DNA of 64,000 nucleotides from Thalassospira lucentensis. Its GTDB lineage: Bacteria; Pseudomonadota; Alphaproteobacteria; Rhodospirillales; Thalassospiraceae. This document shows positions 1 through 64,000 of this stretch, piece after piece. The DNA lies in assembly GCF_032921865.1 (NCBI RefSeq), contig NZ_CP136684.1, positions 3,135,001-3,199,000 on the forward strand, given 5' to 3'. Below the pieces are notes generated by a model. That model did not search any database and was not told the origin of the DNA. It worked only from the letters and a program-made list of their open reading frames with translations. A program made the translations under genes and the position numbers. Each line of letters starts with the position of its first letter. The first letter of the stretch is position 1.

Positions 1-46
1 CATCACGCTTTGCGGGTTTTGGTCCGGGCGCTTTTGTCCCGTTGAC
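1..46 (-). ncRNA. Left-edge copy of a short SOS-box-driven transcript (truncated)
   Basis: Read on the minus strand, positions 85 to 1 align almost without gaps to 52623-52707 on the plus strand: the first 20 bases are identical, and so is a 19-base block ending at the window edge. A transcript would start near 46 from the promoter at 53-81. The second half of the expected terminator hairpin lies outside the window. No start codon is conserved with the other copy, so I read it as RNA rather than peptide. This is inference; the downstream part could instead belong to a gene beyond the edge. Confidence 0.35.
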
Positions 47-52
47 TTTTCT

Positions 53-85
53 TTTCTAGCATAACAAAAAGAACAAATCAAGAAC
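53..85 (-). promoter_or_regulatory. SOS (LexA) box with overlapping sigma-70 promoter, copy 1
   Basis: The minus strand reads GTTCTTGATTTGTTC at 85-71, an exact GTTC-N7-GTTC match to the alphaproteobacterial LexA box. TTGATT (81-76) and TAGAAA (58-53) are 17 bases apart and could serve as -35 and -10, so LexA would cover the -35. The identical box stands at 52623-52637. Confidence 0.55.
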
Positions 86-102
86 TTTTTGAGAATCCGC
101 GC

Positions 103-137
103 AAAAAAAATCACCGGCCAGAATTTCCAACCGGTGA
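103..137 (-). terminator. Rho-independent terminator of the mat operon
   Basis: On the minus strand a 7-bp stem TCACCGG/CCGGTGA (137-131 and 117-111) with a 13-base loop is followed by eight T (110-103). It lies about 60 bases past the matB stop codon and closes the matPQMAB operon. Confidence 0.8.
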
Positions 138-197
138 AGGAGTTTGGCTGTCTGCAAGACAGCAGGGAGACACGGGAAAACGAAACAGAGTGTGCAA

Positions 198-1739
198 TTA
201 TCCGTTGGCAGATTTGCCCGACGGGGTGGCAAAGGTATCCGCATAATCCTTGCGCAGCTGGGCCTTCTGGATTTTGCCCATGGTGTTGCGCGGCAATTCG
301 TCGAGCATCCAGATGCGTTTGGGCACCTTGAATTTCGCAAGCTTGTCCTGGGTGCGTTTGATGATGGCCTCGGCATCGGGTTTGGCACCCTTGGCCGGGA
401 CGATCACCCCGGCAACCGCTTCGCCGAAATCGGGATGCGGCAGGCCAAAGATCGCGACTTCCTCGACCTCGTCATACTCGGCGATGATTTCCTCGACTTC
501 CTTGGGATAGACGTTGAAACCACCCGAAATGATCAGGTCCTTGTCGCGCCCGACGATGGTGACATAACCGTCTGCGCCGATGGTCGCCAGATCGCCGGTG
601 ATAAAGAAACCGTCCGTGCGGAATTCGGATGCGGTTTTTTCCGGCATCTGCCAGTAACCCTTGAAAACGTTGGGCCCGCGAACTTCAAGCACACCGATTT
701 CACCGACGGGCAATACATTGCCATCCTTGTCGCAAACACGCGCCTCGATCCCCGGAAGGGTCGGGCCGACTGCGCCCGGACGGCGTTCGCCATCCAGCGG
801 GTTTGACGTGTTCATGCAGGTTTCGGTCATGCCGTAACGTTCAAGGATTTTATGCCCGGTCCGCTCAAAGAACGCATCGTGGGTTTCCGCCAGAAGCGGG
901 GCCGAACCCGACACGAACAGGCGCATATTGGCCACCAGATCCTTGTCAAACTTCGGATGGGCCAGAAGGCGGGTATAGAAGGTCGGAACCCCCATCATAA
1001 CGGTCGCGTTCGGCAGGCGTTCCACCACGTCATCGGCATCGAATTTCGGAAGCAGGATCACCTTGCCGCCATTGACCAGCATGATGTTGATCGCAACAAA
1101 CAGGCCATGCGTATGGAACAGCGGCAGGGCATGCAAAAGCGTATCACCCGGCCTGAAACCCCATGCCTTGTGCAGGGTCAGCGCGTTGGAGCCGAGGTTG
1201 CCATGCGTCAGCATCGCGCCCTTGGACCGGCCGGTGGTGCCCGATGTATACAGAATGGCGGCAATGTCATCCTTGGTCACATCGGCGACGTCGCCATGCG
1301 GTTTGGCACTGGCGGCCAGATCATTCAGCGTGCCATCGCCCTTGTCGCCAAGCGACAGGACCGCACCGACATTGTTCTGCGCGCCAAGGGTTTTGGCGGC
1401 ATCAATATGGGCCGGGCGGCACACGAATACGCGCGGGGCGGCATCACCAAGGAAATAGGCGATTTCATCGCCGGTATAGGCGGTATTGAGCGGAAGGTGA
1501 ATGGCGCCAAGCTGAAGGCAGGCCAGATAAAGCGCGATCACATCGGATGATTTATCGATCTGGGCGGCAACACGGTCGCCCTTGACCACCCCATGATCGG
1601 CAAGAACCTTGGCATAACGCCCGGTGCGATCCAGCAACCAGGCAAAGCTGCGTTCAGTGCCGTCGCGTTCAATCAGAAAGGTGCGCGAACGGTCCGCCGG
1701 GAAACGTTTGGTAAATTCGTTGAAAAGATTATCCGACAT
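198..1739 (-). CDS. matB: Malonyl-CoA synthetase (malonate--CoA ligase)
   Basis: The 513-residue protein is an ANL-superfamily adenylate-forming enzyme that activates malonate with ATP and CoA to malonyl-CoA in the cytoplasm. The phosphate-binding loop YTSGTTGRSKGA is at about 164-175, YGMTE at 302-306, an ITGDL segment near 387, and the C-terminal PRNTMGKIQK with the catalytic lysine near 490. Length is usual for MatB. It is the last gene of a five-gene operon, 9 bases behind the malonyl-CoA decarboxylase gene, so malonate brought in by MatPQM would be activated here and decarboxylated by MatA. The specific MatB call rests mainly on this context plus overall sequence character. Confidence 0.92.
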   Translation of the reverse strand: MSDNLFNEFTKRFPADRSRTFLIERDGTERSFAWLLDRTGRYAKVLADHGVVKGDRVAAQIDKSSDVIALYLACLQLGAIHLPLNTAYTGDEIAYFLGDAAPRVFVCRPAHIDAAKTLGAQNNVGAVLSLGDKGDGTLNDLAASAKPHGDVADVTKDDIAAILYTSGTTGRSKGAMLTHGNLGSNALTLHKAWGFRPGDTLLHALPLFHTHGLFVAINIMLVNGGKVILLPKFDADDVVERLPNATVMMGVPTFYTRLLAHPKFDKDLVANMRLFVSGSAPLLAETHDAFFERTGHKILERYGMTETCMNTSNPLDGERRPGAVGPTLPGIEARVCDKDGNVLPVGEIGVLEVRGPNVFKGYWQMPEKTASEFRTDGFFITGDLATIGADGYVTIVGRDKDLIISGGFNVYPKEVEEIIAEYDEVEEVAIFGLPHPDFGEAVAGVIVPAKGAKPDAEAIIKRTQDKLAKFKVPKRIWMLDELPRNTMGKIQKAQLRKDYADTFATPSGKSANG

Positions 1740-1748
1740 GGTTCTGTC

Positions 1749-3065
1749 CTAGTTTCCCGTAAGCTGCATGACCGATTTCGAAACGGCGATTTTGCCGTCA
1801 TTCATCAGCGCTTCGTGGTTTCGTTCAATATCGTCAAGGTGATAGGCGTAATTGACCATCATCCCGCCCGCCTGACGCAGTCCCTTGGACGATGTATCGC
1901 CAAGCCAGTTCAGGCGCTCAAGCTGCGCCCCATTGCCAAGATGGAAACGTGCGGTGGGATCAAGCGGCGATTTGCCGCGCTTGCAGGTCGCAAGATAACG
2001 CGCGCACAGCATCATCGCCGGCTTTTTAAGCTCGGCGGTTTTTTCCGCGTCATCAATCCAGTCGTCGTCGCTCATGGCGGCAAGGACGGTGGCAGCGATA
2101 TCGGCATCGTCGGATTTGCTTTTCTGACGGGTGCGCAGCCATCCCATGAAGCCCGGAATGGGCGACAGGGTGGCGAATTGTCTGAGTTTCGGGAACTCGC
2201 GTTTAAGCTCCTCGACCACCTGTTTGATCAGGAAGTTGCCAAATGAAATCCCCTTAAGGCCCGATTGGCAGTTGCTGATCGAATAGAAGATCGCGGTATT
2301 GGCTTTTTCCGGGGCGGTTTCATCGATTTCCGGGGCCAGAAGGGCCTGAACGCTATCGGCAAGCCCGTGAACCAGAGCAACTTCGACAAAGATCAGCGGG
2401 TCATCGGGGATCGCCGGATGGAAGAAGGCAAAGCATTTGCGATCCGTTGCCAGACGACGGCGCAAATCGTCCCAGCCCTTGATTTCATGAACCGCTTCAT
2501 AACGGATCAGTTTTTCAAGGATGGCCGCCGACGTATCCCAATCAATATGACGCAGTTCAAGGAAACCGCGATTAAACCAGCTTGTCAGCAGATGCTGCAT
2601 GTCGGCATCAAGCGGTTCAAGGTGACGGTTTTCCTTGATCAGCCCCAGAAGCGTTTCACGCATATCGACAATCGCGCGCGTGCCGCCCGGTGCCATATTG
2701 ATCCGACGTAGAAGCTCCTGCCGGGCCGGTTCTGACGCGTGGGTCAGAACCGCCAGATTGGCTTCGGACGGATCATTGGCAAAGGCCTCGCTTGCCTTCT
2801 TGACCTCGGTGCGGTTGGCACTGAAATCATTCTGCATCATTTCGAAAAAACGCAGATGATCTGCTTCGGGCAGGGTTTCCCACATGCGGACCACTTCGCG
2901 GGCAACCGCGGTTCCACGGGCTTCGCCCTTTTGTGACACAAGGTCCTTGCACATCGCTTTAAGCTGGGCAAACGGGTCCTGCGGTGTCGAAAGCGGCAGG
3001 TCAAGAAGCTCCCGGCCGCGATCGGCAATGCTGGATATCCAGCTTCTGACGGAAATTCCGGACAT
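1749..3065 (-). CDS. matA: Malonyl-CoA decarboxylase
   Basis: This 438-residue protein belongs to the malonyl-CoA decarboxylase family (MCD), which converts malonyl-CoA to acetyl-CoA and CO2. The N-terminal half is the helical oligomerisation domain and the C-terminal half the acetyltransferase-like catalytic domain. The family's TLSPIPGF segment, carrying the conserved serine, is at about 305-312, and the conserved histidine lies in ARFHLGNGA near 385. The start directly abuts the matM stop, so the two are probably translationally coupled. Together with MatB it completes conversion of malonate to acetyl-CoA. Confidence 0.93.
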   Translation of the reverse strand: MSGISVRSWISSIADRGRELLDLPLSTPQDPFAQLKAMCKDLVSQKGEARGTAVAREVVRMWETLPEADHLRFFEMMQNDFSANRTEVKKASEAFANDPSEANLAVLTHASEPARQELLRRINMAPGGTRAIVDMRETLLGLIKENRHLEPLDADMQHLLTSWFNRGFLELRHIDWDTSAAILEKLIRYEAVHEIKGWDDLRRRLATDRKCFAFFHPAIPDDPLIFVEVALVHGLADSVQALLAPEIDETAPEKANTAIFYSISNCQSGLKGISFGNFLIKQVVEELKREFPKLRQFATLSPIPGFMGWLRTRQKSKSDDADIAATVLAAMSDDDWIDDAEKTAELKKPAMMLCARYLATCKRGKSPLDPTARFHLGNGAQLERLNWLGDTSSKGLRQAGGMMVNYAYHLDDIERNHEALMNDGKIAVSKSVMQLTGN

Positions 3066-3066
3066 T

Positions 3067-4383
3067 TTAGCGTCCCCCTATGACCGTTTCGGGAAGCCAG
3101 GTGGCGATTTGCGGGAAGAAGCACAGGATCACGATGGCAACCACCATGCAAAGCACATAGGGCATCGCACCTTTCAGGATCGTCTGCAGGCGGATATCGG
3201 GCGCAATCCCGTTGATGACATAAAGGTTCAGGCCAACCGGCGGGGTAATCAGGCCGATCTCCATGTTGATCGTCAGGATCACGGCGAACCAGTAGGGATC
3301 AAACCCGGCATTGACGATAACCGGCAACAGGATCGGGGCCGACATCAGGATCACCGCAACCGGCGGCAGGAAGAAGCCGCTGATCAGCAGGAACACGTTG
3401 ATGAAGCCCATCAGGACCCAACGGTTGACGTCAAGGGCGGAAATCCACTGTGCAATCGACTGGGTGATGAACAGCGAGGACAGCATATAGCTGAACAGAC
3501 CGGCAGCCCCGATGATCAGAAGGATCATCACAAACTCTTTGGTCGTGTCGCGCATGATGTTCCAAAGCTTGCCCGGCTGCCACATGCGATAAATGATCAT
3601 CGCGACAATCAGGCAGAACAGCGCACCAACACCCGCCGTTTCAGAAGGCGTTGCCACCCCGCCATACAGCGCGAACAGAACCGCACAGATAATGACGATG
3701 AAGGGCAGGACGCGCGGAAGGATTTCAAACTTTTCCTTCCAGCTATAGGTCACCGATGCCAGTGCAACCGATGCATTTCCCTGACGCCAGGTCGAAAAAA
3801 GCGACCATGCCATGAACAGTGCCGTCAGCATCAGACCGGGCAGAAGACCGGCAAGGAACAGCCGCCCGATCGATGTGTCGGTCGAGATACCATAAACAAT
3901 CATGGTGACACTTGGCGGGATCAGAATGCCAAGCGTACCGCCTGCTGCAATCGAACCGGCCGCAACCGAGCTCGGGAAGCCGCGTTCGCGCATGGCGGGG
4001 ATGCCCATTTTGCCAATCGCGGCACAGGTCGCCGGTGACGATCCCGACAGGGCTGAAAAGATCGCGCATGCCCCCAGGTTGGAAATAACCAATCCTCCCG
4101 GCACACGCGTTAACCAGCGATCCAGCACGGAATACAGATCACCACCCGCACGGGACGATGCGACAACCGCCCCCATCAGGATAAACATCGGGATCGCGAG
4201 AACTTCGAAACTTTCGAGTTTGGAAAACAGGATTTCAGGCAGCAGCGGTAACGCACTTGCGCCATCGAAAATCCAGATAAAACCGACACCAACCATCAGA
4301 AGCCCGATGCCGACCGGAATGCCGGAAAACAGGATCAGGGTGGTGACAATGCCAACGAGTGCTGCGAGTGAAAGCGGATCCAT
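3067..4383 (-). CDS. matM: TRAP transporter large permease (malonate)
   Basis: The protein has 438 residues, the usual size for DctM-type large permeases, with roughly a dozen hydrophobic helices and the family's glycine/proline-rich loops (GSSPATCAAIGKMGIPAMRE, GGTLGILIPPS, ITPPVGLNLYVI). It forms the sodium-driven channel of the tripartite transporter in the inner membrane with MatQ and the periplasmic MatP. It sits 12 bases behind matQ and one base ahead of matA. Malonate as substrate is inferred from the downstream matA and matB and from the known rhizobial matPQMAB operon. Confidence 0.92.
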   Translation of the reverse strand: MDPLSLAALVGIVTTLILFSGIPVGIGLLMVGVGFIWIFDGASALPLLPEILFSKLESFEVLAIPMFILMGAVVASSRAGGDLYSVLDRWLTRVPGGLVISNLGACAIFSALSGSSPATCAAIGKMGIPAMRERGFPSSVAAGSIAAGGTLGILIPPSVTMIVYGISTDTSIGRLFLAGLLPGLMLTALFMAWSLFSTWRQGNASVALASVTYSWKEKFEILPRVLPFIVIICAVLFALYGGVATPSETAGVGALFCLIVAMIIYRMWQPGKLWNIMRDTTKEFVMILLIIGAAGLFSYMLSSLFITQSIAQWISALDVNRWVLMGFINVFLLISGFFLPPVAVILMSAPILLPVIVNAGFDPYWFAVILTINMEIGLITPPVGLNLYVINGIAPDIRLQTILKGAMPYVLCMVVAIVILCFFPQIATWLPETVIGGR

Positions 4384-4395
4384 TGCACCAGCTCC

Positions 4396-5094
4396 TTAAA
4401 ACGGGTTGTCTTCGATATGGAAGGCTTTCGACCGGTTGGTCAGAAGGCACAGCAGATCGGCGAATAATTGCAGGAACAGCAGGCCAAAACCGGCCGGCAG
4501 CATCAGGTAGGGCTTCCAGAGTTCAGCCGCCCAGATGGTCGGGGATTTCCAGCCGCCCTGATAGGCTTCGATGACCAGTTCGATGCCGTAAAAGGCAAAC
4601 AGGCCGCTAATGCCAAGGCCGCACAGCAAGGTCGCAACCGCAAGCAGCTTGCGCGCACCACGTTTCAGATACATCGGCAGCAGATCGACATTCACATGCC
4701 CGCGCAGAAGCTGGACATAAGGAAGCCCGATCAGGGTGCCGCCGATCATCAGATAGATCACGGCCTCCGTCTGCCAGACGGTGGACGAGTTCAGGATGTA
4801 ACGGATAAAGACAAGCTGGCAGATCAGCAGCATGGCGATGAAGAACATCGATGCTGCGGCAACACCGCAGGCCTTTGACAGAAAGTGGACGAAATTGATC
4901 GCATGATCGAGCGGGCCACGCGGTGCCATCGGGGCAGGGCGCGCGCCATTGCCGTTGCTGCCGGGTTTTTCGGGCAGCGGTTCGACATCGGGTGGCGGCG
5001 GGAAACTGTTATGGTTGGCCCGGGCACGCGGGGCGGGATTGCCATCGTCGGGCAGGTCAACCGGCAAGGAATTGGGAAAAACTGCGTTCGCCAC
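4396..5094 (-). CDS. matQ: TRAP transporter small permease (malonate)
   Basis: This is the DctQ-type small membrane subunit that pairs with MatM. I take the GTG at 5094 as start (232 residues): AGGAG lies seven bases upstream, whereas the ATG at 5163 has no ribosome site and would add 23 residues unlike a small permease. The first about 65 residues are a Pro/Asn-rich cytoplasmic stretch, longer than in most DctQ proteins. Four hydrophobic helices follow, starting near residue 70. The gene lies between matP and matM in the same direction. Confidence 0.88.
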   Translation of the reverse strand: MANAVFPNSLPVDLPDDGNPAPRARANHNSFPPPPDVEPLPEKPGSNGNGARPAPMAPRGPLDHAINFVHFLSKACGVAAASMFFIAMLLICQLVFIRYILNSSTVWQTEAVIYLMIGGTLIGLPYVQLLRGHVNVDLLPMYLKRGARKLLAVATLLCGLGISGLFAFYGIELVIEAYQGGWKSPTIWAAELWKPYLMLPAGFGLLFLQLFADLLCLLTNRSKAFHIEDNPF

Positions 5095-5184
5095 GCTGGG
5101 ACTCCTGAAGATCAAGGTCGTCGCAAAAAAGCGGAAAAGAAGTGGCGCCGGCATGCAGGGCATGCACCCGGCGCCACGACACCA

Positions 5185-6192
5185 TTATTCGACAGAAAGA
5201 GCCATATCGAGCATTTCCTGACCGCCCGGGGTTTCTTCGACAAACTTGGCATAGGACGTCTGCTTGGCGAGGTCCTGCCATGCCTTGAAGTCGGCGTCGG
5301 TCAGATCGGCGATTTCAACACCGGCATCCTTGAAGACCGTGACACTGGCAGCGTCTTCTTTACGGGCTTCTTCGGAATAGAATGCCTCGGCCTTTTTGGC
5401 AGCCGCAGCAAGGGCGTCTTTCTGGGCGTCGTTCAGACCGTCATAGGTTTTCTTCGACATCAGAACCGGCTGATACATGAACCACAGCGCGTTGGCACCC
5501 GCCGGGGTATAGCATTTCACCTGTTCGTAAATGCGATACGAAACGAAGCTGGACGAACTGGTGTTGGTGGCATCCAGAACGCCGGTCTGCATCGCCGGAT
5601 AGATTTCCGAGCTTGGCATTGCGGCGATGGATGCACCGGCACCCTGAAGCATCTGTTCGAAGGATTTACCGGCTGCACGAATCTGCAGACCTTTGACATC
5701 ATCCGGAACCCGGATGCAGCCCTTGGTCGAGGCAAAGCCACCGGCCAGCCAGCCCTTGGCAATGGTAACAACCCCGTTTTCGTTCAGAAGTTCTTCCATT
5801 TTTGCCATGAAGGGCGAGTTATTCAGACGATCGGCATGGTCATGGTTTTTCACCAGTGCCGGCATCAGGGTCAGGTTGGTTGCCGGAATACGACCACCGG
5901 CATAGGCCAGCGGATAGACGATCATGTCAAGCTGGCCGCGTTCCATCGGAGTCCACTGTTCGTTCGCCTTGAACAGCGAGCCGGACGGGAAAATCTGGAT
6001 TTCCAGATCGACATTGGCGGCTTTGACTTCGTCGGCAATGATCTGTGCGACTTTGTGACGGACATCGCCGGTCGACCACTGGTGCGACAGCTTGAGCGTT
6101 TCCGCATCAGCGTTCGAGGACATACCGAAGACGGCGATGGACAGGGTGATGGCGGCGACAGACGCCGACAGAGTACGTTTGAAAATCTTCAT
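5185..6192 (-). CDS. matP: TRAP transporter periplasmic solute-binding protein (malonate)
   Basis: A DctP-family binding protein of 335 residues. The start at 6192 gives MKIFKRTLSASVAAITLSIA, a normal Sec signal peptide ending in SNADAE near residue 31, and has GGGAGG five bases upstream; a start at 6234 would bury the signal. The conserved DctP features are present, including the arginine in the RAAGK segment and the YPAMQTGVLDAT region that lines the ligand site. It is the first gene of the mat operon, divergent from matR. The 90-base gap to matQ may hold a processing or attenuation site, but I see no clear hairpin. Confidence 0.9.
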   Translation of the reverse strand: MKIFKRTLSASVAAITLSIAVFGMSSNADAETLKLSHQWSTGDVRHKVAQIIADEVKAANVDLEIQIFPSGSLFKANEQWTPMERGQLDMIVYPLAYAGGRIPATNLTLMPALVKNHDHADRLNNSPFMAKMEELLNENGVVTIAKGWLAGGFASTKGCIRVPDDVKGLQIRAAGKSFEQMLQGAGASIAAMPSSEIYPAMQTGVLDATNTSSSSFVSYRIYEQVKCYTPAGANALWFMYQPVLMSKKTYDGLNDAQKDALAAAAKKAEAFYSEEARKEDAASVTVFKDAGVEIADLTDADFKAWQDLAKQTSYAKFVEETPGGQEMLDMALSVE

Positions 6193-6318
6193 CTTTTCCT
6201 CCCGGATGAAGCATGCGTTTCTGGATGCATTCATGACGCGTTTGCACGTCTTTTTATTGGTGCGGATTTCGCAATATCAAAAAGCGTTACAGATTTCTGG
6301 CATCCTGTCTACGGGTTT

Positions 6319-6331
6319 TTGTATACCAGAA
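6319..6331 (-). promoter_or_regulatory. MatR operator, matP-side site
   Basis: TTGTATACCA (6319-6328) is a palindrome with one mismatched pair. Its minus-strand reading TTCTGGTATAC (6331-6321) is identical to 11 bases of the second site near matR. It lies about 127 bases ahead of the matP start codon. Confidence 0.55.
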
Positions 6332-6470
6332 ATGTGTATTGCAGTGCCACAGATGTGCGCCTAAGGATTGCAGCCATTTTCCCGGTTTTCTGCGATTGAA
6401 CTTTTGCATCGCAGCAGGATTTCGATGCAGGGCAGCACGGAAAAGGCTTTGCGCGGTACCATTTTCTATG

Positions 6471-6483
6471 TTCTGGTATACCA
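6471..6483 (+). promoter_or_regulatory. MatR operator, matR-side site
   Basis: TGGTATACCA (6474-6483) is a perfect 10-bp palindrome of the type bound by FCD-class GntR regulators. It ends 28 bases ahead of the matR start, a position suited to autoregulation. Confidence 0.6.
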
Positions 6484-6511
6484 CGATTGCAGCGTAAGGA
6501 TGAGGCTTCCC

Positions 6512-7189
6512 ATGTCACGGAACGGCAAGCTCGCCACCGACCTGGTTCAGAAACTTGAACGCGATATTGTCACCGGTGTTCTTAAACCCGGCGACAAGCT
6601 GGACGAGCGCAGCCTGTCGGAGCGGTTCGGCGTTTCACGCACCCCCGTGCGCGAGGCCCTGCAAACGCTGGCGGGGTCCGGACTTGTCGCGACCATGCCA
6701 CGGCGTGGGACGATTGTTGCCTCGATCACGGTGGCCGATCTGATCGAAATGTTCGAAGTCATGGCCGAACTCGAAGCCATGTGCGCGCGCCTTGCCGCAC
6801 GTCGCATGCCGCGTGCCGACATAGAAAAGTTGATCGCACTTGGTAATGAATGCAGCGAGCTTCAGGAACATGCGGATGCTGATGCCTATTACGAGGCCAA
6901 CGTTAGTTTCCACGAAGTGATCTATTCCGGATGCCGCAACAGCTTCCTCGAACGCCAGACCAAGAATGTGCGCAACCGGCTCGCTCCCTATCGCCGTTTG
7001 CAACTGCACCGGCCGGGCCGGGTGAAAAAATCCAATGCCGAGCATTCCGAAATCCTCGAAGCGATTTCGACCGGCGATGCCGAACGGGCGGGCAAGCTGA
7101 TGCACCAGCATGTCGCGGTTCAGGGCGAGGCCTTAAACGATCTTCTTGCCATCGTGCCGCGCGGCTATCTGGAACCACTGGCAAGCTAG
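6512..7189 (+). CDS. matR: GntR-family (FCD) regulator of malonate use
   Basis: The 225-residue protein has an N-terminal winged helix (about 10-75, with LKPGDKLDERSLSERFGVSR and the recognition stretch TPVREALQTL) and a C-terminal all-helical FCD ligand domain. I chose the ATG at 6512 because AGGATGAGG lies six bases upstream; the ATG at 6500 would have almost no spacer. It is divergent from matP with two palindromes between them, so control of the mat operon, probably by malonate or malonyl-CoA, is the natural reading. The effector is inferred from the rhizobial MatR precedent. Confidence 0.85.
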   Translation: MSRNGKLATDLVQKLERDIVTGVLKPGDKLDERSLSERFGVSRTPVREALQTLAGSGLVATMPRRGTIVASITVADLIEMFEVMAELEAMCARLAARRMPRADIEKLIALGNECSELQEHADADAYYEANVSFHEVIYSGCRNSFLERQTKNVRNRLAPYRRLQLHRPGRVKKSNAEHSEILEAISTGDAERAGKLMHQHVAVQGEALNDLLAIVPRGYLEPLAS

Positions 7190-7221
7190 ACGCTTGCGCT
7201 GCTTTGCGTTAAAACCCGCGC

Positions 7222-7962
7222 ATGGCAAAGAAACGTTTGGATCAATTGCTTGTCGAACGCGGACTGGTGGAAACCCGGTCCAAGGCGCAGGCTTTCATCA
7301 TGGCAGGCAATGTCTTTAGTGGCGAGCAACGGCTCGATAAGCCGGGGCTGCAATGTAAGGAAGACATTTCACTGACCCTGCGCGGGCAACCCCATCCGTG
7401 GGTGTCGCGCGGCGGGCTCAAGCTTGAAAAGGGGCTTGCCGAGTTCGGTGTTGATATCACCGGTTTTACCGCGATTGATGTCGGCTCCTCGACCGGCGGT
7501 TTTACCGATGTCTTGCTGCAAAACGGTGCGGCCAAGGTCTTTGCCATCGATGTCGGGCAGGGGCAGCTTGACTGGAAACTGCGCAATGACGAGCGGGTTG
7601 TCGTGATGGAAAAGACCAATGCGCGTCACATCACATCCGAACAAATTCCCGATCCCATCGATATCGTCGTCTGCGACGCCAGCTTCATCGGCCTTCGCAC
7701 CGTGTTGCCCGCAAGCCTTGATCTGGTCAAACCGGGCGGTTGGCTGATTGCATTGATCAAACCGCAATTCGAAGTCGGCAAGGAACGCGTCGGGAAAAAG
7801 GGTGTGGTGCGTGAACCGGAACTGCATCAGGAAGTCTGTGATACCATTTCCGGCTGGCTGGAGAGTCTTCCGGGCTGGGAGGTGCTTGGCATCGCGACAA
7901 GCCCGATCACCGGGCCGGAAGGCAATGTCGAATTTCTGATCGGTGGGCGGAAATCAGCGTAA
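7222..7962 (+). CDS. tlyA: TlyA-family rRNA methyltransferase
   Basis: This 246-residue protein has an N-terminal S4 RNA-binding domain (about 1-65, RLDQLLVERGLVETRSKAQA) followed by an FtsJ/RrmJ-like Rossmann domain with the SAM motif DVGSSTGGFTD at about 86-96. TlyA proteins 2'-O-methylate cytidines of 16S and/or 23S rRNA; older annotation calls them hemolysins. It follows matR by 32 bases but no ribosome site is evident at the ATG, and a functional link to malonate is not expected. Confidence 0.9.
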   Translation: MAKKRLDQLLVERGLVETRSKAQAFIMAGNVFSGEQRLDKPGLQCKEDISLTLRGQPHPWVSRGGLKLEKGLAEFGVDITGFTAIDVGSSTGGFTDVLLQNGAAKVFAIDVGQGQLDWKLRNDERVVVMEKTNARHITSEQIPDPIDIVVCDASFIGLRTVLPASLDLVKPGGWLIALIKPQFEVGKERVGKKGVVREPELHQEVCDTISGWLESLPGWEVLGIATSPITGPEGNVEFLIGGRKSA

Positions 7963-7993
7963 TCAATGCCGATTCCCGCCAATAGTGGTGGGC

Positions 7994-8422
7994 TTATTTG
8001 CCGATTGCTTTCAGGAAATGATCAATCCCGGCTTGGGCGCAATCCTGATCCTGCGGCGGGGTGCCGGAGCTGACACCGATCCCGCCGACAACATCCCCGT
8101 CCACCGATACCGGCAAGCCGCCAGCCACAATCGACAGGCGGCCGCCACATTCGGAATCGATGCCAAATGCCACCATGCCCGGTTGGGCGGCGGCGGCATA
8201 TTCGTGGGTGGCCTTGCGCGCACCTGCGGCGGTAAATGCCTTGTCCTGGGCGATCGTCGTGCTGGTGACCTTGCCGCCATCCATGCGTTCAAAGGCAATC
8301 AGAACACCGGATTCATCGGTGATGGCGATGCACATGGGAATACCGATTTCGGTGGCGCGATTGCGTGCGCCTTCGATCAGTATTTTGGCGTCATCGATCG
8401 ACAGGCGTTTGATGGTCAGCAT
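7994..8422 (-). CDS. GlcG/HbpS-like heme-degrading-domain protein
   Basis: A 142-residue single-domain protein of the HbpS/GlcG family (PF03928), recognised by the DESGVLIAFERMDG stretch near 35-48 and the GGLPV..DGDVVGGIGVSSG glycine-rich end. The start at 8422 has GGAG seven bases upstream; the upstream in-frame ATG at 8473 adds a Cys/Arg-rich tail unlike the family. Some members bind heme or cobalamin, many sit in glycolate or aromatic operons. Here it stands alone, convergent with tlyA, so its role is open. Confidence 0.82.
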   Translation of the reverse strand: MLTIKRLSIDDAKILIEGARNRATEIGIPMCIAITDESGVLIAFERMDGGKVTSTTIAQDKAFTAAGARKATHEYAAAAQPGMVAFGIDSECGGRLSIVAGGLPVSVDGDVVGGIGVSSGTPPQDQDCAQAGIDHFLKAIGK

Positions 8423-8518
8423 CGGGCGTCTCCGGCAGGATGTTATTGAAACGGCTGTTTCTTGCCGGGGCATCTTATGGGCGGCGTTATCGGGCGATCA
8501 ACCGCATAAAAAGTCTTT

Positions 8519-9448
8519 TCATATGGTGGAAGAAGCCGGTGCCATGGCAGGCGCAATTGTGCCGGTCAGACTGTGATTGTCTCCGTCGCTATCTGCTGGT
8601 GTTGACGGGGCAAGGGCCGCAATCGCACCAAGGGCGAGTTCCCGAACCGCAGGATTGGCCTGTTCGCGCACCAGAAGCGCGATGTCGATCTTTGGCAACG
8701 GCGGTAGGGAAGGATCATCAACAATTTGCATTCCGGCATATTCAGCCGTACAGAGTGGCATCGCGCCTAGCGCATGGCCGCCATCAATTGCCGTGATGAT
8801 CATGGAATTGGAGTCGCTGCTGTGGCTGATGCGAAAGGCGATGTTCTGTTGTGACAGGACTTCGGTCACGGAACGGCGAATCACGCAGCCATCATGGAAC
8901 ATCGACAGGCGAAGCGGACGTGCCTGATGGTCAAACCCGGCATCCGCCACCCAGACCAGCGGTTCGGATGTCACATGCAGGCTGGGCGTTTCGGGATCTG
9001 CCGTCAGGATCGCCAGATCAAGATCGCCATTGGCGACCCGTTTGCCGAGATTACGACTGATATCCGCATGGCAGCTGATTTCTGTTTCCGGCAGGCGCAG
9101 GGCCGCAATCCGAAGGATTTCCGGCAGATAGATTGCGGCATAGTCGTCGGGAAGCCCGATGCGCAGCACGGCCGGTGCTGCATCAAGAAGATCGGCCAGC
9201 ATCTTGTCGTTCAGGCCGATAATCCCCTCGGCATAGGATTTGACGACAAGTCCGGTTGTGGTTGGGGTGATGGCGTTGCGGTCGCGCGTAATCAGCGGTG
9301 CGCCAACGGTATCTTCAAGCTTTTTGATCTGCTGGCTGATGGCGGGTTGCGTGCGCAAAAGGCGTTCGGCCGTGCGTGTGAAACTTTGGGTATCCAGCAC
9401 GGTCAGAAACGTTCTGAGCAGATCGATATCGACATTCAGAAGAGCCAT
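8519..9448 (-). CDS. LysR-family transcriptional regulator
   Basis: The 309-residue protein begins with the LysR helix-turn-helix (about 4-64; TFLTVLDTQSFTRTAERLLR and TQPAISQQIKKLED) and continues into a periplasmic-binding-protein-like effector domain. It is divergent from an EamA-family exporter gene, with about 230 bases between the two likely start codons, which suggests it controls that exporter. The effector cannot be told from the sequence. Confidence 0.9.
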   Translation of the reverse strand: MALLNVDIDLLRTFLTVLDTQSFTRTAERLLRTQPAISQQIKKLEDTVGAPLITRDRNAITPTTTGLVVKSYAEGIIGLNDKMLADLLDAAPAVLRIGLPDDYAAIYLPEILRIAALRLPETEISCHADISRNLGKRVANGDLDLAILTADPETPSLHVTSEPLVWVADAGFDHQARPLRLSMFHDGCVIRRSVTEVLSQQNIAFRISHSSDSNSMIITAIDGGHALGAMPLCTAEYAGMQIVDDPSLPPLPKIDIALLVREQANPAVRELALGAIAALAPSTPADSDGDNHSLTGTIAPAMAPASSTI

Positions 9449-9680
9449 AAGCGCAATTTATCCCGACAATAAGGCGAAGCAATTTCACATCGATATAGCA
9501 CTGCTGCAAGATAATCGCTATCAGCCAAGGCGCATTTTGCACAACCTGCACCCCGCTATCGTTTCGAAAGACCAGACCATGCCCCGTGCCTTACCTGACA
9601 TCCTTCGCAATGCCGGAAGTACATCTGTTACTCCCTCCGCCACCACGGACATTGCGCAGCGAGAAGAAGGATTAAAGCTG

Positions 9681-10577
9681 ATGGCTCAATCATCATTCTG
9701 GGCTATTGCGACCCTTGTTGTGGCCGCAATCCTGATGGGGCTCGGTCCGATTTTTGTGCGTTATAGCGGTGTGTCACCCGATGCCTCGGCTTTCTGGCGT
9801 GTCGCGCTCGCAGCCCCCGTGTTGGGCGCTACCGTCTTTTTGATGCCGGCAGGATCATCAAAACCAGCCAACGGAAATGGCGTTTCCGCGCGCAAGCATG
9901 GTGACACGGGGTTGATGATCCTTGCCGGTCTTTTCTTCGCAGCCGACCTTGTTGCCTGCCATATGGCAATTGAAATGACGACGGTCGGCAATGCGATTTT
10001 GCTTAACAACCTTGCCCCGCTGATTATCGGGTTCCTTGGTCTATTTGGCATTGCGCGCAAACCCGGCGTGATGTTCTGGTGCGGGGTACCGTTTGCCGTT
10101 ATTGGCGGTTATTTCCTGTTTCGCGCCAGTGAGACAGGCGCGGGATCCATGCGCGGCGATGCCTTTGCCGTTTTGGCCGCCTTTTTCTATGCCGGTTATT
10201 TGATTGTTATCAGCCGTCTGCGCCGTAATCACAGCGCGGTATCAATCATGTTCTGGAGCACCCTGACCACCATGATCGCCCTTGGCGTGATGATGCTTAT
10301 CAAAGGAAATTTCGTTCTGCCGCCGCACATCACGGGCTGGCTGGCGCTGATCGGTCTTGCGATGCTGGTGCATGTTCTGGGGCAGGGAATGGTATCGGTC
10401 GGGCTTAAGCGCGTGGATGAAGCCACCGGATCGATGATCCTGCTGTTGCAGCCCTTTGTTGCCTCGATCCTTGGGGCGGTGATTTTGGGCGAGATGCTTA
10501 ATCAGTGGCATATCATGGGCAGTGCGGCGGTGGTCGTGGCCCTTTTGATCGCAACCCGGCGGCGCCGCACATTATAG
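9681..10577 (+). CDS. EamA-family (drug/metabolite) transporter
   Basis: An inner-membrane protein of 298 residues with ten predicted helices in two EamA repeats, for example LLNNLAPLIIGFLGLFGI in the first and LLLQPFVASILGAVILGE in the second. I favour the ATG at 9681 because the hydrophobic first helix then starts at once and the length is typical; an in-frame ATG at 9579 would add 34 polar residues. AAGAAGG lies about ten bases upstream. Substrates of the family include amino acids and metabolites; here it is unknown. Confidence 0.85.
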   Translation: MAQSSFWAIATLVVAAILMGLGPIFVRYSGVSPDASAFWRVALAAPVLGATVFLMPAGSSKPANGNGVSARKHGDTGLMILAGLFFAADLVACHMAIEMTTVGNAILLNNLAPLIIGFLGLFGIARKPGVMFWCGVPFAVIGGYFLFRASETGAGSMRGDAFAVLAAFFYAGYLIVISRLRRNHSAVSIMFWSTLTTMIALGVMMLIKGNFVLPPHITGWLALIGLAMLVHVLGQGMVSVGLKRVDEATGSMILLLQPFVASILGAVILGEMLNQWHIMGSAAVVVALLIATRRRRTL

Positions 10578-10580
10578 GCA

Positions 10581-11048
10581 TTAACGGGCGATCATAAACC
10601 AAAGCGTGCCGACTGGCAGCAACGTTGCCACAATTCCCAGCATCGTCCAAAGCTTTACGCACTTATCATAGGCCACCGGCATGGTGGCTTCGCCTGCTGC
10701 CACCGTTTGGGCGGCAATCCGCGACATATAGAGCTGCAAGGGCAAAAGCCCGACCAGCCACAGCACAGCCGCCATCGCAAACAGACTGATACCCATCGTC
10801 AGATGCGGGCTATCGGAAAGTGAAGTGCCACCGGCATGAAACAGCCCGACACCGCCAATCACCACCAGTGCCGCGCCAAAGGCGGTAAAAGCCAGATCGG
10901 TGACATTCACTAGTCGGCAGGCAAAGGCAATAACCACCGGATTTTTCGTACGATCCGCCAGGCTTTTCCAGACTGCGGTGACGATGATATTGCCCAGAAA
11001 CAGCACGGCACCCAGAAGGTGAATGAATTTGACGGTGGTGTATTCCAT
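10581..11048 (-). CDS. DUF2269-like integral membrane protein
   Basis: This 155-residue protein has four hydrophobic helices with conserved-looking starts FIHLLGAVLFLGNIIVTAVWK (about 7-27) and LWTMLGIVATLLPVGTLW near the C-terminus, matching the DUF2269 pattern of small inner-membrane proteins. Its function is unknown. It lies 32 bases behind a TetR gene in the same direction and probably forms an operon with it, under control of the operator at 11716-11742. It ends three bases past the convergent transporter stop. Confidence 0.7.
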   Translation of the reverse strand: MEYTTVKFIHLLGAVLFLGNIIVTAVWKSLADRTKNPVVIAFACRLVNVTDLAFTAFGAALVVIGGVGLFHAGGTSLSDSPHLTMGISLFAMAAVLWLVGLLPLQLYMSRIAAQTVAAGEATMPVAYDKCVKLWTMLGIVATLLPVGTLWFMIAR

Positions 11049-11080
11049 CTTTGGCGGCCTTTGAATTGCGGATATCGGGA

Positions 11081-11686
11081 TCAGGAATTTTCAGGGGCTG
11101 TCAGGTCTTCGGCAAGAAGCCCCAACACAAAATCATCGAGTTCCTGATCGGCAGGCGGAACAATCATGCCGTCAATCACTAGCATGGCGATGCCGTGTGC
11201 GCGGCTCCATGCCGCGAGGGCGCGGTTATAGGCGGTGGCTGCTTCGTTCAGGGTCATATCGGCACGACGATCAACTGATGTAACGGCGCGTTGCAAAACG
11301 TCAAACGCGTTATCGGCCGCCTCGCGGAGTTCTGGATATTGATCGAGCGGCGGGCGTTCCCGGCCAAAGATCAGGCGAAAATGCTGCGGGAAATCGACCG
11401 CGAAATGCACATAAGCCGCACCAAGCGCCATGATCCGTTCTTCGTGCTTCTGGACATTGGCCGCGACATTTTCCAGCCGTTCTGCAAAGCGTTCAAACGC
11501 ATCAATCGCCACTGCCGCCAAAATGCCATCCTTACCGTCAAAATGACGATAGGGCGCTGCTTCCGACACACCGGTCATGCGCGCCAGCCGCCGCAGCGAA
11601 AGCCCGCTCGGACCTTCTTCGTTCAGGATGTTTTCGGCTTTTTGCAGCAGGACATTGCGGACGTCACCGTGGTGGTATTTTCCCAT
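11081..11686 (-). CDS. TetR-family regulator with WHG-type C-terminal domain
   Basis: The 201-residue form starts at MGKYHHGDVRNVLLQKAENI, a start typical for this subgroup. The helix-turn-helix is at about 20-60 (LSLRRLARMTGVSEAAPYRHF), and the C-terminal part carries the TetR_C_33 type motif around DMTLNEAATAYNRALAAWSRAHG. The in-frame ATG at 11719 is rejected because it sits inside a perfect operator palindrome and has no ribosome site. It likely represses itself and the downstream DUF2269 gene. Confidence 0.85.
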   Translation of the reverse strand: MGKYHHGDVRNVLLQKAENILNEEGPSGLSLRRLARMTGVSEAAPYRHFDGKDGILAAVAIDAFERFAERLENVAANVQKHEERIMALGAAYVHFAVDFPQHFRLIFGRERPPLDQYPELREAADNAFDVLQRAVTSVDRRADMTLNEAATAYNRALAAWSRAHGIAMLVIDGMIVPPADQELDDFVLGLLAEDLTAPENS

Positions 11687-11715
11687 AAGCTCGTATTCCG
11701 GTTTCTTGTATTCTT

Positions 11716-11742
11716 GCATATGTTAATGTCGTTAACATATGC
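11716..11742. promoter_or_regulatory. TetR operator, perfect 27-bp inverted repeat
   Basis: GCATATGTTAA and TTAACATATGC form perfect 11-bp arms around the 5-base spacer TGTCG. The site lies 29 bases ahead of the chosen TetR start and has the size expected for a TetR dimer or dimer pair. It is the strongest palindrome in this part of the window. Confidence 0.8.
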
Positions 11743-11822
11743 GCCTGATGCGGCAAAATGCAAGCCAAAAATGACCGAAAAGAGATTCTTGGTGTCGGAA
11801 TTCTTCGGAAAGCCGGTCCTGA

Positions 11823-12455
11823 TCAGGCCAGAATAAAATCGAACCGCGCGATGTCGCCGTCAGATGCTTTTTGAACATCCATCAGCAGTGCCGGGTTAAA
11901 CAGAAAGTCCCGCTCGTTGCGGGCTTCGCCAGGGAAATAAAGCTGTGTTGTCAGAACCCGGTCGTCCCCGTTTCGCACCTTGACGTGATAATGCGGGGTT
12001 CGGCTGCCATATTCGGCGGGGCGGATGGTTTCGAAAAAGTACCGGCCCTTGGCATCGGTTTTCTGATACCCGCGCAATCGGAAACCACGATTGTCATATT
12101 CGCCGTCGCGATTGGCATGCCAAAGATCGACGATTGCGCCACTAACCGGCTGGCAATCGCGGGTTAGGACAAACCCGATCAGGGTTACCGGATCGCCATC
12201 TGCATCACCGCGAAAATCGGATTTTTCCGGGGGCTGGTTGCTGTAAAACGGGCCTTCGGTGCTGCTGCGGGTTGGTTCATCATCGGAGCCACAGGATGGC
12301 GTGATGTCGCGTTTTATTGGCTGGGCGCGCAAGATTGGCGCAAACATCCCCACGGAAATGCCGGTAATGCCGGCCGCGCTGGCGGCAAGCCAGCCTTGCA
12401 ACAGGCTGCGGCGGGTTGGCATGGCGTGACTTTGCTCAGGTCCTGATAACGGCAT
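11823..12455 (-). CDS. Tat-exported intradiol ring-cleavage dioxygenase-like protein
   Basis: The 210-residue protein opens with a twin-arginine signal (TRRSLLQGWLAASAAG, about 13-28). The rest is the intradiol dioxygenase beta-sandwich without the N-terminal helical domain of catechol dioxygenases. The ferric-iron ligands expected from the family are visible: tyrosines in DGEYDNRG and RPAEYGSRT, and histidines in TPHYHVKV. Such stand-alone exported forms are of unclear substrate. The start at 12455 has AAGGGG nine bases upstream; a second ATG at 12422 would still keep the Tat motif. Confidence 0.82.
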   Translation of the reverse strand: MPLSGPEQSHAMPTRRSLLQGWLAASAAGITGISVGMFAPILRAQPIKRDITPSCGSDDEPTRSSTEGPFYSNQPPEKSDFRGDADGDPVTLIGFVLTRDCQPVSGAIVDLWHANRDGEYDNRGFRLRGYQKTDAKGRYFFETIRPAEYGSRTPHYHVKVRNGDDRVLTTQLYFPGEARNERDFLFNPALLMDVQKASDGDIARFDFILA

Positions 12456-12591
12456 GCGGTATTGCCCCTTTCATCACCATCAGGCATCTAACCGCACGTG
12501 GAATGCGGGCTGTCTGATAAAAGCGAGATAGCGGCTTTTGTCCAAAAATCAACGCCCTCATGCAATTTGTGATGAAAAGCGATTGGCGAAT

Positions 12592-13644
12592 TCAGGCAGG
12601 TGTTGTCGGTGTTGGCTTGTCAGCTTCGACCGGTTGCGAGGCAGCAGAAGCATCGCCCCCTTGGTCCGTCGATGGTGTCGCGGGGGGCGGTTGAGTTGCT
12701 GGGGCGGTGTTGCCATTCGTGCCATCCGGTACGGCGGTGGTACTGCCTGATATATCGGCCGCAGGCGCAGGTGCCGCGCCTTGATCTGCGGTTGGGTCAG
12801 GCGCATCTGGGGCTGGGGTAGGCGTTGGAGTTGAAGTTGGAGTGGTTGCCGATGCCGCCTCGCTTTTCGGCGGCACAGGTACTGTTGCCATATCCGGGGC
12901 GGATGCGGCGGGTTGGGGTACTGCGTTGCTCGTATCCGGTGTTTTTCCCGGTTCTGCTGGTGTTGCTGTTGCCGGTGTCGGGGCAGGATCAACCGGTTTT
13001 GCCGGTGCGGCGGGCTCGTCCGGCGTGATCGAAAGCGTTGCGGACGGCGACGGGGTCGGAGCGGCTTTATCATGATCAGGGCGGATCAGGAAGCGGTCGG
13101 ACAGGGTATCGCGCCCGACCAGAAGCGGTTGGGTAATGCCCGGTACTTCCAGCAGGCCAAGTTCAACATCACAGATAACACCGCGCAGAACCAGCTTCGT
13201 TCGGATCACGGGGGCTCGCACCGGGGTGCTGTTGGCGCTGGTTGTGATCTGCCGGAAGGTGCTTGCTGGTATGGCAAGACGCCAGGTGATCTGTCGCTGG
13301 ATCAATTTGGAATTGTCATCAGGTGCGCTGTCGACAGTCAGCGAAAAGGAGACTTTGACAGGTGCAGATGCGTCCGCGTCACCGGGCGTTCCGGCACTGT
13401 TTTCCGCGTCGTTTTCGGGTTCCTCGACCGTCAGGTCGCTAACGAAAAGGCAGCTTTGCGGGGCTGCGCCAAGGATCATCGAGGGCAGGGCCGCAATTCC
13501 CCAATCGGGCAAATCGACCGGTTCATCGGCATAAAGGACGGTGCGATTGCCCAAGCCACCATCCCGCCCGGCGGGCTTTGTGGCCGATGCCGGTTTGCTG
13601 TTGGATGCAAGCATAATCAGGGCTTTGTACAATGTCGGGTTCAT
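12592..13644 (-). CDS. RimB-like retropepsin-fold protein, active site lost, with Pro/Ala/Thr-rich tail
   Basis: The first about 180 of 350 residues resemble the COG4067/PF05618 (RimB, 'ATP-dependent zinc protease') family: the region TPVRAPVIRTKLVLRG followed by QPLLVGRDTLSDRFLI (near 165-180) matches its C-terminal half, and ALPSMILGAAPQSCLFVSDL lies where members have the DTGA catalytic loop. No Asp-Thr-Gly is present, so catalysis is unlikely. The remaining about 165 residues are low-complexity Pro/Ala/Thr/Ser/Asp. The gene is single, between the dioxygenase and aroC. The family link is my reading by eye and is moderate. Confidence 0.55.
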   Translation of the reverse strand: MNPTLYKALIMLASNSKPASATKPAGRDGGLGNRTVLYADEPVDLPDWGIAALPSMILGAAPQSCLFVSDLTVEEPENDAENSAGTPGDADASAPVKVSFSLTVDSAPDDNSKLIQRQITWRLAIPASTFRQITTSANSTPVRAPVIRTKLVLRGVICDVELGLLEVPGITQPLLVGRDTLSDRFLIRPDHDKAAPTPSPSATLSITPDEPAAPAKPVDPAPTPATATPAEPGKTPDTSNAVPQPAASAPDMATVPVPPKSEAASATTPTSTPTPTPAPDAPDPTADQGAAPAPAADISGSTTAVPDGTNGNTAPATQPPPATPSTDQGGDASAASQPVEADKPTPTTPA

Positions 13645-13708
13645 GCACTATTGACGGTGCACGATCCCGCTTGTGACAGACTAATGCAGGAAAATAATGC
13701 CGCCGGAA

Positions 13709-14800
13709 TTACTTGTTGCGATTCCAGCCATCACACTGCCCGCGATGGCGCAGCAGATGATCGGCCAGAACGATGGCAGCCATGGCTTCGCCAACCGGAA
13801 CGGCGCGAATGCCAACACACGGGTCATGGCGGCCCTTGGTCACGACATCGACATCCTTGCCGAAAATATCGACACTTTTGCGCGGTGTCAGGATCGAGCT
13901 GGTCGGTTTGACGGCAAAGCGCACGACAACATCCTGACCGGAAGAAATCCCGCCCAGAATACCGCCCGCATGGTTGGAGCCAAAGACCGGCTTGCCATCT
14001 TCGCCCATGCGCATTTCATCGGCATTTTCGATGCCGGTCAGTTCGGCGGCTTCGAACCCGTTGCCGATTTCAACACCCTTGACGGCATTGATCGTCATCA
14101 TCGCCTTGGCCATGTCGGCATCAAGCTTGTCATAGACCGGATCGCCAAGCCCGACCGGCACACCGGAACAGACAACCTCGATCACGGCGCCGACGGATGA
14201 TCCATCCTTGCGCAGGCCATCAAGATATTCTTCGAAAACCGGAACGGCGGCTGCATCGGGGCAAAAGAACGGGTTGTTATCAACTTCGTCCCAATTCCAG
14301 TTGTCGCGATTGATTTCCTTGGTGCCCATCTTGATCAGGGCGCCGCGGATTTTGATGTCATCGCCAAGGATTTTGCGCGCAATCGCCCCGGCCGCAACCC
14401 GCATCGCGGTTTCGCGCGCCGATGAACGCCCACCGCCACGATAATCACGGATGCCGTATTTTTCCCAATAGGTGTAATCGGCATGGCCTGGGCGGAACTG
14501 GTTTTTGATTTCGCCGTAATCTTTGGAGCGCTGATCAACATTTTCGATCAGAAGTCCGATAGGGGTGCCGGTGGTTTTGCCTTCGAACACGCCTGACAGG
14601 ATTTTGACCTGATCGGGTTCGCGGCGCTGGGTGGTAAAGCGCGACTGGCCCGGTTTGCGTTTTTCAAGAAACTGCTGGATGTCTTCCTCGGTCAGGTCAA
14701 GAAGCGGCGGCACACCGTCAACGACGCAGCCAATGGCCGGGCCGTGGCTTTCGCCAAAGGTGGTGAAGCGAAACAGGGAGCCAAAACTGTTGCCAGCCAT
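13709..14800 (-). CDS. aroC: Chorismate synthase
   Basis: This 363-residue enzyme makes chorismate from 5-enolpyruvylshikimate 3-phosphate with reduced FMN, the last step of the shikimate pathway. Family signatures are clear: [17 protein letters not shown] at the N-terminus, [20 protein letters not shown] near 130-149, and [18 protein letters not shown] with the downstream [14 protein letters not shown]. Length is standard. It lies behind fabI on the same strand, but a terminator-like hairpin separates the two, so it is probably transcribed on its own. Confidence 0.97.
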
Positions 14801-14836
14801 TTCCGATATCCAGAATTCAGGTGTTTGAAGACGAAA

Positions 14837-14859
14837 CGGGCTGCCAGCGAGGCAGCCCG
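14837..14859 (-). terminator. Hairpin terminator behind fabI
   Basis: CGGGCTGCC and GGCAGCCCG form a 9-bp stem with the loop AGCGA; on the minus strand it is followed by TTTCG. The T-tract is short, so termination may be partial and allow read-through into aroC. Confidence 0.5.
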
Positions 14860-14880
14860 CAAGATCATATCATGTTCAGA

Positions 14881-15711
14881 TCAGGCTTTCTGAACATTGA
14901 TGTCAGGTGCGTCTGCCTGCTTCATGCCAACGGTGTGATAACCGCAATCGACATGATGGGTTTCCCCGGTGACACCGGTTGACAGGTCCGACAGGAAATA
15001 CAGACCCGACCCGCCAACATCATCAAGGGTAACGTTGCGGCGCATCGGCGAATTATATTCATTCCATTTCAGGATATAGCGGAAATCGCCAATCCCCGAC
15101 GCGGCAAGGGTCTTCATCGGGCCTGCCGAAATGGCATTCACACGGATGCGATCCGGACCAAGGTCATTGGCAAGATATTTCACACTGGCTTCAAGGGCCG
15201 CCTTGGCAACGCCCATGACGTTGTAATGCGGCATCACCTTTTCCGCCCCGTAATAGGACAGGGTCAGAAGCGAACCACCATCGGTCATCAGCTTTTCCGC
15301 GCGCTGTGCAACGGCGGTAAAGGAATAGACCGAGATGTTCATTGAAAGCGCGAAGTTTTCAGGCGAGGTATCGACATAGCGACCACGAAGTTCGTTTTTA
15401 TCGGAAAATCCAATAGCGTGAACCACAAAGTCCAGCTTGCCCCATTTTTCTTTCAGCGTTTCGAACACGGCATCAATGCTTGCCGCATCGGTCACGTCGC
15501 AGGGCAGGACGATATCGCTGCCAACAGACTCCGCCAATGGCCGAACACGCTTTTCAAGTGCTTCGCCCTGGAAGGTAAAAGCAACTTCGGCGCCAGCGGC
15601 AGCCACAGTGCGTGCAATACCCCAGGCGATGGATTTATCGTTCGCGACGCCCATGATCAGGCCACGCTTGCCAGCCATCAGGCCGGAAATGTTTTCGGCG
15701 GAAAAGCTCAT
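14881..15711 (-). CDS. fabI: Enoyl-[acyl-carrier-protein] reductase (NADH)
   Basis: The 276-residue short-chain dehydrogenase catalyses the last reduction of type II fatty-acid elongation. The cofactor loop GLIMGVANDKSIAWGIA is at about 17-33 and the FabI-type active site is visible as HYNVMGVAK (Tyr-x6-Lys) near 160-168, preceded by LTLSYYGAEK. I chose the ATG at 15711; a GTG at 15729 adds six residues and has an AGAGAGAG ribosome site, so either may be used. The FabI form implies a triclosan-type target rather than FabK, FabL or FabV. Confidence 0.95.
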   Translation of the reverse strand: MSFSAENISGLMAGKRGLIMGVANDKSIAWGIARTVAAAGAEVAFTFQGEALEKRVRPLAESVGSDIVLPCDVTDAASIDAVFETLKEKWGKLDFVVHAIGFSDKNELRGRYVDTSPENFALSMNISVYSFTAVAQRAEKLMTDGGSLLTLSYYGAEKVMPHYNVMGVAKAALEASVKYLANDLGPDRIRVNAISAGPMKTLAASGIGDFRYILKWNEYNSPMRRNVTLDDVGGSGLYFLSDLSTGVTGETHHVDCGYHTVGMKQADAPDINVQKA

Positions 15712-15913
15712 TTTCCCTCTCGTTCCCACGATCTCTCTCTGGCAGGCATGCAGCGCGGAACAAAGCTGTGACCCACACAGGAGGCATTTGACATTGGGCG
15801 CATCCTACACAAAGCGAAGCCAAGGTCAATCTGGCCTGTTTTATCTTGTGCCGGCGCGCTATCCTGTTGATCAATTACACTATAACCGGAAATTGCGCAG
15901 GGATAAGTGTTTA

Positions 15914-17272
15914 ATGGTTCCAATCGGGCAAATACTGAACGATCGCACCGGGTTTTGGCGCTATGCCATCATGCGCTTTATCCATGATAAATCCATCCAG
16001 CGCGCAGCAGGCCTGTCTTATACAACCCTTCTTGCGATGGTGCCGTTCCTTGCCGTGGCCCTTACGGTTCTTTCGGCCTTTCCGGTCTTTGACCAGTGGA
16101 AGGACCAGATCACGGGCGTGGTCCTGAACAATTTCCTTCCCGAAACCGGAGAACAGGTAACCGATTATCTTGGCGGGTTCCTTCAAAACACCGGCCAGAT
16201 GACAGCAATAGGCACGATTGTTCTGGCTTTGACGGCCGTCATGCTGCTTGGTGCGATCGAAGGTGCAATGAACGATGTCTTTCGTGTTACCACCCCGCGC
16301 AAGCTTTTGGCGAAACTGGTTGTTTTCTGGACCCTGCTGACGGTCGGGCCGATGTTGTTGGGGCTAAGCCTTTCGGTGGCATCCTATATTTTTGCCATGC
16401 GCTATATGGTCGGGGCCGATGGGCTGGGCGAACATATCGGGCAATTGACGTTTTTGGCACCGTTCCTGTTATCTTCGATTGCCTTCTCGCTTTTGTTTAT
16501 CGGTATGCCGAACCGTTCGGTCGTGATCATTGACGGGATTTTGGGTGGGTTGGTGGCGGCCGGTCTGTTCGAGGCGCTTAAAAAGGGATTTGGTTTTTAC
16601 GTCATTAATTTCCCGACCTATCAGACGATCTATGGCGCGGTCGCGATTGTGCCGATCTTCCTGTTATGGATGTATCTGACCTGGATTGTTGTCTTGCTGG
16701 GCGCGCAGGTCGCCGCGGCACGGTCCGAATGGCGTGCGGCGCGCGCCGCCGGACTGATCCCCGATCCGCGTGGGGCGGTGCCGGGGCAGATGGAACGCAT
16801 CATCGCTGTGTTGCGGGTTCTGGAATATCTGCAACACCGTTTCCACGAGGCCTCCAAACCGCCAACCTATCGTCGGATGTTACGTGAAACCAAACTTGGC
16901 GGACGGGATCTGAACTGGGCGCTGGCAGCACTTCGTCGTGAAAAGCTGATTGAACGATCCGAAAGCCATCGCTGGCTGCTATCGGGGGATTTGTCGCGGA
17001 TTACGCTGGTGGATTTGATGACCCGACTTGGGCTGTTTCTGGATTATGACCGGTTACTTCTGGTCAATGCCGATGGTGGCTGGCCAGTTGCGATGCGCGA
17101 ACGTTTGGTCGAACTGGAAAAAACACGCAAGACGGTACTTGATGTCAATGTTGCCGAGCTTCTTGATTTACCCAAATCCGAGGACAAGGTACCCGAAACG
17201 GTGGAACCGAAGCGGGAACAGGAATCATCAGGCGAAATCGGGCCAAAAGATATGACGCAGATCGTTGATTAA
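15914..17272 (+). CDS. YihY/UPF0761-family membrane protein with C-terminal winged-helix-like domain
   Basis: A 452-residue protein. The first about 280 residues hold six transmembrane helices of the YihY family (once called ribonuclease BN), with RAAGLSYTTLLAMVPFLAVA near 29-48 and the YQTIYGAVAIVPIFLLWMYL segment. The last about 170 residues are soluble and contain a helix-turn-helix-like part (RRMLRETKLGGRDLNWALAA). Function is unknown; the RNase BN name is considered wrong for this family. Its stop codon overlaps the convergent MscS stop by four bases. Confidence 0.88.
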   Translation: MVPIGQILNDRTGFWRYAIMRFIHDKSIQRAAGLSYTTLLAMVPFLAVALTVLSAFPVFDQWKDQITGVVLNNFLPETGEQVTDYLGGFLQNTGQMTAIGTIVLALTAVMLLGAIEGAMNDVFRVTTPRKLLAKLVVFWTLLTVGPMLLGLSLSVASYIFAMRYMVGADGLGEHIGQLTFLAPFLLSSIAFSLLFIGMPNRSVVIIDGILGGLVAAGLFEALKKGFGFYVINFPTYQTIYGAVAIVPIFLLWMYLTWIVVLLGAQVAAARSEWRAARAAGLIPDPRGAVPGQMERIIAVLRVLEYLQHRFHEASKPPTYRRMLRETKLGGRDLNWALAALRREKLIERSESHRWLLSGDLSRITLVDLMTRLGLFLDYDRLLLVNADGGWPVAMRERLVELEKTRKTVLDVNVAELLDLPKSEDKVPETVEPKREQESSGEIGPKDMTQIVD

Positions 17273-18630
17273 TCCCGGCTGTCCGGTGTTGTATCACCGG
17301 ATGCGTCATCCGGACGGCTCATTTCGATCCGGATATCGCCATCACTACTGCGCAAATGCAGATCGCGTTGCGGGAACGGGATTTCGATCTCGTTTTCCTT
17401 AAAGCTGTCCCAGACGTTCAGCAAAACTTCGCTGATGATATTGCCGCGACCGTTTTGTGGGTCCGTGATCCAGAAACGGATTTCAAGATCAACGGAATTG
17501 TCGCCAAAGCCACGCAGCAACGTATTGGGGCCCGGATTGTCCAGAACGCGGGTGCATTTTGCCGCGGCTTCGTTGCAAAGTTTGATCGCGAAATGTGGAT
17601 CGCAGCGATAGGCGATGCCAACCGGAACCTTCAGGCGCAGCTTGACGTCCGAATGGCTCCAGTTTTCGACCTGATTGGTGATCAGGTCTTCGTTCGGGAT
17701 CAGGAATTCGGTGCCGTCACGGGTGCGAACGGCAGTGTATCGCGCGCCAAGCGACTGTATCCAGCCAAACGTATCACCAATCGCGATCACATCCCCCGGC
17801 TTGATCGAACGATCCAGCAACAGGATTACACCGCTGATCAGGTTGGCGACAATCCGTTGCAGACCAAACCCGATGCCGACACCGATCGCACCACCAAAGA
17901 CAGCAAGCGCGGTCAGATCGACACCGATGGTCGATAGCGCGAACAAAACCGCAATCGACAGCAGCACGAGTTTCAGAAGCTTGGACATCAGCACCTGAAC
18001 CGAGGGTGTCAGACGATGAACCTTCTGGATGCGTTGTTCGAAAATGCGCGAGGCAAAGGATGCAACCCATAGCAGGATCGCCAGCGACAGCATCGCTTTG
18101 AGGATGCCAAATACCGATATCCGGAACTGCCCGATTTGAAGGGCAAGACTGTCCAGCAGATCAATCGTCGGATCAAGCCAGCCGACGATGTTAAGCGCAG
18201 CCAGTCCCCAGGCGATGATCGCAATGCTTCGCGCCCAGACTGGGTCATTGACAACGGCCGTGCCCAGACGAATGAAAATCCACGCATTCAGAAGGCTTGC
18301 AACGAGACGCAGGATATTATGCCGAAGCCCTGCCTGTATCGCGACGGCATCAATAAACCAGATCAGCAGAACCAGAATGATCGGAAATGCCAGGTCGGGC
18401 AAAACTGCAAGCAATCGCCGGAACCCGGCATAATGCAAAAGCGCCCGCCAGTTTTGCAAACGGGCCAGTTGATGCGAAAGCGGACGACGCAGCAACAGGG
18501 CCGGTATCACGGCAAGCAGACAGGCAACAATCTGCAACAGGATCGGGACAAGCAGTACATTGGTTTCCACCCATGCGGCGGCCTGTTCAAGCCAGATCAC
18601 GAGCTGGTCGGGATTCCAGAATTGTTCCAT
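17269..18630 (-). CDS. MscS-family mechanosensitive channel
   Basis: The 453-residue protein has five or six membrane helices in the first about 260 residues and then the MscS pore and beta domain: the glycine-rich AVFGGAIGVGIGFGLQRIVANL pore helix near 245-265, followed by DRSIKPGDVIAIGDTFGWIQ and the GTEFLIPNEDLITNQVENW strand. It would release solutes under osmotic down-shock. It is longer than MscS of E. coli (286 residues) because of extra N-terminal helices. The C-terminal tail is acidic and disordered. Confidence 0.93.
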   Translation of the reverse strand: MEQFWNPDQLVIWLEQAAAWVETNVLLVPILLQIVACLLAVIPALLLRRPLSHQLARLQNWRALLHYAGFRRLLAVLPDLAFPIILVLLIWFIDAVAIQAGLRHNILRLVASLLNAWIFIRLGTAVVNDPVWARSIAIIAWGLAALNIVGWLDPTIDLLDSLALQIGQFRISVFGILKAMLSLAILLWVASFASRIFEQRIQKVHRLTPSVQVLMSKLLKLVLLSIAVLFALSTIGVDLTALAVFGGAIGVGIGFGLQRIVANLISGVILLLDRSIKPGDVIAIGDTFGWIQSLGARYTAVRTRDGTEFLIPNEDLITNQVENWSHSDVKLRLKVPVGIAYRCDPHFAIKLCNEAAAKCTRVLDNPGPNTLLRGFGDNSVDLEIRFWITDPQNGRGNIISEVLLNVWDSFKENEIEIPFPQRDLHLRSSDGDIRIEMSRPDDASGDTTPDSRD

Positions 18631-18758
18631 GCGTGCCCTGTGTCTTCCCTGTATGACGATTGGCGAATGGAAAGTGTTTTATTTCATATGGTAGCGCGAA
18701 CCCGCCCCTGCGAGATAGGGTTGTGTTGTTCCTAGTTGGGATTTTCAAGGCAGCTTCC

Positions 18759-18787
18759 TTGACGATAGATAGCTATCTATCTAAATC
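18759..18787 (+). promoter_or_regulatory. marR promoter with an 18-bp operator filling the spacer
   Basis: TTGACG (18759-18764) and TAAATC (18782-18787) are separated by exactly 17 bases. The perfect palindrome GATAGATAGCTATCTATC (18764-18781) fills that spacer. Bound repressor would shut RNA polymerase out, so autoregulation by the MarR protein encoded 35 bases downstream is likely. Confidence 0.75.
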
Positions 18788-18821
18788 TTTAGGATCAAAA
18801 ATCCTCCCGCAGGTGTTTCCC

Positions 18822-19322
18822 ATGACAAATCCCCCTGACAGCAATGCATCACGTGAACAGTTCGGTATCTGGCTGGGTATGCTTGCCCGGCAATGGCGCG
18901 CCGAAGTTGATCGGCGTCTATCACCCTTTATTTTGACCGAGGCACGCTGGATCATCCTGTTTCGCCTCAGCACGGCGGATCATGACCTGACCCAAAAGGA
19001 ACTGGCGCGTGTGGCCGGAGTGCAGGGGCCGACATTGGTGCGAACACTGGATTGGCTGGAAGAGAAGGGACTTATCGAACGGCGCGAAGTCCCTGATGAC
19101 AGGCGGGCAAAAACCGTTCATCTGACCGCAAAGGCCGAACCGGCATTGCGTCAGATCCAGGCGGTGATACAGGGTGTGCGCGCCCAGATTTTCTCTGATG
19201 TTTCCGACGAAGAACTTGAACAATGCCTTGCCGTGTTCAAAAAGATCGGCCGGCAGTTCGATGCCTTTGCCGGAAGCGCACAGGATAGGGACATGATCAT
19301 GGTCGGGCGGGGGAAGAAATAG
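18822..19322 (+). CDS. MarR-family transcriptional regulator
   Basis: This 166-residue protein has the MarR winged helix at about 35-105: LTQKELARVAGVQGPTLVRT as helix-turn-helix and the wing with EGLIERREVPDDRRAKTVHLT-like DDRRAK arginines. The SlyA/HosA-like start QFGIWLGMLARQWRAEVDRR suits dimerisation. The ATG at 18822 has AGGTG seven bases upstream and lies properly downstream of the promoter; the upstream in-frame start at 18660 would overlap that promoter. No target gene other than itself is adjacent in the same direction. Confidence 0.9.
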   Translation: MTNPPDSNASREQFGIWLGMLARQWRAEVDRRLSPFILTEARWIILFRLSTADHDLTQKELARVAGVQGPTLVRTLDWLEEKGLIERREVPDDRRAKTVHLTAKAEPALRQIQAVIQGVRAQIFSDVSDEELEQCLAVFKKIGRQFDAFAGSAQDRDMIMVGRGKK

Positions 19323-19343
19323 GGGCCTGCCACTGGCCCCAAC

Positions 19344-19598
19344 CTAGGACCGGTTTGATGACCGGTTTCTAAGGCTTTCATTTTCCCAGCGTTCGGTCAA
19401 AACCGCCGCTCCAAAGCCAAGTCCGCCAAAGATCGCGAGACTGATCGCGATTGCGGGCAAAAGGCTGTCTGCAGGCAAGAAAGTTGGCGATCCGTCCGGC
19501 AATGACAGCCAAACCATGGCCGCACTGCCCCACAATACGCCAACCGTCACCACTCCGATCCCTGTGAAGGCAAGCCGCAAGCGCGAAATACCCCTCAT
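19344..19598 (-). CDS. Small two-helix membrane protein
   Basis: An 84-residue protein with two hydrophobic helices (about 7-31 and 45-66) and a polar C-terminus. I do not recognise a family. Its ATG overlaps the stop codon of the DUF411-like gene upstream by four bases (ATGA), strong evidence for translational coupling and for its being real. It may be a membrane partner of that exported protein. Confidence 0.6.
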   Translation of the reverse strand: MRGISRLRLAFTGIGVVTVGVLWGSAAMVWLSLPDGSPTFLPADSLLPAIAISLAIFGGLGFGAAVLTERWENESLRNRSSNRS

Positions 19599-20011
19599 TG
19601 CGATGACCTGCTGCGTTCGACGGAGCCGTCATAATGGATCGCGACTGTTTCGTCGGTTTGATCGTCACGGGCAAGAGCGATGACATCGGCCGGTTTGCGC
19701 CGCAAAAGCGTTACGATATCGCCCGACGGAACTTCGCCGATCACGCTGTAACCCGCAACCCGCCCGATCTTGCAATCGCGCATTGATGCCGGGGTAATCA
19801 TCATCGCCTGCTGTTCCGAAAGCGACAGGTTACTGACCTGTGCGGCACGAACATCGAAACCTTCGGTCTCAAGGAAGCGTTGCCATTTGGCGCTGTTTTG
19901 GCAATCGGCGGTATAGGAAAGTTCAAGTGTCGGACGTGACGTGCCGACAAATGCCGTAAGTCCGATCAGGGCAACACCGGCCAGAACGGTCGAAAGTGCA
20001 ATGGGTCGCAT
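19595..20011 (-). CDS. Degenerate DUF411-like exported protein
   Basis: The 138-residue product starts with a signal peptide or anchor (about 1-25) and then follows the DUF411 pattern: KWQRFLETEGFDVRAAQVSN, a 'GYSVIGEVPSGDIVTLLRRK' stretch and PADVIALA. DUF411 proteins are small periplasmic metal-binding proteins of copper loci. Here the usual CxxC is DCQNSAKW and the usual CH is DCK, so metal-binding residues are missing, and the C-terminal MPxGSPGM part is absent. It is either a diverged relative with another role or a decaying gene; the coupled downstream gene argues for the former. Confidence 0.65.
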   Translation of the reverse strand: MRPIALSTVLAGVALIGLTAFVGTSRPTLELSYTADCQNSAKWQRFLETEGFDVRAAQVSNLSLSEQQAMMITPASMRDCKIGRVAGYSVIGEVPSGDIVTLLRRKPADVIALARDDQTDETVAIHYDGSVERSRSSQ

Positions 20012-20117
20012 GGTTTCTGCCTTTGTCAGATGAAACTGCAAAGGCAGAATGCCCGTGAAAACCCGATCAGGTCTTGAGTCTGGTCAAATCGTCAACGGGG
20101 CACGCCGGATCAGTGTA

Positions 20118-21038
20118 TCAGCGCGCCTTATAGGGATGCTTTTCCGACCATTCGCGGACGAAATCGATCAGTTCGTCATCGCGATTTTCCGGCAGCTTGA
20201 CAGTCAGATGGACATATTGATCGCCGCGTTTGTCACCCCGGGCATAGGCCGCACCCTTGCCGCGAAGGCGCAGTTTCGTGCCGCTATTGGCATTGGCCGG
20301 CAGTTTCATGCTGACTTTGCCATTGATCGTTGGGACTTCGATAGAGCCACCCAAAACTGCCTCGGCTAGACTGATTGCAAGATCGCAATGCAGGTCATTG
20401 CCTTCGCGGCGGAACGTTTTATCGGGATGGACATGCAGCTTGATCAGCGCATCGCCTGCTTCCCCGCCATTCATGCCCGCCATCCCCTGGCCTTTCAGGC
20501 GCAGGGTCTGGCCATCTTCGCTTCCGGCGGGAATGCGGACTTCAAGACTTTTGCCACTGGCAAGGTTGATGCGCTTGGTCGTGCCGATAATCGCCTCGGC
20601 GAGATCAAGGCTCAGTTCATAGGAAATATTGGGTCCCTTGACCTTTTCGGCCTGTCTGCGACCGCCAAAACCACCAAATCCGCTACCACCACGGCCAGCT
20701 TTGCCGAAAATCTCGTCAAAGATATCCTCGGCATTGGCACCGGAAAATCCGAACGGATCGCCACCTGCCTGACCGCTGTAACGCGCGCCACCACCACGGC
20801 CAAACGGCCCGGTTTCACGGCCATCAGCATCAATTTCGCCCGCATCATATTTCTTGCGACGTTCGGCATCCCCCAGAAGATGATAGGCGGCCGAAACTTT
20901 TTTGAACCGCTCTTCGATCTTGGTGTCGCCGGGATTGACGTCCGGATGAAGCTCGCGCGCAAGTTTGCGATAGGCTTTCTTGATTTCGTCCTGGGTGGCG
21001 TTTTTGGCAACGCCCAAAGTCTTGTAGGGATCCTGCAT
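20118..21038 (-). CDS. DnaJ-class co-chaperone (CbpA-like)
   Basis: The 306-residue protein has a J domain at about 4-70 with the essential HPD (LARELHPDVNPG), a Gly/Phe-rich linker (FGRGGGARYSG...FGGFGG, about 80-135) and two C-terminal substrate-binding domains; the zinc finger of classical DnaJ is missing. This is the type II/CbpA layout. It would present unfolded proteins to DnaK. It stands alone, convergent with nothing and divergent from nothing close by. Confidence 0.92.
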   Translation of the reverse strand: MQDPYKTLGVAKNATQDEIKKAYRKLARELHPDVNPGDTKIEERFKKVSAAYHLLGDAERRKKYDAGEIDADGRETGPFGRGGGARYSGQAGGDPFGFSGANAEDIFDEIFGKAGRGGSGFGGFGGRRQAEKVKGPNISYELSLDLAEAIIGTTKRINLASGKSLEVRIPAGSEDGQTLRLKGQGMAGMNGGEAGDALIKLHVHPDKTFRREGNDLHCDLAISLAEAVLGGSIEVPTINGKVSMKLPANANSGTKLRLRGKGAAYARGDKRGDQYVHLTVKLPENRDDELIDFVREWSEKHPYKAR

Positions 21039-21150
21039 CGCCTGACCGGTTGGATAAAGGGAAACTCTATAGATGTATTATAAGCCTGTATCGGCTGTGG
21101 CAAGGAAGCCATTTGTTTTAATTGCTGTCCTTGACATGGCTCAGATATGA

Positions 21151-21189
21151 AAAAGCGGCGCTGTCCGCAAGGAACGCGCCGCTTTTTTT
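21151..21189 (-). terminator. Bidirectional hairpin terminator
   Basis: AAAAGCGGCGC (21151-21161) and GCGCCGCTTTT (21176-21186) form an 11-bp stem flanked by A and T runs. It lies 20 bases past the stop of the glycine-zipper lipoprotein gene on the minus strand. Confidence 0.8.
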
Positions 21190-21208
21190 AAATGTCATGC
21201 CGTGAAGA

Positions 21209-21685
21209 TCAGTTCACAACTTCCCAACTGCCATCCGGCTTGCGGCATGCGGTGCCATAAGCTTCTTCCTGCTTGCCGCCAATGGTGACGGTTTGCTGGT
21301 ATTCACGGCAATATTCCTGGGTTTTGGGCTCCTGATAGGTGCGAACCGGGGTTACCGTACCCCGCGCACCGGTATCGGGATTGTTCCAGGTCGAAGTCTG
21401 GCCCGTGGGGGCACTTTCAAGTGTCCGCTGGGTATTCTGCGCCATGATGGCACGGTCCGCATTGTCAAGCGACCGGCCTACTTCACTACCGATGAAGGCA
21501 CCGGCAAGCGTACCAAGTGCGACACCTACAAGCTGCCCCGATCCTTTACCGAACTGGGCACCTGCAACAGCACCACCAACCGCGCCCAGAAGGGTGCCTG
21601 CGGTCTGTTTCTGACCCTGATCCTGTGCACAACCGGCAATGAATGCGGTCATCATGACGGGGATAACGATATGACGGAATTTCAT
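21209..21685 (-). CDS. Glycine-zipper outer-membrane lipoprotein (17-kDa antigen-like)
   Basis: A 158-residue lipoprotein with lipobox FIAGC (cysteine at residue 19) and a glycine zipper at about 31-66 (TLLGAVGGAVAGAQFGKGSG, TLAGAFIGSEVG), as in rickettsial 17-kDa surface antigen and SmpA/2TM families. The C-terminal half has EYCREYQQTVTIGG and a second cysteine that may pair. The ATG at 21685 places the signal peptide at the very N-terminus; longer in-frame starts do not. It is divergent from pdxH with 148 bases between. Confidence 0.85.
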   Translation of the reverse strand: MKFRHIVIPVMMTAFIAGCAQDQGQKQTAGTLLGAVGGAVAGAQFGKGSGQLVGVALGTLAGAFIGSEVGRSLDNADRAIMAQNTQRTLESAPTGQTSTWNNPDTGARGTVTPVRTYQEPKTQEYCREYQQTVTIGGKQEEAYGTACRKPDGSWEVVN

Positions 21686-21833
21686 ATTTATTTGCCTACC
21701 TTGTCTTTCCTGTCCCAACCGATATGTTCTGTATCTACGGAACGATCTTGAGTGTGTCGTTTCACGTATATCCAAAACCCGTATCTTTCGAATTTGGTGC
21801 GGATTTTGAACTATCAAAGGAATCCTGACCCCA

Positions 21834-22454
21834 ATGGACGAAAAAAATACGCCAAAAATTGGGCATGAAGCCCATTCGGTTCCGTTCGATCTTTTTGACG
21901 TGTGGTTTAACGAGGCGAAAAACAAGGAGAAACCGTATCCCGATGCGATGACGCTGGCGACAGCTGATGCCAACGGGCGGCCTTCGGCACGTATCGTTCT
22001 GCTAAAGGGGTTCGACGAGCGCGGCTTTGTTTTTTATACCAATTATGAAAGCCGCAAGGGCGATCAGCTTGCCGAAAACAGCTTTGCCGCACTGTGCTTT
22101 CACTGGAAGTCGCTAGAGAAATGCGTGCGTATCGAAGGGGCAGTTACGCGCGTTGACGGTGCGGAATCAGATGAATATTTCGCATCGCGTCCGCGCGGTA
22201 GCCAGCTTGGTGCCTGGGCTTCAATCCAGTCCCGCCCAATGAGCGGCCGGTTCGATCTGGAAAAACGGGTTGCTGAATTTACCGCCAGGTTCGGACTGGG
22301 AAAAGTGCCACGCCCAGACCATTGGGGCGGTTTCCGCCTGATCCCTGATCGTATCGAGTTCTGGTCCGAGGGTAAGTTTCGCCTGCATGATCGCCAGCTT
22401 TACACCCGCGATGCCGACGACAAGGGGTGGAACCTGCAGAAGCTGTTCCCCTGA
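21834..22454 (+). CDS. pdxH: Pyridoxamine/pyridoxine 5'-phosphate oxidase
   Basis: The 206-residue FMN enzyme oxidises pyridoxine or pyridoxamine 5'-phosphate to pyridoxal 5'-phosphate. Family features are RIVLLKGFDERGFVFYTNYE near 45-64, the SRKGDQLAENSFAALCFHW FMN-binding stretch, and the C-terminal signature VPRPDHWGGFRLIPDRIEFW. PLP made here would feed the two PLP enzymes further along the window (hemA product and the omega-transaminase), though that is only general metabolism. Length is standard. Confidence 0.96.
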   Translation: MDEKNTPKIGHEAHSVPFDLFDVWFNEAKNKEKPYPDAMTLATADANGRPSARIVLLKGFDERGFVFYTNYESRKGDQLAENSFAALCFHWKSLEKCVRIEGAVTRVDGAESDEYFASRPRGSQLGAWASIQSRPMSGRFDLEKRVAEFTARFGLGKVPRPDHWGGFRLIPDRIEFWSEGKFRLHDRQLYTRDADDKGWNLQKLFP

Positions 22455-22489
22455 GAGGTTTCGGAAACGTTGCCAGATTCCGGAAATGC

Positions 22490-22519
22490 AAACGCGCGGC
22501 CCCCGGGATCTGCGCGTTT
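22490..22519. terminator. Possible bidirectional terminator pdxH/arsR
   Basis: AAACGCGC and GCGCGTTT form an 8-bp stem around a 14-base GC-rich loop, between the convergent pdxH and ArsR-type genes. T-tracts are short. Confidence 0.4.
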
Positions 22520-22535
22520 CGGGTCGGAGGAAGTC

Positions 22536-22841
22536 TTAAGCTTCCTCGGGAGGGCAGAATACTTCCTGCAATACGCCGATGATCTTCATGATATCGGGAT
22601 TGGCCAGTGAATAGTAAATCGTTTGCGATTCCCTGCGCGTTTTCACCAGCCCGTCACGGCGTAATCTGGCAAGGTGCTGTGATAGAGCCGATTGCTTGAT
22701 GCCCAGTTCACCTTCCAGTGTGCTGACCGATTTTTCGGTTGTTCCCAGTGAACAAAGAACCATAAGGCGCCATTCATTTCCCAATGTTTTCAGGAACTCT
22801 GCGGCATCGCGAGCGTTTTTGTGTAAATTGCTATAAGGCAT
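22536..22841 (-). CDS. ArsR-family repressor of the BigR/SqrR (persulfide-sensing) type
   Basis: The 101-residue winged-helix protein carries the helix-turn-helix IKQSALSQHLARLRRDGLVK at about 48-67 and the TRRESQTIYYSL wing. It lacks the ELCVCDL metal site of ArsR/SmtB sensors. Instead it has cysteines at 30 and 96, 66 residues apart, the same spacing as the disulfide or tetrasulfide pair of BigR and SqrR. A sulfane-sulfur sensor is therefore likely. No sqr, persulfide dioxygenase or exporter gene is next to it. The divergent neighbour is a universal stress protein. Confidence 0.8.
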   Translation of the reverse strand: MPYSNLHKNARDAAEFLKTLGNEWRLMVLCSLGTTEKSVSTLEGELGIKQSALSQHLARLRRDGLVKTRRESQTIYYSLANPDIMKIIGVLQEVFCPPEEA

Positions 22842-23163
22842 CAGGCGCAGTATCCATTCTCGCAGTCGGTTCGGCTATTTTCTGGCGCGTTGAATTCGAC
22901 AAACCGGTTAATCTATTTAATCTTCGTCGTTCAGCAACGCATTGGTTTGATGTTACACTGGATTTCGTCACCAGCTAAGCAATTCGTAGCGGAAAGGGCG
23001 GTTTCGTTGATTAAAACGGGTTCTTTTATGAAAGTTTTGATCTTGAACAAGGAAAGATGCGTTTTGCGGTTGCAGACTGGCCCTGCATGACGTCTTGACG
23101 CGTTGAACTGACCGCAACAAGACATATGTGTCGAAAGACACACCAATCTCGGGAGTGAGTGCG
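22842..23163. other. Divergent intergenic region arsR-type/uspA
   Basis: This 322-base stretch is AT-richer than its neighbours and has no convincing gene. It holds an FNR-like sequence at 23037-23050 and a short open frame at 23028-23090 (MKVLILNKERCVLRLQTGPA) that I cannot support as a gene. No clear BigR-type operator is seen. Confidence 0.5.
23037..23050 (+). promoter_or_regulatory. FNR/Anr-like half-conserved box upstream of uspA
   Basis: TTGATCTTGAACAA differs at one position from the TTGAT-N4-ATCAA consensus. It ends 113 bases ahead of the uspA start. A related sequence precedes the second universal stress gene at 31833-31846. Confidence 0.3.
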
Positions 23164-24021
23164 ATGGCAGTAAGAACGATTCTGGCTCCGGTGGCAGGTT
23201 CGAATATAGATCAGCGGGTACTTGATCTGGCGTTTCGAACGGCCAAAAGATTTAATGCACATCTCGAAGCATTGTTTGTCGCGGCCGAACCCCAGGATGC
23301 GATCCCGATTGTGGGTGAAGGTATGTCGGGTCTGATCATCGAAGAAATGATGCGGGCAGCCGAAAGCGAAACCCAGCGACGTGAAACCCGCGGGCGTGCA
23401 GCCTATGACGCGGCACGCGATGCCGCCGCCGTCGCGGAGGCTGCGGTTCCGATGCCTGATCTTCAGGCGACCTGCGCATGGCGGCGTGATAACGGTCGCG
23501 AGGACGAAACGGTCGCACGACGCGGTCGTTTGTTTGATCTTGTCGTGATTGGCCGCGATCCGCGCGAAGCTGCCGCGTCGCTAACCTTTGATGCCGCCCT
23601 GATGGAAACCGGTCGCCCGTTACTGGTTGCACCGGAAAAAACACCGGAAACCGTTGGTGAAAAAGTCGTGATTGCCTGGAATGGCGGGGTCGAAGCCGCG
23701 CGCGCCGTGACATCGGCCATGCCGCTTCTGCGTACGGCCAAGGAAGTCACCATCGTTAGTGTCGGCGAAGTCCCTCATGGCCGGGCTTGTGCCAAGGCAT
23801 TGGCCGAACAGTTTGTCTGGCATGGAGTCGAGGCAAGGGTGTCCGAATTACCCGAACAGTCGCATGTTGCTAATGCCTTGATATCGGAGGCGGAAAAGGT
23901 TGGTGCCGATAGCATCGTTCTGGGCGCGTACAGCCATTCACGTTTCAAGGAAATGATCCTTGGTGGGGTGACGCAGGACATGCTGGCAAAATGCACCTTG
24001 CCGCTTTGGATAATGCATTGA
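23164..24021 (+). CDS. Universal stress protein with two UspA domains
   Basis: A 285-residue tandem UspA protein; the first domain runs to about 155 and the second from about 165 (KVVIAWNGGVEAARAV) to the end, where GAYSHSRFKEMILGGVTQ marks the nucleotide-loop region. The ATG at 23164 has GGGAG eight bases upstream. The protein resembles the product of 30897-31739 in length and in its ending, so the window contains two paralogues. Double-domain Usps help under stress or oxygen limitation; the exact role is unknown. Confidence 0.88.
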   Translation: MAVRTILAPVAGSNIDQRVLDLAFRTAKRFNAHLEALFVAAEPQDAIPIVGEGMSGLIIEEMMRAAESETQRRETRGRAAYDAARDAAAVAEAAVPMPDLQATCAWRRDNGREDETVARRGRLFDLVVIGRDPREAAASLTFDAALMETGRPLLVAPEKTPETVGEKVVIAWNGGVEAARAVTSAMPLLRTAKEVTIVSVGEVPHGRACAKALAEQFVWHGVEARVSELPEQSHVANALISEAEKVGADSIVLGAYSHSRFKEMILGGVTQDMLAKCTLPLWIMH

Positions 24022-24086
24022 CCCAAGGGTCACGTAACCTCCTGATATCCGGATGATTATTTGTATGATCATTGGTATATGACACT

Positions 24087-24114
24087 AAAGGCGCAGTCTT
24101 CTGCGCCTTTTTTT
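24087..24114 (+). terminator. Rho-independent terminator of uspA
   Basis: AAAGGCGCAG and CTGCGCCTTT form a perfect 10-bp stem with a TCTT loop, followed by TTTT. It begins 65 bases past the uspA stop codon. Confidence 0.9.
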
Positions 24115-24235
24115 GTTGCGTCTGCGAAGAAAACCGGCCACCGTTACTGAAATCTTACAAAGACGGAAGCCCGATTAACGAGGCTCTCCGCCCGATAAAA
24201 GAACAGTGGAAGAAACGTCTGGCAGGGGAATTCCC

Positions 24236-24424
24236 ATGTTATCACTTCGCGATGTCATTGATTTCGCTTCCATGTCCGAGGATCTGGCCCGGGAACTCGC
24301 CCGCCAGAATGTCGGTTTGCCCGATCTTGGTGCGGTTGTGGCCGGTTATGGCAATGTTGCCACCGGCACTGTTAGCGCCTGCAATGCAACGCCCTGTGCG
24401 GCGAATGACGCGGATAGCGAATAA
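24236..24424 (+). CDS. Small hypothetical protein
   Basis: A 62-residue open frame beginning MLSLRDVIDFASMSEDLARE, with AGGGGAA five bases upstream of the ATG. The first half looks like an amphipathic helix; the C-terminus is Ala/Asn/Thr-rich with two cysteines. I do not recognise a family. It lies between the uspA terminator and the convergent SRAP gene, the only plausible gene there. Confidence 0.4.
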   Translation: MLSLRDVIDFASMSEDLARELARQNVGLPDLGAVVAGYGNVATGTVSACNATPCAANDADSE

Positions 24425-24448
24425 ACCGCTAAATCCATGACCGGCCGA

Positions 24449-25141
24449 TCAGAAAAGATCGATCTGGCCGTCGTCCTGCTTGGCGGTTTTGGTGCTGTCC
24501 GGCAAATCTTCGGACCATTTCAGAACATGATCGGGCACCGGGCCCAGCATGTGACGCACGGTGTAAAACCGGTTGGCGGGATCAAGCCATCCGGCGATAT
24601 GGTTCGGTCCGATCACGGTGGGCATTCTGTCATGGATCTGCGCGATCGAGGGCGCGGGGGCACAGGTGATAATTACTGCCTCCGTCCCATTTTCAAGCCC
24701 GGCAAACAGCACTGGCTGATGATCGGGCAGGGTAATACGGGTTTTGTGTTTGACCGCGCCGTCCTTGCGCCATTCAAACCAGCTTGTCGCCGGGATCAGG
24801 CAACGCCGTTCCAGCAACGGACGAAAGGTCGGCTTTTGATCAAGGGTTTCGGCGCGTGCATTGATCAATGGCGCGTTCAGTGTCGCAACGCTTAAACCCC
24901 AGCGGCGCAAGACGGGTTTTTGCCCCGGCAGGATGACAATCACCGGATCGGTCGGGCGGCGAATGCCTGAAAGTGTTTCAAAGACGGTTTCGTCCGTCTC
25001 TGTTTCCAGTTCTTCCTGATCTTCAGGGACGGTTTCATTGGGAAAATCCGATGCTTCCTTGCGAATGATATCCGTAAGGTCGATGGCCAATTGCGCCTGA
25101 AACGCATTCATGTCGCTGATAAGCTGGTATTGGCTGCACAT
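24449..25141 (-). CDS. SRAP (HMCES/YedK) DNA-protein crosslink protein
   Basis: The 230-residue protein is a SOS-response-associated peptidase family member that covalently shields abasic sites in single-stranded DNA. The catalytic Cys2 follows the chosen Met directly (MCSQYQL), which fixes the start; further residues are in NARAETLDQKPTF (near 130), PATSWFEWR with the glutamate, and the histidine of RMPTVIGPNH. An acidic insertion at about 30-60 (VPEDQEELETETDETVFETL) is unusual for the family. It is alone, convergent with the small gene. Confidence 0.92.
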   Translation of the reverse strand: MCSQYQLISDMNAFQAQLAIDLTDIIRKEASDFPNETVPEDQEELETETDETVFETLSGIRRPTDPVIVILPGQKPVLRRWGLSVATLNAPLINARAETLDQKPTFRPLLERRCLIPATSWFEWRKDGAVKHKTRITLPDHQPVLFAGLENGTEAVIITCAPAPSIAQIHDRMPTVIGPNHIAGWLDPANRFYTVRHMLGPVPDHVLKWSEDLPDSTKTAKQDDGQIDLF

Positions 25142-25320
25142 CGGATGTCCGTTCCTGAATTGACAATGATCATAGCCGTTTGACTGGTTTTGGCACAACC
25201 TTCATCCTATATAGGAACGCGTGTTGCGACAGGTGCCTGCCGCGGATAGCAATGCTATAAGAAGATTATTGCACGATATAACGCGCCATTTTGGCGCGCG
25301 GGATTTGAAAGAGCCGCCCA

Positions 25321-26064
25321 ATGAATACCAATGCCCCGAAAACCGTTGTCCTGACCGGCGCAAGCCGCGGGATCGGCCATGTTACGGTCGGTTATTTTGC
25401 CGCGCGTGGCTGGCGGGTGATTTGCTGCTCGCGCGAGGCCCCGCCGCCCAGTTGCCCGCGTGATCCGGCACAAGGTATTCATATTGCCGCCGATCTTTCC
25501 AAACCCGAAGATGTCGAATTTTTCATCAAACAGGCCAACGAAGTACTGGGCGACGATCCGCTTCATGCGTTGGTGAACAATGCAGGTGTATCGCCCAAGA
25601 CGCCGTATAAAGAACGGCTGGGCTGCCTGAATGGCGATATCGAGGCATGGCGTGATGTGTTCGAACTGAACTTCTTTACCCCGCTGACTTTGTCGCGCGG
25701 CTTTGCCGCTGCCCTGCACCGGGGCAAGGGGGCAATTTGCAACATTACCTCGATCGCGGGCCACTATGTCCATCCCTTTGCCGGGTCGGCTTATTCCACG
25801 TCGAAGGCCGCCCTTTCGGGGCTGACACGTGAAATGGCGGTGGAGTTTGCCGAACTGGGGGTGCGGGTTAATGCTGTCGCCCCCGGGGAAATCAAAACGG
25901 CAATGATTTCCCCTGAATACGAGGCACTGGTGCCCCGCATCCCGATGAACCGAATGGGCACCCCCGAAGACGTGGCCGCCGCCGTGCATTATCTGGTCGG
26001 CGACGACAGCAGCTATGTCACCGGCACGGAGATCTTTGTCACCGGCGGGCAGCATTTGTACTGA
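25321..26064 (+). CDS. Short-chain dehydrogenase/reductase
   Basis: A 247-residue classical SDR with the NAD(P) motif TGASRGIGH at about 13-21, NNAG near 89, and the catalytic Ser (ITSIAG), Tyr and Lys (YSTSKAA) near 145-165. GYFAARGWRVICCSREAPPP after the first strand suggests NADP preference is possible. The closest general type is FabG-like 3-oxoacyl-ACP reductase, but no lipid genes are adjacent, so the substrate is left open. Confidence 0.88.
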   Translation: MNTNAPKTVVLTGASRGIGHVTVGYFAARGWRVICCSREAPPPSCPRDPAQGIHIAADLSKPEDVEFFIKQANEVLGDDPLHALVNNAGVSPKTPYKERLGCLNGDIEAWRDVFELNFFTPLTLSRGFAAALHRGKGAICNITSIAGHYVHPFAGSAYSTSKAALSGLTREMAVEFAELGVRVNAVAPGEIKTAMISPEYEALVPRIPMNRMGTPEDVAAAVHYLVGDDSSYVTGTEIFVTGGQHLY

Positions 26065-26157
26065 GTCGAAATCCGGATCAAACGGGGACCGCAATAGCTG
26101 TTGATGACAGGCTATCAAACGGCTGACGGTCGGGAATTTCCGGCTGTTTTCTTTTGT

Positions 26158-26664
26158 TCAGTGCTGCGGGGCGATGTAAAAGGCCGGGTCGTAATCAACA
26201 TTTCCTGCCGGAATAGTATCGATCAGCGGTCGAGCCATGAAATACTGGTCGGGAACGCCTTCCAGTTTCAGATCGGGCAGGGGCGCAAAGCCAAAGCGGC
26301 TGTAGTAGTCCGGTTCGCCAAGGACCACGCAACCAGCTGCATCATTGATACGCAGTCTGGCGATTCCGGCCTGGATTAACTCTGATCCGATCCCCAAGCC
26401 CTGCCGGTCGGGGTTAACCGCAACCGGGCCAAGACCGAACCAGTCGCTTTCTTGGCCATCGATTTTTACCGGTGAAAAGGCAACGCAACCGACAAGTTCG
26501 TCATCTTCGATTGCCACAAGCGACAGGCTTAAACGGCCCTTGTCGCGCAATGCATCCACGATCAGATGTTCGGTTTGCTGGCTATGTGGTGCGGTTGCAA
26601 ACGCATTCGCCAGCAATGCGTGGATTGCCGGAATATCGGCCTCTGTCTCATCGCGGATAAGCAT
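26158..26664 (-). CDS. GNAT-family N-acetyltransferase
   Basis: The 168-residue protein has the GNAT fold with the acetyl-CoA loop VNPDRQGLGIGSELIQAGIA (about 88-107; R/Q-x-x-G-x-G/A pattern) and the LGEPDYYSRFGFAP segment found in the YhbS/COG3153 group. Substrate is unknown. It stands between the SDR gene and a PadR-like regulator on the same strand as the latter, about 75 bases apart. Confidence 0.85.
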   Translation of the reverse strand: MLIRDETEADIPAIHALLANAFATAPHSQQTEHLIVDALRDKGRLSLSLVAIEDDELVGCVAFSPVKIDGQESDWFGLGPVAVNPDRQGLGIGSELIQAGIARLRINDAAGCVVLGEPDYYSRFGFAPLPDLKLEGVPDQYFMARPLIDTIPAGNVDYDPAFYIAPQH

Positions 26665-26740
26665 GATCGGACCCGTCCCATCCTGTGACTTGGCACCCGC
26701 TACCTGCGGGTCTATCTCTCGACTATAACGGGAATTGGAA

Positions 26741-27280
26741 TTAGGCCAACAGACTTTTCAGCCAATCGCGTTTTTGTTTCAGTCGACGTGCTTCCATGTC
26801 AAGCCATCCGGTGAATGGGGCAGCTTCGTTCGCATGCTCTTCGCGAAGTGCCAGAACGCGATCAAGTTCCAGTTCGCAAACGTCATGCAGGATTTCGATC
26901 TGGTCGCGGCGCGTCTCGTCATCCAGCAGATGCAGGAACCGCATTTTAAGTGCCATCACAAGGCGCGAAAGCTCGCCTGATGTATCACGAAGCGTGCCCT
27001 GCATCAGTTCCTTGAACTTGTCATGTCCGGCCTTGGTCAGCGACAATTGCGCATCCGAATATGACCCGCTGTTGCAATCTTCGCGCACCAACCCTTCAAG
27101 CTTAAGAAGCTGAAGCGAGCTCCCCATCATATCAAGCGACGGCCCCATGATATGGGCGGTAAAATGGCGCACTGAATTGGCCAGATCGGCATAGCTGATC
27201 GGTTTATCGGAAAGGGCAAGGGTGCCGAGTGCGCAAAGGCGCAGACATTCTTTGGGCAGCAAGGTTCTATCCGAATACAT
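26741..27280 (-). CDS. PadR/winged-helix-like putative regulator
   Basis: This 179-residue protein has an N-terminal helix-rich part (ECLRLCALGTLALSDKPISYADLANSVRHF) compatible with a winged helix ending near 85 (LSLTKAGHDKFKELM), followed by long helices like those of PadR-type dimerisation domains. The similarity is by layout only. It contains no signal peptide or membrane helix. Its stop lies 76 bases ahead of the GNAT gene start, so they may be co-transcribed. Confidence 0.55.
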   Translation of the reverse strand: MYSDRTLLPKECLRLCALGTLALSDKPISYADLANSVRHFTAHIMGPSLDMMGSSLQLLKLEGLVREDCNSGSYSDAQLSLTKAGHDKFKELMQGTLRDTSGELSRLVMALKMRFLHLLDDETRRDQIEILHDVCELELDRVLALREEHANEAAPFTGWLDMEARRLKQKRDWLKSLLA

Positions 27281-27482
27281 AAACGGTCCCTGTCATGTTG
27301 CAGACACCGAAGTTAGCGCGAACGGTTCTTAATTGCAAGATGGCAAATGGCTTCTGTCCCAACATCGTGTGATGGCAACAGCATCAATATAGGACGGGAA
27401 GTTTCGAAAGCAAACAACCGCATCACGAGAACAATCATTTCCCGATCTGCCGAAGAAGGGGCCCGCAATGAGTGGCAGACAC

Positions 27483-27515
27483 AAAAAAGAAGGCCGTCGA
27501 TAATCAACGGCCTTC
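27483..27515 (-). terminator. Rho-independent terminator of hemA
   Basis: On the minus strand GAAGGCCGT and ACGGCCTTC form a 9-bp stem followed by TTTTTT. It starts about 34 bases past the hemA stop. Confidence 0.85.
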
Positions 27516-27548
27516 AGTATTCTGTCATATGCAGTGGGATTTTAAGTC

Positions 27549-28767
27549 TCAGGCTGCCTTGGCAATACCAAGCTGGCCCCAAACCACCAGAAGCGAGTCG
27601 ATCAGATGATCGATCAGTTCATCATTGTGAAGCGGGCCGGGGGTAAAGCGCAGCCGTTCTGTGCCGCGCGGTACGGTCGGGTAGTTGATTGGTTGCACAT
27701 AGATGTCGTGATCAAACAGCAGACGGTCGCTGGCTTCCTTGCACATTGCTGCATCGCCCACCATCAGCGGCACGATATGGCTTGGCGCATCCATCACCGG
27801 AAGACCGGCGGTCCGCATGCGTTCGCGCAGCGTTTCGGCACGTTCTTTCTGGGCTTCACGTTCTATATTGCTGTCCTTGAGGTGGCGGACCGAGGCCAGT
27901 GCTCCGGCCGCGATGCTGGGCGGGTGAGAGCTGGTGAAGATAAAGCCATTCCCGAAACTGCGCACGAAATCGACAATTTCATGTTTGGCCGCGATATAGC
28001 CACCGATCACGCCAAATGCCTTGGCAAGCGTGCCCTGAACGATATCGACACGATCCATTACGCCGTCGCGTTCGGCAACGCCGCCGCCACGCGGGCCATA
28101 CATGCCGACCGCATGCACTTCGTCGAGATAGGAGATCGCGTTGTATTTTTCGCAAAGATCAAGGATTTCTGTGATTGGCGCGATATCGCCATCCATTGAA
28201 TAAACAGAACTCGAACGCGACGATCTTGGCCCGGTTCGGTCCCAGATCGCGCAGGATTTCTTCAAGATGTTCGACATCGTTATGTTTCCAGATCCGGCGT
28301 TCCGCCTTGGAATGGCGCATGCCTTCGATCATGGAATTGTGGTTAAACGAGTCGGAAATGATCACACAATCCGGGAGTTTCGAGCCAAGGGTTGAAAGCG
28401 TCGTCCAGTTGGCAACATAGCCCGATGTCATCAAAAGGGCTGCTTCCTTGCCATGCAGATCGGCGAGCTCCTGCTCTAGCGCGACATGCAGATGGTTGGA
28501 ACCGGAAATATTGCGCGTGCCACCTGCACCGCCACCCTGACCGGTGATGGTGTTTTGCATGGCTTCAAGAACCTTCGGATGCTGTCCCATGCCAAGATAG
28601 TCGTTCGAACACCAGACCGTAATTTTGCGCGGCGCATCACCGTTTCCCGGGTGATACATGGCTTTGGGAAATTCACCGACAATGCGTTCAAGATTGGCGA
28701 ATACGCGGTAACGGCCTTCGGCTTTGAGGCCGGACAACGCGTCTTTAAAGAAGGTGTTATAATTCAT
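27549..28767 (-). pseudogene. hemA: 5-aminolevulinate synthase, interrupted by a one-base frameshift
   Basis: ALAS makes 5-aminolevulinate from glycine and succinyl-CoA with PLP, the first step of heme synthesis in alphaproteobacteria. Codons from 28767 give MNYNTFFKDALSGLKAEGRY to AKIVAFE, and the frame from there down to 27549 gives [11 protein letters not shown] to the end. Deleting one A of the pair at 28208-28209 (plus strand) joins them into a normal 405-residue ALAS reading KIVAFESVYSMDG. Family features such as CSNDYLGMG, the His of [14 protein letters not shown] and the PLP lysine of GTLAKAFG are intact. Either a sequencing error or a true null or strongly reduced allele; with heme essential, an error is more likely. 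Confidence 0.85.
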
Positions 28768-28942
28768 CTTTTGTGTCTTTCGCCTGTCTCTTTACCGCAG
28801 GTACGGGCTGTCTTTCATCCCGTTCTCTCACCCTTGGCAAAGCTCTGGTCCTGGCCGGATATGCGTACATCTCCGGATCAGCATGGTCCCGTTTGACCGG
28901 GTCTTGATAACTTCCTTATCGGACATGGCTTCCGACTTGGCA

Positions 28943-28956
28943 TTGACCCTTGTCAA
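28943..28956. promoter_or_regulatory. Crp/FNR-family-like dyad upstream of hemA
   Basis: TTGACCCTTGTCAA is a perfect dyad TTGAC-N4-GTCAA with the half-site spacing of FNR, FixK and DNR sites. It lies 176 bases ahead of the hemA ATG. The hemN box at 54952 shares the GTCAA half. Confidence 0.45.
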
Positions 28957-29224
28957 AAATTTTAAAGCGATTCCAGTTTCACTTCGATTGTCGTTTTCAG
29001 TGTCGCTGCGAACCACGCTGTCAAAGAAGGCGTCCATTCATTGTTTGTCGATCTCGCCATCACTCATGGCGTTGGGTGGTTCCCTGTTCAATTCCTGTTC
29101 CCAATTTGGCGCTATTGATCGCATTTGGCAAGGTTTTGAAAGGACTTCCGACCCACAATTAAATCAATTCAAACAAGCAATAAAATCTATCAACCGCCAT
29201 TAATTGAAAGTTTCTTGCTATGGC

Positions 29225-29258
29225 GATGCCGCTGCGTCTTCATCGATGCAGCGGCATC
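29225..29258 (-). terminator. Hairpin behind the omega-transaminase gene
   Basis: GATGCCGCTGC and GCAGCGGCATC form an 11-bp stem with a 12-base loop, 37 bases past the transaminase stop. The stem is strong but the downstream strand is not T-rich on the minus strand. Confidence 0.45.
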
Positions 29259-29294
29259 TATTTGTTTTGTAAAGGTTTTCTGTTCTGGGATATT

Positions 29295-30701
29295 TCAGCC
29301 GAGGCTGTTGTGCCAGTCCCCAAGAGCAGCTTCGACCTTGTCGAACATATCGTGGACCTGCTGTTCGGTAATGATCAGCGGCGGGCAGAAGGCGACACTA
29401 TCGCCAAGTGCACGCAGGATCACACCGTGGTCCATACATTTTGCAACAACCGCCTTACCGGCAGCACCGACAGGCTGCATTGGTGTTTTCAGGCATTTGT
29501 CTTGGACCAGTTCAAATGCGCCAATCAGCCCGCGTCCGCGGGTTTCGCCGACATGTTCGAATTTATTGAGGTCCTTGAGGCGTTTCTGGAATGGCGACAT
29601 GACATTGCGGACATGGTCGATAATGCCGTCTTCCTCATAGATTTTAAGGGTTTCAAGCGCAACGGCAGCCGCGACCGGATGGCCGGAATAGGTGAAGCCG
29701 TGGCCAAATGTACCGATCTCGTCGGATGCCTTTTTCGCAGCCTGATAAATCCTGTCATTGATGAACAGGGCCGAAATCGGCTGATAGGCCGATGAAAGCT
29801 GCTTGGCGACCGTGATCATGTCGGGTTTAAGCCGGAAGGTTTCGGTGGCAAACATCCGTCCGGTCCGGCCAAATCCGCATATGACCTCGTCAGCGATAAA
29901 CAGGATGTCATACCGGTCCAGAACTTCTTGCACCTTTTCGAAATAGGTGCGCGGCGGCACGATCACGCCACCGGCTCCCATGATCGGTTCGGCGATAAGC
30001 GCCCCGATGGTTTCCGGGCCTTCGGCTTGAATCAGGTCTTCAAGCTGTTCGGCAAGACGGGTCGCGAAATCCTCCTCTTCCTCGCCGGGCTGGGCCTCGC
30101 GCCAGTAATGCGGGGTTTCGGTATGGATGATGCGGTCAATCGGCAGGTCGAACATCTTGTGGTTGCCCGGAAGCCCCGTCATCGAGGCCGCAGCCACCGT
30201 CACCCCGTGATAGCCCTTCTTGCGCGAAATGATCTTCTTCTTTTCCGGTTGGCCAATCGCATTGTGATAATACCAGACCATCTTGACCGCGGAATCCGTT
30301 GCTTCTGATCCGCTATTGGCAAAGAAAACCTTGGACATAGGGACGGGTACAAGTTCCAGAAGCTTTTCGGCCAGGTCAATCGCCGGGTTGGTGCTGCGTG
30401 ATGCGAAGGTGTGGTAATAGGGCAGGGTTTCAAGCTGCTTTGTCGCGGCTTTCACAAGGCGATTTTCGCCAAATCCCAGCGACGCACACCAAAGACCGGC
30501 CATGCCTTCGATAAAATCGCGGCCATTGTCATCGGTCACATAAATCCCGTGACCCTTTGAAATGATATGCGGCCCGGTTTTTTCGTGAGTGGCAAGGTTG
30601 GTATAGGGATGAAGATAGCTTGCGATATCGCGGCTGGCTGCGGAATTGCCTTTGGCGGTCGGGGCAGTATCGATTGTCGTGGTGGTGGCGTTGGTGTTCA
30701 T
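29295..30701 (-). CDS. Class III omega-amino-acid:pyruvate aminotransferase
   Basis: A 468-residue PLP enzyme of the aspartate-aminotransferase-family/omega-transaminase group. The PLP-phosphate part [13 protein letters not shown] is near 118-130, the aspartate in [19 protein letters not shown] near 265, and the PLP lysine in [10 protein letters not shown] near 297. Related enzymes use beta-alanine, taurine, putrescine or other amines with pyruvate. The first about 25 residues are Thr/Ala-rich and probably disordered. No catabolic neighbour indicates the amine. Confidence 0.9.
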
Positions 30702-30840
30702 GGCGAACCTCTGTTTCGTGCAGGAAAGATCCTGATGCTTTCAGGCACTTTAGTCAGCTATTTCCGGCATGGGAATCATTAGTTGGACCATGCTTTGGCG
30801 AAGATCTTTGGCGTGATCGGCAAAAACGAAACCGACAAAC

Positions 30841-30870
30841 AAAACCGGCCGGGCAAGGGCACCGGCCGGC
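30841..30870 (-). terminator. Rho-independent terminator of the second usp gene
   Basis: CCGGCCGG occurs twice (30845-30852 and 30862-30869), each self-complementary, forming a stem that on the minus strand is followed by TTTTG. It starts 27 bases past the stop codon. Confidence 0.75.
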
Positions 30871-30896
30871 TTGGTAACGATGTCGTTGGTCGCAGC

Positions 30897-31739
30897 CTAG
30901 TGCGACATCAGAACCGGCACCGTCATGTGACGCAGAAGATGCTGTGTCACACCCCCCATCATCAATTCACGCAGGCGCGGGCGGCCATAGGCACCGCAAA
31001 CGATCAGGTCGATGCTTTCATCGGCCGCACGCGACAGCAGAAGATCGCCAACGCTGATGCCGCTGGCATTCATATTCTCCTTGCGGACATTCACCCCGTG
31101 GCGTTCAAGCCGCGAACCGATATCGACACCGGGAACAGGAATGGAGTCACGGGCGCCCTTGTTCGGATCGGCACAAAGAACGAGGGCCGATTTGGCATTT
31201 TCGAGAAAGGCCATGCCGTCATTCACCGCACGGACGGCTTCGCGATACGGCTTCCACGCAACCATAACGCGTTCGCCAATCGTTTCGAACCGACCGGCAT
31301 AGGGGACGACCAGAACCGGGGTGCCAGCGGTCAGAATGGCCTTGTCAGGCATTTCCGAGGTTGAGGACGGATCGGCACTGTCCGGGTCATACTGGCCCAG
31401 AACCGTCAGGTCATGATGGCGGGCATACATGGCAACCGTGTCGGCAATCTCGGCTGCCGAGCATGGCGTTTCCTGCCAACTGAAGGTAACACCAGCGTCT
31501 TCGCAGGCTTTTGCGAAGTCGCGCTTGGCTTCCTTGGCGGTTTCGGCCATGGCCGCGCGCTGCTGATTGACGATTTCCTGAGAAATCTGAACTTCCATGA
31601 AACGTGGAATTTCGGCATAGGGCAGAAGAAACAGCCCGGTCAGATGGGCTTTTTGCGCCTTGGCAACCTTCAGGGCAACCGAAAGCCGTTGTGCGCAAGG
31701 GGCTGAATTGTCGATATGAACAAGGATATCCCGATACAT
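30897..31739 (-). CDS. Universal stress protein with two UspA domains
   Basis: The 280-residue protein starts MYRDILVHIDNSAPCAQRLS with GGAG eight bases upstream of the ATG at 31739. A second UspA domain starts near 150 and ends in CGAYGRPRLRELMMGGVTQH, the usual nucleotide-binding-loop region. It is paralogous to the product at 23164-24021. It is followed by its own terminator and preceded by an FNR-like sequence at a similar distance. Confidence 0.9.
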   Translation of the reverse strand: MYRDILVHIDNSAPCAQRLSVALKVAKAQKAHLTGLFLLPYAEIPRFMEVQISQEIVNQQRAAMAETAKEAKRDFAKACEDAGVTFSWQETPCSAAEIADTVAMYARHHDLTVLGQYDPDSADPSSTSEMPDKAILTAGTPVLVVPYAGRFETIGERVMVAWKPYREAVRAVNDGMAFLENAKSALVLCADPNKGARDSIPVPGVDIGSRLERHGVNVRKENMNASGISVGDLLLSRAADESIDLIVCGAYGRPRLRELMMGGVTQHLLRHMTVPVLMSH

Positions 31740-31832
31740 CTGCCAGTCTCCTTTTCCGGGCAGCACCGCCTTCGATCAAGGCGGCTAGCGTGGTTATGAG
31801 AAGCAGTCTAATGCGATCAGTGGTGGCGTTCT

Positions 31833-31846
31833 TTGTTCTATCTCAA
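31833..31846 (-). promoter_or_regulatory. FNR/Anr-like box upstream of the second usp gene
   Basis: The minus strand reads TTGAGATAGAACAA, two mismatches from TTGAT-N4-ATCAA. It shares the second half AACAA with the box ahead of the other usp gene and ends 93 bases ahead of the start codon. Confidence 0.25.
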
Positions 31847-31916
31847 ATTGCACTTATCGCGTGTATCTGAGTATCGCGTGACCCTGTGGCGAGAAAATGG
31901 TCATTGGTAAAAGGCA

Positions 31917-32465
31917 TCATCCATCAACGGGCTTGGACATCATCGGAATGGTCTTTTCCATGGTAGGTGTACCATTCTGCGGCATCGTTGTCGGGGCAGG
32001 GGATGTTACCAGACCGGGTGTTGCTCCCGCGGTCGGATCGCTCATTATTGGCGCACCGGCCGATGGCATTACCCCCATGTTGTCACCCGAAATGATCGAA
32101 AGGCTTTTGTGCAATTGCTGTGACAGGGTTGACCAGTTGGTCTGAAGTGTATTGCAGGCTGCCGGGTCATTTTGCTGCACACAACGTTGTGCCATGCGAT
32201 CAAGGATGTCGAGCGCGATGCGTGCCTCGTCGATCTGTTGGCGCTGTATGTCGGTGATTGCGGCCTTTTGGGGATTTGGAGTCATGACGAATTTGTCATT
32301 TGCGGCATTCGCGGATGTTGCCGTGGTCGGGCCACCCCACGGAGTTACTATTTCCGCGGTGGTATCAGCGGCGGGATTGTTTTGTGCGGTGGGTTGCACG
32401 CAGCCCGAGAGTATCAAAGCGGAAACAACAAGACCGGACAGGAGGCCAGCGCTTCTGATCTTCAT
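31917..32465 (-). CDS. Hypothetical lipoprotein
   Basis: This 182-residue protein has a lipoprotein signal (LLSGLVVSALILSGC, cysteine at 22) and AAAGGAG seven bases ahead of the ATG at 32465. The mature part has a disordered Ala/Thr stretch, a helical centre with two cysteines (QRCVQQNDPAACNTL, near 95-109) that could pair, and a Met/Pro/Thr-rich tail. I do not recognise a family. It is flanked by usp and a TetR gene on the same strand but with gaps of over 150 bases. Confidence 0.7.
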   Translation of the reverse strand: MKIRSAGLLSGLVVSALILSGCVQPTAQNNPAADTTAEIVTPWGGPTTATSANAANDKFVMTPNPQKAAITDIQRQQIDEARIALDILDRMAQRCVQQNDPAACNTLQTNWSTLSQQLHKSLSIISGDNMGVMPSAGAPIMSDPTAGATPGLVTSPAPTTMPQNGTPTMEKTIPMMSKPVDG

Positions 32466-32619
32466 GAGTTGCTCCTTTGGCCGCAAAGCGATGATGCGCC
32501 CGGGCCGTTCCCATAACCTGACAGTGCCATTTATCATACGGCCTTGCTTTTGCTTTGGAATATATTGGACCCTGTTAAACCCGATGTCCAGAAAAGGGCA
32601 TGTGACAGCACTGGCGCCA

Positions 32620-33249
32620 TCAGTTCCCGGAGGCATGGTTATCACGCGATACCATGGCGATGATGGTTTCAAACAATTCCTGCTTTGCCTGATCGGCGGT
32701 GATTTCACCGGTTGCCGCGGCATAGGAGAGGGCCTCAGCGGCACCCAGAAAGCCCCAAAGACGCGGCATGGGGATTTTCCCCGTTGGGCTGAAAGACGAC
32801 AGGATATCGCGGCATTTATCAATGAACAGAAGATGATAGTCCCGCTTGACCTGTTCGAGTTCCGGCGATCCGGCAAGCGATGCGATCACGCCCGAAATTT
32901 CGCGTCCCTGTGACAGCACACAGTCAACATAGGATGCCGCGATGACCGATGCCTTGTCGCGCAAGGTCGGGCTGCTTCGGGCCAGAGTGGCGTCCATCAA
33001 TGCGGTCTGGCGCTGGTCGTAATCCTGATAAAGCGCGATCAGCAAACCAGACCGGGTGCCAAAATGATCATAGACCACCGGTTTGGTAACCCCGGCCTGT
33101 TCGGCAAGATTTCCAAGGCTAAGCCCCTCGGTTCCGCCGTCGTGGATCATCTTCCAGGCAACGTCGAGAAGTTGCCGGTTGCGATCTTCGCGGGTCATAC
33201 GTTTACGGGGCTTATGCAACGGAGACTTTTTTGCACCGAGACTTGACAT
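32620..33249 (-). CDS. TetR-family regulator
   Basis: The 209-residue protein has a basic start (LGAKKSPLHKPRKRMTREDR) and the TetR helix-turn-helix at about 38-63 (LSLGNLAEQAGVTKPVVYDHF). I take the ATG at 33249; the longer frame would run into the operator-like repeats. It is divergent from a flavodoxin-fold quinone reductase gene, with two AGTAACTTAC repeats between, so it probably represses that gene and itself in response to a quinone or electrophile. Confidence 0.87.
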   Translation of the reverse strand: MSSLGAKKSPLHKPRKRMTREDRNRQLLDVAWKMIHDGGTEGLSLGNLAEQAGVTKPVVYDHFGTRSGLLIALYQDYDQRQTALMDATLARSSPTLRDKASVIAASYVDCVLSQGREISGVIASLAGSPELEQVKRDYHLLFIDKCRDILSSFSPTGKIPMPRLWGFLGAAEALSYAAATGEITADQAKQELFETIIAMVSRDNHASGN

Positions 33250-33263
33250 GGCTATATACCAAA

Positions 33264-33287
33264 AGTAACTTACAGATAGTAACTTAC
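33264..33287. promoter_or_regulatory. Repeated TetR operator AGTAACTTAC
   Basis: AGTAACTTAC occurs at 33264-33273 and 33278-33287, 14 bases apart in the same direction, in the 93-base gap between the divergent TetR and oxidoreductase genes. The spacing places both copies near one face region and fits cooperative dimers. Confidence 0.6.
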
Positions 33288-33342
33288 TTATAGTATATAA
33301 TGATTGCCGTTGAGAGGCAATCACTTAGCAAGGAGATAAGCC

Positions 33343-33963
33343 ATGCGCGCGCTTGTTGTTGTCGCCCATCCAAATTCCGGTTCGTTCAGTCATGCGGTCG
33401 CCAATCAAATTGGCAAAGGGATTGAGGATGCCGGGTCCGAACACAGTTTCGAGCTTGCCGATCTGTCGGAGGAGGGATTTGATCCGCGCTTCAATCAGGA
33501 CGATATCGCGGCCTTCGAGATGAGGTCACCGTTTCCGGACGATGTGCTTGCCGAACAAAGGCGGATTGATGCCGCCGATACGCTGGTGCTGGTTTTTCCA
33601 ATTTACTGGTGGTCGATGCCCGCAATCCTGAAAGGCTGGATCGATCGGGTGTTTTCAAATGGCTGGGCCTATGAGGATATTGACGGTGAAAAGGTGATCA
33701 AAAAGCTGAACCATCTGAAGGTTCATCTTGTCGCGATTGGTGGGGCAGGACTTGGCACGTTTGCCCGGCATGGATATTTCGGGGCCATGAAACTGCAAAT
33801 CCATCAGGGCATTTTTGATTATTGCGGAGTGAAAGTCGCAACTTCGGAATTGATGTTGCTGGCCGACGGCAATGACCCTGCGGAGCACCTTAAAAAGGCA
33901 CGCGAGGTTGGGGCGGCGATCCCGGCAAAGGTGACAAAGCCGGAATTGGATATGGCGGGATAA
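33343..33963 (+). CDS. NAD(P)H:quinone oxidoreductase (MdaB/KefF-like flavodoxin fold)
   Basis: The 206-residue flavoprotein begins with the FMN/FAD phosphate loop MRALVVVAHPNSGSFSHAVA and has FPIYWWSMPAILKGWIDRVF near 85-104, the classic motif of this family. It reduces quinones by two electrons in the cytoplasm. An AAGGAG ribosome site precedes the ATG. The divergent TetR gene and shared repeats suggest inducible detoxification. Confidence 0.9.
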   Translation: MRALVVVAHPNSGSFSHAVANQIGKGIEDAGSEHSFELADLSEEGFDPRFNQDDIAAFEMRSPFPDDVLAEQRRIDAADTLVLVFPIYWWSMPAILKGWIDRVFSNGWAYEDIDGEKVIKKLNHLKVHLVAIGGAGLGTFARHGYFGAMKLQIHQGIFDYCGVKVATSELMLLADGNDPAEHLKKAREVGAAIPAKVTKPELDMAG

Positions 33964-33992
33964 ATCTCGTTAGACCGGCCATCAAAAGCAAA

Positions 33993-34019
33993 ACGCCCGC
34001 AGATTTTCCCTGCGGGCGT
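33993..34019. terminator. Bidirectional terminator between quinone reductase and pyrE
   Basis: ACGCCCGCAG and CTGCGGGCGT form a perfect 10-bp stem around ATTTTCC. On the minus strand it is followed by TTTTGCTTTT, so it serves pyrE best. Confidence 0.85.
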
Positions 34020-34044
34020 CTGAATTTGGCAATGTGTTGCCGGC

Positions 34045-34734
34045 TTAGTCGTGCTTTCCGCCATTGGCTTTTGACCAGCCGATTGGATCAGCAAGGAAGG
34101 CCCGAACGCCTTCGATGGCTTCTTTGGGGAAGTATTCGCCTTCTTCGGCAACGGCCAGAACATCGGCCCAGGTTGCCAGGTAATGCAGTTCGATGTCGTC
34201 CTTTTTCAGTTCCTCAAGCGCGTTGGGGAACACACCATAGAAGAACACGACAAAGGCATGTTTGCATTCGGCGCCGGTTTCGCGGATGGCATTGACGAAA
34301 TTGACTTTTGATGCGCCGTCGGTGGCAAGGTCTTCGACCAGAAGAACGCGCTGGCCTTCGTGGATGTCGCCCTCGATCCGTGCCTTGCGGCCAAATCCCT
34401 TTGGCTTCTTGCGGACATACTGCATCGGCAGGTCCAGGACATCGGCCAGCCAAGCGGAATAGGGGATGCCCGCGGTTTCACCACCGGCGACCGCATCAAA
34501 TGCCTCGTAACCGGCCTTGTCGGAAACCTGACGCGCGGCAAGTTCCATGACCTTGCGGCGTGCGCGCGGGAAGGAAATCAGCTTGCGGCAATCGATGTAG
34601 ACCGGGCTTGCCCAGCCGGATGTCAGGATATAGGCCTCTTCCGGGCGGAAATTCACAGCCCCGATATCAAGCAAAATCTTTGCGACGGTTTTGGCGGCAT
34701 ACGAGCAATGCGCGGTCGAAGTTTCGTTGGTCAT
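34045..34734 (-). CDS. pyrE: Orotate phosphoribosyltransferase
   Basis: The 229-residue enzyme joins orotate and PRPP to orotidine 5'-phosphate in pyrimidine synthesis. The PRPP motif LLVEDLATDGASK is at about 131-143, and YVRKKPKGFGRKARIEG holds the flexible catalytic lysine loop. The ATG at 34734 gives MTNETSTAHCSYAAKTVAKI; an upstream extension in frame is not PyrE-like. It is a stand-alone gene. Confidence 0.95.
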   Translation of the reverse strand: MTNETSTAHCSYAAKTVAKILLDIGAVNFRPEEAYILTSGWASPVYIDCRKLISFPRARRKVMELAARQVSDKAGYEAFDAVAGGETAGIPYSAWLADVLDLPMQYVRKKPKGFGRKARIEGDIHEGQRVLLVEDLATDGASKVNFVNAIRETGAECKHAFVVFFYGVFPNALEELKKDDIELHYLATWADVLAVAEEGEYFPKEAIEGVRAFLADPIGWSKANGGKHD

Positions 34735-34898
34735 GGCGACTATACCCTTTTTCGGATCGAATATTTGCGCACGTCTTAGCGTTTTTGAACGCAAAGCGCA
34801 AAGAAAAGCCGCTGTCCAGCTGGTCAGGATCAGGTGCCCGGTGTTGCCGGGGGCAAATTTGCGGGCAGCAGAGCCGGATGCGAATAACGCAGTGCCGA

Positions 34899-34931
34899 TT
34901 TGAAATATCAAAACTGATATCTTAGATATCA
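34899..34931. promoter_or_regulatory. Two adjacent dyads upstream of the XRE gene
   Basis: TTTGAAATATCAAA (34899-34912) and TGATATCTTAGATATCA (34915-34931) are both perfect dyads, two bases apart, ending 62 bases ahead of the XRE gene. They are candidate autoregulatory operators. Confidence 0.45.
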
Positions 34932-34993
34932 TAATTGCAGTTTCAGATACCTTTTGTTAGGCTTCGGTCATGTTTGGATAGAGGGTTTGCTTC

Positions 34994-35281
34994 ATGATCA
35001 CCGCAGGACAGATGCGCGCGGCGCGTGCGTTGCTGGGCATTGATCAGAAAACACTGGCTGAGATGGCCGGGATTTCTGTGCCAACCATCCAGCGGATGGA
35101 GTCCAGCAAGGGCAATGTGCGCGGTGTGGTCGATACGCTGGCCAAGGTGGTTGATGCACTTGACCGGGCCGGGATCGAGCTGATTGGTGATCAGGCACCG
35201 AGCATTGCGACCGGACGCGGTGTGCGCCTGAAGGAACCTGAAACGCGACCTGCCCGGGATAACGGGCAGGGTGAGGAATAA
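34994..35281 (+). CDS. XRE-family small DNA-binding protein
   Basis: A 95-residue protein; the Cro/C1-type helix-turn-helix is at about 7-60 (ALLGIDQKTLAEMAGISVPT, IQRMESSKGNVRG). The C-terminus is charged and disordered. It lies 77 bases ahead of a SulP transporter gene in the same direction and could control or be co-transcribed with it. Confidence 0.85.
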   Translation: MITAGQMRAARALLGIDQKTLAEMAGISVPTIQRMESSKGNVRGVVDTLAKVVDALDRAGIELIGDQAPSIATGRGVRLKEPETRPARDNGQGEE

Positions 35282-35358
35282 AACGCAACGAATTTTGCGA
35301 CGGCGACCGCCGACTTATGCCGACGATCCCGCCGCCTTTTGCAAGGCTGCCGGAGACT

Positions 35359-37092
35359 ATGGAAACCAGAACCTCGAAGATCAATCCGGCATCCGAACCC
35401 GGATATGCCGAACTGTTTACACCGAAACTTGTTACCGTCCTGCGCGAAGGATACGGACTTAAAGAGCTTCGCGCTGATGCGATTGCCGGTTTGACAGTGG
35501 CGATTGTCGCCCTCCCGCTATCGATGGCGATTGCAATTGCATCGGGCGTTTCTCCGGCGCAGGGGCTTTATACCGCGATTGTCGGTGGCATTCTGGTGTC
35601 GCTTCTGGGCGGCAGCCGTTTTCAGATCGGTGGACCGGCGGGGGCGTTTATCGTTCTGGTTGCGGGCACGGTGCAGGCGCACGGGCTGGACGGGTTGCTT
35701 ATTGCAACCATCCTGTCAGGCGTGATGTTGCTGGCCATCGGGGCACTGAAGCTTGGCACCTATATCAAATTCATTCCCTATCCGGTGACGGTTGGCTTTA
35801 CCGCCGGGATTGCGGTGATCATTTTCGCAAGCCAGATCAAGGATTTGCTGGGGCTGACCCTGTCGGGGGCGGAGCCGGGGCCGCTTCTGGAAAAACTTCC
35901 GGCGATCTGGGCCGCTTTGCCGGGGATTGATCTTGTAACGGTTGCCCTTTCCGGGGCGACGATCCTTGTGATCATTGGCACCAAACGGGTGCGTCCGCAC
36001 TGGCCGGGCATGTTGATTGCCGTCGCCGGGGCCGGGTTGATAACAGCATTTTTCAATCTGCCGGTATCAACCATCGGCAGCGTCTTTGGCGGTATACCAG
36101 GCGACTTTCCAGCGCCGGTGCTACCGGAATTCACCCTTGAGAAAGTGCAGGCGGTTTTGCCCAACGCAATTGCATTTGCACTTCTGGGCGCCATTGAATC
36201 GCTGCTATCCGCCGTGGTGGCCGATGGCATGACCGGGCGGCATCACCGGTCGAACTGCGAACTGGTGGCCCAAGGGGTGGCCAATATGGCATCGGGTCTG
36301 TTTGGCGGCATATGCGTGACCGGCACGATTGCGCGCACCGCGACCAATATCCGTGCGGGTGCGCATGGTCCGGTTGCCGGGGTTCTGCATGCGCTGTTTT
36401 TGCTGCTGTTCATTCTGGTGGCAGCCCCGTTAGCAAGTTTCATTCCGCTGGCAAGTCTGGCCGGGGTGCTGGCGGTCGTCGCGTGGAACATGATCGAAAA
36501 ACATGCCTTTGCTACCTTGCTGCGTGCATCGCGCGGTGATGCGGCGGTGTTGCTGGTGACGTTCCTGCTGACGATTTTCCGTGATCTGCTGGAGGCCATT
36601 GTGGTCGGCTTTGCCTTGGGATCGGTCCTGTTTATCCAGCGGATGTCAAAAACGACCGCAATTGCCACCCACAGCCCGTTTGTGTCCGAAGACCGGGCGG
36701 ATGGCACGACCGGCGGGGCCGGGGCATCGGGTATTTCATCGACAACCGATCCTGACATCATGATTTACCGGATTACCGGCGTGTTCTTTTTCGGGGCCGC
36801 GGCATCCATCGGATCGGTTCTGGACCGGATTGGTGATACGCATAAGGCGCTGATCATTGATTTTGCTGCCGTGCCGTTTCTTGATTCAACCGCGGCCAAT
36901 ACGATTGCCGGGCTGGCAAGCAAGACTCACGGACGCGGGATCGAGGTCATTCTGACCGGCACATCGCATGACCTTCGGCGGGAACTGTTTGCGCACGGCA
37001 TCAAGCCGCCGCTGGTTCATTATGAAACTGATATCGAGACGGCGGCGGTGTGGCTTCGGGCGCATGGGATGCGCGACGTCCCTGCATCCTGA
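35359..37092 (+). CDS. SulP-family anion transporter with STAS domain
   Basis: The 577-residue protein has 10-14 membrane helices with the SulP signature LPLSMAIAIASGVSPAQGLY near 55-74 and a cytoplasmic STAS domain from about 475 (LIIDFAAVPFLDSTAANTI, with the conserved Asp-Ser). Members carry sulfate, bicarbonate or C4-dicarboxylates. No carbonic anhydrase or sulfur gene is adjacent, so the anion is unassigned. The start at METRTSK has GGAG just upstream; the ATG at 35317 adds 14 residues and has no ribosome site. Confidence 0.9.
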   Translation: METRTSKINPASEPGYAELFTPKLVTVLREGYGLKELRADAIAGLTVAIVALPLSMAIAIASGVSPAQGLYTAIVGGILVSLLGGSRFQIGGPAGAFIVLVAGTVQAHGLDGLLIATILSGVMLLAIGALKLGTYIKFIPYPVTVGFTAGIAVIIFASQIKDLLGLTLSGAEPGPLLEKLPAIWAALPGIDLVTVALSGATILVIIGTKRVRPHWPGMLIAVAGAGLITAFFNLPVSTIGSVFGGIPGDFPAPVLPEFTLEKVQAVLPNAIAFALLGAIESLLSAVVADGMTGRHHRSNCELVAQGVANMASGLFGGICVTGTIARTATNIRAGAHGPVAGVLHALFLLLFILVAAPLASFIPLASLAGVLAVVAWNMIEKHAFATLLRASRGDAAVLLVTFLLTIFRDLLEAIVVGFALGSVLFIQRMSKTTAIATHSPFVSEDRADGTTGGAGASGISSTTDPDIMIYRITGVFFFGAAASIGSVLDRIGDTHKALIIDFAAVPFLDSTAANTIAGLASKTHGRGIEVILTGTSHDLRRELFAHGIKPPLVHYETDIETAAVWLRAHGMRDVPAS

Positions 37093-37204
37093 TTTGCTGC
37101 CACGAAGACAGTGAGAATACCCCAAGCCCTTGTCAGGCATTGGCAAAGTGCGGTTTTGGGTTTATTTGGTATAGCTTTACCGAATTAAGCGGAAAGGCAC
37201 TGCC

Positions 37205-37993
37205 ATGTCGCAGGAAACCGGACTTGTCGTCGATATCAATGACGGCGGTATTGCAATCATCACCATTTCGCAGCCGGAGCGCAAAAACGCGCTGACCAAG
37301 CCGATGTGGGGGGAACTTGCCCGGATTGCCGACGATCTTGGTGGGGACAGCAACCTGCGTTGCATCGTTATTCGCGGCGGCAGCGGGGCCGGATTTGGGG
37401 CCGGAGCGGATATTCATGAATTTGTTCGCGAACGTGACGGGTTTGAAAAGGCGCGCGATTACGGAATGCTCCATGCCGAAGCCTTGCAGGCGCTTCGGGT
37501 TTGCCAGCATCCAGTGATTGCGGCGATTGACGGGCCGTGCATCGGGGCGTCGTTTGTGTTGGCTGCGGCCTGCGATTTGCGGATTGCAGCCGATAATGCA
37601 AAATTCGCCGTGCCGCCGATGAAGCTTGGCGCGACGCTGGGCTATCCGGAATTGCAGATCATGCTGGATCTTCTGGGCGAAGCAACCCTGTTTGAAATCC
37701 TGCTGGAAGGGCAAGTTTTTGATGTCGCGCGTGCGCGCGAAATCGGCTTTATCGCCCGGCATGTGCCACTTGATGCATTCGATGCGGAAGTAACGGCGAC
37801 AGCAACCCGAATTGCCGGTGGCGCACCGATCACCCAGCGCCTGCACAAGAAAATGATCAACCGCCTGAAAGAAGGCGGTTCGATTGACGCAAGGGAATTT
37901 GACGAAGGATACCGCGCCTTTGACAGTGCGGATTTCAAGGAAGGCTACACCGCCTTTCTGGAAAAAAGAAAAGCGGTGTTCGAAGGCAGGTAA
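37205..37993 (+). CDS. Enoyl-CoA hydratase/isomerase family protein
   Basis: The 262-residue crotonase-fold protein has the oxyanion-hole parts GAGFGAGADIHEFV near 62-75 and GPCIGASFVLAAACDLRIA near 107-125. The hydratase glutamates of ECH are replaced by APPMKLGATLGYPELQIML-type residues (PPMKLG...GYPE), so a true crotonyl-CoA hydratase activity is not certain. It stands alone, convergent with the DinB gene. Confidence 0.88.
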   Translation: MSQETGLVVDINDGGIAIITISQPERKNALTKPMWGELARIADDLGGDSNLRCIVIRGGSGAGFGAGADIHEFVRERDGFEKARDYGMLHAEALQALRVCQHPVIAAIDGPCIGASFVLAAACDLRIAADNAKFAVPPMKLGATLGYPELQIMLDLLGEATLFEILLEGQVFDVARAREIGFIARHVPLDAFDAEVTATATRIAGGAPITQRLHKKMINRLKEGGSIDAREFDEGYRAFDSADFKEGYTAFLEKRKAVFEGR

Positions 37994-38001
37994 CGGTCGG
38001 G

Positions 38002-38511
38002 TCACAACGGCAAATCCGGTGTCAGCGGCACGTCGGTAATGCCGTAATCAAGACCCATCTTGTAAAGCTCGCTTGTGATTTGCGATCTGTGATGGGTTTG
38101 GTGGTTGAAAAGCTGCATCAGGAAAAGCTGGCGCGGCAATTTGCGGGTTACACCATCCAGCCCCATCAATTCGCGAATGTCATCCTGCCAGCCATGATCG
38201 CTGGAATCGACGAATTCGGCGATTGCCGTGTCGGTTTCGATCCGCATTTTGCCAAGAGTTTCGAAATCATCGGCCATGACGGTGCGGGCATCAAATGGCT
38301 CGGCCTGTCCGGTTTTCAGAATGCCGAGGATGCGGTGATCTATATACAGCAGATGATTAAGTGTTGCGTGGATCGAGCCAAAAAACATACCGCGGTCACG
38401 GCGGCGTTCCTCGTCACCAATCTGATCACAAAGATCGTACAGAATACCATTTTGCCAGCTGTTATATTTGGCCATGGCGCGGCCGTAATCGTTGAAATTC
38501 ATCTTTGCCAT
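38002..38511 (-). CDS. DinB-family putative metal-dependent hydrolase
   Basis: A 169-residue DinB/YfiT-like four-helix protein. The metal-site histidines are visible in TLNHLLYIDH (about 44-53) and FNHQTHHRSQ (about 140-149). The ATG at 38511 has AAGGAG ten bases upstream. Related proteins are thiol S-transferases; the role here is unknown. It lies 37 bases behind the Bcr/CflA gene and probably shares its transcript. Confidence 0.85.
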   Translation of the reverse strand: MAKMNFNDYGRAMAKYNSWQNGILYDLCDQIGDEERRRDRGMFFGSIHATLNHLLYIDHRILGILKTGQAEPFDARTVMADDFETLGKMRIETDTAIAEFVDSSDHGWQDDIRELMGLDGVTRKLPRQLFLMQLFNHQTHHRSQITSELYKMGLDYGITDVPLTPDLPL

Positions 38512-38548
38512 CTGGTGGGGCTCCTTGTTGGCATTAACCGGTCTGTAC

Positions 38549-39805
38549 TTAATCTGCGGCAACCGCGACGGTATCGTCGGTTTGGGCCGGGGCAGGCTGT
38601 TCGATCTGTTTTGCCTCGGCCACGAAATGGACCATGACATTGGCGAAAATGCCAAAGGCCAGCATCGATGCTGTCACGGGCAGAAGACTGCCGTCATGGA
38701 CCTGTCCGATAATGGTGCCTGCTAATGCGCCGGTGGCAAACTGTATGGTCCCCATCAAGGCGGTGGCCGTCCCGCCGATATGTGGGAAATACTGCATGAA
38801 GGCCGCGGTTGCGTTTGGTGCGGTCAGCCCGATCATGCCGACAGCAACCATCACCAGCGGCACCACAGCATATAGCGACGGCTCAAACGCATTCACCGCA
38901 ATGAACAATCCGATCACGGCCGCCAGTTGAAGGGCGGTGCCAATCGCAAGTATCTGATGGCATTCAAGCCGTTTCAGCAACGGATTGTTCAGGCGGTTGC
39001 AGATCACGATGACAATGACATTCGCCCCGAACAGATAGGGGAACTGGCTTGGTGATACGCCGAAATAATCAATATACATGAACGGGCTGTCGGTCAGGAA
39101 ACTGAACATGACCGCACTTGCCCCGGTGTGGGCCAGCATGAAACCAACTGCCTTGCGCGTACGCAGGACTTCCAGATAGGTCCACCACACCCGTCGTGCT
39201 GGTCCGGCATAGCGTGGGCGCAGTTTGGTGGTTTCGGGTAACTTGAACCAAACAATCACCAGCATGATGCTGCCATATATGACCAGCAGGACGAAAATCG
39301 CCTGCCACTGGAAATAGACCAGCAGGGCCGAACCAACCGTTGGAGCGACCAACGGGGCAATCATCATGATCACCGCGATCAGGGCAAACATGCGCGCGGC
39401 ATCCTTGCCATCAAACAGGTCGCGCACCGATGCACCGACAATCACAAGGGCAAAACCGCCGCCAATCGCCTGGATAAAGCGCATGACATTCAGCGACAGG
39501 GAACTGTCGACAAAGATGATGATCGCACTGGTGATGATGTAAATCACAAGCCCGATCAACGCGACCGGGCGACGGCCAACGCGATCCGAAAGCGGCCCGC
39601 CAATCAGCTGACCCAGGGCAAAACCAATCAGGAACATGCTGATTGATACTTCGACATTATGCGTCGGCGCGCCAAAATCTGCTGCCATCGCCGGAATGGC
39701 AGGCAGGTAGGTATCAATCGCAAATGGTGCGGTCGCGATCAGGGCGGCAAGCAGGATCGCAAGGCGCTGCGTATTGATCGGGGCGCTGGCATCTGTATTC
39801 GCCAT
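38549..39805 (-). CDS. Bcr/CflA-family MFS multidrug efflux pump
   Basis: The 418-residue protein has 12 membrane helices. Subfamily signs are the N-terminal FAIDTYLPAIPAMAADFG and the motif GQLIGGPLSDRVGRRPVALI near 64-83. Members export bicyclomycin, chloramphenicol or metabolites. The stop codon is followed within the operon by the DinB gene. No regulator is adjacent. Confidence 0.9.
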   Translation of the reverse strand: MANTDASAPINTQRLAILLAALIATAPFAIDTYLPAIPAMAADFGAPTHNVEVSISMFLIGFALGQLIGGPLSDRVGRRPVALIGLVIYIITSAIIIFVDSSLSLNVMRFIQAIGGGFALVIVGASVRDLFDGKDAARMFALIAVIMMIAPLVAPTVGSALLVYFQWQAIFVLLVIYGSIMLVIVWFKLPETTKLRPRYAGPARRVWWTYLEVLRTRKAVGFMLAHTGASAVMFSFLTDSPFMYIDYFGVSPSQFPYLFGANVIVIVICNRLNNPLLKRLECHQILAIGTALQLAAVIGLFIAVNAFEPSLYAVVPLVMVAVGMIGLTAPNATAAFMQYFPHIGGTATALMGTIQFATGALAGTIIGQVHDGSLLPVTASMLAFGIFANVMVHFVAEAKQIEQPAPAQTDDTVAVAAD

Positions 39806-40144
39806 GACTTCCGTATCCGTTTCTTATGGTGGCAGGTGGGGCGTGATCTGTCCGGTTTCCAGTATCGGTCTTTAGCGGACTTCCTTAAGGCCAGCCGGAA
39901 TGACAGGAAACGGGACATATCGCCAACACCCGGACAGCGGGCGGGGCGAAAATTCCGGTCAGATATGGCAGTGGCATCAGGAAGGCCGCACCGTTGCGGG
40001 TGGCGGGGCCGGGTGGATCGCAGCCTGAAACGATTCAATTTGTGCCATTATCCACGGAAATTCTGTTTTTTCCAGCCCGGCGATTTTGACAGCCTGAATA
40101 TCAGCTATGCATATAACCGTCTGACGCGGCAAAAGAATACAGGC
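39806..40144. other. Intergenic stretch without visible gene
   Basis: Between the Bcr/CflA start and the dct terminator about 340 bases have no open frame with ribosome site or recognisable product. It presumably contains the Bcr/CflA promoter (minus strand, near 39810-39900). I see no repeat or operator. Confidence 0.5.
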
Positions 40145-40181
40145 CGCAAAAGAAAACGGCACCCGCGATGGGGTGCCGTTT
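40145..40181 (-). terminator. Rho-independent terminator of dctPQM
   Basis: On the minus strand AAACGGCACCC and GGGTGCCGTTT form an 11-bp stem around a GC-rich 6-base loop, followed by TTCTTTTGC. It lies 26 bases past dctM. Confidence 0.85.
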
Positions 40182-40206
40182 GCAAGGTTTTCAGTTCTCG
40201 CCTGAT

Positions 40207-41613
40207 CTAATAGTTCATGACCTTTTCCGGGCCCATCAGCATGGTCGGAAGCCATGTCGAAATTGCCGGTATGTATGTCACGATGATCAGGAAGACCAGC
40301 AGGATCATCAGCCAAGGCAGGGCTGCACGAACCACCTGAACCAGCGACATGCCGGTGATACCCGATGTCACGAACAGGTTAAGCCCGACCGGCGGCGTGA
40401 TCAGGCCGATTTCCATGTTCACAACCATGATGATGCCCAGATGGATCGGATCGATACCAAGCTTCATCGCAATCGGGAACAGGATCGGTGCCATGATCAG
40501 AAGGATGGCCGAAGGTTCCATGAAGTTGCCCGCGATCAACAGAATGATGTTGACCACGATCAGGAAGGCCCAAGGTTCCAGACCCCAGTTGATGATGGTT
40601 TCTGCAATGGTGTGCGGAATGCGTTCGGATGTCAGCACATGGGCAAACAGCATGGCGTTGGCAATGATGAACATCAGCATGATGGTCACTTTGCCAGACT
40701 CCAGCAGCACGTGGCGGATATCCTTGTCGAACGGGATCAGCGCGATGGCCTTGCCGATTTTAGGCAGGTTGTAGCCTATGATAGCGCCCACACCCATGCC
40801 TTTTTCCGGAACCCAGGCAACACCCTTGATCGGGCCCATATCGCGATAAAACACGATAGCGACCAGCAGGGCATAGACGGATGCGACGGCTGCGGCTTCG
40901 GTCGGGGTAAAGATCCCGCCATAGATACCGCCCATGATCACAACCACCAGAAGCAGGCCACCGGATGCGGAAAACAGGCCTTCAAACCATTCCGAAGCGC
41001 TCGGACGATCCTGTTTGGGCAGCTTTTTGATCCGGGCGACAACATAGATCACCGCCATCAGCATCAGACCGGCGATCAAGCCGGGAATGACACCGGCCAG
41101 GAACATGCGGCCGACCGAAACCTGGGTTGCCGCGGCATAGACCACCATCACGATGGATGGCGGGATCAGAATGCCAAGCGTACCGGCGTTACAGATCACA
41201 CCGGCGGCAAAGTTGCGTGGATACCCCGATTTGATCATGCCGGCGATCACCACCGAACCAATGGCAACAACCGTGGCCGGGCTGGAACCAGAAACAGCGG
41301 CAAACAGCATACAGGCCAGAACGGACGCCATGGCAAGGCCGCCATGGAACCAGCCAACCGTATCCACCGCAAAGCGGATCAGACGACGTGCCACCCCGCC
41401 GGTCGACAGGAAGGTCGAGGCAAGGATGAAGAACGGAATGGCCAGAAGGGTGTAATGTTCCATCCCGTTGAACAGTTTTTCGATCAGGGTCGCAAGCGAG
41501 TCCGATCCAAAGAACAGGATGGTGGTGATGGATGACAGGCCCAGCGCCACGCCGATCGGGGTGCCAAGCGCCATCAACGCAAACAGCGTGATGAACAGAT
41601 ATGCGATTGTCAT
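40207..41613 (-). CDS. dctM: TRAP transporter large permease (C4-dicarboxylate type)
   Basis: The 468-residue DctM protein has about 12 helices and the loops GGVARRLIRFAVDTVGWFHG, SGSSPATVVAIGSVVIAGM and ITPPVGLNLFVTSGI. It is some 30 residues longer than most, with an extra loop near 215-230 (KKLPKQDRPSASEW). It forms the channel with the DctQ upstream. A C4-dicarboxylate substrate is inferred from the linked dctB-dctD genes and the DctP type. Confidence 0.92.
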   Translation of the reverse strand: MTIAYLFITLFALMALGTPIGVALGLSSITTILFFGSDSLATLIEKLFNGMEHYTLLAIPFFILASTFLSTGGVARRLIRFAVDTVGWFHGGLAMASVLACMLFAAVSGSSPATVVAIGSVVIAGMIKSGYPRNFAAGVICNAGTLGILIPPSIVMVVYAAATQVSVGRMFLAGVIPGLIAGLMLMAVIYVVARIKKLPKQDRPSASEWFEGLFSASGGLLLVVVIMGGIYGGIFTPTEAAAVASVYALLVAIVFYRDMGPIKGVAWVPEKGMGVGAIIGYNLPKIGKAIALIPFDKDIRHVLLESGKVTIMLMFIIANAMLFAHVLTSERIPHTIAETIINWGLEPWAFLIVVNIILLIAGNFMEPSAILLIMAPILFPIAMKLGIDPIHLGIIMVVNMEIGLITPPVGLNLFVTSGITGMSLVQVVRAALPWLMILLVFLIIVTYIPAISTWLPTMLMGPEKVMNY

Positions 41614-41632
41614 TTAAGGCGTTCCCCCGCGA

Positions 41633-42208
41633 TCATTTATCGTTGTCGCGACGGACCATGCCGTCGGCCATGGCTTCGGCTTCATCGCCCTCGCCAATGG
41701 TTTCGATCGCCTCGCGTGCCTCGTCGGCAAGCGAGAATCCGTTTTGCTGACCCGAAAGAATACGCCACAGGACCTGTCCGAGACGGAACAGCAGTAACGC
41801 ACCGCCAAGCGGCAGGATCAGATAGACCACCCACATCGGGATCGGGGAATCTTCGGCCTCGATACCGATCATGTGATAGAAGGTCATGCTTTCCCAGCCG
41901 CCATAAAGAATGAGCGCGGCATAGGTCATGCAGACCAGGGCAACAAAGATACCGGTGATGCGCTGGGCGGGTTTTGCAAACAGCTGCACAAGGGCATCGA
42001 CCCCGATATGGGATCCGACCTTGACGCCATAAGACATGCCGAAAAGCACAAGCCAGGCAAACAGAAATTCGGTGATTTCCATCGACCAGGTCATACCGGA
42101 ATTGAAGCCGTAACGAAGAACGACATTGACGAAAGTCAGTACCGTCATGGCGGCGAGAAGGAGGGCAATAATGCCCTCCTCCAGCCGGTCAACGACCGTT
42201 TTAATCAT
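41633..42208 (-). CDS. dctQ: TRAP transporter small permease (C4-dicarboxylate type)
   Basis: A 191-residue protein with four helices and the family's W-S-M-E-I-T-E-F-L-F loop (TWSMEITEFLFAWLVLFGMS, about 40-59). The acidic cytoplasmic C-terminus (EAIETIGEGDEAEAMADG) is longer than usual. It lies 19 bases ahead of dctM and 29 behind dctP. Confidence 0.9.
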   Translation of the reverse strand: MIKTVVDRLEEGIIALLLAAMTVLTFVNVVLRYGFNSGMTWSMEITEFLFAWLVLFGMSYGVKVGSHIGVDALVQLFAKPAQRITGIFVALVCMTYAALILYGGWESMTFYHMIGIEAEDSPIPMWVVYLILPLGGALLLFRLGQVLWRILSGQQNGFSLADEAREAIETIGEGDEAEAMADGMVRRDNDK

Positions 42209-42237
42209 AGCGGTAACGGTCCTCTAGGTTCGAGGAA

Positions 42238-43233
42238 TTACTTGTTGCAGGCGGCGGCGGCTTCGATCAGATCGGCACCGATATCACCTTCGAACTGAGC
42301 CCAGACAGGCTTCATGGCTTCGCGCCATGCTTTGACATCGTCAGGAGACGGTTTGACGATTTCGGTTTCGCCCGAGTTAACGATCAGCTGGCGCTGTTCG
42401 TCGGCCAGTTTGCCCGACAGACCGTTCGAGTATTCGGTTGCTTCGTCCATGGCCTGTTTCAGACCAGCCTGGATTTCCGGATCAAGACCGTCCCACCATT
42501 TGGTCGAGGTCACGACCAGATAGTCGAGCAGACCGTGGTTCGATTCAGTGATGTAATCCTGAACTTCGAAGAACTTCTGGGAATAGATGTTCGACCAGGT
42601 ATTTTCCTGACCGTCAACAACGCCGGTCTGAAGTGCCGAATAGGTTTCGGCGAATGCCATTTTCTGCGGGACGGCATCAACAGCTTCGAACTGGGCAGCA
42701 AGAACGTCCGAGCTCTGAATACGGAATTTCAGGCCAGCGGCGTCAGCCGGGGTCAAAAGCGGCTTGTTGGCCGAAAGCTGTTTCAGGCCGTTGTGCCAGT
42801 AACCAAGACCGGTGAGACCCTTGTCAGCCATCGAAAGCAGAAGCTCCTGGCCTTTTTCACCTTTCTGGAAGCATTCAACAGCTTCCATGTCGTTGAACAG
42901 GAACGGAAGATCGAACAGGCCGAGCTTCGAGGTCCATTTGCCGAATTTCGCAAGCGACGGTGCAGCAAGCTGAACGTCACCGCGGAGCATTGCCGGCAGA
43001 ACCTTGTCGTCATCGAACAGCTGCGAGTTCGGATAAATTTCGACTTTAACCTTGTCACCAAGGATTTCTTCAGCACGCTTTTTGAAGAACTCAGCGCCCT
43101 GACCCTTCGGGGTGTTCGGGGCAACCACGTGAGCATATTTGACAACAACCTGTGCGGATGCTGCGCTGGTCATGCCAAGAACAGCTGCCATTGCAACGCT
43201 GGTTGCGAGAAGTTTTTTGGTAATCGGACGCAT
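42238..43233 (-). CDS. dctP: TRAP transporter periplasmic dicarboxylate-binding protein
   Basis: The 331-residue DctP protein has a signal peptide ending at ASAQ (about residue 27) and then VVVKYAHVVAPNTPKGQGAE. The ligand arginine is in KFRIQSSD near 170 and the FAETYSALQTGVVDGQENTW segment near 205. The ATG at 43233 follows GGGAG by eight bases; an adjacent TTG is possible but unnecessary. A sigma-54 promoter lies about 90 bases upstream, so DctB/DctD induction by dicarboxylates is expected. Confidence 0.92.
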   Translation of the reverse strand: MRPITKKLLATSVAMAAVLGMTSAASAQVVVKYAHVVAPNTPKGQGAEFFKKRAEEILGDKVKVEIYPNSQLFDDDKVLPAMLRGDVQLAAPSLAKFGKWTSKLGLFDLPFLFNDMEAVECFQKGEKGQELLLSMADKGLTGLGYWHNGLKQLSANKPLLTPADAAGLKFRIQSSDVLAAQFEAVDAVPQKMAFAETYSALQTGVVDGQENTWSNIYSQKFFEVQDYITESNHGLLDYLVVTSTKWWDGLDPEIQAGLKQAMDEATEYSNGLSGKLADEQRQLIVNSGETEIVKPSPDDVKAWREAMKPVWAQFEGDIGADLIEAAAACNK

Positions 43234-43325
43234 CAATAGTCTCCCTATAAGCTTTGTGCGTTTTCCCAGTAGCGCGCCAGTTATCGGCGTCGTTCAGGTC
43301 GCCGTCTGGCGCTGGGGTGCAATAC

Positions 43326-43341
43326 TGCAATTGCCGGGCCA
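43326..43341 (-). promoter_or_regulatory. Sigma-54 (RpoN) promoter of dctPQM
   Basis: The minus strand reads TGGCCCGGCAATTGCA (43341-43326), matching TGGCAC-N5-TTGCA at all but one base with correct -24/-12 spacing. The start codon of dctP is about 92 bases downstream. Confidence 0.75.
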
Positions 43342-43460
43342 GTTCTGCATATCTGCCATTACGATAAGTAATATCAGCGGTTTGCGGTGTATTTCACGAT
43401 GGTGCGGTGCAGCGTAAGTTCTTATTTTTGTTGTCTTTCCCGCACATCCCTCTTTCGCAA

Positions 43461-43478
43461 TGTGCGGTCTTCCGCACA
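43461..43478. promoter_or_regulatory. DctD upstream activating sequence
   Basis: TGTGCGG-TCTT-CCGCACA is a perfect 7-bp-arm dyad, about 120 bases upstream of the sigma-54 promoter, typical for an enhancer of a sigma-54 activator. A further half-site CCGCACA stands at 43440-43446. Confidence 0.7.
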
Positions 43479-43544
43479 ATATCTCAAGTTGAAAATGCAA
43501 TTTTTTTATCGATTACGGGATTTTGGGCGCAATCAGGGTCTGCC

Positions 43545-43559
43545 ATTGGTAGGACCAAT
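43545..43559. promoter_or_regulatory. PdhR/LldR-like palindrome
   Basis: ATTGGT-AGG-ACCAAT is a perfect dyad of the form bound by PdhR, LldR and related FCD GntR regulators. It lies downstream of dctD and upstream of the DctD enhancer; its regulator is not in this window. Confidence 0.4.
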
Positions 43560-43643
43560 ACCAAAACCGTCCGGAAAAGCGGTTCCCGGCCGGTGACGTT
43601 GGTCAGCCATGATCGACGCCTAAGGGCACATTGCCAAGTGGTG

Positions 43644-44999
43644 TCAGCCGTCCGATTTATTGCGGAATTCAGCCGGGACGATGCCGTATTTGGCAAGTTT
43701 GTCATAGAAGGTTTTGCGCGGGACACCCAGCGCATTGACCGTCGCAGTGACATGGCCGCCATGCTGGCGCAGGGCCTCGCAAATCACGCCTTTTTCAAAG
43801 GCTTCGACCTGTTGGGGCAGCGACAGGACATTTTCGATTGTCTGTGCGCTGTCACCGGCAAACGGATCAAGGCCCAGCACCCGGCGTTCAGCGGCATTGC
43901 GCAATTCGCGCACATTGCCTGGCCAGTCATGGGCCGTCAGGCGGGCGATTTCGGTACCGTTCAACGGGGCAAATTCCCGGCCAAACCGTCCTTGCGCCTC
44001 TTTCATGAAATGCTGGAACAGAAGGGGGATGTCATCCTTTCGATCACGCAATGGCGGAATGTGAAGTTGGACGACATTCAGGCGGTAATACAAATCTTCG
44101 CGGAATGCCCCGCGTGATGATGCCTCGCGCAGGTCAATCTTGGTTGCGGCAACCACACGCAAATCAATCGGTTGCAACTTGTTCGATCCCAATCGTTCCA
44201 GCGCGCGTTCCTGTAGCACACGCAGCAGCTTGACCTGCAGGGACAACGGCATGCTTTCGATTTCATCCAGGAACATGGTGCCCTTGTCGGCAAATTCGAA
44301 TTTGCCGATGCGCTTGTTTTCAGCCCCGGTAAAGGCACCTGCTTCGTGGCCGAAAAGTTCGGATTCAATCAGGTTTTCAGGCATTGCCCCGCAATTGACC
44401 GCGACAAACTGCCCGGGGCGGCCTGATGCCTCGTGCAGGGTGCGCGCAACCACTTCTTTGCCCGCACCTGTTTCGCCATTGATCAGGACATGGGCATCGG
44501 TCGCGGCGATATTGCCAATCAGCGTGCGCAGCTTTTCCATGGCAGGCGTTCGACCGATCAGGCCCGATACTTCCTTGCTGTGGCGGGCCAGTTCGGCCTT
44601 GAGCGTCCTGTTTTCAAGAACCAACTGCCGATGGGCCATGGCCCGGCGTGCAACATCGATGAAATGGTCCGGATCGAACGGTTTTTCGATGAAATCAAAC
44701 GCGCCTTCGCGCATGGCACGCACCGCAGTGGCAACGTCGCCATGCCCGGTGACAAGGATCACCGGCATTTCCGGTTCGGTTTTACGGATCTGGGACAGCA
44801 ATTCCATGCCATCCATGCGTGGCATGCGGATATCGGTAATCAGGATTCCGGGCCAGCCGCGGCGAATGCGTTCCAGCGCCGAACCGGCGTCGCTGTGGCA
44901 TTCGACAGGGATGTCGGCAAGCTCCAGCGTTTGCTGTGCGGCTTCCCGCACATCTTCGTCGTCATCGACAAACAGAACGCAATGGGCCGAGTTATTCAA
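43644..44999 (-). CDS. dctD: Sigma-54-dependent response regulator
   Basis: The 451-residue protein has a receiver domain (phospho-acceptor Asp56 in ILITDIRMPRMDG), an AAA+ domain with Walker A GETGAGKE at 175-182 and the sigma-54 contact loop GAFTGA at 221-226, and a Fis-type helix-turn-helix at the C-terminus (LRQHGGHVTATVNALGVPRK). It activates RpoN promoters when phosphorylated by the DctB kinase encoded directly upstream. It should act on the promoter at 43326-43341. Confidence 0.95.
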   Translation of the reverse strand: MNNSAHCVLFVDDDEDVREAAQQTLELADIPVECHSDAGSALERIRRGWPGILITDIRMPRMDGMELLSQIRKTEPEMPVILVTGHGDVATAVRAMREGAFDFIEKPFDPDHFIDVARRAMAHRQLVLENRTLKAELARHSKEVSGLIGRTPAMEKLRTLIGNIAATDAHVLINGETGAGKEVVARTLHEASGRPGQFVAVNCGAMPENLIESELFGHEAGAFTGAENKRIGKFEFADKGTMFLDEIESMPLSLQVKLLRVLQERALERLGSNKLQPIDLRVVAATKIDLREASSRGAFREDLYYRLNVVQLHIPPLRDRKDDIPLLFQHFMKEAQGRFGREFAPLNGTEIARLTAHDWPGNVRELRNAAERRVLGLDPFAGDSAQTIENVLSLPQQVEAFEKGVICEALRQHGGHVTATVNALGVPRKTFYDKLAKYGIVPAEFRNKSDG

Positions 45000-45027
45000 A
45001 TGCCTTCCCCTTTTAATCCGTTCCGGA

Positions 45028-47067
45028 TCACGGGGCGATCATACGATGTACCAGCAGATCCGTTTCCACGCCTTCTGTTTCGGCGGTTTGGCCGGATGTT
45101 GTATCAGGCATCGGCGATGACGTCGAGGTTGATGTGCCGTCATGCCCGGTCATCTGTTCGACACATCGCAATTCAATTGTGAAACAGGCCCCGCCCGTCG
45201 GGCGGTTTTCCGCACGTATCGTGCCGCCAAAGCTGCGCATGATGCCATAACAGATCGAAAGCCCAAGCCCCAGCCCGTCGCCAAACGGTTTGGTGGTAAA
45301 GAAGGGGTCGAACAGTTTGGGCAGGTTTTCGGGCAGGATACCGGGGCCGTTATCGGTAATCGCGACCAGAACGCGGCCATCCTTTTCTTCCAGCATAATC
45401 CCGATTTGCGGGAATTCCTCATCCCGGCAGGCATCGGCGGCGTTGCTCAGGATATTGAGGAAAACCTGTTCGAGCTGGTTTTCCTCGGCGGTCACCAGTG
45501 CGATGTTTTCAGTTGCCTGATACCGGATATCGGCCAGTCCGGCCCGCCCGGTTTCGCGCAAAAGGTCAATCGCCTTTTCCAGTGGACCGGCAAGGGCAAC
45601 GGGGTGCGTGTCGTGTTTGGGGCGGCGGGCAAAAGTTTTCAGATGGTTGGTGATCCGGCCCATGCGTTCGGTCAGTTCGGAAATCCGGCCCAGATTGCGA
45701 CTGGCGGTTTCATCATTGCCGCGCGCAATGAATTTCAACGCATTTTCGGCATAGCTTCGAATGGCGGTCAGCGGCTGATTGATTTCATGTGCGATGCCTG
45801 CCGACATCTGGCCAAGGGCGGCAAGTTTGCCTGCCTGCACCAGTTCGGCCTGTGCCGTGCGCAGCGCGTCCTCTGTCCGGCGGCGTTCGCTTATTTCCTC
45901 GGCAAGGCGCAGGTTGGAGCTCATGAGGTCGGCGGTGCGAAGCCGTACCTGACGTTCCAGTTCGCGTTGCGACCAGTCACGAATTTCGATTTGTTCAAGC
46001 ATCGCGCGGCGGCGCTGCAGCAGAACAAATATCGTTCCCATGATGATGATATGCATCGCCCCGCCAATGAAACCGGCGGTCAGGATCGACTGATCCAGAA
46101 CCGCCTTGTCGGTCAGCAGGTATATGTTCCAGCCCTGTTTGGGCAGGGGGCTTCGGATTACCAGATAGGGTTTGGCATCTTTTGGGGCTTTTTCCGCGGC
46201 TTCCGCTTCTGCATTTGTGGTGGCGGGCTGACCTGACTGCAGGGCTTCGGGCGTTATGACCTGTGCCGGGGCAAGGGACAGGATACCGATCCCGTCATTG
46301 CCGGGCCATTCGCCCTGGTGAACCGGCATCGGGTCCAGGGGATATTCACCGTATTTGCGCGACAGCATCAATGCCGGGCGGTCTTCGGGGGAGATGCCAA
46401 TCAGATCGCGGAACCGCCATTCGGGGCGGGATGTAATGATGACAATGCCGTTTTCATCGGTCACCAGAACGTTTTCATTCCCACGCGCCCAGCGTTGCAC
46501 CAGTGTTTCCAGATGGGTTTTCACCACCATTACACCTTCGAATTCCGTGCCGTTCGGGCGCACCGGATGCGATATGTAATAGCCCGGCACATTTGACGTG
46601 ATGCCAAATGCAAAATAGTGACCGGTCAGTCCGGCTTCGGCCTGTTTGAAATAGGGGCGAAACGCGAAATTACGCCCGACAAAGGATGCGTCGCTGTTCC
46701 AGTTGCTGGCTGCAATTGTCGTCCCGTTGCGATCCATGAAATAGATGTCGGATGCGCCACTGTCGGCGGCGAGTTTTTCCAGATAGACATTGACCTCGGC
46801 CGCGTCTGACGGGCTGGAATGCAGGGCAAGGTCGATGATGCGTTTGTCACTGGCAAGCGTGATCGGAAGATATTCGTGTTCCTTGATCGCGCCCTGAAGG
46901 TTGGAACGGTAAAGTTCCAGCTTGTTGCGGCCGTCCTCGGTGATTTCGACAAGACGGGTTTCGCGCCACAGTTCCGTGGTCAGCCAGACGGTAACAGGCA
47001 GCAATATCAGCATGCCGGCCAAAACCAGCCGTGCGCTTCGCTTTGCGGATATTGATGTCTTGAGCAT
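45028..47067 (-). CDS. dctB: C4-dicarboxylate-sensing histidine kinase
   Basis: The 679-residue membrane kinase has a first helix near 13-32, a large periplasmic dCache/double-PAS domain (to about 325), a second helix near 328-348, a coiled coil (MLEQIEIRDWSQRELERQVR), a HisKA domain with the phospho-histidine in GIAHEINQPLTAIRSYAENA at about 427, and an HATPase with NILSNAADAC, DNGPGILP and FGDGLGLGLSI. The C-terminal about 45 residues are Ser/Thr-rich. It is 28 bases ahead of dctD. DctB of rhizobia senses succinate, fumarate and malate. Confidence 0.93.
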   Translation of the reverse strand: MLKTSISAKRSARLVLAGMLILLPVTVWLTTELWRETRLVEITEDGRNKLELYRSNLQGAIKEHEYLPITLASDKRIIDLALHSSPSDAAEVNVYLEKLAADSGASDIYFMDRNGTTIAASNWNSDASFVGRNFAFRPYFKQAEAGLTGHYFAFGITSNVPGYYISHPVRPNGTEFEGVMVVKTHLETLVQRWARGNENVLVTDENGIVIITSRPEWRFRDLIGISPEDRPALMLSRKYGEYPLDPMPVHQGEWPGNDGIGILSLAPAQVITPEALQSGQPATTNAEAEAAEKAPKDAKPYLVIRSPLPKQGWNIYLLTDKAVLDQSILTAGFIGGAMHIIIMGTIFVLLQRRRAMLEQIEIRDWSQRELERQVRLRTADLMSSNLRLAEEISERRRTEDALRTAQAELVQAGKLAALGQMSAGIAHEINQPLTAIRSYAENALKFIARGNDETASRNLGRISELTERMGRITNHLKTFARRPKHDTHPVALAGPLEKAIDLLRETGRAGLADIRYQATENIALVTAEENQLEQVFLNILSNAADACRDEEFPQIGIMLEEKDGRVLVAITDNGPGILPENLPKLFDPFFTTKPFGDGLGLGLSICYGIMRSFGGTIRAENRPTGGACFTIELRCVEQMTGHDGTSTSTSSPMPDTTSGQTAETEGVETDLLVHRMIAP

Positions 47068-47271
47068 TTCCCGTCGGACCGTTTTTCAGATTATGCCAAT
47101 GTATTATGATGACATATTGGTAACAAAGCATAGCCGAAAAAGGCTGCGCGCGTCAGGTGCTTGATAAAAGTGCGGACTGTCTGTACCAATCAGAAAGTGA
47201 CTGGCGCCCGCGTTGACCAGCACTTCCTGCCTGCACGGGAAATCAATAGTCCGACAAGGATGCGACCCTGA

Positions 47272-48267
47272 ATGACCGATGATGATGCACACCTGATCTG
47301 GGTTCTGGCCGATGATCGCGCCGGAAACGTCAATCAGGCCGTCGGCGTGGCAGAAGCACTGGCCCAGCCCTTCAAGCGGATCGATATCGGTTATACCAAT
47401 CTGGCGCGCCTGCCCAATGTTATCCGCCGCGCCAGCCTTTTGGGGGTGGATATCGCGTCGCGCGCGCGTCTTGTCGCGCCCTGGCCCGATCTGGTGATTG
47501 CCGCAGGGCGGCGGACCGCACCGATTGCGCGCTGGATCAAAAAGCAAAGCAACGGCCATACACGGATTTGCCAGATCATGCGTCCGGACGGGGGCGAGGG
47601 GGCGTTTGACCTGATTGCCGTTCCCGCCCATGACCGGATGGCGGCACGTGACAATGTTCTGGAAATTCCCGGCGCCCCGCACCGCGTGACCGAAACGCGC
47701 CTTCTGATCGAAGCCGATACCTGGCGCCCGCATTTCAAGGGACTGCCAAAGCCACATATCGCCCTGATCATTGGCGGCAGCACCAAGGCCACGGTTTTCA
47801 CAGCCAGCATGGCGCGTGAACTGGCCGGGCGGGCGATTGAGGCCACAAAGGCGATAGATGGCAGCCTGCTTGTCACGACGAGCCGCCGCACCGGGCAGGA
47901 AAACGAGGCGATCATTGCAGAAATGCTGAGCGCATCTGGTGTGCCCTATCACCTGCATGACTGGAACGCGAAGGCGGAAAATCCGTATTTCGGCTATCTG
48001 GCGCTGGCGGATATCCTGATTGTTACGGGTGACTCGGTTTCAATGTGTTGCGAGGCCTCAGCCGCACCAGGCGGGGTTTATATCTATGCCCCCGATGGTA
48101 TCGCAAACCCGCGCCATCAGCTTTTGCATCAGGCATTGTATGATGGTGATTATGCCCGACCGTTGTTGCCAAATACCGAAATCGTACCGTTCAAACATCC
48201 GTCCCTGCAACCGGCCCGCATGGTGGCACAGCGCTGCCTTGAATTGCTGAGCGCGCCGGTTTCTTAA
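47272..48267 (+). CDS. ELM1/DUF1022-family protein
   Basis: A 331-residue protein of the family related to plant mitochondrial fission factor ELM1, with a glycosyltransferase-B-like layout. Its ends carry ALIIGGSTKATVFTASMARE near 163-182 and the late motif ILIVTGDSVSMCCEASAA near 248-265, as in UDP-sugar-binding proteins. Bacterial members are unstudied or associated with envelope sugar metabolism. It is alone, divergent from dctB. Confidence 0.85.
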   Translation: MTDDDAHLIWVLADDRAGNVNQAVGVAEALAQPFKRIDIGYTNLARLPNVIRRASLLGVDIASRARLVAPWPDLVIAAGRRTAPIARWIKKQSNGHTRICQIMRPDGGEGAFDLIAVPAHDRMAARDNVLEIPGAPHRVTETRLLIEADTWRPHFKGLPKPHIALIIGGSTKATVFTASMARELAGRAIEATKAIDGSLLVTTSRRTGQENEAIIAEMLSASGVPYHLHDWNAKAENPYFGYLALADILIVTGDSVSMCCEASAAPGGVYIYAPDGIANPRHQLLHQALYDGDYARPLLPNTEIVPFKHPSLQPARMVAQRCLELLSAPVS

Positions 48268-48280
48268 GCCGCTTTAATCG

Positions 48281-49204
48281 TTACGGAATTCGGATGCCGT
48301 TTCCGTACGGGTCGATATGATTAACCAGAAAATCGATAAAGGCCCGGATGCGCGCGGCAAGATGTTCATGCCCGGCAAAGATCGCATGGATCAGCTGTTC
48401 TTCGTTCGGGTTCCAGTCCGGCAGGATTTCAACCAGCGTTCCGGCCTTGAGATCACCCTGGACATGGAACCGGCCAAGCCGCGCCATGCCCAGCCCCGAA
48501 AGGCAAAGGCGGCGCATGGCCGCGCCGCTGTCGCACTGGAAGTTTCCGGTGATCGTCCGGCCAATCCGTTCTCCGGTTTCGGGATTGATGAACGGCCATT
48601 CACTCATCGGGACGGGAAAGTTAAATCGCAGGCAGTTATGATCCACGAGATCATCCGGGTGGCGGGGCAGGCCGCGTTTGGCAATATATTCTGGTGATGC
48701 CACGATGGTGCGGCTGCTTTCGACCAGTTTGCGGGCCTTTAACGATGAGTCGGGCAATGATCCGGACCGGATGGCGATATCGGCCCGTTCTTCAAGCAAA
48801 TCAATGATCCCGTCGGTCAGGGAAAAATCCAGTTCGACCTCGGGATAGCGTTCAAGAAAGGCCGGGATCAGCGGCTGAACATACATCACACCAAACGCGA
48901 TGGAGGCATTGACGCGCAATCGGCCACGCGGAGCGGCCTTGCCGCCACTGGCGACCGCACGTTCGGCATCGTCAATTTCATCAAGGACACGCTGGGCGCG
49001 GACCAGATACATTTCGCCTTCGGGTGTTAACTGCAATCCGCGTGTGGATCGCACCAGAAGTCGGGTCGCCAGCCGGTCCTCGATCCGTGTCACCAGCTTG
49101 CTGACAGCCGATGGTGACAGATGCAGTTTTCGCCCGGCTTCGGAAAAGCTTCTTAGTTCGGCCACCCGGATGAAGACTTCCATTTCCCCTGCGCGATTAT
49201 CCAA
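48281..49204 (-). CDS. LysR-family transcriptional regulator
   Basis: The 307-residue protein starts DNRAGEMEVFIRVAELRSFS, typical for the DUF-type LysR group that regulates MFS exporters. A TTG at 49204 is preferred: GGAGG lies five bases ahead of it, whereas ATG codons further upstream (49285, 49294) give a 27-30-residue extension without ribosome site and the ATG at 49183 would cut the conserved N-terminus. The helix-turn-helix is at about 20-50. It is divergent from an MFS gene. Confidence 0.87.
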   Translation of the reverse strand: MDNRAGEMEVFIRVAELRSFSEAGRKLHLSPSAVSKLVTRIEDRLATRLLVRSTRGLQLTPEGEMYLVRAQRVLDEIDDAERAVASGGKAAPRGRLRVNASIAFGVMYVQPLIPAFLERYPEVELDFSLTDGIIDLLEERADIAIRSGSLPDSSLKARKLVESSRTIVASPEYIAKRGLPRHPDDLVDHNCLRFNFPVPMSEWPFINPETGERIGRTITGNFQCDSGAAMRRLCLSGLGMARLGRFHVQGDLKAGTLVEILPDWNPNEEQLIHAIFAGHEHLAARIRAFIDFLVNHIDPYGNGIRIP

Positions 49205-49364
49205 CTGATCCTCCGGCTTTGAATTCAATTCAAAAGCATTTGTCGCGCAATCCGGATTATCGTGCAAGCATTCCATCGGCATAGTGGGCGGCAACGAACG
49301 GGGCGGGATGCCCCACCAACCATTTGTGCCCGCAGACGCACCGCGCGCGGGCCGGAGAATTGAA

Positions 49365-50546
49365 ATGCCCCTTGCTTTATTTGCGTTGACGATCGCGGCC
49401 TATGCGATCGGCACGACGGAGTTTGTCGTCGTCGGCCTTTTGCCGACCGTGGCAAACGATCTTTCGGTGACCCTGCCGATGGCCGGGTTGATTGTCAGTG
49501 TCTATGCCCTTGGCGTTACGTTCGGTGCGCCGGTTTTAACTGCCCTGACCGGGCGCATGCACCGCAAGACCCTGATGCTGGGGTTGATGGCTTTGTTTGT
49601 GGTCGGCAACAGTGCCGCCGCACTTAGCCCGACCTATGAAATGCTTCTGGTTGCGCGGGTGATTTCGGCCTTTGCGCATGGTGTTTTCTTCTCGATCGGG
49701 GCGACGATTGCCGCCGATCTGGTGCCGGAAAACCGCCGGGCATCAGCGATTGCCATGATGTTCATGGGGCTGACGGTTGCGATTGTAACCGGCGTGCCGC
49801 TGGGAACTTTCATCGGTCAGATGCTGGGATGGCGTGCGACTTTCTGGGGTGTTTCGCTTCTTGGCGTGATTGCCTTTGTCGGGATTGCGGTTTTGCTGCC
49901 CTCGAACCTTAGCCGGGCGGAGCCCGCACGCCTGATTGATCAGGTGCGCGTGCTTGGCAGTGGGCGGTTGTTGCTGGTGTTTGGCATGACGGCGTTTGGT
50001 TATGGCGGCACGTTCGTCACCTTTACCTATCTGTCCGCCGTGCTTCAGGATATTACGGGGTTCAGTGAGTCCAGTGTCAGTCTGATCCTTGTGTTCTATG
50101 GGCTTGCGATTGCGGTTGGCAACCTTGCCGGTGGGCGTGTTGCGGACCGGAACCCGGTCCGGGCGCTGACCATCCTGTTTGCCTTGCAGGCCGTCACACT
50201 TGTGATCTTTACCTTTACCGCTGTGTCGCCGGTCCTTGCGGTTATCACGCTGGCCGCCCTTGGTTTCCTGCAATTTGCCAATGTTCCGGGGCTTCAGCTT
50301 TATGTCGTGCAACTGGCAAAGCTGCACCGTCCGGGCGGGGTGGATGTTGCATCCGCGCTGAATATCGCGGCCTTTAACCTTGGTATTGCGATCGGGGCGT
50401 GGGTTGGCGGGATTGTCGTGTCCTCGTCGCTTGGTCTGTCGGCAACGCCGTGGGTTGCGGCCCTTCTGGTCGCGTTTGCGGTTGGTCTGACCATGATCAG
50501 CGGTGTGCTGGACCGCCGGTCCGATAACGTCCTTCAGACCGCATAA
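49365..50546 (+). CDS. MFS transporter, AraJ-like
   Basis: The 393-residue protein has 12 helices and begins IAAYAIGTTEFVVVGLLPTV, the mark of the AraJ/YdhP/CmlA-like arabinose-efflux group (DHA1). The A motif is GRMHRKTLMLGLMALFVVGN at about 65-84. GGAG is six bases ahead of the ATG at 49365. The divergent LysR gene, 160 bases away, probably regulates it. The substrate is unknown. Confidence 0.9.
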   Translation: MPLALFALTIAAYAIGTTEFVVVGLLPTVANDLSVTLPMAGLIVSVYALGVTFGAPVLTALTGRMHRKTLMLGLMALFVVGNSAAALSPTYEMLLVARVISAFAHGVFFSIGATIAADLVPENRRASAIAMMFMGLTVAIVTGVPLGTFIGQMLGWRATFWGVSLLGVIAFVGIAVLLPSNLSRAEPARLIDQVRVLGSGRLLLVFGMTAFGYGGTFVTFTYLSAVLQDITGFSESSVSLILVFYGLAIAVGNLAGGRVADRNPVRALTILFALQAVTLVIFTFTAVSPVLAVITLAALGFLQFANVPGLQLYVVQLAKLHRPGGVDVASALNIAAFNLGIAIGAWVGGIVVSSSLGLSATPWVAALLVAFAVGLTMISGVLDRRSDNVLQTA

Positions 50547-50663
50547 CCGATATCGGGGTTGCCACGTCCTGTGCACCGGATGTGGCACCCTTTGCCGGAA
50601 AGGCTTGTTTTAATGGTCTTTCTGGCGTTTTCTGATTGTTCGCCCCACAAAACCGGTTTTGAT

Positions 50664-51599
50664 ATGTCCTTATCGACTGCGCTGCCTGCTGCCGTTCCTG
50701 AACATTTCCCCCGCCAGATTGCGGTTCTGATCCTTGTTGTTGTTGCCTGTTCCTTTGCCGGGAACCATGTGGCGGCAAGGCTGGCGTTTGAAAACGGTAC
50801 CGGGTTGCTTCTGGCGATCCTGTGCCGGTCGGGTGTGGCATTGGCGATCCTGATCACGCTTGTGATCTGGCAACGCCAGACGATCCGGCTGCCGGTCGGG
50901 ACGCGCAAATGGCAATTGCTGCTGGGGCTTCTGGTCACGATCCAAAGCCTGTGCCTGTATTCGGCGGTGGCGCGTATTCCGGTCGCACTTGCACTTCTGA
51001 CGGCCAACAGTTTCCCGATCATTCTGGCGTTGCTAACCTGGGCGTTGGGCGGGGCGCGACCGACATTGAAATCGGCGGCCCTGATGCTGTTCATCCTGTC
51101 GGGGCTTGTGCTGGCGCTTGATGTGCCAGGTGTTCTGGCGATGGATGGTGATGTTGGTGCGAACTGGTGGCAGGGGATTGGTTTTGCGCTGGGGGCGGCA
51201 ATGTCCTTTGCCGTCGCCCTTTGGGTGACCGATCACAAATTATCGGCTTTGCGCGGATCGGTGCGCAGCATGTTCACCATGGTGATCGTGTTTGCATCGA
51301 TGATCATTGCCGGTTTTGCCGAACTGGTGCCGGGCGGGATGGCATTGCCATCCGCAACACCGGGCTGGCTTGGGCTTGGTGCATTGGTACTGCTTTATGG
51401 TGGTGCCTTTTCCGTCCTGTTTATCTCGGTGCCGCGGCTGAATATGGCGCGCAATGCGCCGGTGATGAATATGGAACCGATTGCCACCCTGCTGTTTGGC
51501 TGGGTGGTGCTGGAACAGATGATCAGCCCGGCCCAGATGCTGGGCGGGTTGGTCGTGATTACCGGGATTGTCATCCTGACGGTGCGCAAATCGGCCTGA
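50664..51599 (+). CDS. EamA-family (drug/metabolite) transporter
   Basis: A 311-residue membrane protein with ten helices and two EamA repeats (VVVACSFAGNHVAARLAFENG near 25-45; NMEPIATLLFGWVVLEQMIS near 270-289). The ATG at 50664 is placed before the first helix; one at 50613 has a better AAAGG site and adds 17 residues. It follows the MFS gene in the same direction by over 100 bases, and precedes the aldo/keto reductase gene. Confidence 0.85.
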   Translation: MSLSTALPAAVPEHFPRQIAVLILVVVACSFAGNHVAARLAFENGTGLLLAILCRSGVALAILITLVIWQRQTIRLPVGTRKWQLLLGLLVTIQSLCLYSAVARIPVALALLTANSFPIILALLTWALGGARPTLKSAALMLFILSGLVLALDVPGVLAMDGDVGANWWQGIGFALGAAMSFAVALWVTDHKLSALRGSVRSMFTMVIVFASMIIAGFAELVPGGMALPSATPGWLGLGALVLLYGGAFSVLFISVPRLNMARNAPVMNMEPIATLLFGWVVLEQMISPAQMLGGLVVITGIVILTVRKSA

Positions 51600-51675
51600 G
51601 TGCCGGAATTATCGGAACCTTCGGGTTTGGCAGCCGTTGCGAAGACAGTCGCGACATTTCCAATGAGGAATTCAG

Positions 51676-52500
51676 ATGTTTGATGTATCTGCAAATGGTG
51701 CGGTGATTCCCGCCCTTGGCTTTGGCACGTTTCGCATGCCCGAAGCCGACGTTCTGCGTATCGTTCCGAAGGCGATCCAAACCGGCTTTCGCCATATCGA
51801 TACGGCCCAGATTTACGACAATGAAGCCGCGGTAGGGCAGGCGATCCTTGATAGCGGTGTTCCGCGCAAGGACATCTTCCTGACCACCAAGGTCTGGGTC
51901 AGCAATTACGGGCATGATGCCTTTATCAAGTCGGTCGATGAAAGCCTTGAAAAGCTTAAAACCGATTATGTCGATCTGTTGCTTTTGCATTGGCCGAACA
52001 AGGATGTGTCGCTTGCCGATCAGATTGGTGCGCTTAACGAGGTGCACAAGGCTGGCAAGGTGCGCCATATCGGGGTCAGCAATTTCAACATCGCCCTGAT
52101 GGATGAAGCCGTTGCCCTGTCGGATGCGCCGCTTGTGACCAATCAGGTCGAATATCATCCGTTCATTGATCAGACCAAGGTGATGGATGAGGCGCGCAAG
52201 CATGGCATGGCGCTGACCGCCTATTATGCGATGGCCGATGGCAAGGTGCTTGATAACGCAGAGCTTGGCGAGATCGCCAAATCGCATGACAGGTCGGTCG
52301 CACAGGTGGTTCTGCGCTGGCTGTTACAGCAGAATGATGTCATCGCCCTTTCGAAAACCGCAACCGAAAGCCGGGTCGCGGAAAACTTCGACATCTTTGA
52401 TTTCGAACTGAGCGGCGAGGAAATGCAGGCCATTCATGGTCTGGCCGATAAAAACGGCCGGATCGTCAGCCCCGACGGGCTGGCACCCGATTGGGACTGA
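51676..52500 (+). CDS. Aldo/keto reductase (2,5-diketo-D-gluconate-reductase type)
   Basis: The 274-residue NADPH-dependent TIM-barrel enzyme has the catalytic tetrad in view: Asp and Tyr in FRHIDTAQIYDNEAAVG (about 37-53), Lys in TTKVWVSN near 74-81, and His in DLLLLHWPN near 98-106. Length and motifs fit bacterial DkgA/DkgB-like reductases of aldehydes and diketones. It is preceded by GAGG. It is the last gene before the long non-coding stretch. Confidence 0.93.
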   Translation: MFDVSANGAVIPALGFGTFRMPEADVLRIVPKAIQTGFRHIDTAQIYDNEAAVGQAILDSGVPRKDIFLTTKVWVSNYGHDAFIKSVDESLEKLKTDYVDLLLLHWPNKDVSLADQIGALNEVHKAGKVRHIGVSNFNIALMDEAVALSDAPLVTNQVEYHPFIDQTKVMDEARKHGMALTAYYAMADGKVLDNAELGEIAKSHDRSVAQVVLRWLLQQNDVIALSKTATESRVAENFDIFDFELSGEEMQAIHGLADKNGRIVSPDGLAPDWD

Positions 52501-52622
52501 TCCCGCTTTCAGCAAACGACAGGGCCGGCGAAACAGATTTTCCCAACTAAGATATTGAGAAATATATCCTTTCTGTCGTGGTGAGCTTTCGTTGGGAACT
52601 TTTTCCGGGTTTTTGGAATAAA

Positions 52623-52655
52623 GTTCTTGATTTGTTCTTTTTCTTGTGGCATAAA
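52623..52655 (+). promoter_or_regulatory. SOS (LexA) box with overlapping sigma-70 promoter, copy 2
   Basis: GTTCTTGATTTGTTC at 52623-52637 is an exact GTTC-N7-GTTC box. TTGATT (52627-52632) and CATAAA (52650-52655) are 17 bases apart as -35 and -10. The first 20 bases match copy 1 at the left edge. Confidence 0.55.
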
Positions 52656-52661
52656 GATAAA

Positions 52662-52726
52662 GTCAACAGGACAAATGGGTCCGGAGACAAAACCCGCAAA
52701 GCGTGATTCGCTTTTGCGGGTTTTTT
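52662..52726 (+). ncRNA. Short SOS-driven transcript (candidate small RNA)
   Basis: From a start near 52662 to the terminator end the unit is only about 65 bases. It shares blocks TCAAC-GGACAAA and a 19-base stretch into the hairpin with copy 1. A start codon (ATG at 52675) with AGGA ahead of it exists here but not in the other copy, so RNA is more likely than peptide. I know of no described family with this sequence. Confidence 0.45.
52689..52726 (+). terminator. Strong terminator of the SOS-driven unit
   Basis: AAAACCCGCAAAGCG pairs with CGCTTTTGCGGGTTT around TGATT, with one bulged T, and is followed by six T. It is the strongest hairpin in this intergenic region. Confidence 0.85.
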
Positions 52727-52930
52727 GCGTTTCGGGTGGCAAAAGCAGGAATGAGACGATGGCAGGGCAACGATCTGAGATGACATGGCGGGGTTGGTAT
52801 CGCCGAAGGGACGTTACCGGCGCATGGAAAAGTCATTACGGCGATGGTGCGTCCGGGCCGTGAGGCCGTCGGAAATTTACGAAAAACGGGTGTTTATCAT
52901 GACGGGAGAGATGTGCCCTTGGGGCAAGGG

Positions 52931-53386
52931 TGTTTGTTCGGGGCAGGGATAGCCGGGGCGAGGCGAAGTTGGTTCGGTCCAGCTCAGTCCAATCCGGGGC
53001 CAGCCCGGTCGGTGAAGTCTGGCAATGCCGAGGATCAGCAGGCCCGAATTGCGTCTGCACTGGATCGGCTGCCTGAATTGGCTGGCTTGGCCCGGCGATG
53101 GGGCCGATGGTGCATTCCGAGATGTCGAAAGGCCGGTCATCAATGGCGGGATTTGTGCCTGCCATGCGGCAACGCTGTGGCCCTTGGGGCGAGGTGCGTT
53201 TGCGGTGTCCATCGAAAGCCCGAGGTGCTTGTTCGGGACAACCGGGACTGGGGCGAGGCCGGTCTGGTGCAATCCGGTTCAGTTCCTTTCTGTCCTGTCC
53301 GTCCAGCCCACCCGGTCGGTGGCGTTTGGTGATGTCGAGGGGCAGCAGAGCTGGTTGGCTGGATTGGCTTGGGGATGGATCAAAAT
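52931..53386. repeat. Two diverged copies of a non-coding segment
   Basis: About 52931-53105 and 53225-53386 share the order TTGTTCGGG, GGGGCGAGGC, CAATCCGG, CAGCCC...GGTCGGTG and TTGGCTGG...GGCTTGG, with many substitutions and small gaps between. Before each copy stands CCCTTGGGGC. This suggests an old tandem duplication of some 300 bases. Confidence 0.4.
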
Positions 53387-53470
53387 CGTCATTCCGGGCA
53401 GAGCAGAGCGCAGACCCGGAATCCATGCCCGATTGAAAGAGACTGGATTCCCGCCTTCGCGGGAATGACG
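53387..53470. repeat. REP/MITE-like repeat with 9-bp terminal inverted repeats
   Basis: CGTCATTCC (53387-53395) and GGAATGACG (53462-53470) bound 84 bases that fold into two hairpins, including GATTCCCGCCTTCGCGGGAAT (53447-53466 region). This type of dispersed repeat (GATTCCCGC...GCGGGAATGAC) is common in many proteobacterial genomes. A further GGGAATGACA follows at 53480. Confidence 0.75.
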
Positions 53471-53536
53471 ATGAGGTTGGGAATGACAATCGGATTGGGA
53501 GGGCTTTGTCAGCAATCTATCCGGCCCTCCTGTGGT

Positions 53537-54901
53537 TTAGACCGCCTGTGAGTGCCGTCCGTGGGCGTGATCAAGATAGGTGTCAAACGCCGCACACACC
53601 GCACGGACGAGCGGTCGGCCGCTTTCGGTAAGGTGGATGTGTGTGCCGTTAACTTCGACAATGCCATCCTGCGTCATGGCGCGGACCCGCTCGATCTCCC
53701 AGGTGAAACGGTCGGCGGAAATGCCGTGATCGGCGCAGATGGCGGCGACGTCGACCGTCAGGTTGCACATCAGTTCATTGATGATGTCGCGCCGGATGCG
53801 GTCCTCGTTACTGACCGCAATGCCCTTTTCAATGCCGCATTCGCCGGCCTCGACCGCGCGTTGCCAGCGGGCAAGAGCCGGGTCGTTCTGGGCATAGCCC
53901 TGCGGCAGGGATGAAATGGCCGAGGGGCCAAAACCGATCAATGCTTCGGCGCGGTCGGTGGTGTAGCCCTGAAAGTTCCGGTGCAAAAGGCCGCTTTTCT
54001 GCGCGATGGCCATGGCGTCGTCATCGCGGGCGAAATGGTCAAGGCCGATGGCGCTGTAACCATGCGAGGTCAGCCGGGTCTGGATGGCTTCGTATTGCGC
54101 CCAGCGTGCAGCGGTGTCGGGCAGGGCTTCGGTCGGGATCAGGTTCTGGTGCTTTTTCATCCATGGCACATGGGCATAACCGAATACCGACAGGCGGTCG
54201 GGGTTCAGCGTAACCGTCTGATCAACGGTTTCGATGATGCTATCCACGGTCTGGAACGGCAGGCCATACATCAGATCGACATTGATGCCCGAAATCCTGT
54301 GCGCACGCAGGCGGGCAATGACATCTTCGACCAGCTCAAACGATTGCACGCGGTTGACCGCACGTTGCACAAACGGGTTGAAGTCCTGAATGCCGATGCT
54401 GGCACGGGTAAAGCCGCATTCGGCCATGATATCGATAAATTCCGGTGTGGCCGTGCGCGGATCCATTTCAAGGGCGACTTCGGCATCGTCAAGGATATCG
54501 ATGCGATCGGTCAGGTCGGCCATGATCGCGGACAGGTCTTCGGGTTTCAGTGCCGTCGGGCTGCCGCCGCCAAAATGAATGTGCGAAACCTTGAAACGAT
54601 GCGCGGGGTCAAGCTTTGACAGCAGGCTTGCGATTTCAGCCCGAAGGGCGACAACAAAATTGCCGACGGGGTCATATTGTTTGGTGATTTTGGTGTTGCA
54701 GCCGCAGAACCAGCACATTTCCCGACACCACGGAATATGCAGATAAAGCGATAAGGGTTGTGCGGGATCAAGGTCACCCAGCCAGCTTTCGAAAACCCTG
54801 CCATTCACCGACGCACTGAAATGCGGAGCGGTCGGATAGCTGGTATAGCGCGGTAGACGCAGGTCGTATTTTTCGTAAAGGGCGAGTTGCATGACGGACA
54901 T
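53537..54901 (-). CDS. hemN: Oxygen-independent coproporphyrinogen III oxidase
   Basis: The 454-residue radical SAM enzyme decarboxylates coproporphyrinogen III in heme synthesis without oxygen. The cluster ligands are in HIPWCREMCWFCGCNTKI near 59-76 (CX3CX2CXC, as in true HemN), and GGGSPTALKPEDLS follows. Length and the DLRLPRYTSYPTAPHF start are standard. An FNR-type box stands 51 bases upstream, consistent with anaerobic induction. Together with hemA it is one of two heme genes in the window. Confidence 0.95.
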   Translation of the reverse strand: MSVMQLALYEKYDLRLPRYTSYPTAPHFSASVNGRVFESWLGDLDPAQPLSLYLHIPWCREMCWFCGCNTKITKQYDPVGNFVVALRAEIASLLSKLDPAHRFKVSHIHFGGGSPTALKPEDLSAIMADLTDRIDILDDAEVALEMDPRTATPEFIDIMAECGFTRASIGIQDFNPFVQRAVNRVQSFELVEDVIARLRAHRISGINVDLMYGLPFQTVDSIIETVDQTVTLNPDRLSVFGYAHVPWMKKHQNLIPTEALPDTAARWAQYEAIQTRLTSHGYSAIGLDHFARDDDAMAIAQKSGLLHRNFQGYTTDRAEALIGFGPSAISSLPQGYAQNDPALARWQRAVEAGECGIEKGIAVSNEDRIRRDIINELMCNLTVDVAAICADHGISADRFTWEIERVRAMTQDGIVEVNGTHIHLTESGRPLVRAVCAAFDTYLDHAHGRHSQAV

Positions 54902-54951
54902 CCCGAAAATTCGTTCTGTCCGTCTTTTGCATTATTCCAAATTCATCTTCC

Positions 54952-54965
54952 TTGATATGCGTCAA
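54952..54965 (-). promoter_or_regulatory. FNR/Anr box upstream of hemN
   Basis: TTGATATGCGTCAA matches TTGAT-N4-ATCAA at nine of ten positions. Placed 51-64 bases ahead of the hemN ATG in the 83-base gap behind the HIT gene, it fits oxygen-controlled expression, as known for hemN in many proteobacteria. Confidence 0.7.
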
Positions 54966-54984
54966 GGAGCGGCAAAGCGGGAAA

Positions 54985-55413
54985 TTACAGATGCTTGAAG
55001 GCCGAAATCAGATCGGCGCGCAGGATCGCCAGCCGTTCATTGCCGGTTTCCTCGTCATAAGGTTCGGCCTTGCCGACACCCCAGATCGGGCCGGGCCATG
55101 CGGCATCATTTTTGAACCGGGCGACGACGTGGCAATGCAGTTGCGGAACCATGTTGCCCAGCATCGCGACATTGGTTTTATGTGCGTCGAAGCGACGTTT
55201 CAGCGTTGCTGAAACGGCGGCGCATTCATCGCCCAGCAATTTGCGTTCATCCGCGCTCAGGTCGTCATAATCGACCAGATTGGCGCGTTTGGGGACCAAA
55301 ATCAGCCAGGGATAGCGGGCGTCATTCATCAGCAGCACGTGCGATAGCGGGCCATCGGTCACGATGGAGGTGTCGGCGGCAAGCTGTGGATGGAGCTGGA
55401 ATTTTTCGGTCAT
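54985..55413 (-). CDS. HIT-family protein
   Basis: A 142-residue histidine-triad protein; the triad is QLHCHVVARF near 96-105 (the third histidine position is not kept as in HxHxHx, which is usual for this subgroup). It would hydrolyse or transfer nucleotides. The ATG at 55413 starts MTEKFQLHPQLAADT; a longer frame runs upstream with no ribosome site. It stands upstream of hemN on the same strand. Confidence 0.85.
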   Translation of the reverse strand: MTEKFQLHPQLAADTSIVTDGPLSHVLLMNDARYPWLILVPKRANLVDYDDLSADERKLLGDECAAVSATLKRRFDAHKTNVAMLGNMVPQLHCHVVARFKNDAAWPGPIWGVGKAEPYDEETGNERLAILRADLISAFKHL

Positions 55414-55450
55414 GGGAGCCTCGTGGGTGGCATCTGTCAGAAGGGACGAA

Positions 55451-55486
55451 AAAGGATAATCAGTTATACATAGTAACCTATCCTTT
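55451..55486. promoter_or_regulatory. Imperfect dyad upstream of the HIT gene
   Basis: AAAGGATA (55451-55458) and TATCCTTT (55479-55486) pair around an inner GTTA/TAAC pair. It ends 38 bases ahead of the HIT start. Its regulator is unknown. Confidence 0.35.
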
Positions 55487-55595
55487 TGTCGCGATTTCAA
55501 GGCGTGCATGCCGATTGTTTTCTGTCTGACTGGTCGATTTGCTTTTTGCAGGAGCCCGGCGGGCCTGTCGGGGCGCAGGAGGCTATCTTTGTCTT

Positions 55596-56618
55596 TTATG
55601 TCGACAGGTGTTCAGAGGGCAGGCTGGATTTCGGGTTTTCGATTTCCATACAGCCGAGCATGCGTAATGTTCTGGTGATCGCGATATCAAGATCGGTATG
55701 TGGCTCGGATCCAAGAAATGACACCAGATTCTGATTGTTCAAGCGGATCGGTTGCTGCCACAGATAATGCAATTCCGTCGCTTCGCGGAAGAACGGCACA
55801 AAGAATTTAGCAAGTTTCATTAAATTCCATGGCAGTGCCGCGACCCTTGCGCTTTGTTGTCCGCTGACGCGGCGAATGGCGTTGATCATTTGCTGCCCGT
55901 CATGGTCCCAGTATCCCGCCATGTGAAAACGTGCAAAATCGTCAAGTTCGGTTTCGTGACATAGCAACTGCGCCATGGTTTCAGCAACATCAGGTAAGTA
56001 GGCCCATTGATGGCCAATCCCGGATTTGCCTGGATAGGTGATTTTGGTCACCGGCGTTGCGGGTTTGACAAGACACTGAGAAAACCAGTTATTGCGTGCT
56101 GTTGGCCCAAAAAAGTCGCCAGCGCGGACGATCAGGGCTTTGGCCCCGTAATCACATGCAGCTTTCAGCCGTTCTTCAATCGCGACACGGATTGCACCCT
56201 TGCGGGTTATCGGGTTTTGCGGGCTGTTTTCGCCGGGTTCCGGCAATGCATCGGGACCGTAATTATAAATGGTGCCCGGAAGAACAATGCGGGCTTTGTT
56301 AACAGTGGCCGCGGCAATCGTGTTGTCAATCATCGGCAGAACCAGCTTGTCCCAGTCGCGATAGCCGGGCGGATTGACGGCATGGACAATCACATCCACA
56401 TCGCGGGCCGCATTCATAACGTCGTCATGATTAAGAGCGTCACCGATGCGCCAGTCACATTGCGATGCATTTCCATAAATGGCATCCGCAGGTGCGGGGC
56501 TGCGGGCCAGAACGCGAATTGTCCAGTGTCGGCGCAGTAACGCCAATGCGATCTCTGCGCCGATGCCGCCGGTTGCGCCAAGGATCAATGCTGTTTTTCC
56601 GGTCTCGGTATTGTTCAT
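55596..56618 (-). CDS. NAD(P)-dependent epimerase/dehydratase-like protein
   Basis: The 340-residue extended-SDR protein has the nucleotide motif GATGGIGAEIALALLRRHW (about 14-32) and the later AGDFFGPTARNNWF stretch, as in NAD-dependent epimerase/dehydratase proteins. The usual YxxxK is not clear: residues near TIYNYGPDAL (about 116-125) may hold the tyrosine. The C-terminal about 60 residues have MLGCMEIENPKSS. It is divergent from a LysR gene 91 bases away and is probably its target. Confidence 0.85.
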   Translation of the reverse strand: MNNTETGKTALILGATGGIGAEIALALLRRHWTIRVLARSPAPADAIYGNASQCDWRIGDALNHDDVMNAARDVDVIVHAVNPPGYRDWDKLVLPMIDNTIAAATVNKARIVLPGTIYNYGPDALPEPGENSPQNPITRKGAIRVAIEERLKAACDYGAKALIVRAGDFFGPTARNNWFSQCLVKPATPVTKITYPGKSGIGHQWAYLPDVAETMAQLLCHETELDDFARFHMAGYWDHDGQQMINAIRRVSGQQSARVAALPWNLMKLAKFFVPFFREATELHYLWQQPIRLNNQNLVSFLGSEPHTDLDIAITRTLRMLGCMEIENPKSSLPSEHLST

Positions 56619-56709
56619 TGGAACCTCCTGATGGGAACTGGCATCAGGATATGGCGGGAAGAGAATAAACAGTATTCTATAAAGATGTTTGCATGATATA
56701 CATTTATGT

Positions 56710-57648
56710 ATGGATAAGCCTGACCCGGACTGGAGCCATTATCGCAGTTTCCTTGCCGTGCTGGAGGAGGGATCTCTTTCGGCCGCCGCCCGTGCACTTG
56801 GCTTGACCCAGCCGACATTGGGGCGCCATATCGACGAATTGCAATATCGTCTTGGATTGTCCCTGTTTACCCGGTCGCAATCGGGATTGGCGCCGACAGA
56901 TGCGGCAATTGCCCTTCGTCCGCATGCCGAAGCCCTGAAAGCAGCCACAGCCGCGATCCGGCGTGCCGCCAGTGGTGTCGGGACCGGCATTCGTGGATCG
57001 GTGCGTATTACAGCCAGTGAAGTAATCGGTGTTGAGGTTTTACCGTCGATCCTGCGAAGGCTCCGGGAGAGTTATCCTGATCTGGAAATTGAACTTGTGC
57101 TGTCCAATCGGGTGGAAAATCTGCTGCGGCGTGATTCCGACATTGCGGTCCGTATGGTTGCGCCATCCCAAGACGCATTGATAGCCAAGCGGATCGGCGA
57201 TATTCACCTCGGCCTTTTTGCGCATGCCGACTATCTTGAACGCCGCGCCATGCCGCAGCGGCCGGCTGATCTGGCCGGACATGATCTGATCGGGGTTGAT
57301 ACCATTACACCTGATGTTCGCAGCATGCTTGAACGGCTATCCGGGTTTGCCGACAATATCTTTCATCTTCGGTCTGATAATCATCTGGCGCAGCTTGCCA
57401 TGGTTCGAAATGGTCTTGGCATCGGTTTGTGCCAAATTGGTCTGGCGCGCAGGAATGATCGTCTGGTGCGGGTTCTGGCCGATTTTTCTGTGCCGTTGGA
57501 CACATGGGTAACGATGCATGAAGACCTTCGCGACAGTTTGCGGTGCCGGGTTGTGTTTGATGTGCTGGTTGCAGGGATGAAGGAATATTGGCAGGAAAGC
57601 CGATCCGGTTTGCCCGCCTCTGATCAAAAAATTGTTCGGCATGAATAA
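56710..57648 (+). CDS. LysR-family transcriptional regulator
   Basis: A 312-residue LysR protein: helix-turn-helix at about 8-66 (FLAVLEEGSLSAAARALGLT, QPTLGRHIDELQ) and effector domain. MDKPDPDWSHYRSF at 56710 is the natural start; an ATG at 56689 adds seven residues. It is divergent from the epimerase-like gene and followed by ndh. Confidence 0.9.
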   Translation: MDKPDPDWSHYRSFLAVLEEGSLSAAARALGLTQPTLGRHIDELQYRLGLSLFTRSQSGLAPTDAAIALRPHAEALKAATAAIRRAASGVGTGIRGSVRITASEVIGVEVLPSILRRLRESYPDLEIELVLSNRVENLLRRDSDIAVRMVAPSQDALIAKRIGDIHLGLFAHADYLERRAMPQRPADLAGHDLIGVDTITPDVRSMLERLSGFADNIFHLRSDNHLAQLAMVRNGLGIGLCQIGLARRNDRLVRVLADFSVPLDTWVTMHEDLRDSLRCRVVFDVLVAGMKEYWQESRSGLPASDQKIVRHE

Positions 57649-57719
57649 CTTGCAATAATTACCGTTCCTGCCTAGCTAGAGCCGGGGTCGGACAAATGCA
57701 TGACAGGAGCATGACCGGC

Positions 57720-59078
57720 ATGACGGACAAGAAGCGGGTGGTAATTGTGGGTGCGGGTTTCGGGGGCATGAGTGCCGCCAAGAAACTTGCGGGCAAGGAT
57801 GATGTTGACGTCATCCTGATCGACAAGCGCAATCATCATCTGTTTCAGCCGCTGTTGTATCAGGTGGCGACGGCCGACCTGTCACCCGCCGAAATCGCCT
57901 GGCCGATCCGCAGTATTTTCAGCCGCTATCCCAATGTTTCCGTCTTCATGGGCGAGGTCACCGGGCTTGATTTGCCGGGGCGGCGGATCATCGCGGGGGA
58001 TCGCGACCTTTCATATGATTATCTGGTGATCGCGACCGGGGCGGTGACATCCTATTTCGGGAATGATCACTGGGCGATGGTCGCACCGGGCCTTAAAAAC
58101 ATTACCGAGGCGACCGATATCCGCAAAAGCCTGCTTCTGGCGTTTGAACGCGCGGAAAACAGCGAAGATGCGGAAGAACGGCGTCGGTTGCTGAACTTTG
58201 TTGTGGTTGGTGGTGGGCCGACCGGGGTCGAGATGGCCGGGGCGATTGCCGAACTTGCCAAGCAGGCATTATCCCATGATTTCCGCCGGATCGATCCGCG
58301 TGATGCACGCATCATCCTTGCCGAGGGTGGCCCCAGATTGCTGGGCGCATTCCCGGAGGATCTATCGGACTATACCCGAAAATCGCTTGAAAAAATCGGG
58401 GTCGAGGTCCGGGTCAATCAGCAGGTTTCCGACATTACCGCGATGGGTGCGCAGATTGGCGATGAGTTTATTCCGAGCGCCAATGTGATCTGGGGTGCGG
58501 GGGTCCGGGTTGATCATCTGGCCGACTGGACCGGGCGGGAATGTGATCGGGGTGGCCGGGTTATGGTCAATACCGATCTGTCGGTGCCGGGTTATGAGGA
58601 TGTTTTTGTCATCGGTGATGCGGCGCATGTGCCGTGGCGCGATGGCATGACGGTGCCGGGGATTGCCCCGGCGGCCAAGCAGCAGGGCAAATATGTTGGC
58701 GGGCGTATTCTTGATCATATGGCAAACCGCGAAACGCCCCCATTTACCTATCGCCATGCCGGAAATCTGGCGACGATTGGCCGTCATCGGGCGGTGATTG
58801 ACCTGAACGGGTTGAAGCTGCGCGGCTGGCTGGCGTGGTGGTTCTGGGGGCTTGCGCATATCTATTTTCTGATCGGTTTGCGTGCGCCGGCGCTCGTGAT
58901 GGTGCAGTGGGTCTGGAGTTATCTGTTCCGCAAAAAAGGCGCGCGTCTGATCACCGGGCTGATGTCGGGCGAGGTGTCGGATCAGGCAAGTCCCGCCCAA
59001 AGCGCAGCATCAAGCCCGGGGCAGAAAAACGACAAGAACACCACCGGGGGAAGGAGGGGGCGATCCATTCCCCGGTGA
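57720..59078 (+). CDS. ndh: Type II NADH dehydrogenase
   Basis: The 452-residue FAD protein oxidises NADH and reduces quinone without pumping protons. It has the FAD motif VVIVGAGFGGMSAAKKLAG at about 6-24, NHHLFQPLLYQVATADLSP near 42-60, the NAD motif VVVGGGPTGVEMAGAIAEL near 162-180, and the AFVIGDAA-type second FAD motif (VFVIGDAAHVPW near 300). A C-terminal amphipathic stretch (WWFWGLAHIYFLIGLRAPA) anchors it to the membrane. The ATG at 57720 has GGAG ten bases upstream. Confidence 0.93.
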   Translation: MTDKKRVVIVGAGFGGMSAAKKLAGKDDVDVILIDKRNHHLFQPLLYQVATADLSPAEIAWPIRSIFSRYPNVSVFMGEVTGLDLPGRRIIAGDRDLSYDYLVIATGAVTSYFGNDHWAMVAPGLKNITEATDIRKSLLLAFERAENSEDAEERRRLLNFVVVGGGPTGVEMAGAIAELAKQALSHDFRRIDPRDARIILAEGGPRLLGAFPEDLSDYTRKSLEKIGVEVRVNQQVSDITAMGAQIGDEFIPSANVIWGAGVRVDHLADWTGRECDRGGRVMVNTDLSVPGYEDVFVIGDAAHVPWRDGMTVPGIAPAAKQQGKYVGGRILDHMANRETPPFTYRHAGNLATIGRHRAVIDLNGLKLRGWLAWWFWGLAHIYFLIGLRAPALVMVQWVWSYLFRKKGARLITGLMSGEVSDQASPAQSAASSPGQKNDKNTTGGRRGRSIPR

Positions 59079-59095
59079 TGGTGCCATCAGGCTTT

Positions 59096-59797
59096 TCAGG
59101 CCGTCATGGCGATATCGGAAACCTGCGTATGGCGTGCCTGTAGTTGCATGACGATATCGGTGACCTTTGCCTCGGCATCGGCGATGGATTTCTGGGTGCG
59201 TTCATCGCCGAATTCGTCATATTCGATGGCGGTGCTGTGCTGATCGGTGATGCCGATATATTCCAGCGGGGCGAAGACGCCGCCTTCGACATGGTTAAGA
59301 TGGGCAACACGTCCACCCGGATCATATCCGAAATCGCCGCGCGAGGATAAGACCACCACCGATTTGCCACCGGTCAGCATCGGCCAGTACGGTTCGCCAT
59401 CGCGCGACCGGTCAAAGCCGAAGGTGACGCCGACGCGGACGATGTTTTCGATCCATGCCTTCATCTGGGCGGGCATGCCGAAATTATACATCGGCACCCC
59501 GGCAACAATCACATCGGCACGCAGCAATTCGGCAAGCAGTTCGTCGCTTTCGGCCAGAACCTGATGCATCCAGTCTTCGCGCTGGGCCGGTTTGGTGAAG
59601 GCCGCATGGACCCAGTCACCGGTCACCGGATTGGGGGGATTGGCCCCGACATCGCGATAGATGATTTCGTCATCCGGACGGGTGGCGCGCCATTGTTCGA
59701 TGAATTTGGCGGTAAGGCGGCGGGAGTGGGAGCCATGGGCGCGCGTGTCGGATCGGCCGGGGCGCGCACTGCTGTCGATATGAAGAATGGTTGTCAT
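59096..59797 (-). CDS. azoR: FMN-dependent NADH-azoreductase
   Basis: The 233-residue flavodoxin-fold protein of the AzoR family has the FMN phosphate loop HIDSSARPGRSDTRAHG at about 6-22 and VPMYNFGMPAQMKAWIENIV near 100-119. It reduces azo dyes and quinones by two electrons with NADH. Its stop ends 17 bases past the ndh stop. It is divergent from a LysR gene. Confidence 0.92.
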   Translation of the reverse strand: MTTILHIDSSARPGRSDTRAHGSHSRRLTAKFIEQWRATRPDDEIIYRDVGANPPNPVTGDWVHAAFTKPAQREDWMHQVLAESDELLAELLRADVIVAGVPMYNFGMPAQMKAWIENIVRVGVTFGFDRSRDGEPYWPMLTGGKSVVVLSSRGDFGYDPGGRVAHLNHVEGGVFAPLEYIGITDQHSTAIEYDEFGDERTQKSIADAEAKVTDIVMQLQARHTQVSDIAMTA

Positions 59798-59927
59798 GGG
59801 GCACCTTTGATCGTTAGTGATGATCTTTGTTCATCTGTTTCGATTTGCGTTGCCCAATATTTGACTTGGATACAGGTTTTGATCAAAATCGAATATCTCA
59901 GCCAGTAGATGAATTGAGTTCATCCAT

Positions 59928-60818
59928 ATGCCCTTGCCCCCGCTTGCGACCCTGCGCGCCTTTGAAGCCGCCGCCCGGCACCTTAGTTTCAAGCGGGCGG
60001 CGTCCGAACTTGCCGTTACCCCGACCGCGATCAGCCATCAGGTGCGGTTGCTTGAAGAAACTCTTGGTGTGCGATTGTTTGACCGCAAGCCAAGGCAGGT
60101 GACACTGACCGCCGCCGGGCAGGAGCTTTATCCCACATTGCGCGATGGCTTTGCCGGTTTTGCCGTTGCCATTGATCGGGTCAAGGCGCGCAAGCAGCAG
60201 CGCAGCCTGACGGTGTCGGTGCTGGCGTCGTTTGCGGCCAAATGGCTGTTGCCGCGCCTTGGCGGTTTTCAGGCAGCACATCCCGATATCCATCTGCGGC
60301 TGCATACTTCGGCCGAGGTGGTTGACCTTAATTCCGGGATGGCTGATGCCGCCGTTCGATATGGACGGGGGCCTTTTGCCGGGATGGTGGTGCAAACCCT
60401 GTTTGCCGACCGGTTCGCGCCGGTTTGCAGCCCGATGTTGAATATCCAGACCCCCAAAGACCTGCGCGGGCAGACCTTTTTGCATCTGGAATGGCTGCGC
60501 CCGGACGAGGCAACGCCGACTTGGGCCCGGTGGTGCAAGCTGGCCGGGTTGGACGATGTCGATTTATCAAGTGGGCTTAGTTTCAGTGACGATACCCATG
60601 CCATTCAGGCGGCCATCGCAGGGCAGGGCGTTGTACTGGCCAGTTCGGAAATGGTGCGTTCGGAAATCGCCGCCGGGCTTCTGGTGCAGCCATTCCGCCC
60701 GGTGATGGAAGGGCATCATTATCATCTGATCCATACCGGCAAGAGTGCCAATATCAAGGAAATCGAGGCATTCGGTGCGTGGCTTGCGGACGAAATTGCC
60801 AAAGATGGTGCCGTGTGA
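59928..60818 (+). CDS. LysR-family (GcvA-like) regulator
   Basis: The 296-residue protein starts MPLPPLATLRAFEAAARHLS, a GcvA-type N-terminus, with helix-turn-helix at about 20-50 (KRAASELAVTPTAISHQVRL). 130 bases separate it from the divergent azoR gene, which is its likely target. It is followed by hyi in the same direction at 96 bases. Confidence 0.9.
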   Translation: MPLPPLATLRAFEAAARHLSFKRAASELAVTPTAISHQVRLLEETLGVRLFDRKPRQVTLTAAGQELYPTLRDGFAGFAVAIDRVKARKQQRSLTVSVLASFAAKWLLPRLGGFQAAHPDIHLRLHTSAEVVDLNSGMADAAVRYGRGPFAGMVVQTLFADRFAPVCSPMLNIQTPKDLRGQTFLHLEWLRPDEATPTWARWCKLAGLDDVDLSSGLSFSDDTHAIQAAIAGQGVVLASSEMVRSEIAAGLLVQPFRPVMEGHHYHLIHTGKSANIKEIEAFGAWLADEIAKDGAV

Positions 60819-60914
60819 TGAAGGTGTCCGGGATGCCGTCCTGCTTTGGCATTGACGCGGCGGCGGTGATGCGAAACCATGACGACCCGAACCCATGCTC
60901 CGATCAGGTGTCCA

Positions 60915-61697
60915 ATGCCCCGTTTCAGCGCCAATCTTTCATTCCTGTTTGCCGATCTGCCATTTGAAAAACGTTTCGCGGCGGCGGCAGCGGCCGGGTT
61001 TGGCGGGGTCGAATATGTCGGCGCCTATGACATGCCGATGGCAAGCGTCAAATCGCTGCTGAGCGACAATGGGCTTGAACAGGTTTTGTTCAATATGCCG
61101 ACCGGCGATTGGGAAAAGGGCGAACGCGGGCTTGCCTGCCGACCGGGGCGCGAGGATGCGTTTCGCGATTCCGTGGTCAGGGCGCTTGATTACGCGGCCG
61201 CGACCGGATGCCAGATGGTGCATTGCATGGCGGGTGTGATGGGCAAGGGCGAGGATGCCGGGGAACTGGCGCGGCTTTATTGCGACAATCTGCTTTATGC
61301 CGCCGATCTGGCCGAACAGGCCGGTGTCAAAATCCTGATCGAGCCGATCAATCCGATTGATATGCCGGGTTATCTGCTTAATTCCGTCGAACAGGCCGCC
61401 GTGATCCTTGATCAGCTTGATCATCCCAATCTGGCACTGCAATTCGATATTTACCATGCGCAGATTGTCGGCGGGAATATTGCGGCCCGTCTGGACAAGC
61501 ATCTGGACAAAACCGCCCATATCCAGATTGCCGGTGTGCCGGGACGGCACGAACCCGATAGCGGCGAGCTTAATTACCCGTTCCTGTTCTATATGCTGGA
61601 TCGGGTCGGGTATGACGGCTGGATCGGCTGCGAATACAAGCCGCATGGCAATACCGATGCCGGTCTTGACTGGATCCGCCCGTGGATGCCGAAGTGA
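60915..61697 (+). CDS. hyi: Hydroxypyruvate isomerase
   Basis: A 260-residue xylose-isomerase-fold enzyme that interconverts hydroxypyruvate and tartronate semialdehyde. Family features: PRFSANLSFLFADLPFEKRF at the start, the metal glutamate in KILIEPINPIDMPGY near 141-155, and the second glutamate in WIGCEYKPHGNT near 236-247. The ATG at 60915 has AGGTG four bases upstream. The glycerate 2-kinase gene downstream on the other strand uses the reduced product, glycerate. Confidence 0.9.
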   Translation: MPRFSANLSFLFADLPFEKRFAAAAAAGFGGVEYVGAYDMPMASVKSLLSDNGLEQVLFNMPTGDWEKGERGLACRPGREDAFRDSVVRALDYAAATGCQMVHCMAGVMGKGEDAGELARLYCDNLLYAADLAEQAGVKILIEPINPIDMPGYLLNSVEQAAVILDQLDHPNLALQFDIYHAQIVGGNIAARLDKHLDKTAHIQIAGVPGRHEPDSGELNYPFLFYMLDRVGYDGWIGCEYKPHGNTDAGLDWIRPWMPK

Positions 61698-61706
61698 TAG
61701 AGTATT

Positions 61707-62030
61707 TCAGGTGTTGAACAAAGGGTCTTTCAATACGGCGTCTTTGATGGCCTCCAAATTGCCGTTGAAGCGTTTTAAAATTGGCTTTGGAGGAGGGTTC
61801 CAAGGCTGCCCAGCCAAAGACATTGCTTTGCAGTTTTTGACATAAGATTGAAAAAATAAGGATGACCGAAGCCCTTTAAGGTTTCGATATGATATTTTGT
61901 CATGGCCGGGATATTTGAGTTCATCTTCGGACGTAGCGTGTCGCAACTTCGGTCGTTCCGCACCAAGGGATTTCCCTTTGGCGATACGAATTATATTACT
62001 ACCTCCAAGGTAGTGACCTCTATTCGACAT
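61707..62030 (-). CDS. Hypothetical small protein behind the glycerate kinase gene
   Basis: A 107-residue basic protein without signal or membrane helix, starting MSNRGHYLGGSNIIRIAKGK. GGAGG stands ten bases ahead of the ATG, and base composition is AT-richer than in the neighbours, a hint of different origin. I do not recognise a family. It lies 28 bases behind glycerate 2-kinase and convergent with hyi. Confidence 0.55.
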   Translation of the reverse strand: MSNRGHYLGGSNIIRIAKGKSLGAERPKLRHATSEDELKYPGHDKISYRNLKGLRSSLFFQSYVKNCKAMSLAGQPWNPPPKPILKRFNGNLEAIKDAVLKDPLFNT

Positions 62031-62058
62031 GGATTGCTATCCTCCATGGATGTTTAAT

Positions 62059-63324
62059 TTAGTTCTCAATCAGGATCGCGCGGAAGTCGTTTACGTTGGT
62101 GAGCGTCGGGCCGGTGATCAGGAGATCGTCGATTTTGGCGAATGCGCTATAGGCGTCGTTATTGGCCAGATATTCCCGAAGGTCGATCCCGGCTGAAATC
62201 GCCTTTTGCCAGCTTGTCGGGTCGATGATCGCACCGGCGTTATCTTCGCTGCCATCAATCCCGTCGGTATCAATCGCAAGCGCGCTGAACCCTTCGTGAT
62301 CGCGGAACTGGATCAGGAGGGAGAGCAGAAATTCGCTGTTGCGGCCACCACGACCCCCCTTGGCGCGGACCGTGACGGTTGTTTCACCGCCCGATAGCAG
62401 CACGCAGGGTCTGGCGGCGGGTTGGCCGTGATTGGCGACCTGATGGGCGATCCCGGCATGGACGATGGCGACCTCGCGGGCTTCGCCTTCGATGGCATCG
62501 CCCAGAATGACCGGATTGATGCCAAGGTCGCGGGCGACTTTGGCCGCGGCCTCCAGACTGTCCTGCGGGCGTGACAGCATGATCACTTCATGCCCGTCAA
62601 AGCATTTGTCGCCCGGTTTGACGGTTTCATGGATGTCGTTATTCAAAAGTTCGGTCGCGGCAAGCGGTATTTCGATCCGGTAACGGCGGATGATATCAAG
62701 CGCATCCTGCCCGGTTGTCGGATCGGCAACCGTGGGACCGGATGCGATGATTGCCGGATCGTCGCCCGGCACATCGGATACCAGATAGGTGGCCATGCGT
62801 GCGGGGGCACAGGCGGCGGCCAGCCTGCCGCCCTTGATCGCCGAAAGATGCTTGCGCACACAGTTCATTTCGGAAATGGTCGCACCGCTATGAAGCAGGG
62901 CCTTGCTGATTGCCTGTTTGTCTTCGAGTGTCAGGCCCGGACCGGGCAGGGCCAGCAGGGCCGATCCGCCGCCCGAAATCATGCAGACCACCAGATCATC
63001 GGGACCAGCGGATTTGACGATATCAAGAATACGCTGGGCGGCCTTTTGCCCGGCGACGTCGGGGACCGGGTGGGAGGCTTCGACAATTTCGATTTTCTCG
63101 CACGGGACCGCATGACCATAGCGGGTGACGACCAGACCGGAAACATCGCCATCCCATGCCTGTTCAAAGGCGCGCGCCATATTGGCCGATGCCTTGCCCG
63201 CACCGATGATAATGGTTTTGCCCTTGGGCTTTGGCGGCAGGTTGCGCGGAATCTGGACCGCAGGATCGGCGGCCTTAAGGGCGGCATCCATCAACTGCAA
63301 AAGCGTGTCGCGCGATGTCGTCAT
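62059..63324 (-). CDS. ttuD: Glycerate 2-kinase (MOFRL family)
   Basis: The 421-residue GckA/TtuD-type kinase phosphorylates glycerate, giving 2-phosphoglycerate. An N-terminal Rossmann-like domain (IIIGAGKASANMARAFEQAW, about 35-54) with SGGGSALLALPGPGLTLEDK near 127-146 is followed by the C-terminal MOFRL domain with SGGETTVTVRAKGGRGGRN near 310-328. It completes the glyoxylate/hydroxypyruvate to glycerate route with hyi. The GntR gene 55 bases upstream in the same direction probably controls it. Confidence 0.93.
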   Translation of the reverse strand: MTTSRDTLLQLMDAALKAADPAVQIPRNLPPKPKGKTIIIGAGKASANMARAFEQAWDGDVSGLVVTRYGHAVPCEKIEIVEASHPVPDVAGQKAAQRILDIVKSAGPDDLVVCMISGGGSALLALPGPGLTLEDKQAISKALLHSGATISEMNCVRKHLSAIKGGRLAAACAPARMATYLVSDVPGDDPAIIASGPTVADPTTGQDALDIIRRYRIEIPLAATELLNNDIHETVKPGDKCFDGHEVIMLSRPQDSLEAAAKVARDLGINPVILGDAIEGEAREVAIVHAGIAHQVANHGQPAARPCVLLSGGETTVTVRAKGGRGGRNSEFLLSLLIQFRDHEGFSALAIDTDGIDGSEDNAGAIIDPTSWQKAISAGIDLREYLANNDAYSAFAKIDDLLITGPTLTNVNDFRAILIEN

Positions 63325-63379
63325 GTCTGGTTTCCCTGAATGGTCGTATTTTTATCGTTCTTGTAATTGTATTTGCGGC

Positions 63380-64000
63380 TCAGTTCGGTTTGTTCACGGC
63401 GGCCAGTTTGAAATATTCGATGACCGCCTGCAAATGTTCGGACATGGCTTTTTCCGAGGCGTCCGGGTCACGGGCGGCGATGGCTTCGACAATCGCATAA
63501 TGATGTTCCTGCACCATCCGGTCAAAGGACGGGCCGGACAGATTGTTAAAGCGGATTTCGGTCAGGGCCGCCTGCAGGACATCGTGCAGCATTTTCATGA
63601 CGTGGTAATAGATGATTGATCCGCTGGCGCGGCCGATCATCATATGCAGGCGATGGTCATCATCTGCGCGGTATTTTGGCGCGCGACGCGGATCGTGGGC
63701 CTGCCGGTAGGCGATGCGCAGCAGTTCGATATCCTCGTCACTGGCATTGATGGCAGCCCGACGTGCGGCCCATGTTTCGAGCGTGCAGCGGATTTCCTGC
63801 AGGTCGCGCAGATTGTTAAGCGAGTCCCGGACAAGATCGGTCATCGCGGTATCCATTTCGACCCCGGTCGAAGACAGGACTTCGGTGCCGCCGCCCTGAA
63901 CCGCGCGCAGGTAACCACGGGTTTTAAGCTTTTGCAGGGCGGCACGGACCGAAACGCGGCTGACTTTCATGTCCTCGGCCAACTGTCGTTCGCCCGGCAG
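63380..64000 (-). CDS. GntR-family (FCD) regulator, cut by the right edge
   Basis: The open frame continues past the window; its visible 206 residues begin in the winged helix (LPGERQLAEDMKVSRVSVRA, then ALQKLKTRGYLRAV) and run through the complete FCD domain with the metal-site histidines in DDDHRLHMMIG and the later EHHYAIVEAI. It is 55 bases ahead of the glycerate kinase gene on the same strand. FCD regulators of glycolate or glycerate use (GlcC-like) fit the context. Confidence 0.88.
   Translation of the reverse strand: MPGERQLAEDMKVSRVSVRAALQKLKTRGYLRAVQGGGTEVLSSTGVEMDTAMTDLVRDSLNNLRDLQEIRCTLETWAARRAAINASDEDIELLRIAYRQAHDPRRAPKYRADDDHRLHMMIGRASGSIIYYHVMKMLHDVLQAALTEIRFNNLSGPSFDRMVQEHHYAIVEAIAARDPDASEKAMSEHLQAVIEYFKLAAVNKPN

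What the first reader, a model, noticed from the sequence alone, without database searches (positions are those of the whole stretch)
52623..52726. SOS-box promoter driving a 65-base terminator-bounded unit with no gene
An exact GTTC-N7-GTTC LexA box overlaps a well-spaced -35/-10 pair, and a strong terminator follows within 70 bases, with no gene between. That is the layout of a DNA-damage-induced small RNA. Its body shares conserved blocks with a second copy 52 kb away, so selection acts on the RNA or on the DNA element. I know of no described alphaproteobacterial family with this sequence.
Basis: partly seen in the sequence, partly recalled or inferred. Interest (0 to 1): 0.75.

Follow-up and report, generated by a model that had tools for sequence, protein, structure and literature searches.

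The report
SOS-switched leader before tiny protein genes
A DNA-damage promoter that runs into an early stop signal sits, in about two dozen copies, mostly in front of tiny unannotated protein genes, and the same kind of switch precedes a leftover virus's particle genes; it looks like a shared two-step damage switch rather than a lone small RNA.

Summary
In detail: exact GTTC-N7-GTTC box, -35/-10 pair, terminator, no gene between, second copy 52 kb away. All 29 genomes of the genus have a unit; 20 have one, in each before a head-tail connector gene (by motif) of a T7-like prophage cluster; six have 23-40. A like leader (box, RTCAAC block, hairpin plus U-run) precedes mostly peptidoglycan-binding proteins in Terasakiella. 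LexA control is supported: lexA, recA and imuAB carry such boxes, imuAB's one base different. Best reading: a LexA-controlled promoter whose short transcript mostly ends at an intrinsic terminator, so the gene behind needs read-through (antitermination). A trans-acting sRNA is the main rival. LexA binding, transcription, read-through and translation are inferred. No antiterminator was identified.

The parts
52623..52637 (+). LexA-type box GTTCTTGATTTGTTC
   Evidence: exact match; 23 exact copies in the genome; imuAB box differs by one base
52627..52632 (+). -35-like hexamer TTGATT inside the box
   Evidence: read, checked; 17 bp to the -10; not flagged by the consensus scan
52650..52655 (+). 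-10-like hexamer CATAAA, TG one base before it
   Evidence: read; largely conserved in family alignment A1
52662..52677 (+). conserved block GTCAAC A GGACAAATG, probably near the 5' end of the transcript
   Evidence: RTCAAC starts 39-40 nt after the box start in all 114 own-genus and IMG/VR unit rows; similar block in Terasakiella although its promoter spacing differs. Rows were chosen by this block
52669..52682 (+). possible small hairpin GGAC..GTCC
   Evidence: folds; no covariation support, register differs between copies
52689..52726 (+). intrinsic terminator with U-run
   Evidence: pairs kept by compensating changes across 39 leaders
52747..52750 (+). Shine-Dalgarno-like AGGA
   Evidence: read; AGGA- or GAGG-like bases precede the ATG in many copies
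52759..52863 (+). 34-aa ORF MAGQRSEMTWRGWYRRRDVTGAWKSHYGDGASGP
   Evidence: family of 75 intact ORFs, core pN/pS 0.168; profile hit in place, E 8e-12
52618..53518 (+). approximate extent of the dispersed element in this copy, with a variable GC-rich part behind the ORF
   Evidence: BLAST among copies reaches up to +895 from the box; box to next gene is 914 to 1545 nt in five genomes
1..85 (-). second copy (L017): box 71-85 and leader, cut by the window start; its peptide ORF lies outside the window

Best explanation
It is a LexA-controlled, terminator-gated leader. When LexA is cut after DNA damage, RNA polymerase starts near GTCAAC, makes about 60 nt and mostly stops at the intrinsic terminator. 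The 34-aa basic peptide behind the terminator is made only when polymerase reads through, so the unit is a two-step switch (derepression, then antitermination). A like leader stands before a T7-like prophage structural operon in this genus and before peptidoglycan-binding proteins in Terasakiella, so it probably belongs to a phage- or lysis-type late programme. Shown by sequence: box, promoter-like spacing, terminator, conserved leader, conserved ORF, its place in front of these genes. Inferred: LexA binding, transcription start, termination, read-through, translation, and the factor or RNA signal that allows read-through.
For: Boxes of the same form upstream of lexA, recA and imuAB of this genome; GTTC-N7-GTTC is the reported alphaproteobacterial LexA motif (PMC8565304, passage). 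Of 114 distinct unit rows from own-genus and IMG/VR loci 110 keep the whole 15-mer and four differ by one base. Terminator covariation in 39 of 64 distinct dispersed leaders: 28 both-side-changed cells against 14.5 shuffled, 0 of 500 shuffles. ORF directly behind in 75 of 82 dispersed rows; ATG 14-43, median 32 nt past the U-run in 73 measured, which leaves no evident room for its own promoter. Connector gene behind the unit, by motif, in all 20 single-copy loci and in G000, G001 and G025. The G025 prophage copy carries a dispersed-type leader. Terasakiella: promoter spacing differs, but the leader block and a hairpin plus U-run are kept, with a second terminator-like hairpin before the gene in 10 of 12 units by eye. 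9 of 9 scanned downstream proteins have PG_binding_1, one also CHAP, one also Peptidase_M23. Known parallel: AlpA lets polymerase pass terminators just behind its promoters (PMC7969949, passages and section 8).
Against: No antiterminator gene or binding site was found; the conserved neighbour (WFWF protein) has no fold match, and no search for antiterminator families was run. G000 copies L001 and L021 have the leader without an intact peptide ORF. Two of 12 Terasakiella units (L159, L177) precede other ORFs and show no second terminator. The leader could be a plain attenuator with constant leakage. No expression data were available. The small upstream hairpin has no covariation support, and two of five covariation measures of the terminator are not above shuffles.
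Confidence: 0.55

Rival explanations
1. An SOS-induced small RNA of about 45-65 nt acts in trans; the gene behind the terminator is separate or secondary.
For: The 5' block RTCAAC N3 ANAANTG recurs in two genera while promoter spacing differs (units were sought by this block, but the sequence model without a fixed pattern found seven of the Terasakiella ones too); terminator conserved by compensating changes; G000 copy L001 has no ORF of 80 aa or more on its strand directly behind it.
Against: At most sites examined a gene follows on the same strand; 23-40 copies per genome are unusual for a trans sRNA; no target was sought.
Confidence: 0.2
2. A dispersed repeat (non-autonomous mobile element) that carries a promoter and a terminator as part of its own make-up, with no current regulatory role at most sites.
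For: Many copies share 400-900 nt behind the box and start 5-30 nt before it; copy number jumps from one to 23-40 in six genomes; no listed unit is near hemN in G025 although five relatives have one there; several copies end contigs.
Against: 17 of 24 G000 copies have the same upstream flank (84-98% identity) in a fetched copy of G007, G027 or G018, so they are mostly old and stable; peptide core pN/pS 0.168; box kept far better than the rest.
Confidence: 0.13
3. The box is the operator of an S24 repressor encoded near the prophage rather than of LexA; logic as above but with another repressor.
For: An HTH-S24-like gene lies near the prophage unit in 3 of 3 regions read (by motif; Peptidase_S24 confirmed in one); the box spacer is nearly invariant in this genus, more than in lexA, recA or imuAB.
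Against: The overlapping -35 can explain much of the spacer conservation; in Terasakiella the spacer varies (there GTTC-N7-GTTC was part of the query pattern); the imuAB box is one base away.
Confidence: 0.08

Closest known systems
Pseudomonas aeruginosa AlpA system (alpBCDE, PA0807), read in PMC7969949 passages and section 8
   Same: DNA-damage response, promoter followed closely by one or two intrinsic terminators before the gene, lysis-type cargo
   Different: no LexA box on the promoter is described in what I read; no AlpA-like gene or binding element found here; many dispersed copies with a peptide
Phage lambda pR'-tR' with Q (recalled; lambda Q is mentioned in PMC7969949 passages)
   Same: late promoter, short terminated transcript, phage structural genes behind
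   Different: direct LexA-type box on the promoter; no Q gene identified; leader found at many chromosomal sites
LexA/SOS regulon of Alphaproteobacteria (GTTC-N7-GTTC; PMC8565304 passage)
   Same: operator sequence, also at lexA, recA and imuAB here
   Different: as far as I recall the known regulon holds no leader-terminator unit of this kind
SOS-controlled small proteins such as TisB and SidA (recalled)
   Same: small ORF under a LexA box
   Different: these peptides are basic (mean net charge +6.2) with a W[RK]SHYGG-type core; two scanned peptides have no match above cut-off in Pfam or NCBIfam and none in PHROGs; they stand behind a terminator in tens of copies

Membership tests
LexA/SOS regulon (Alphaproteobacteria) | GTTC-N7-GTTC operator over the promoter | tested here: met
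LexA/SOS regulon (Alphaproteobacteria) | same motif at core SOS genes of this genome | tested here: met
   lexA, recA, imuAB; background 176 exact motifs vs 108 reversed
LexA/SOS regulon (Alphaproteobacteria) | LexA binding and damage induction | not testable with these tools
   needs footprint and RNA-seq
Q/AlpA-type antitermination leader | intrinsic terminator between promoter and gene | tested here: met
Q/AlpA-type antitermination leader | antiterminator protein with a site between -35 and -10 | tested here: inconclusive
   sequence conserved there but it is also half of the LexA box; no factor found, antiterminator families not searched; WFWF protein has no fold match
Q/AlpA-type antitermination leader | factor-dependent read-through | not testable with these tools
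   needs reporters
Known Rfam RNA family | score above gathering threshold | tested here: not met
   0 matches in the window; 0 at E<=1 on 52580-52900
Free-standing SOS sRNA | no gene served in cis | tested here: inconclusive
   ORF behind 75 of 82 dispersed rows speaks against; L001 and L021 are exceptions; cis service itself is inferred
Type I toxin of TisB kind | hydrophobic membrane peptide | tested here: not met
   net charge +2 to +9 in 75 peptides; no transmembrane prediction was run
Mobile repeat (MITE/REP) | terminal inverted repeats, target duplication, recent movement | tested here: inconclusive
   most sites shared between genomes, one site without a listed unit in G025; ends and duplications not tested
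Gene transfer agent (prophage cluster) | phage structural genes vertically kept in a genus | tested here: inconclusive
   connector motif behind the unit in 23 of 23 genomes examined, of 29; capsid, tail, terminase identified in G004; packaging of host DNA not testable

The most novel reading that the evidence does not exclude
A late-gene switch of a domesticated T7-like prophage (SOS promoter plus terminator leader) was copied to 20-40 chromosomal sites, most wired to a small cationic peptide, so that one damage signal plus one antitermination signal fires the particle genes and the whole peptide set together: a genome-wide antitermination regulon with a new small-protein family.
Probability: 0.25. 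Interest if true: 0.85.

Novelty: new variant of a known kind. Interest (0 to 1): 0.62.

Why it matters
If right, it shows SOS-triggered antitermination used as a regulon over many chromosomal loci rather than one phage operon, links it to a vertically kept phage particle cluster, and reveals a small-protein family with 21-37 profile hits in each of six genomes. It also gives a clear test: one leader type, three main cargo types, two genera.

Tried and rejected
Rejected: 'two copies only' (24 in G000); 'no gene'; the peptide as a known family (two peptides scanned; one Pfam match at E 0.24, far below its cut-off); a viral source of the peptide (0 relatives in viral contigs); a small upstream hairpin as the conserved structure; a chromosomal rearrangement at the window copy (the same neighbour stands 914-1545 nt from the box in five genomes). 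Dropped as chance: one search gave 25 viral stretches; 13 carry the exact 15-mer, of which 12 have the connector motif, 12 the upstream WFWF motif and 11 both; the other 12 have neither box nor motifs. One search's match in G250 looks like chance. One search gathered 119 rows: 114 are units at 39-40 nt spacing; of the other five, L131, L196 and L199 look like chance, L143 is a leader with half a box, and L220 is a Terasakiella unit caught off register. The two g57 matches look like plain LexA promoters of another gene.

Led nowhere: AlphaFold model of the peptide (pLDDT 62, helix 5-24); fold search of the WFWF protein (best PDB E 1.1, best BFVD E 0.096), PDB sequence search with it (best E 0.05) and Pfam (weak MarR, best E 0.0038; the one member shown lies below the cut-off); naming the own genus through its plasmid. 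An Rfam hit in L010 (chrB-a RNA) is the leader of the neighbouring ORF (the name chrB is recalled).

Literature: nine searches. None of the listings showed this unit or an SOS leader in this genus; the library lacks most subscription papers. Seen: passages of PMC7969949, PMC8565304 and PMC10582014, and section 8 of PMC7969949; all others as listings with abstract starts only.

Full report
What is there. The window copy has an exact GTTCTTGATTTGTTC box (52623-52637), TTGATT-17-CATAAA over it, a GTCAAC-A-GGACAAATG block, and a terminator ending at 52726. A consensus promoter scan does not flag the pair and the terminator scan is at chance level; the bare motif GTTC-N7-GTTC is common by chance (176 in the genome, 108 for the reversed pattern). 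So single-site scores prove little. The family does: 23 exact 15-mers in the genome, none for the reversed pattern, and a 24th unit with one mismatch (L026). A sequence-only model of the 23 (R1) reports 24 matches in the genome.

The missed ORF. Behind the terminator a short ORF begins; here 52759-52863, 34 aa. I examined 109 unit rows: 24 from G000, 20 of 27 model matches from G007, 20 of 26 from G027, 20 of 40 from G025, one each from G028 and G018, and 23 loci L041-L063 from genomes with one to three units. Leaving out L001, L016, L021 and L119 (not of the dispersed type, or at the prophage) and those 23, 75 of 82 dispersed rows have the ORF with a W..[HR]YG core; four of them have SRYGG, in rows that one search had scored as lacking it. 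Of the other seven, four are cut by a contig end and three are the same decayed site in G000, G007 and G027. The core is protein-like: third codon positions vary most (0.28, 0.39 and 0.77 bits by position in 70 ORFs); K is mostly AAA where R is mostly CGG. pN/pS is 0.168 in the core, 0.86 in the N-terminal part, 0.74 overall (pairs are not independent). Against: orthologous pairs have few differences and no clear signal one by one. A peptide profile finds 21-37 matches in each of the six multi-copy genomes at E up to 0.1, one weak broken match (E 0.045) in G001, none in the other 22 (at most 150 candidates per genome were scored).

Distribution. In 29 genomes of the genus, R1 matches all 29: 20 have one match, G005 and G006 two, G001 three, and six have 23-40. 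In all 20 single-copy loci the unit stands between a WFWFVRC protein and a head-tail connector motif; the two motifs also occur with the unit in G000 (L016), G001 (L221) and G025 (L119): 23 of 23 examined; G005, G006, G007, G018, G027 and G028 were not examined for this. The connector, capsid, tail and large terminase proteins of G004 were confirmed by profiles; similar ORFs were read in G000. In G025 the prophage copy carries a dispersed-type leader. In 199 genomes of the order R1 finds matches in 3 of 85 genera. A box-plus-RTCAAC pattern finds 22 of 317 genomes and 2 of 115 genera, with one hit for the reversed control; it misses 12 of the 29 own-genus genomes that R1 finds. In the class it finds 3 of 385 genomes, one chance-like. 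The second genus is Terasakiella by record titles; some of its MAG records carry another name (Methylocystaceae bacterium). The own genus is not named by any search; I believe it is Thalassospira (recall).

LexA. lexA has GTTC-N7-GTTC (other strand) about 40-60 nt before the profile match, recA about 140 nt before its longest ORF. The box before an ORF pair whose second member matches the IMS (Y-family polymerase) models is GTTCCTGATTTGTTC, one base away (the name imuAB is recalled, its first ORF has no Pfam match). Of 114 distinct unit rows from own-genus and IMG/VR loci, gathered by their leader block, 110 keep the full 15-mer and four differ by one base; all have RTCAAC 39-40 nt from the box start. 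The -35 lies inside the box, which can explain much of the fixed spacer; in Terasakiella, where a TTGAC-like -35 lies behind the box in some units, the spacer varies.

Terminator and leader. Across 39 of 64 distinct dispersed leaders (chosen by hand) 90% of pair cells form; 28 cells changed on both sides against 14.5 in shuffles, none of 500 as high (two of five measures were not above shuffles). Folds of 9 prophage-type (L001 among them), 9 Terasakiella and 4 dispersed leaders each give a hairpin before the U-run, L159 weakly (z -1.9). The small upstream hairpin has no support. Five of the six Terasakiella genomes hold 12 units; 10 show a second terminator-like hairpin before the gene by eye. 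9 of 9 scanned downstream proteins have PG_binding_1; one has CHAP, one Peptidase_M23. Of the other three units, L139 has the same gene type by eye, and L159 and L177 precede other ORFs, not scanned.

Age and movement. 17 of 24 G000 copies share their upstream flank with a fetched copy of G007, G027 or G018 (84-98% identity); misses are not absences since not all copies were fetched. The window copy's neighbour hemN (name recalled) stands beside a unit in G007, G027, G018 and G028 too, 914-1545 nt from the box; in G025 no listed unit is within 8 kb of it. The part behind the ORF varies in length and sequence. One extra peptide copy in G000 (C2:1899641) has lost box and promoter.

Reading. Promoter, early terminator and then a gene, repeated with several cargo types in two genera, is the layout of a terminator-gated leader. 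AlpA in Pseudomonas gives a tested parallel: predicted terminators 26 and 247 bp behind the PA0807 start (PMC7969949 section 8). Whether read-through needs a protein at the promoter (as Q and AlpA) or an RNA signal in the conserved 5' block is open; recurrence of that block in two genera with different promoter spacing leans to the transcript or its first bases. I commit to the gated leader at 0.55 and keep the trans sRNA at 0.2.

Noticed in passing
L065 with L133 (G000 C2:2743000-2780000), L066 with L131 (G004): A T7-like structural cluster (connector, capsid, tail, large terminase) whose connector motif stands behind the unit in 23 of 23 genomes examined: a candidate domesticated prophage or podovirus-type gene transfer agent.
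   Followed up: partly
L157, L135, L158, L178, L220, L189, L188, L190, L185 (Terasakiella): Genes behind the SOS leader share a PG_binding_1 N-terminus and differ in the C-terminus (one CHAP, one M23, others without a Pfam match), with a further ORF behind some: bacteriocin- or lysin-like.
   Followed up: partly
L119 (G025): The prophage-operon copy has a dispersed-type leader, as if homogenised with the other copies of that genome.
   Followed up: no
L031 about 4640 (G000 C2:1899641-1899748): Peptide ORF copy without box and promoter (5' truncated), near copy L012.
   Followed up: partly
window 53447-53469: ATTCCCGCCTTCGCGGGAATGAC palindromic repeat near the end of the element; similar repeats stand behind several single-copy units.
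   Followed up: no
L010 863-945 (-): chrB-a RNA (Rfam RF03078) before a chrB-like gene.
   Followed up: yes
L143 (G001 C65) and L001 (G000): Leader without peptide ORF at the same intergenic site in two genomes, judged by like neighbours on both sides; in G001 the box is cut to one half.
   Followed up: no
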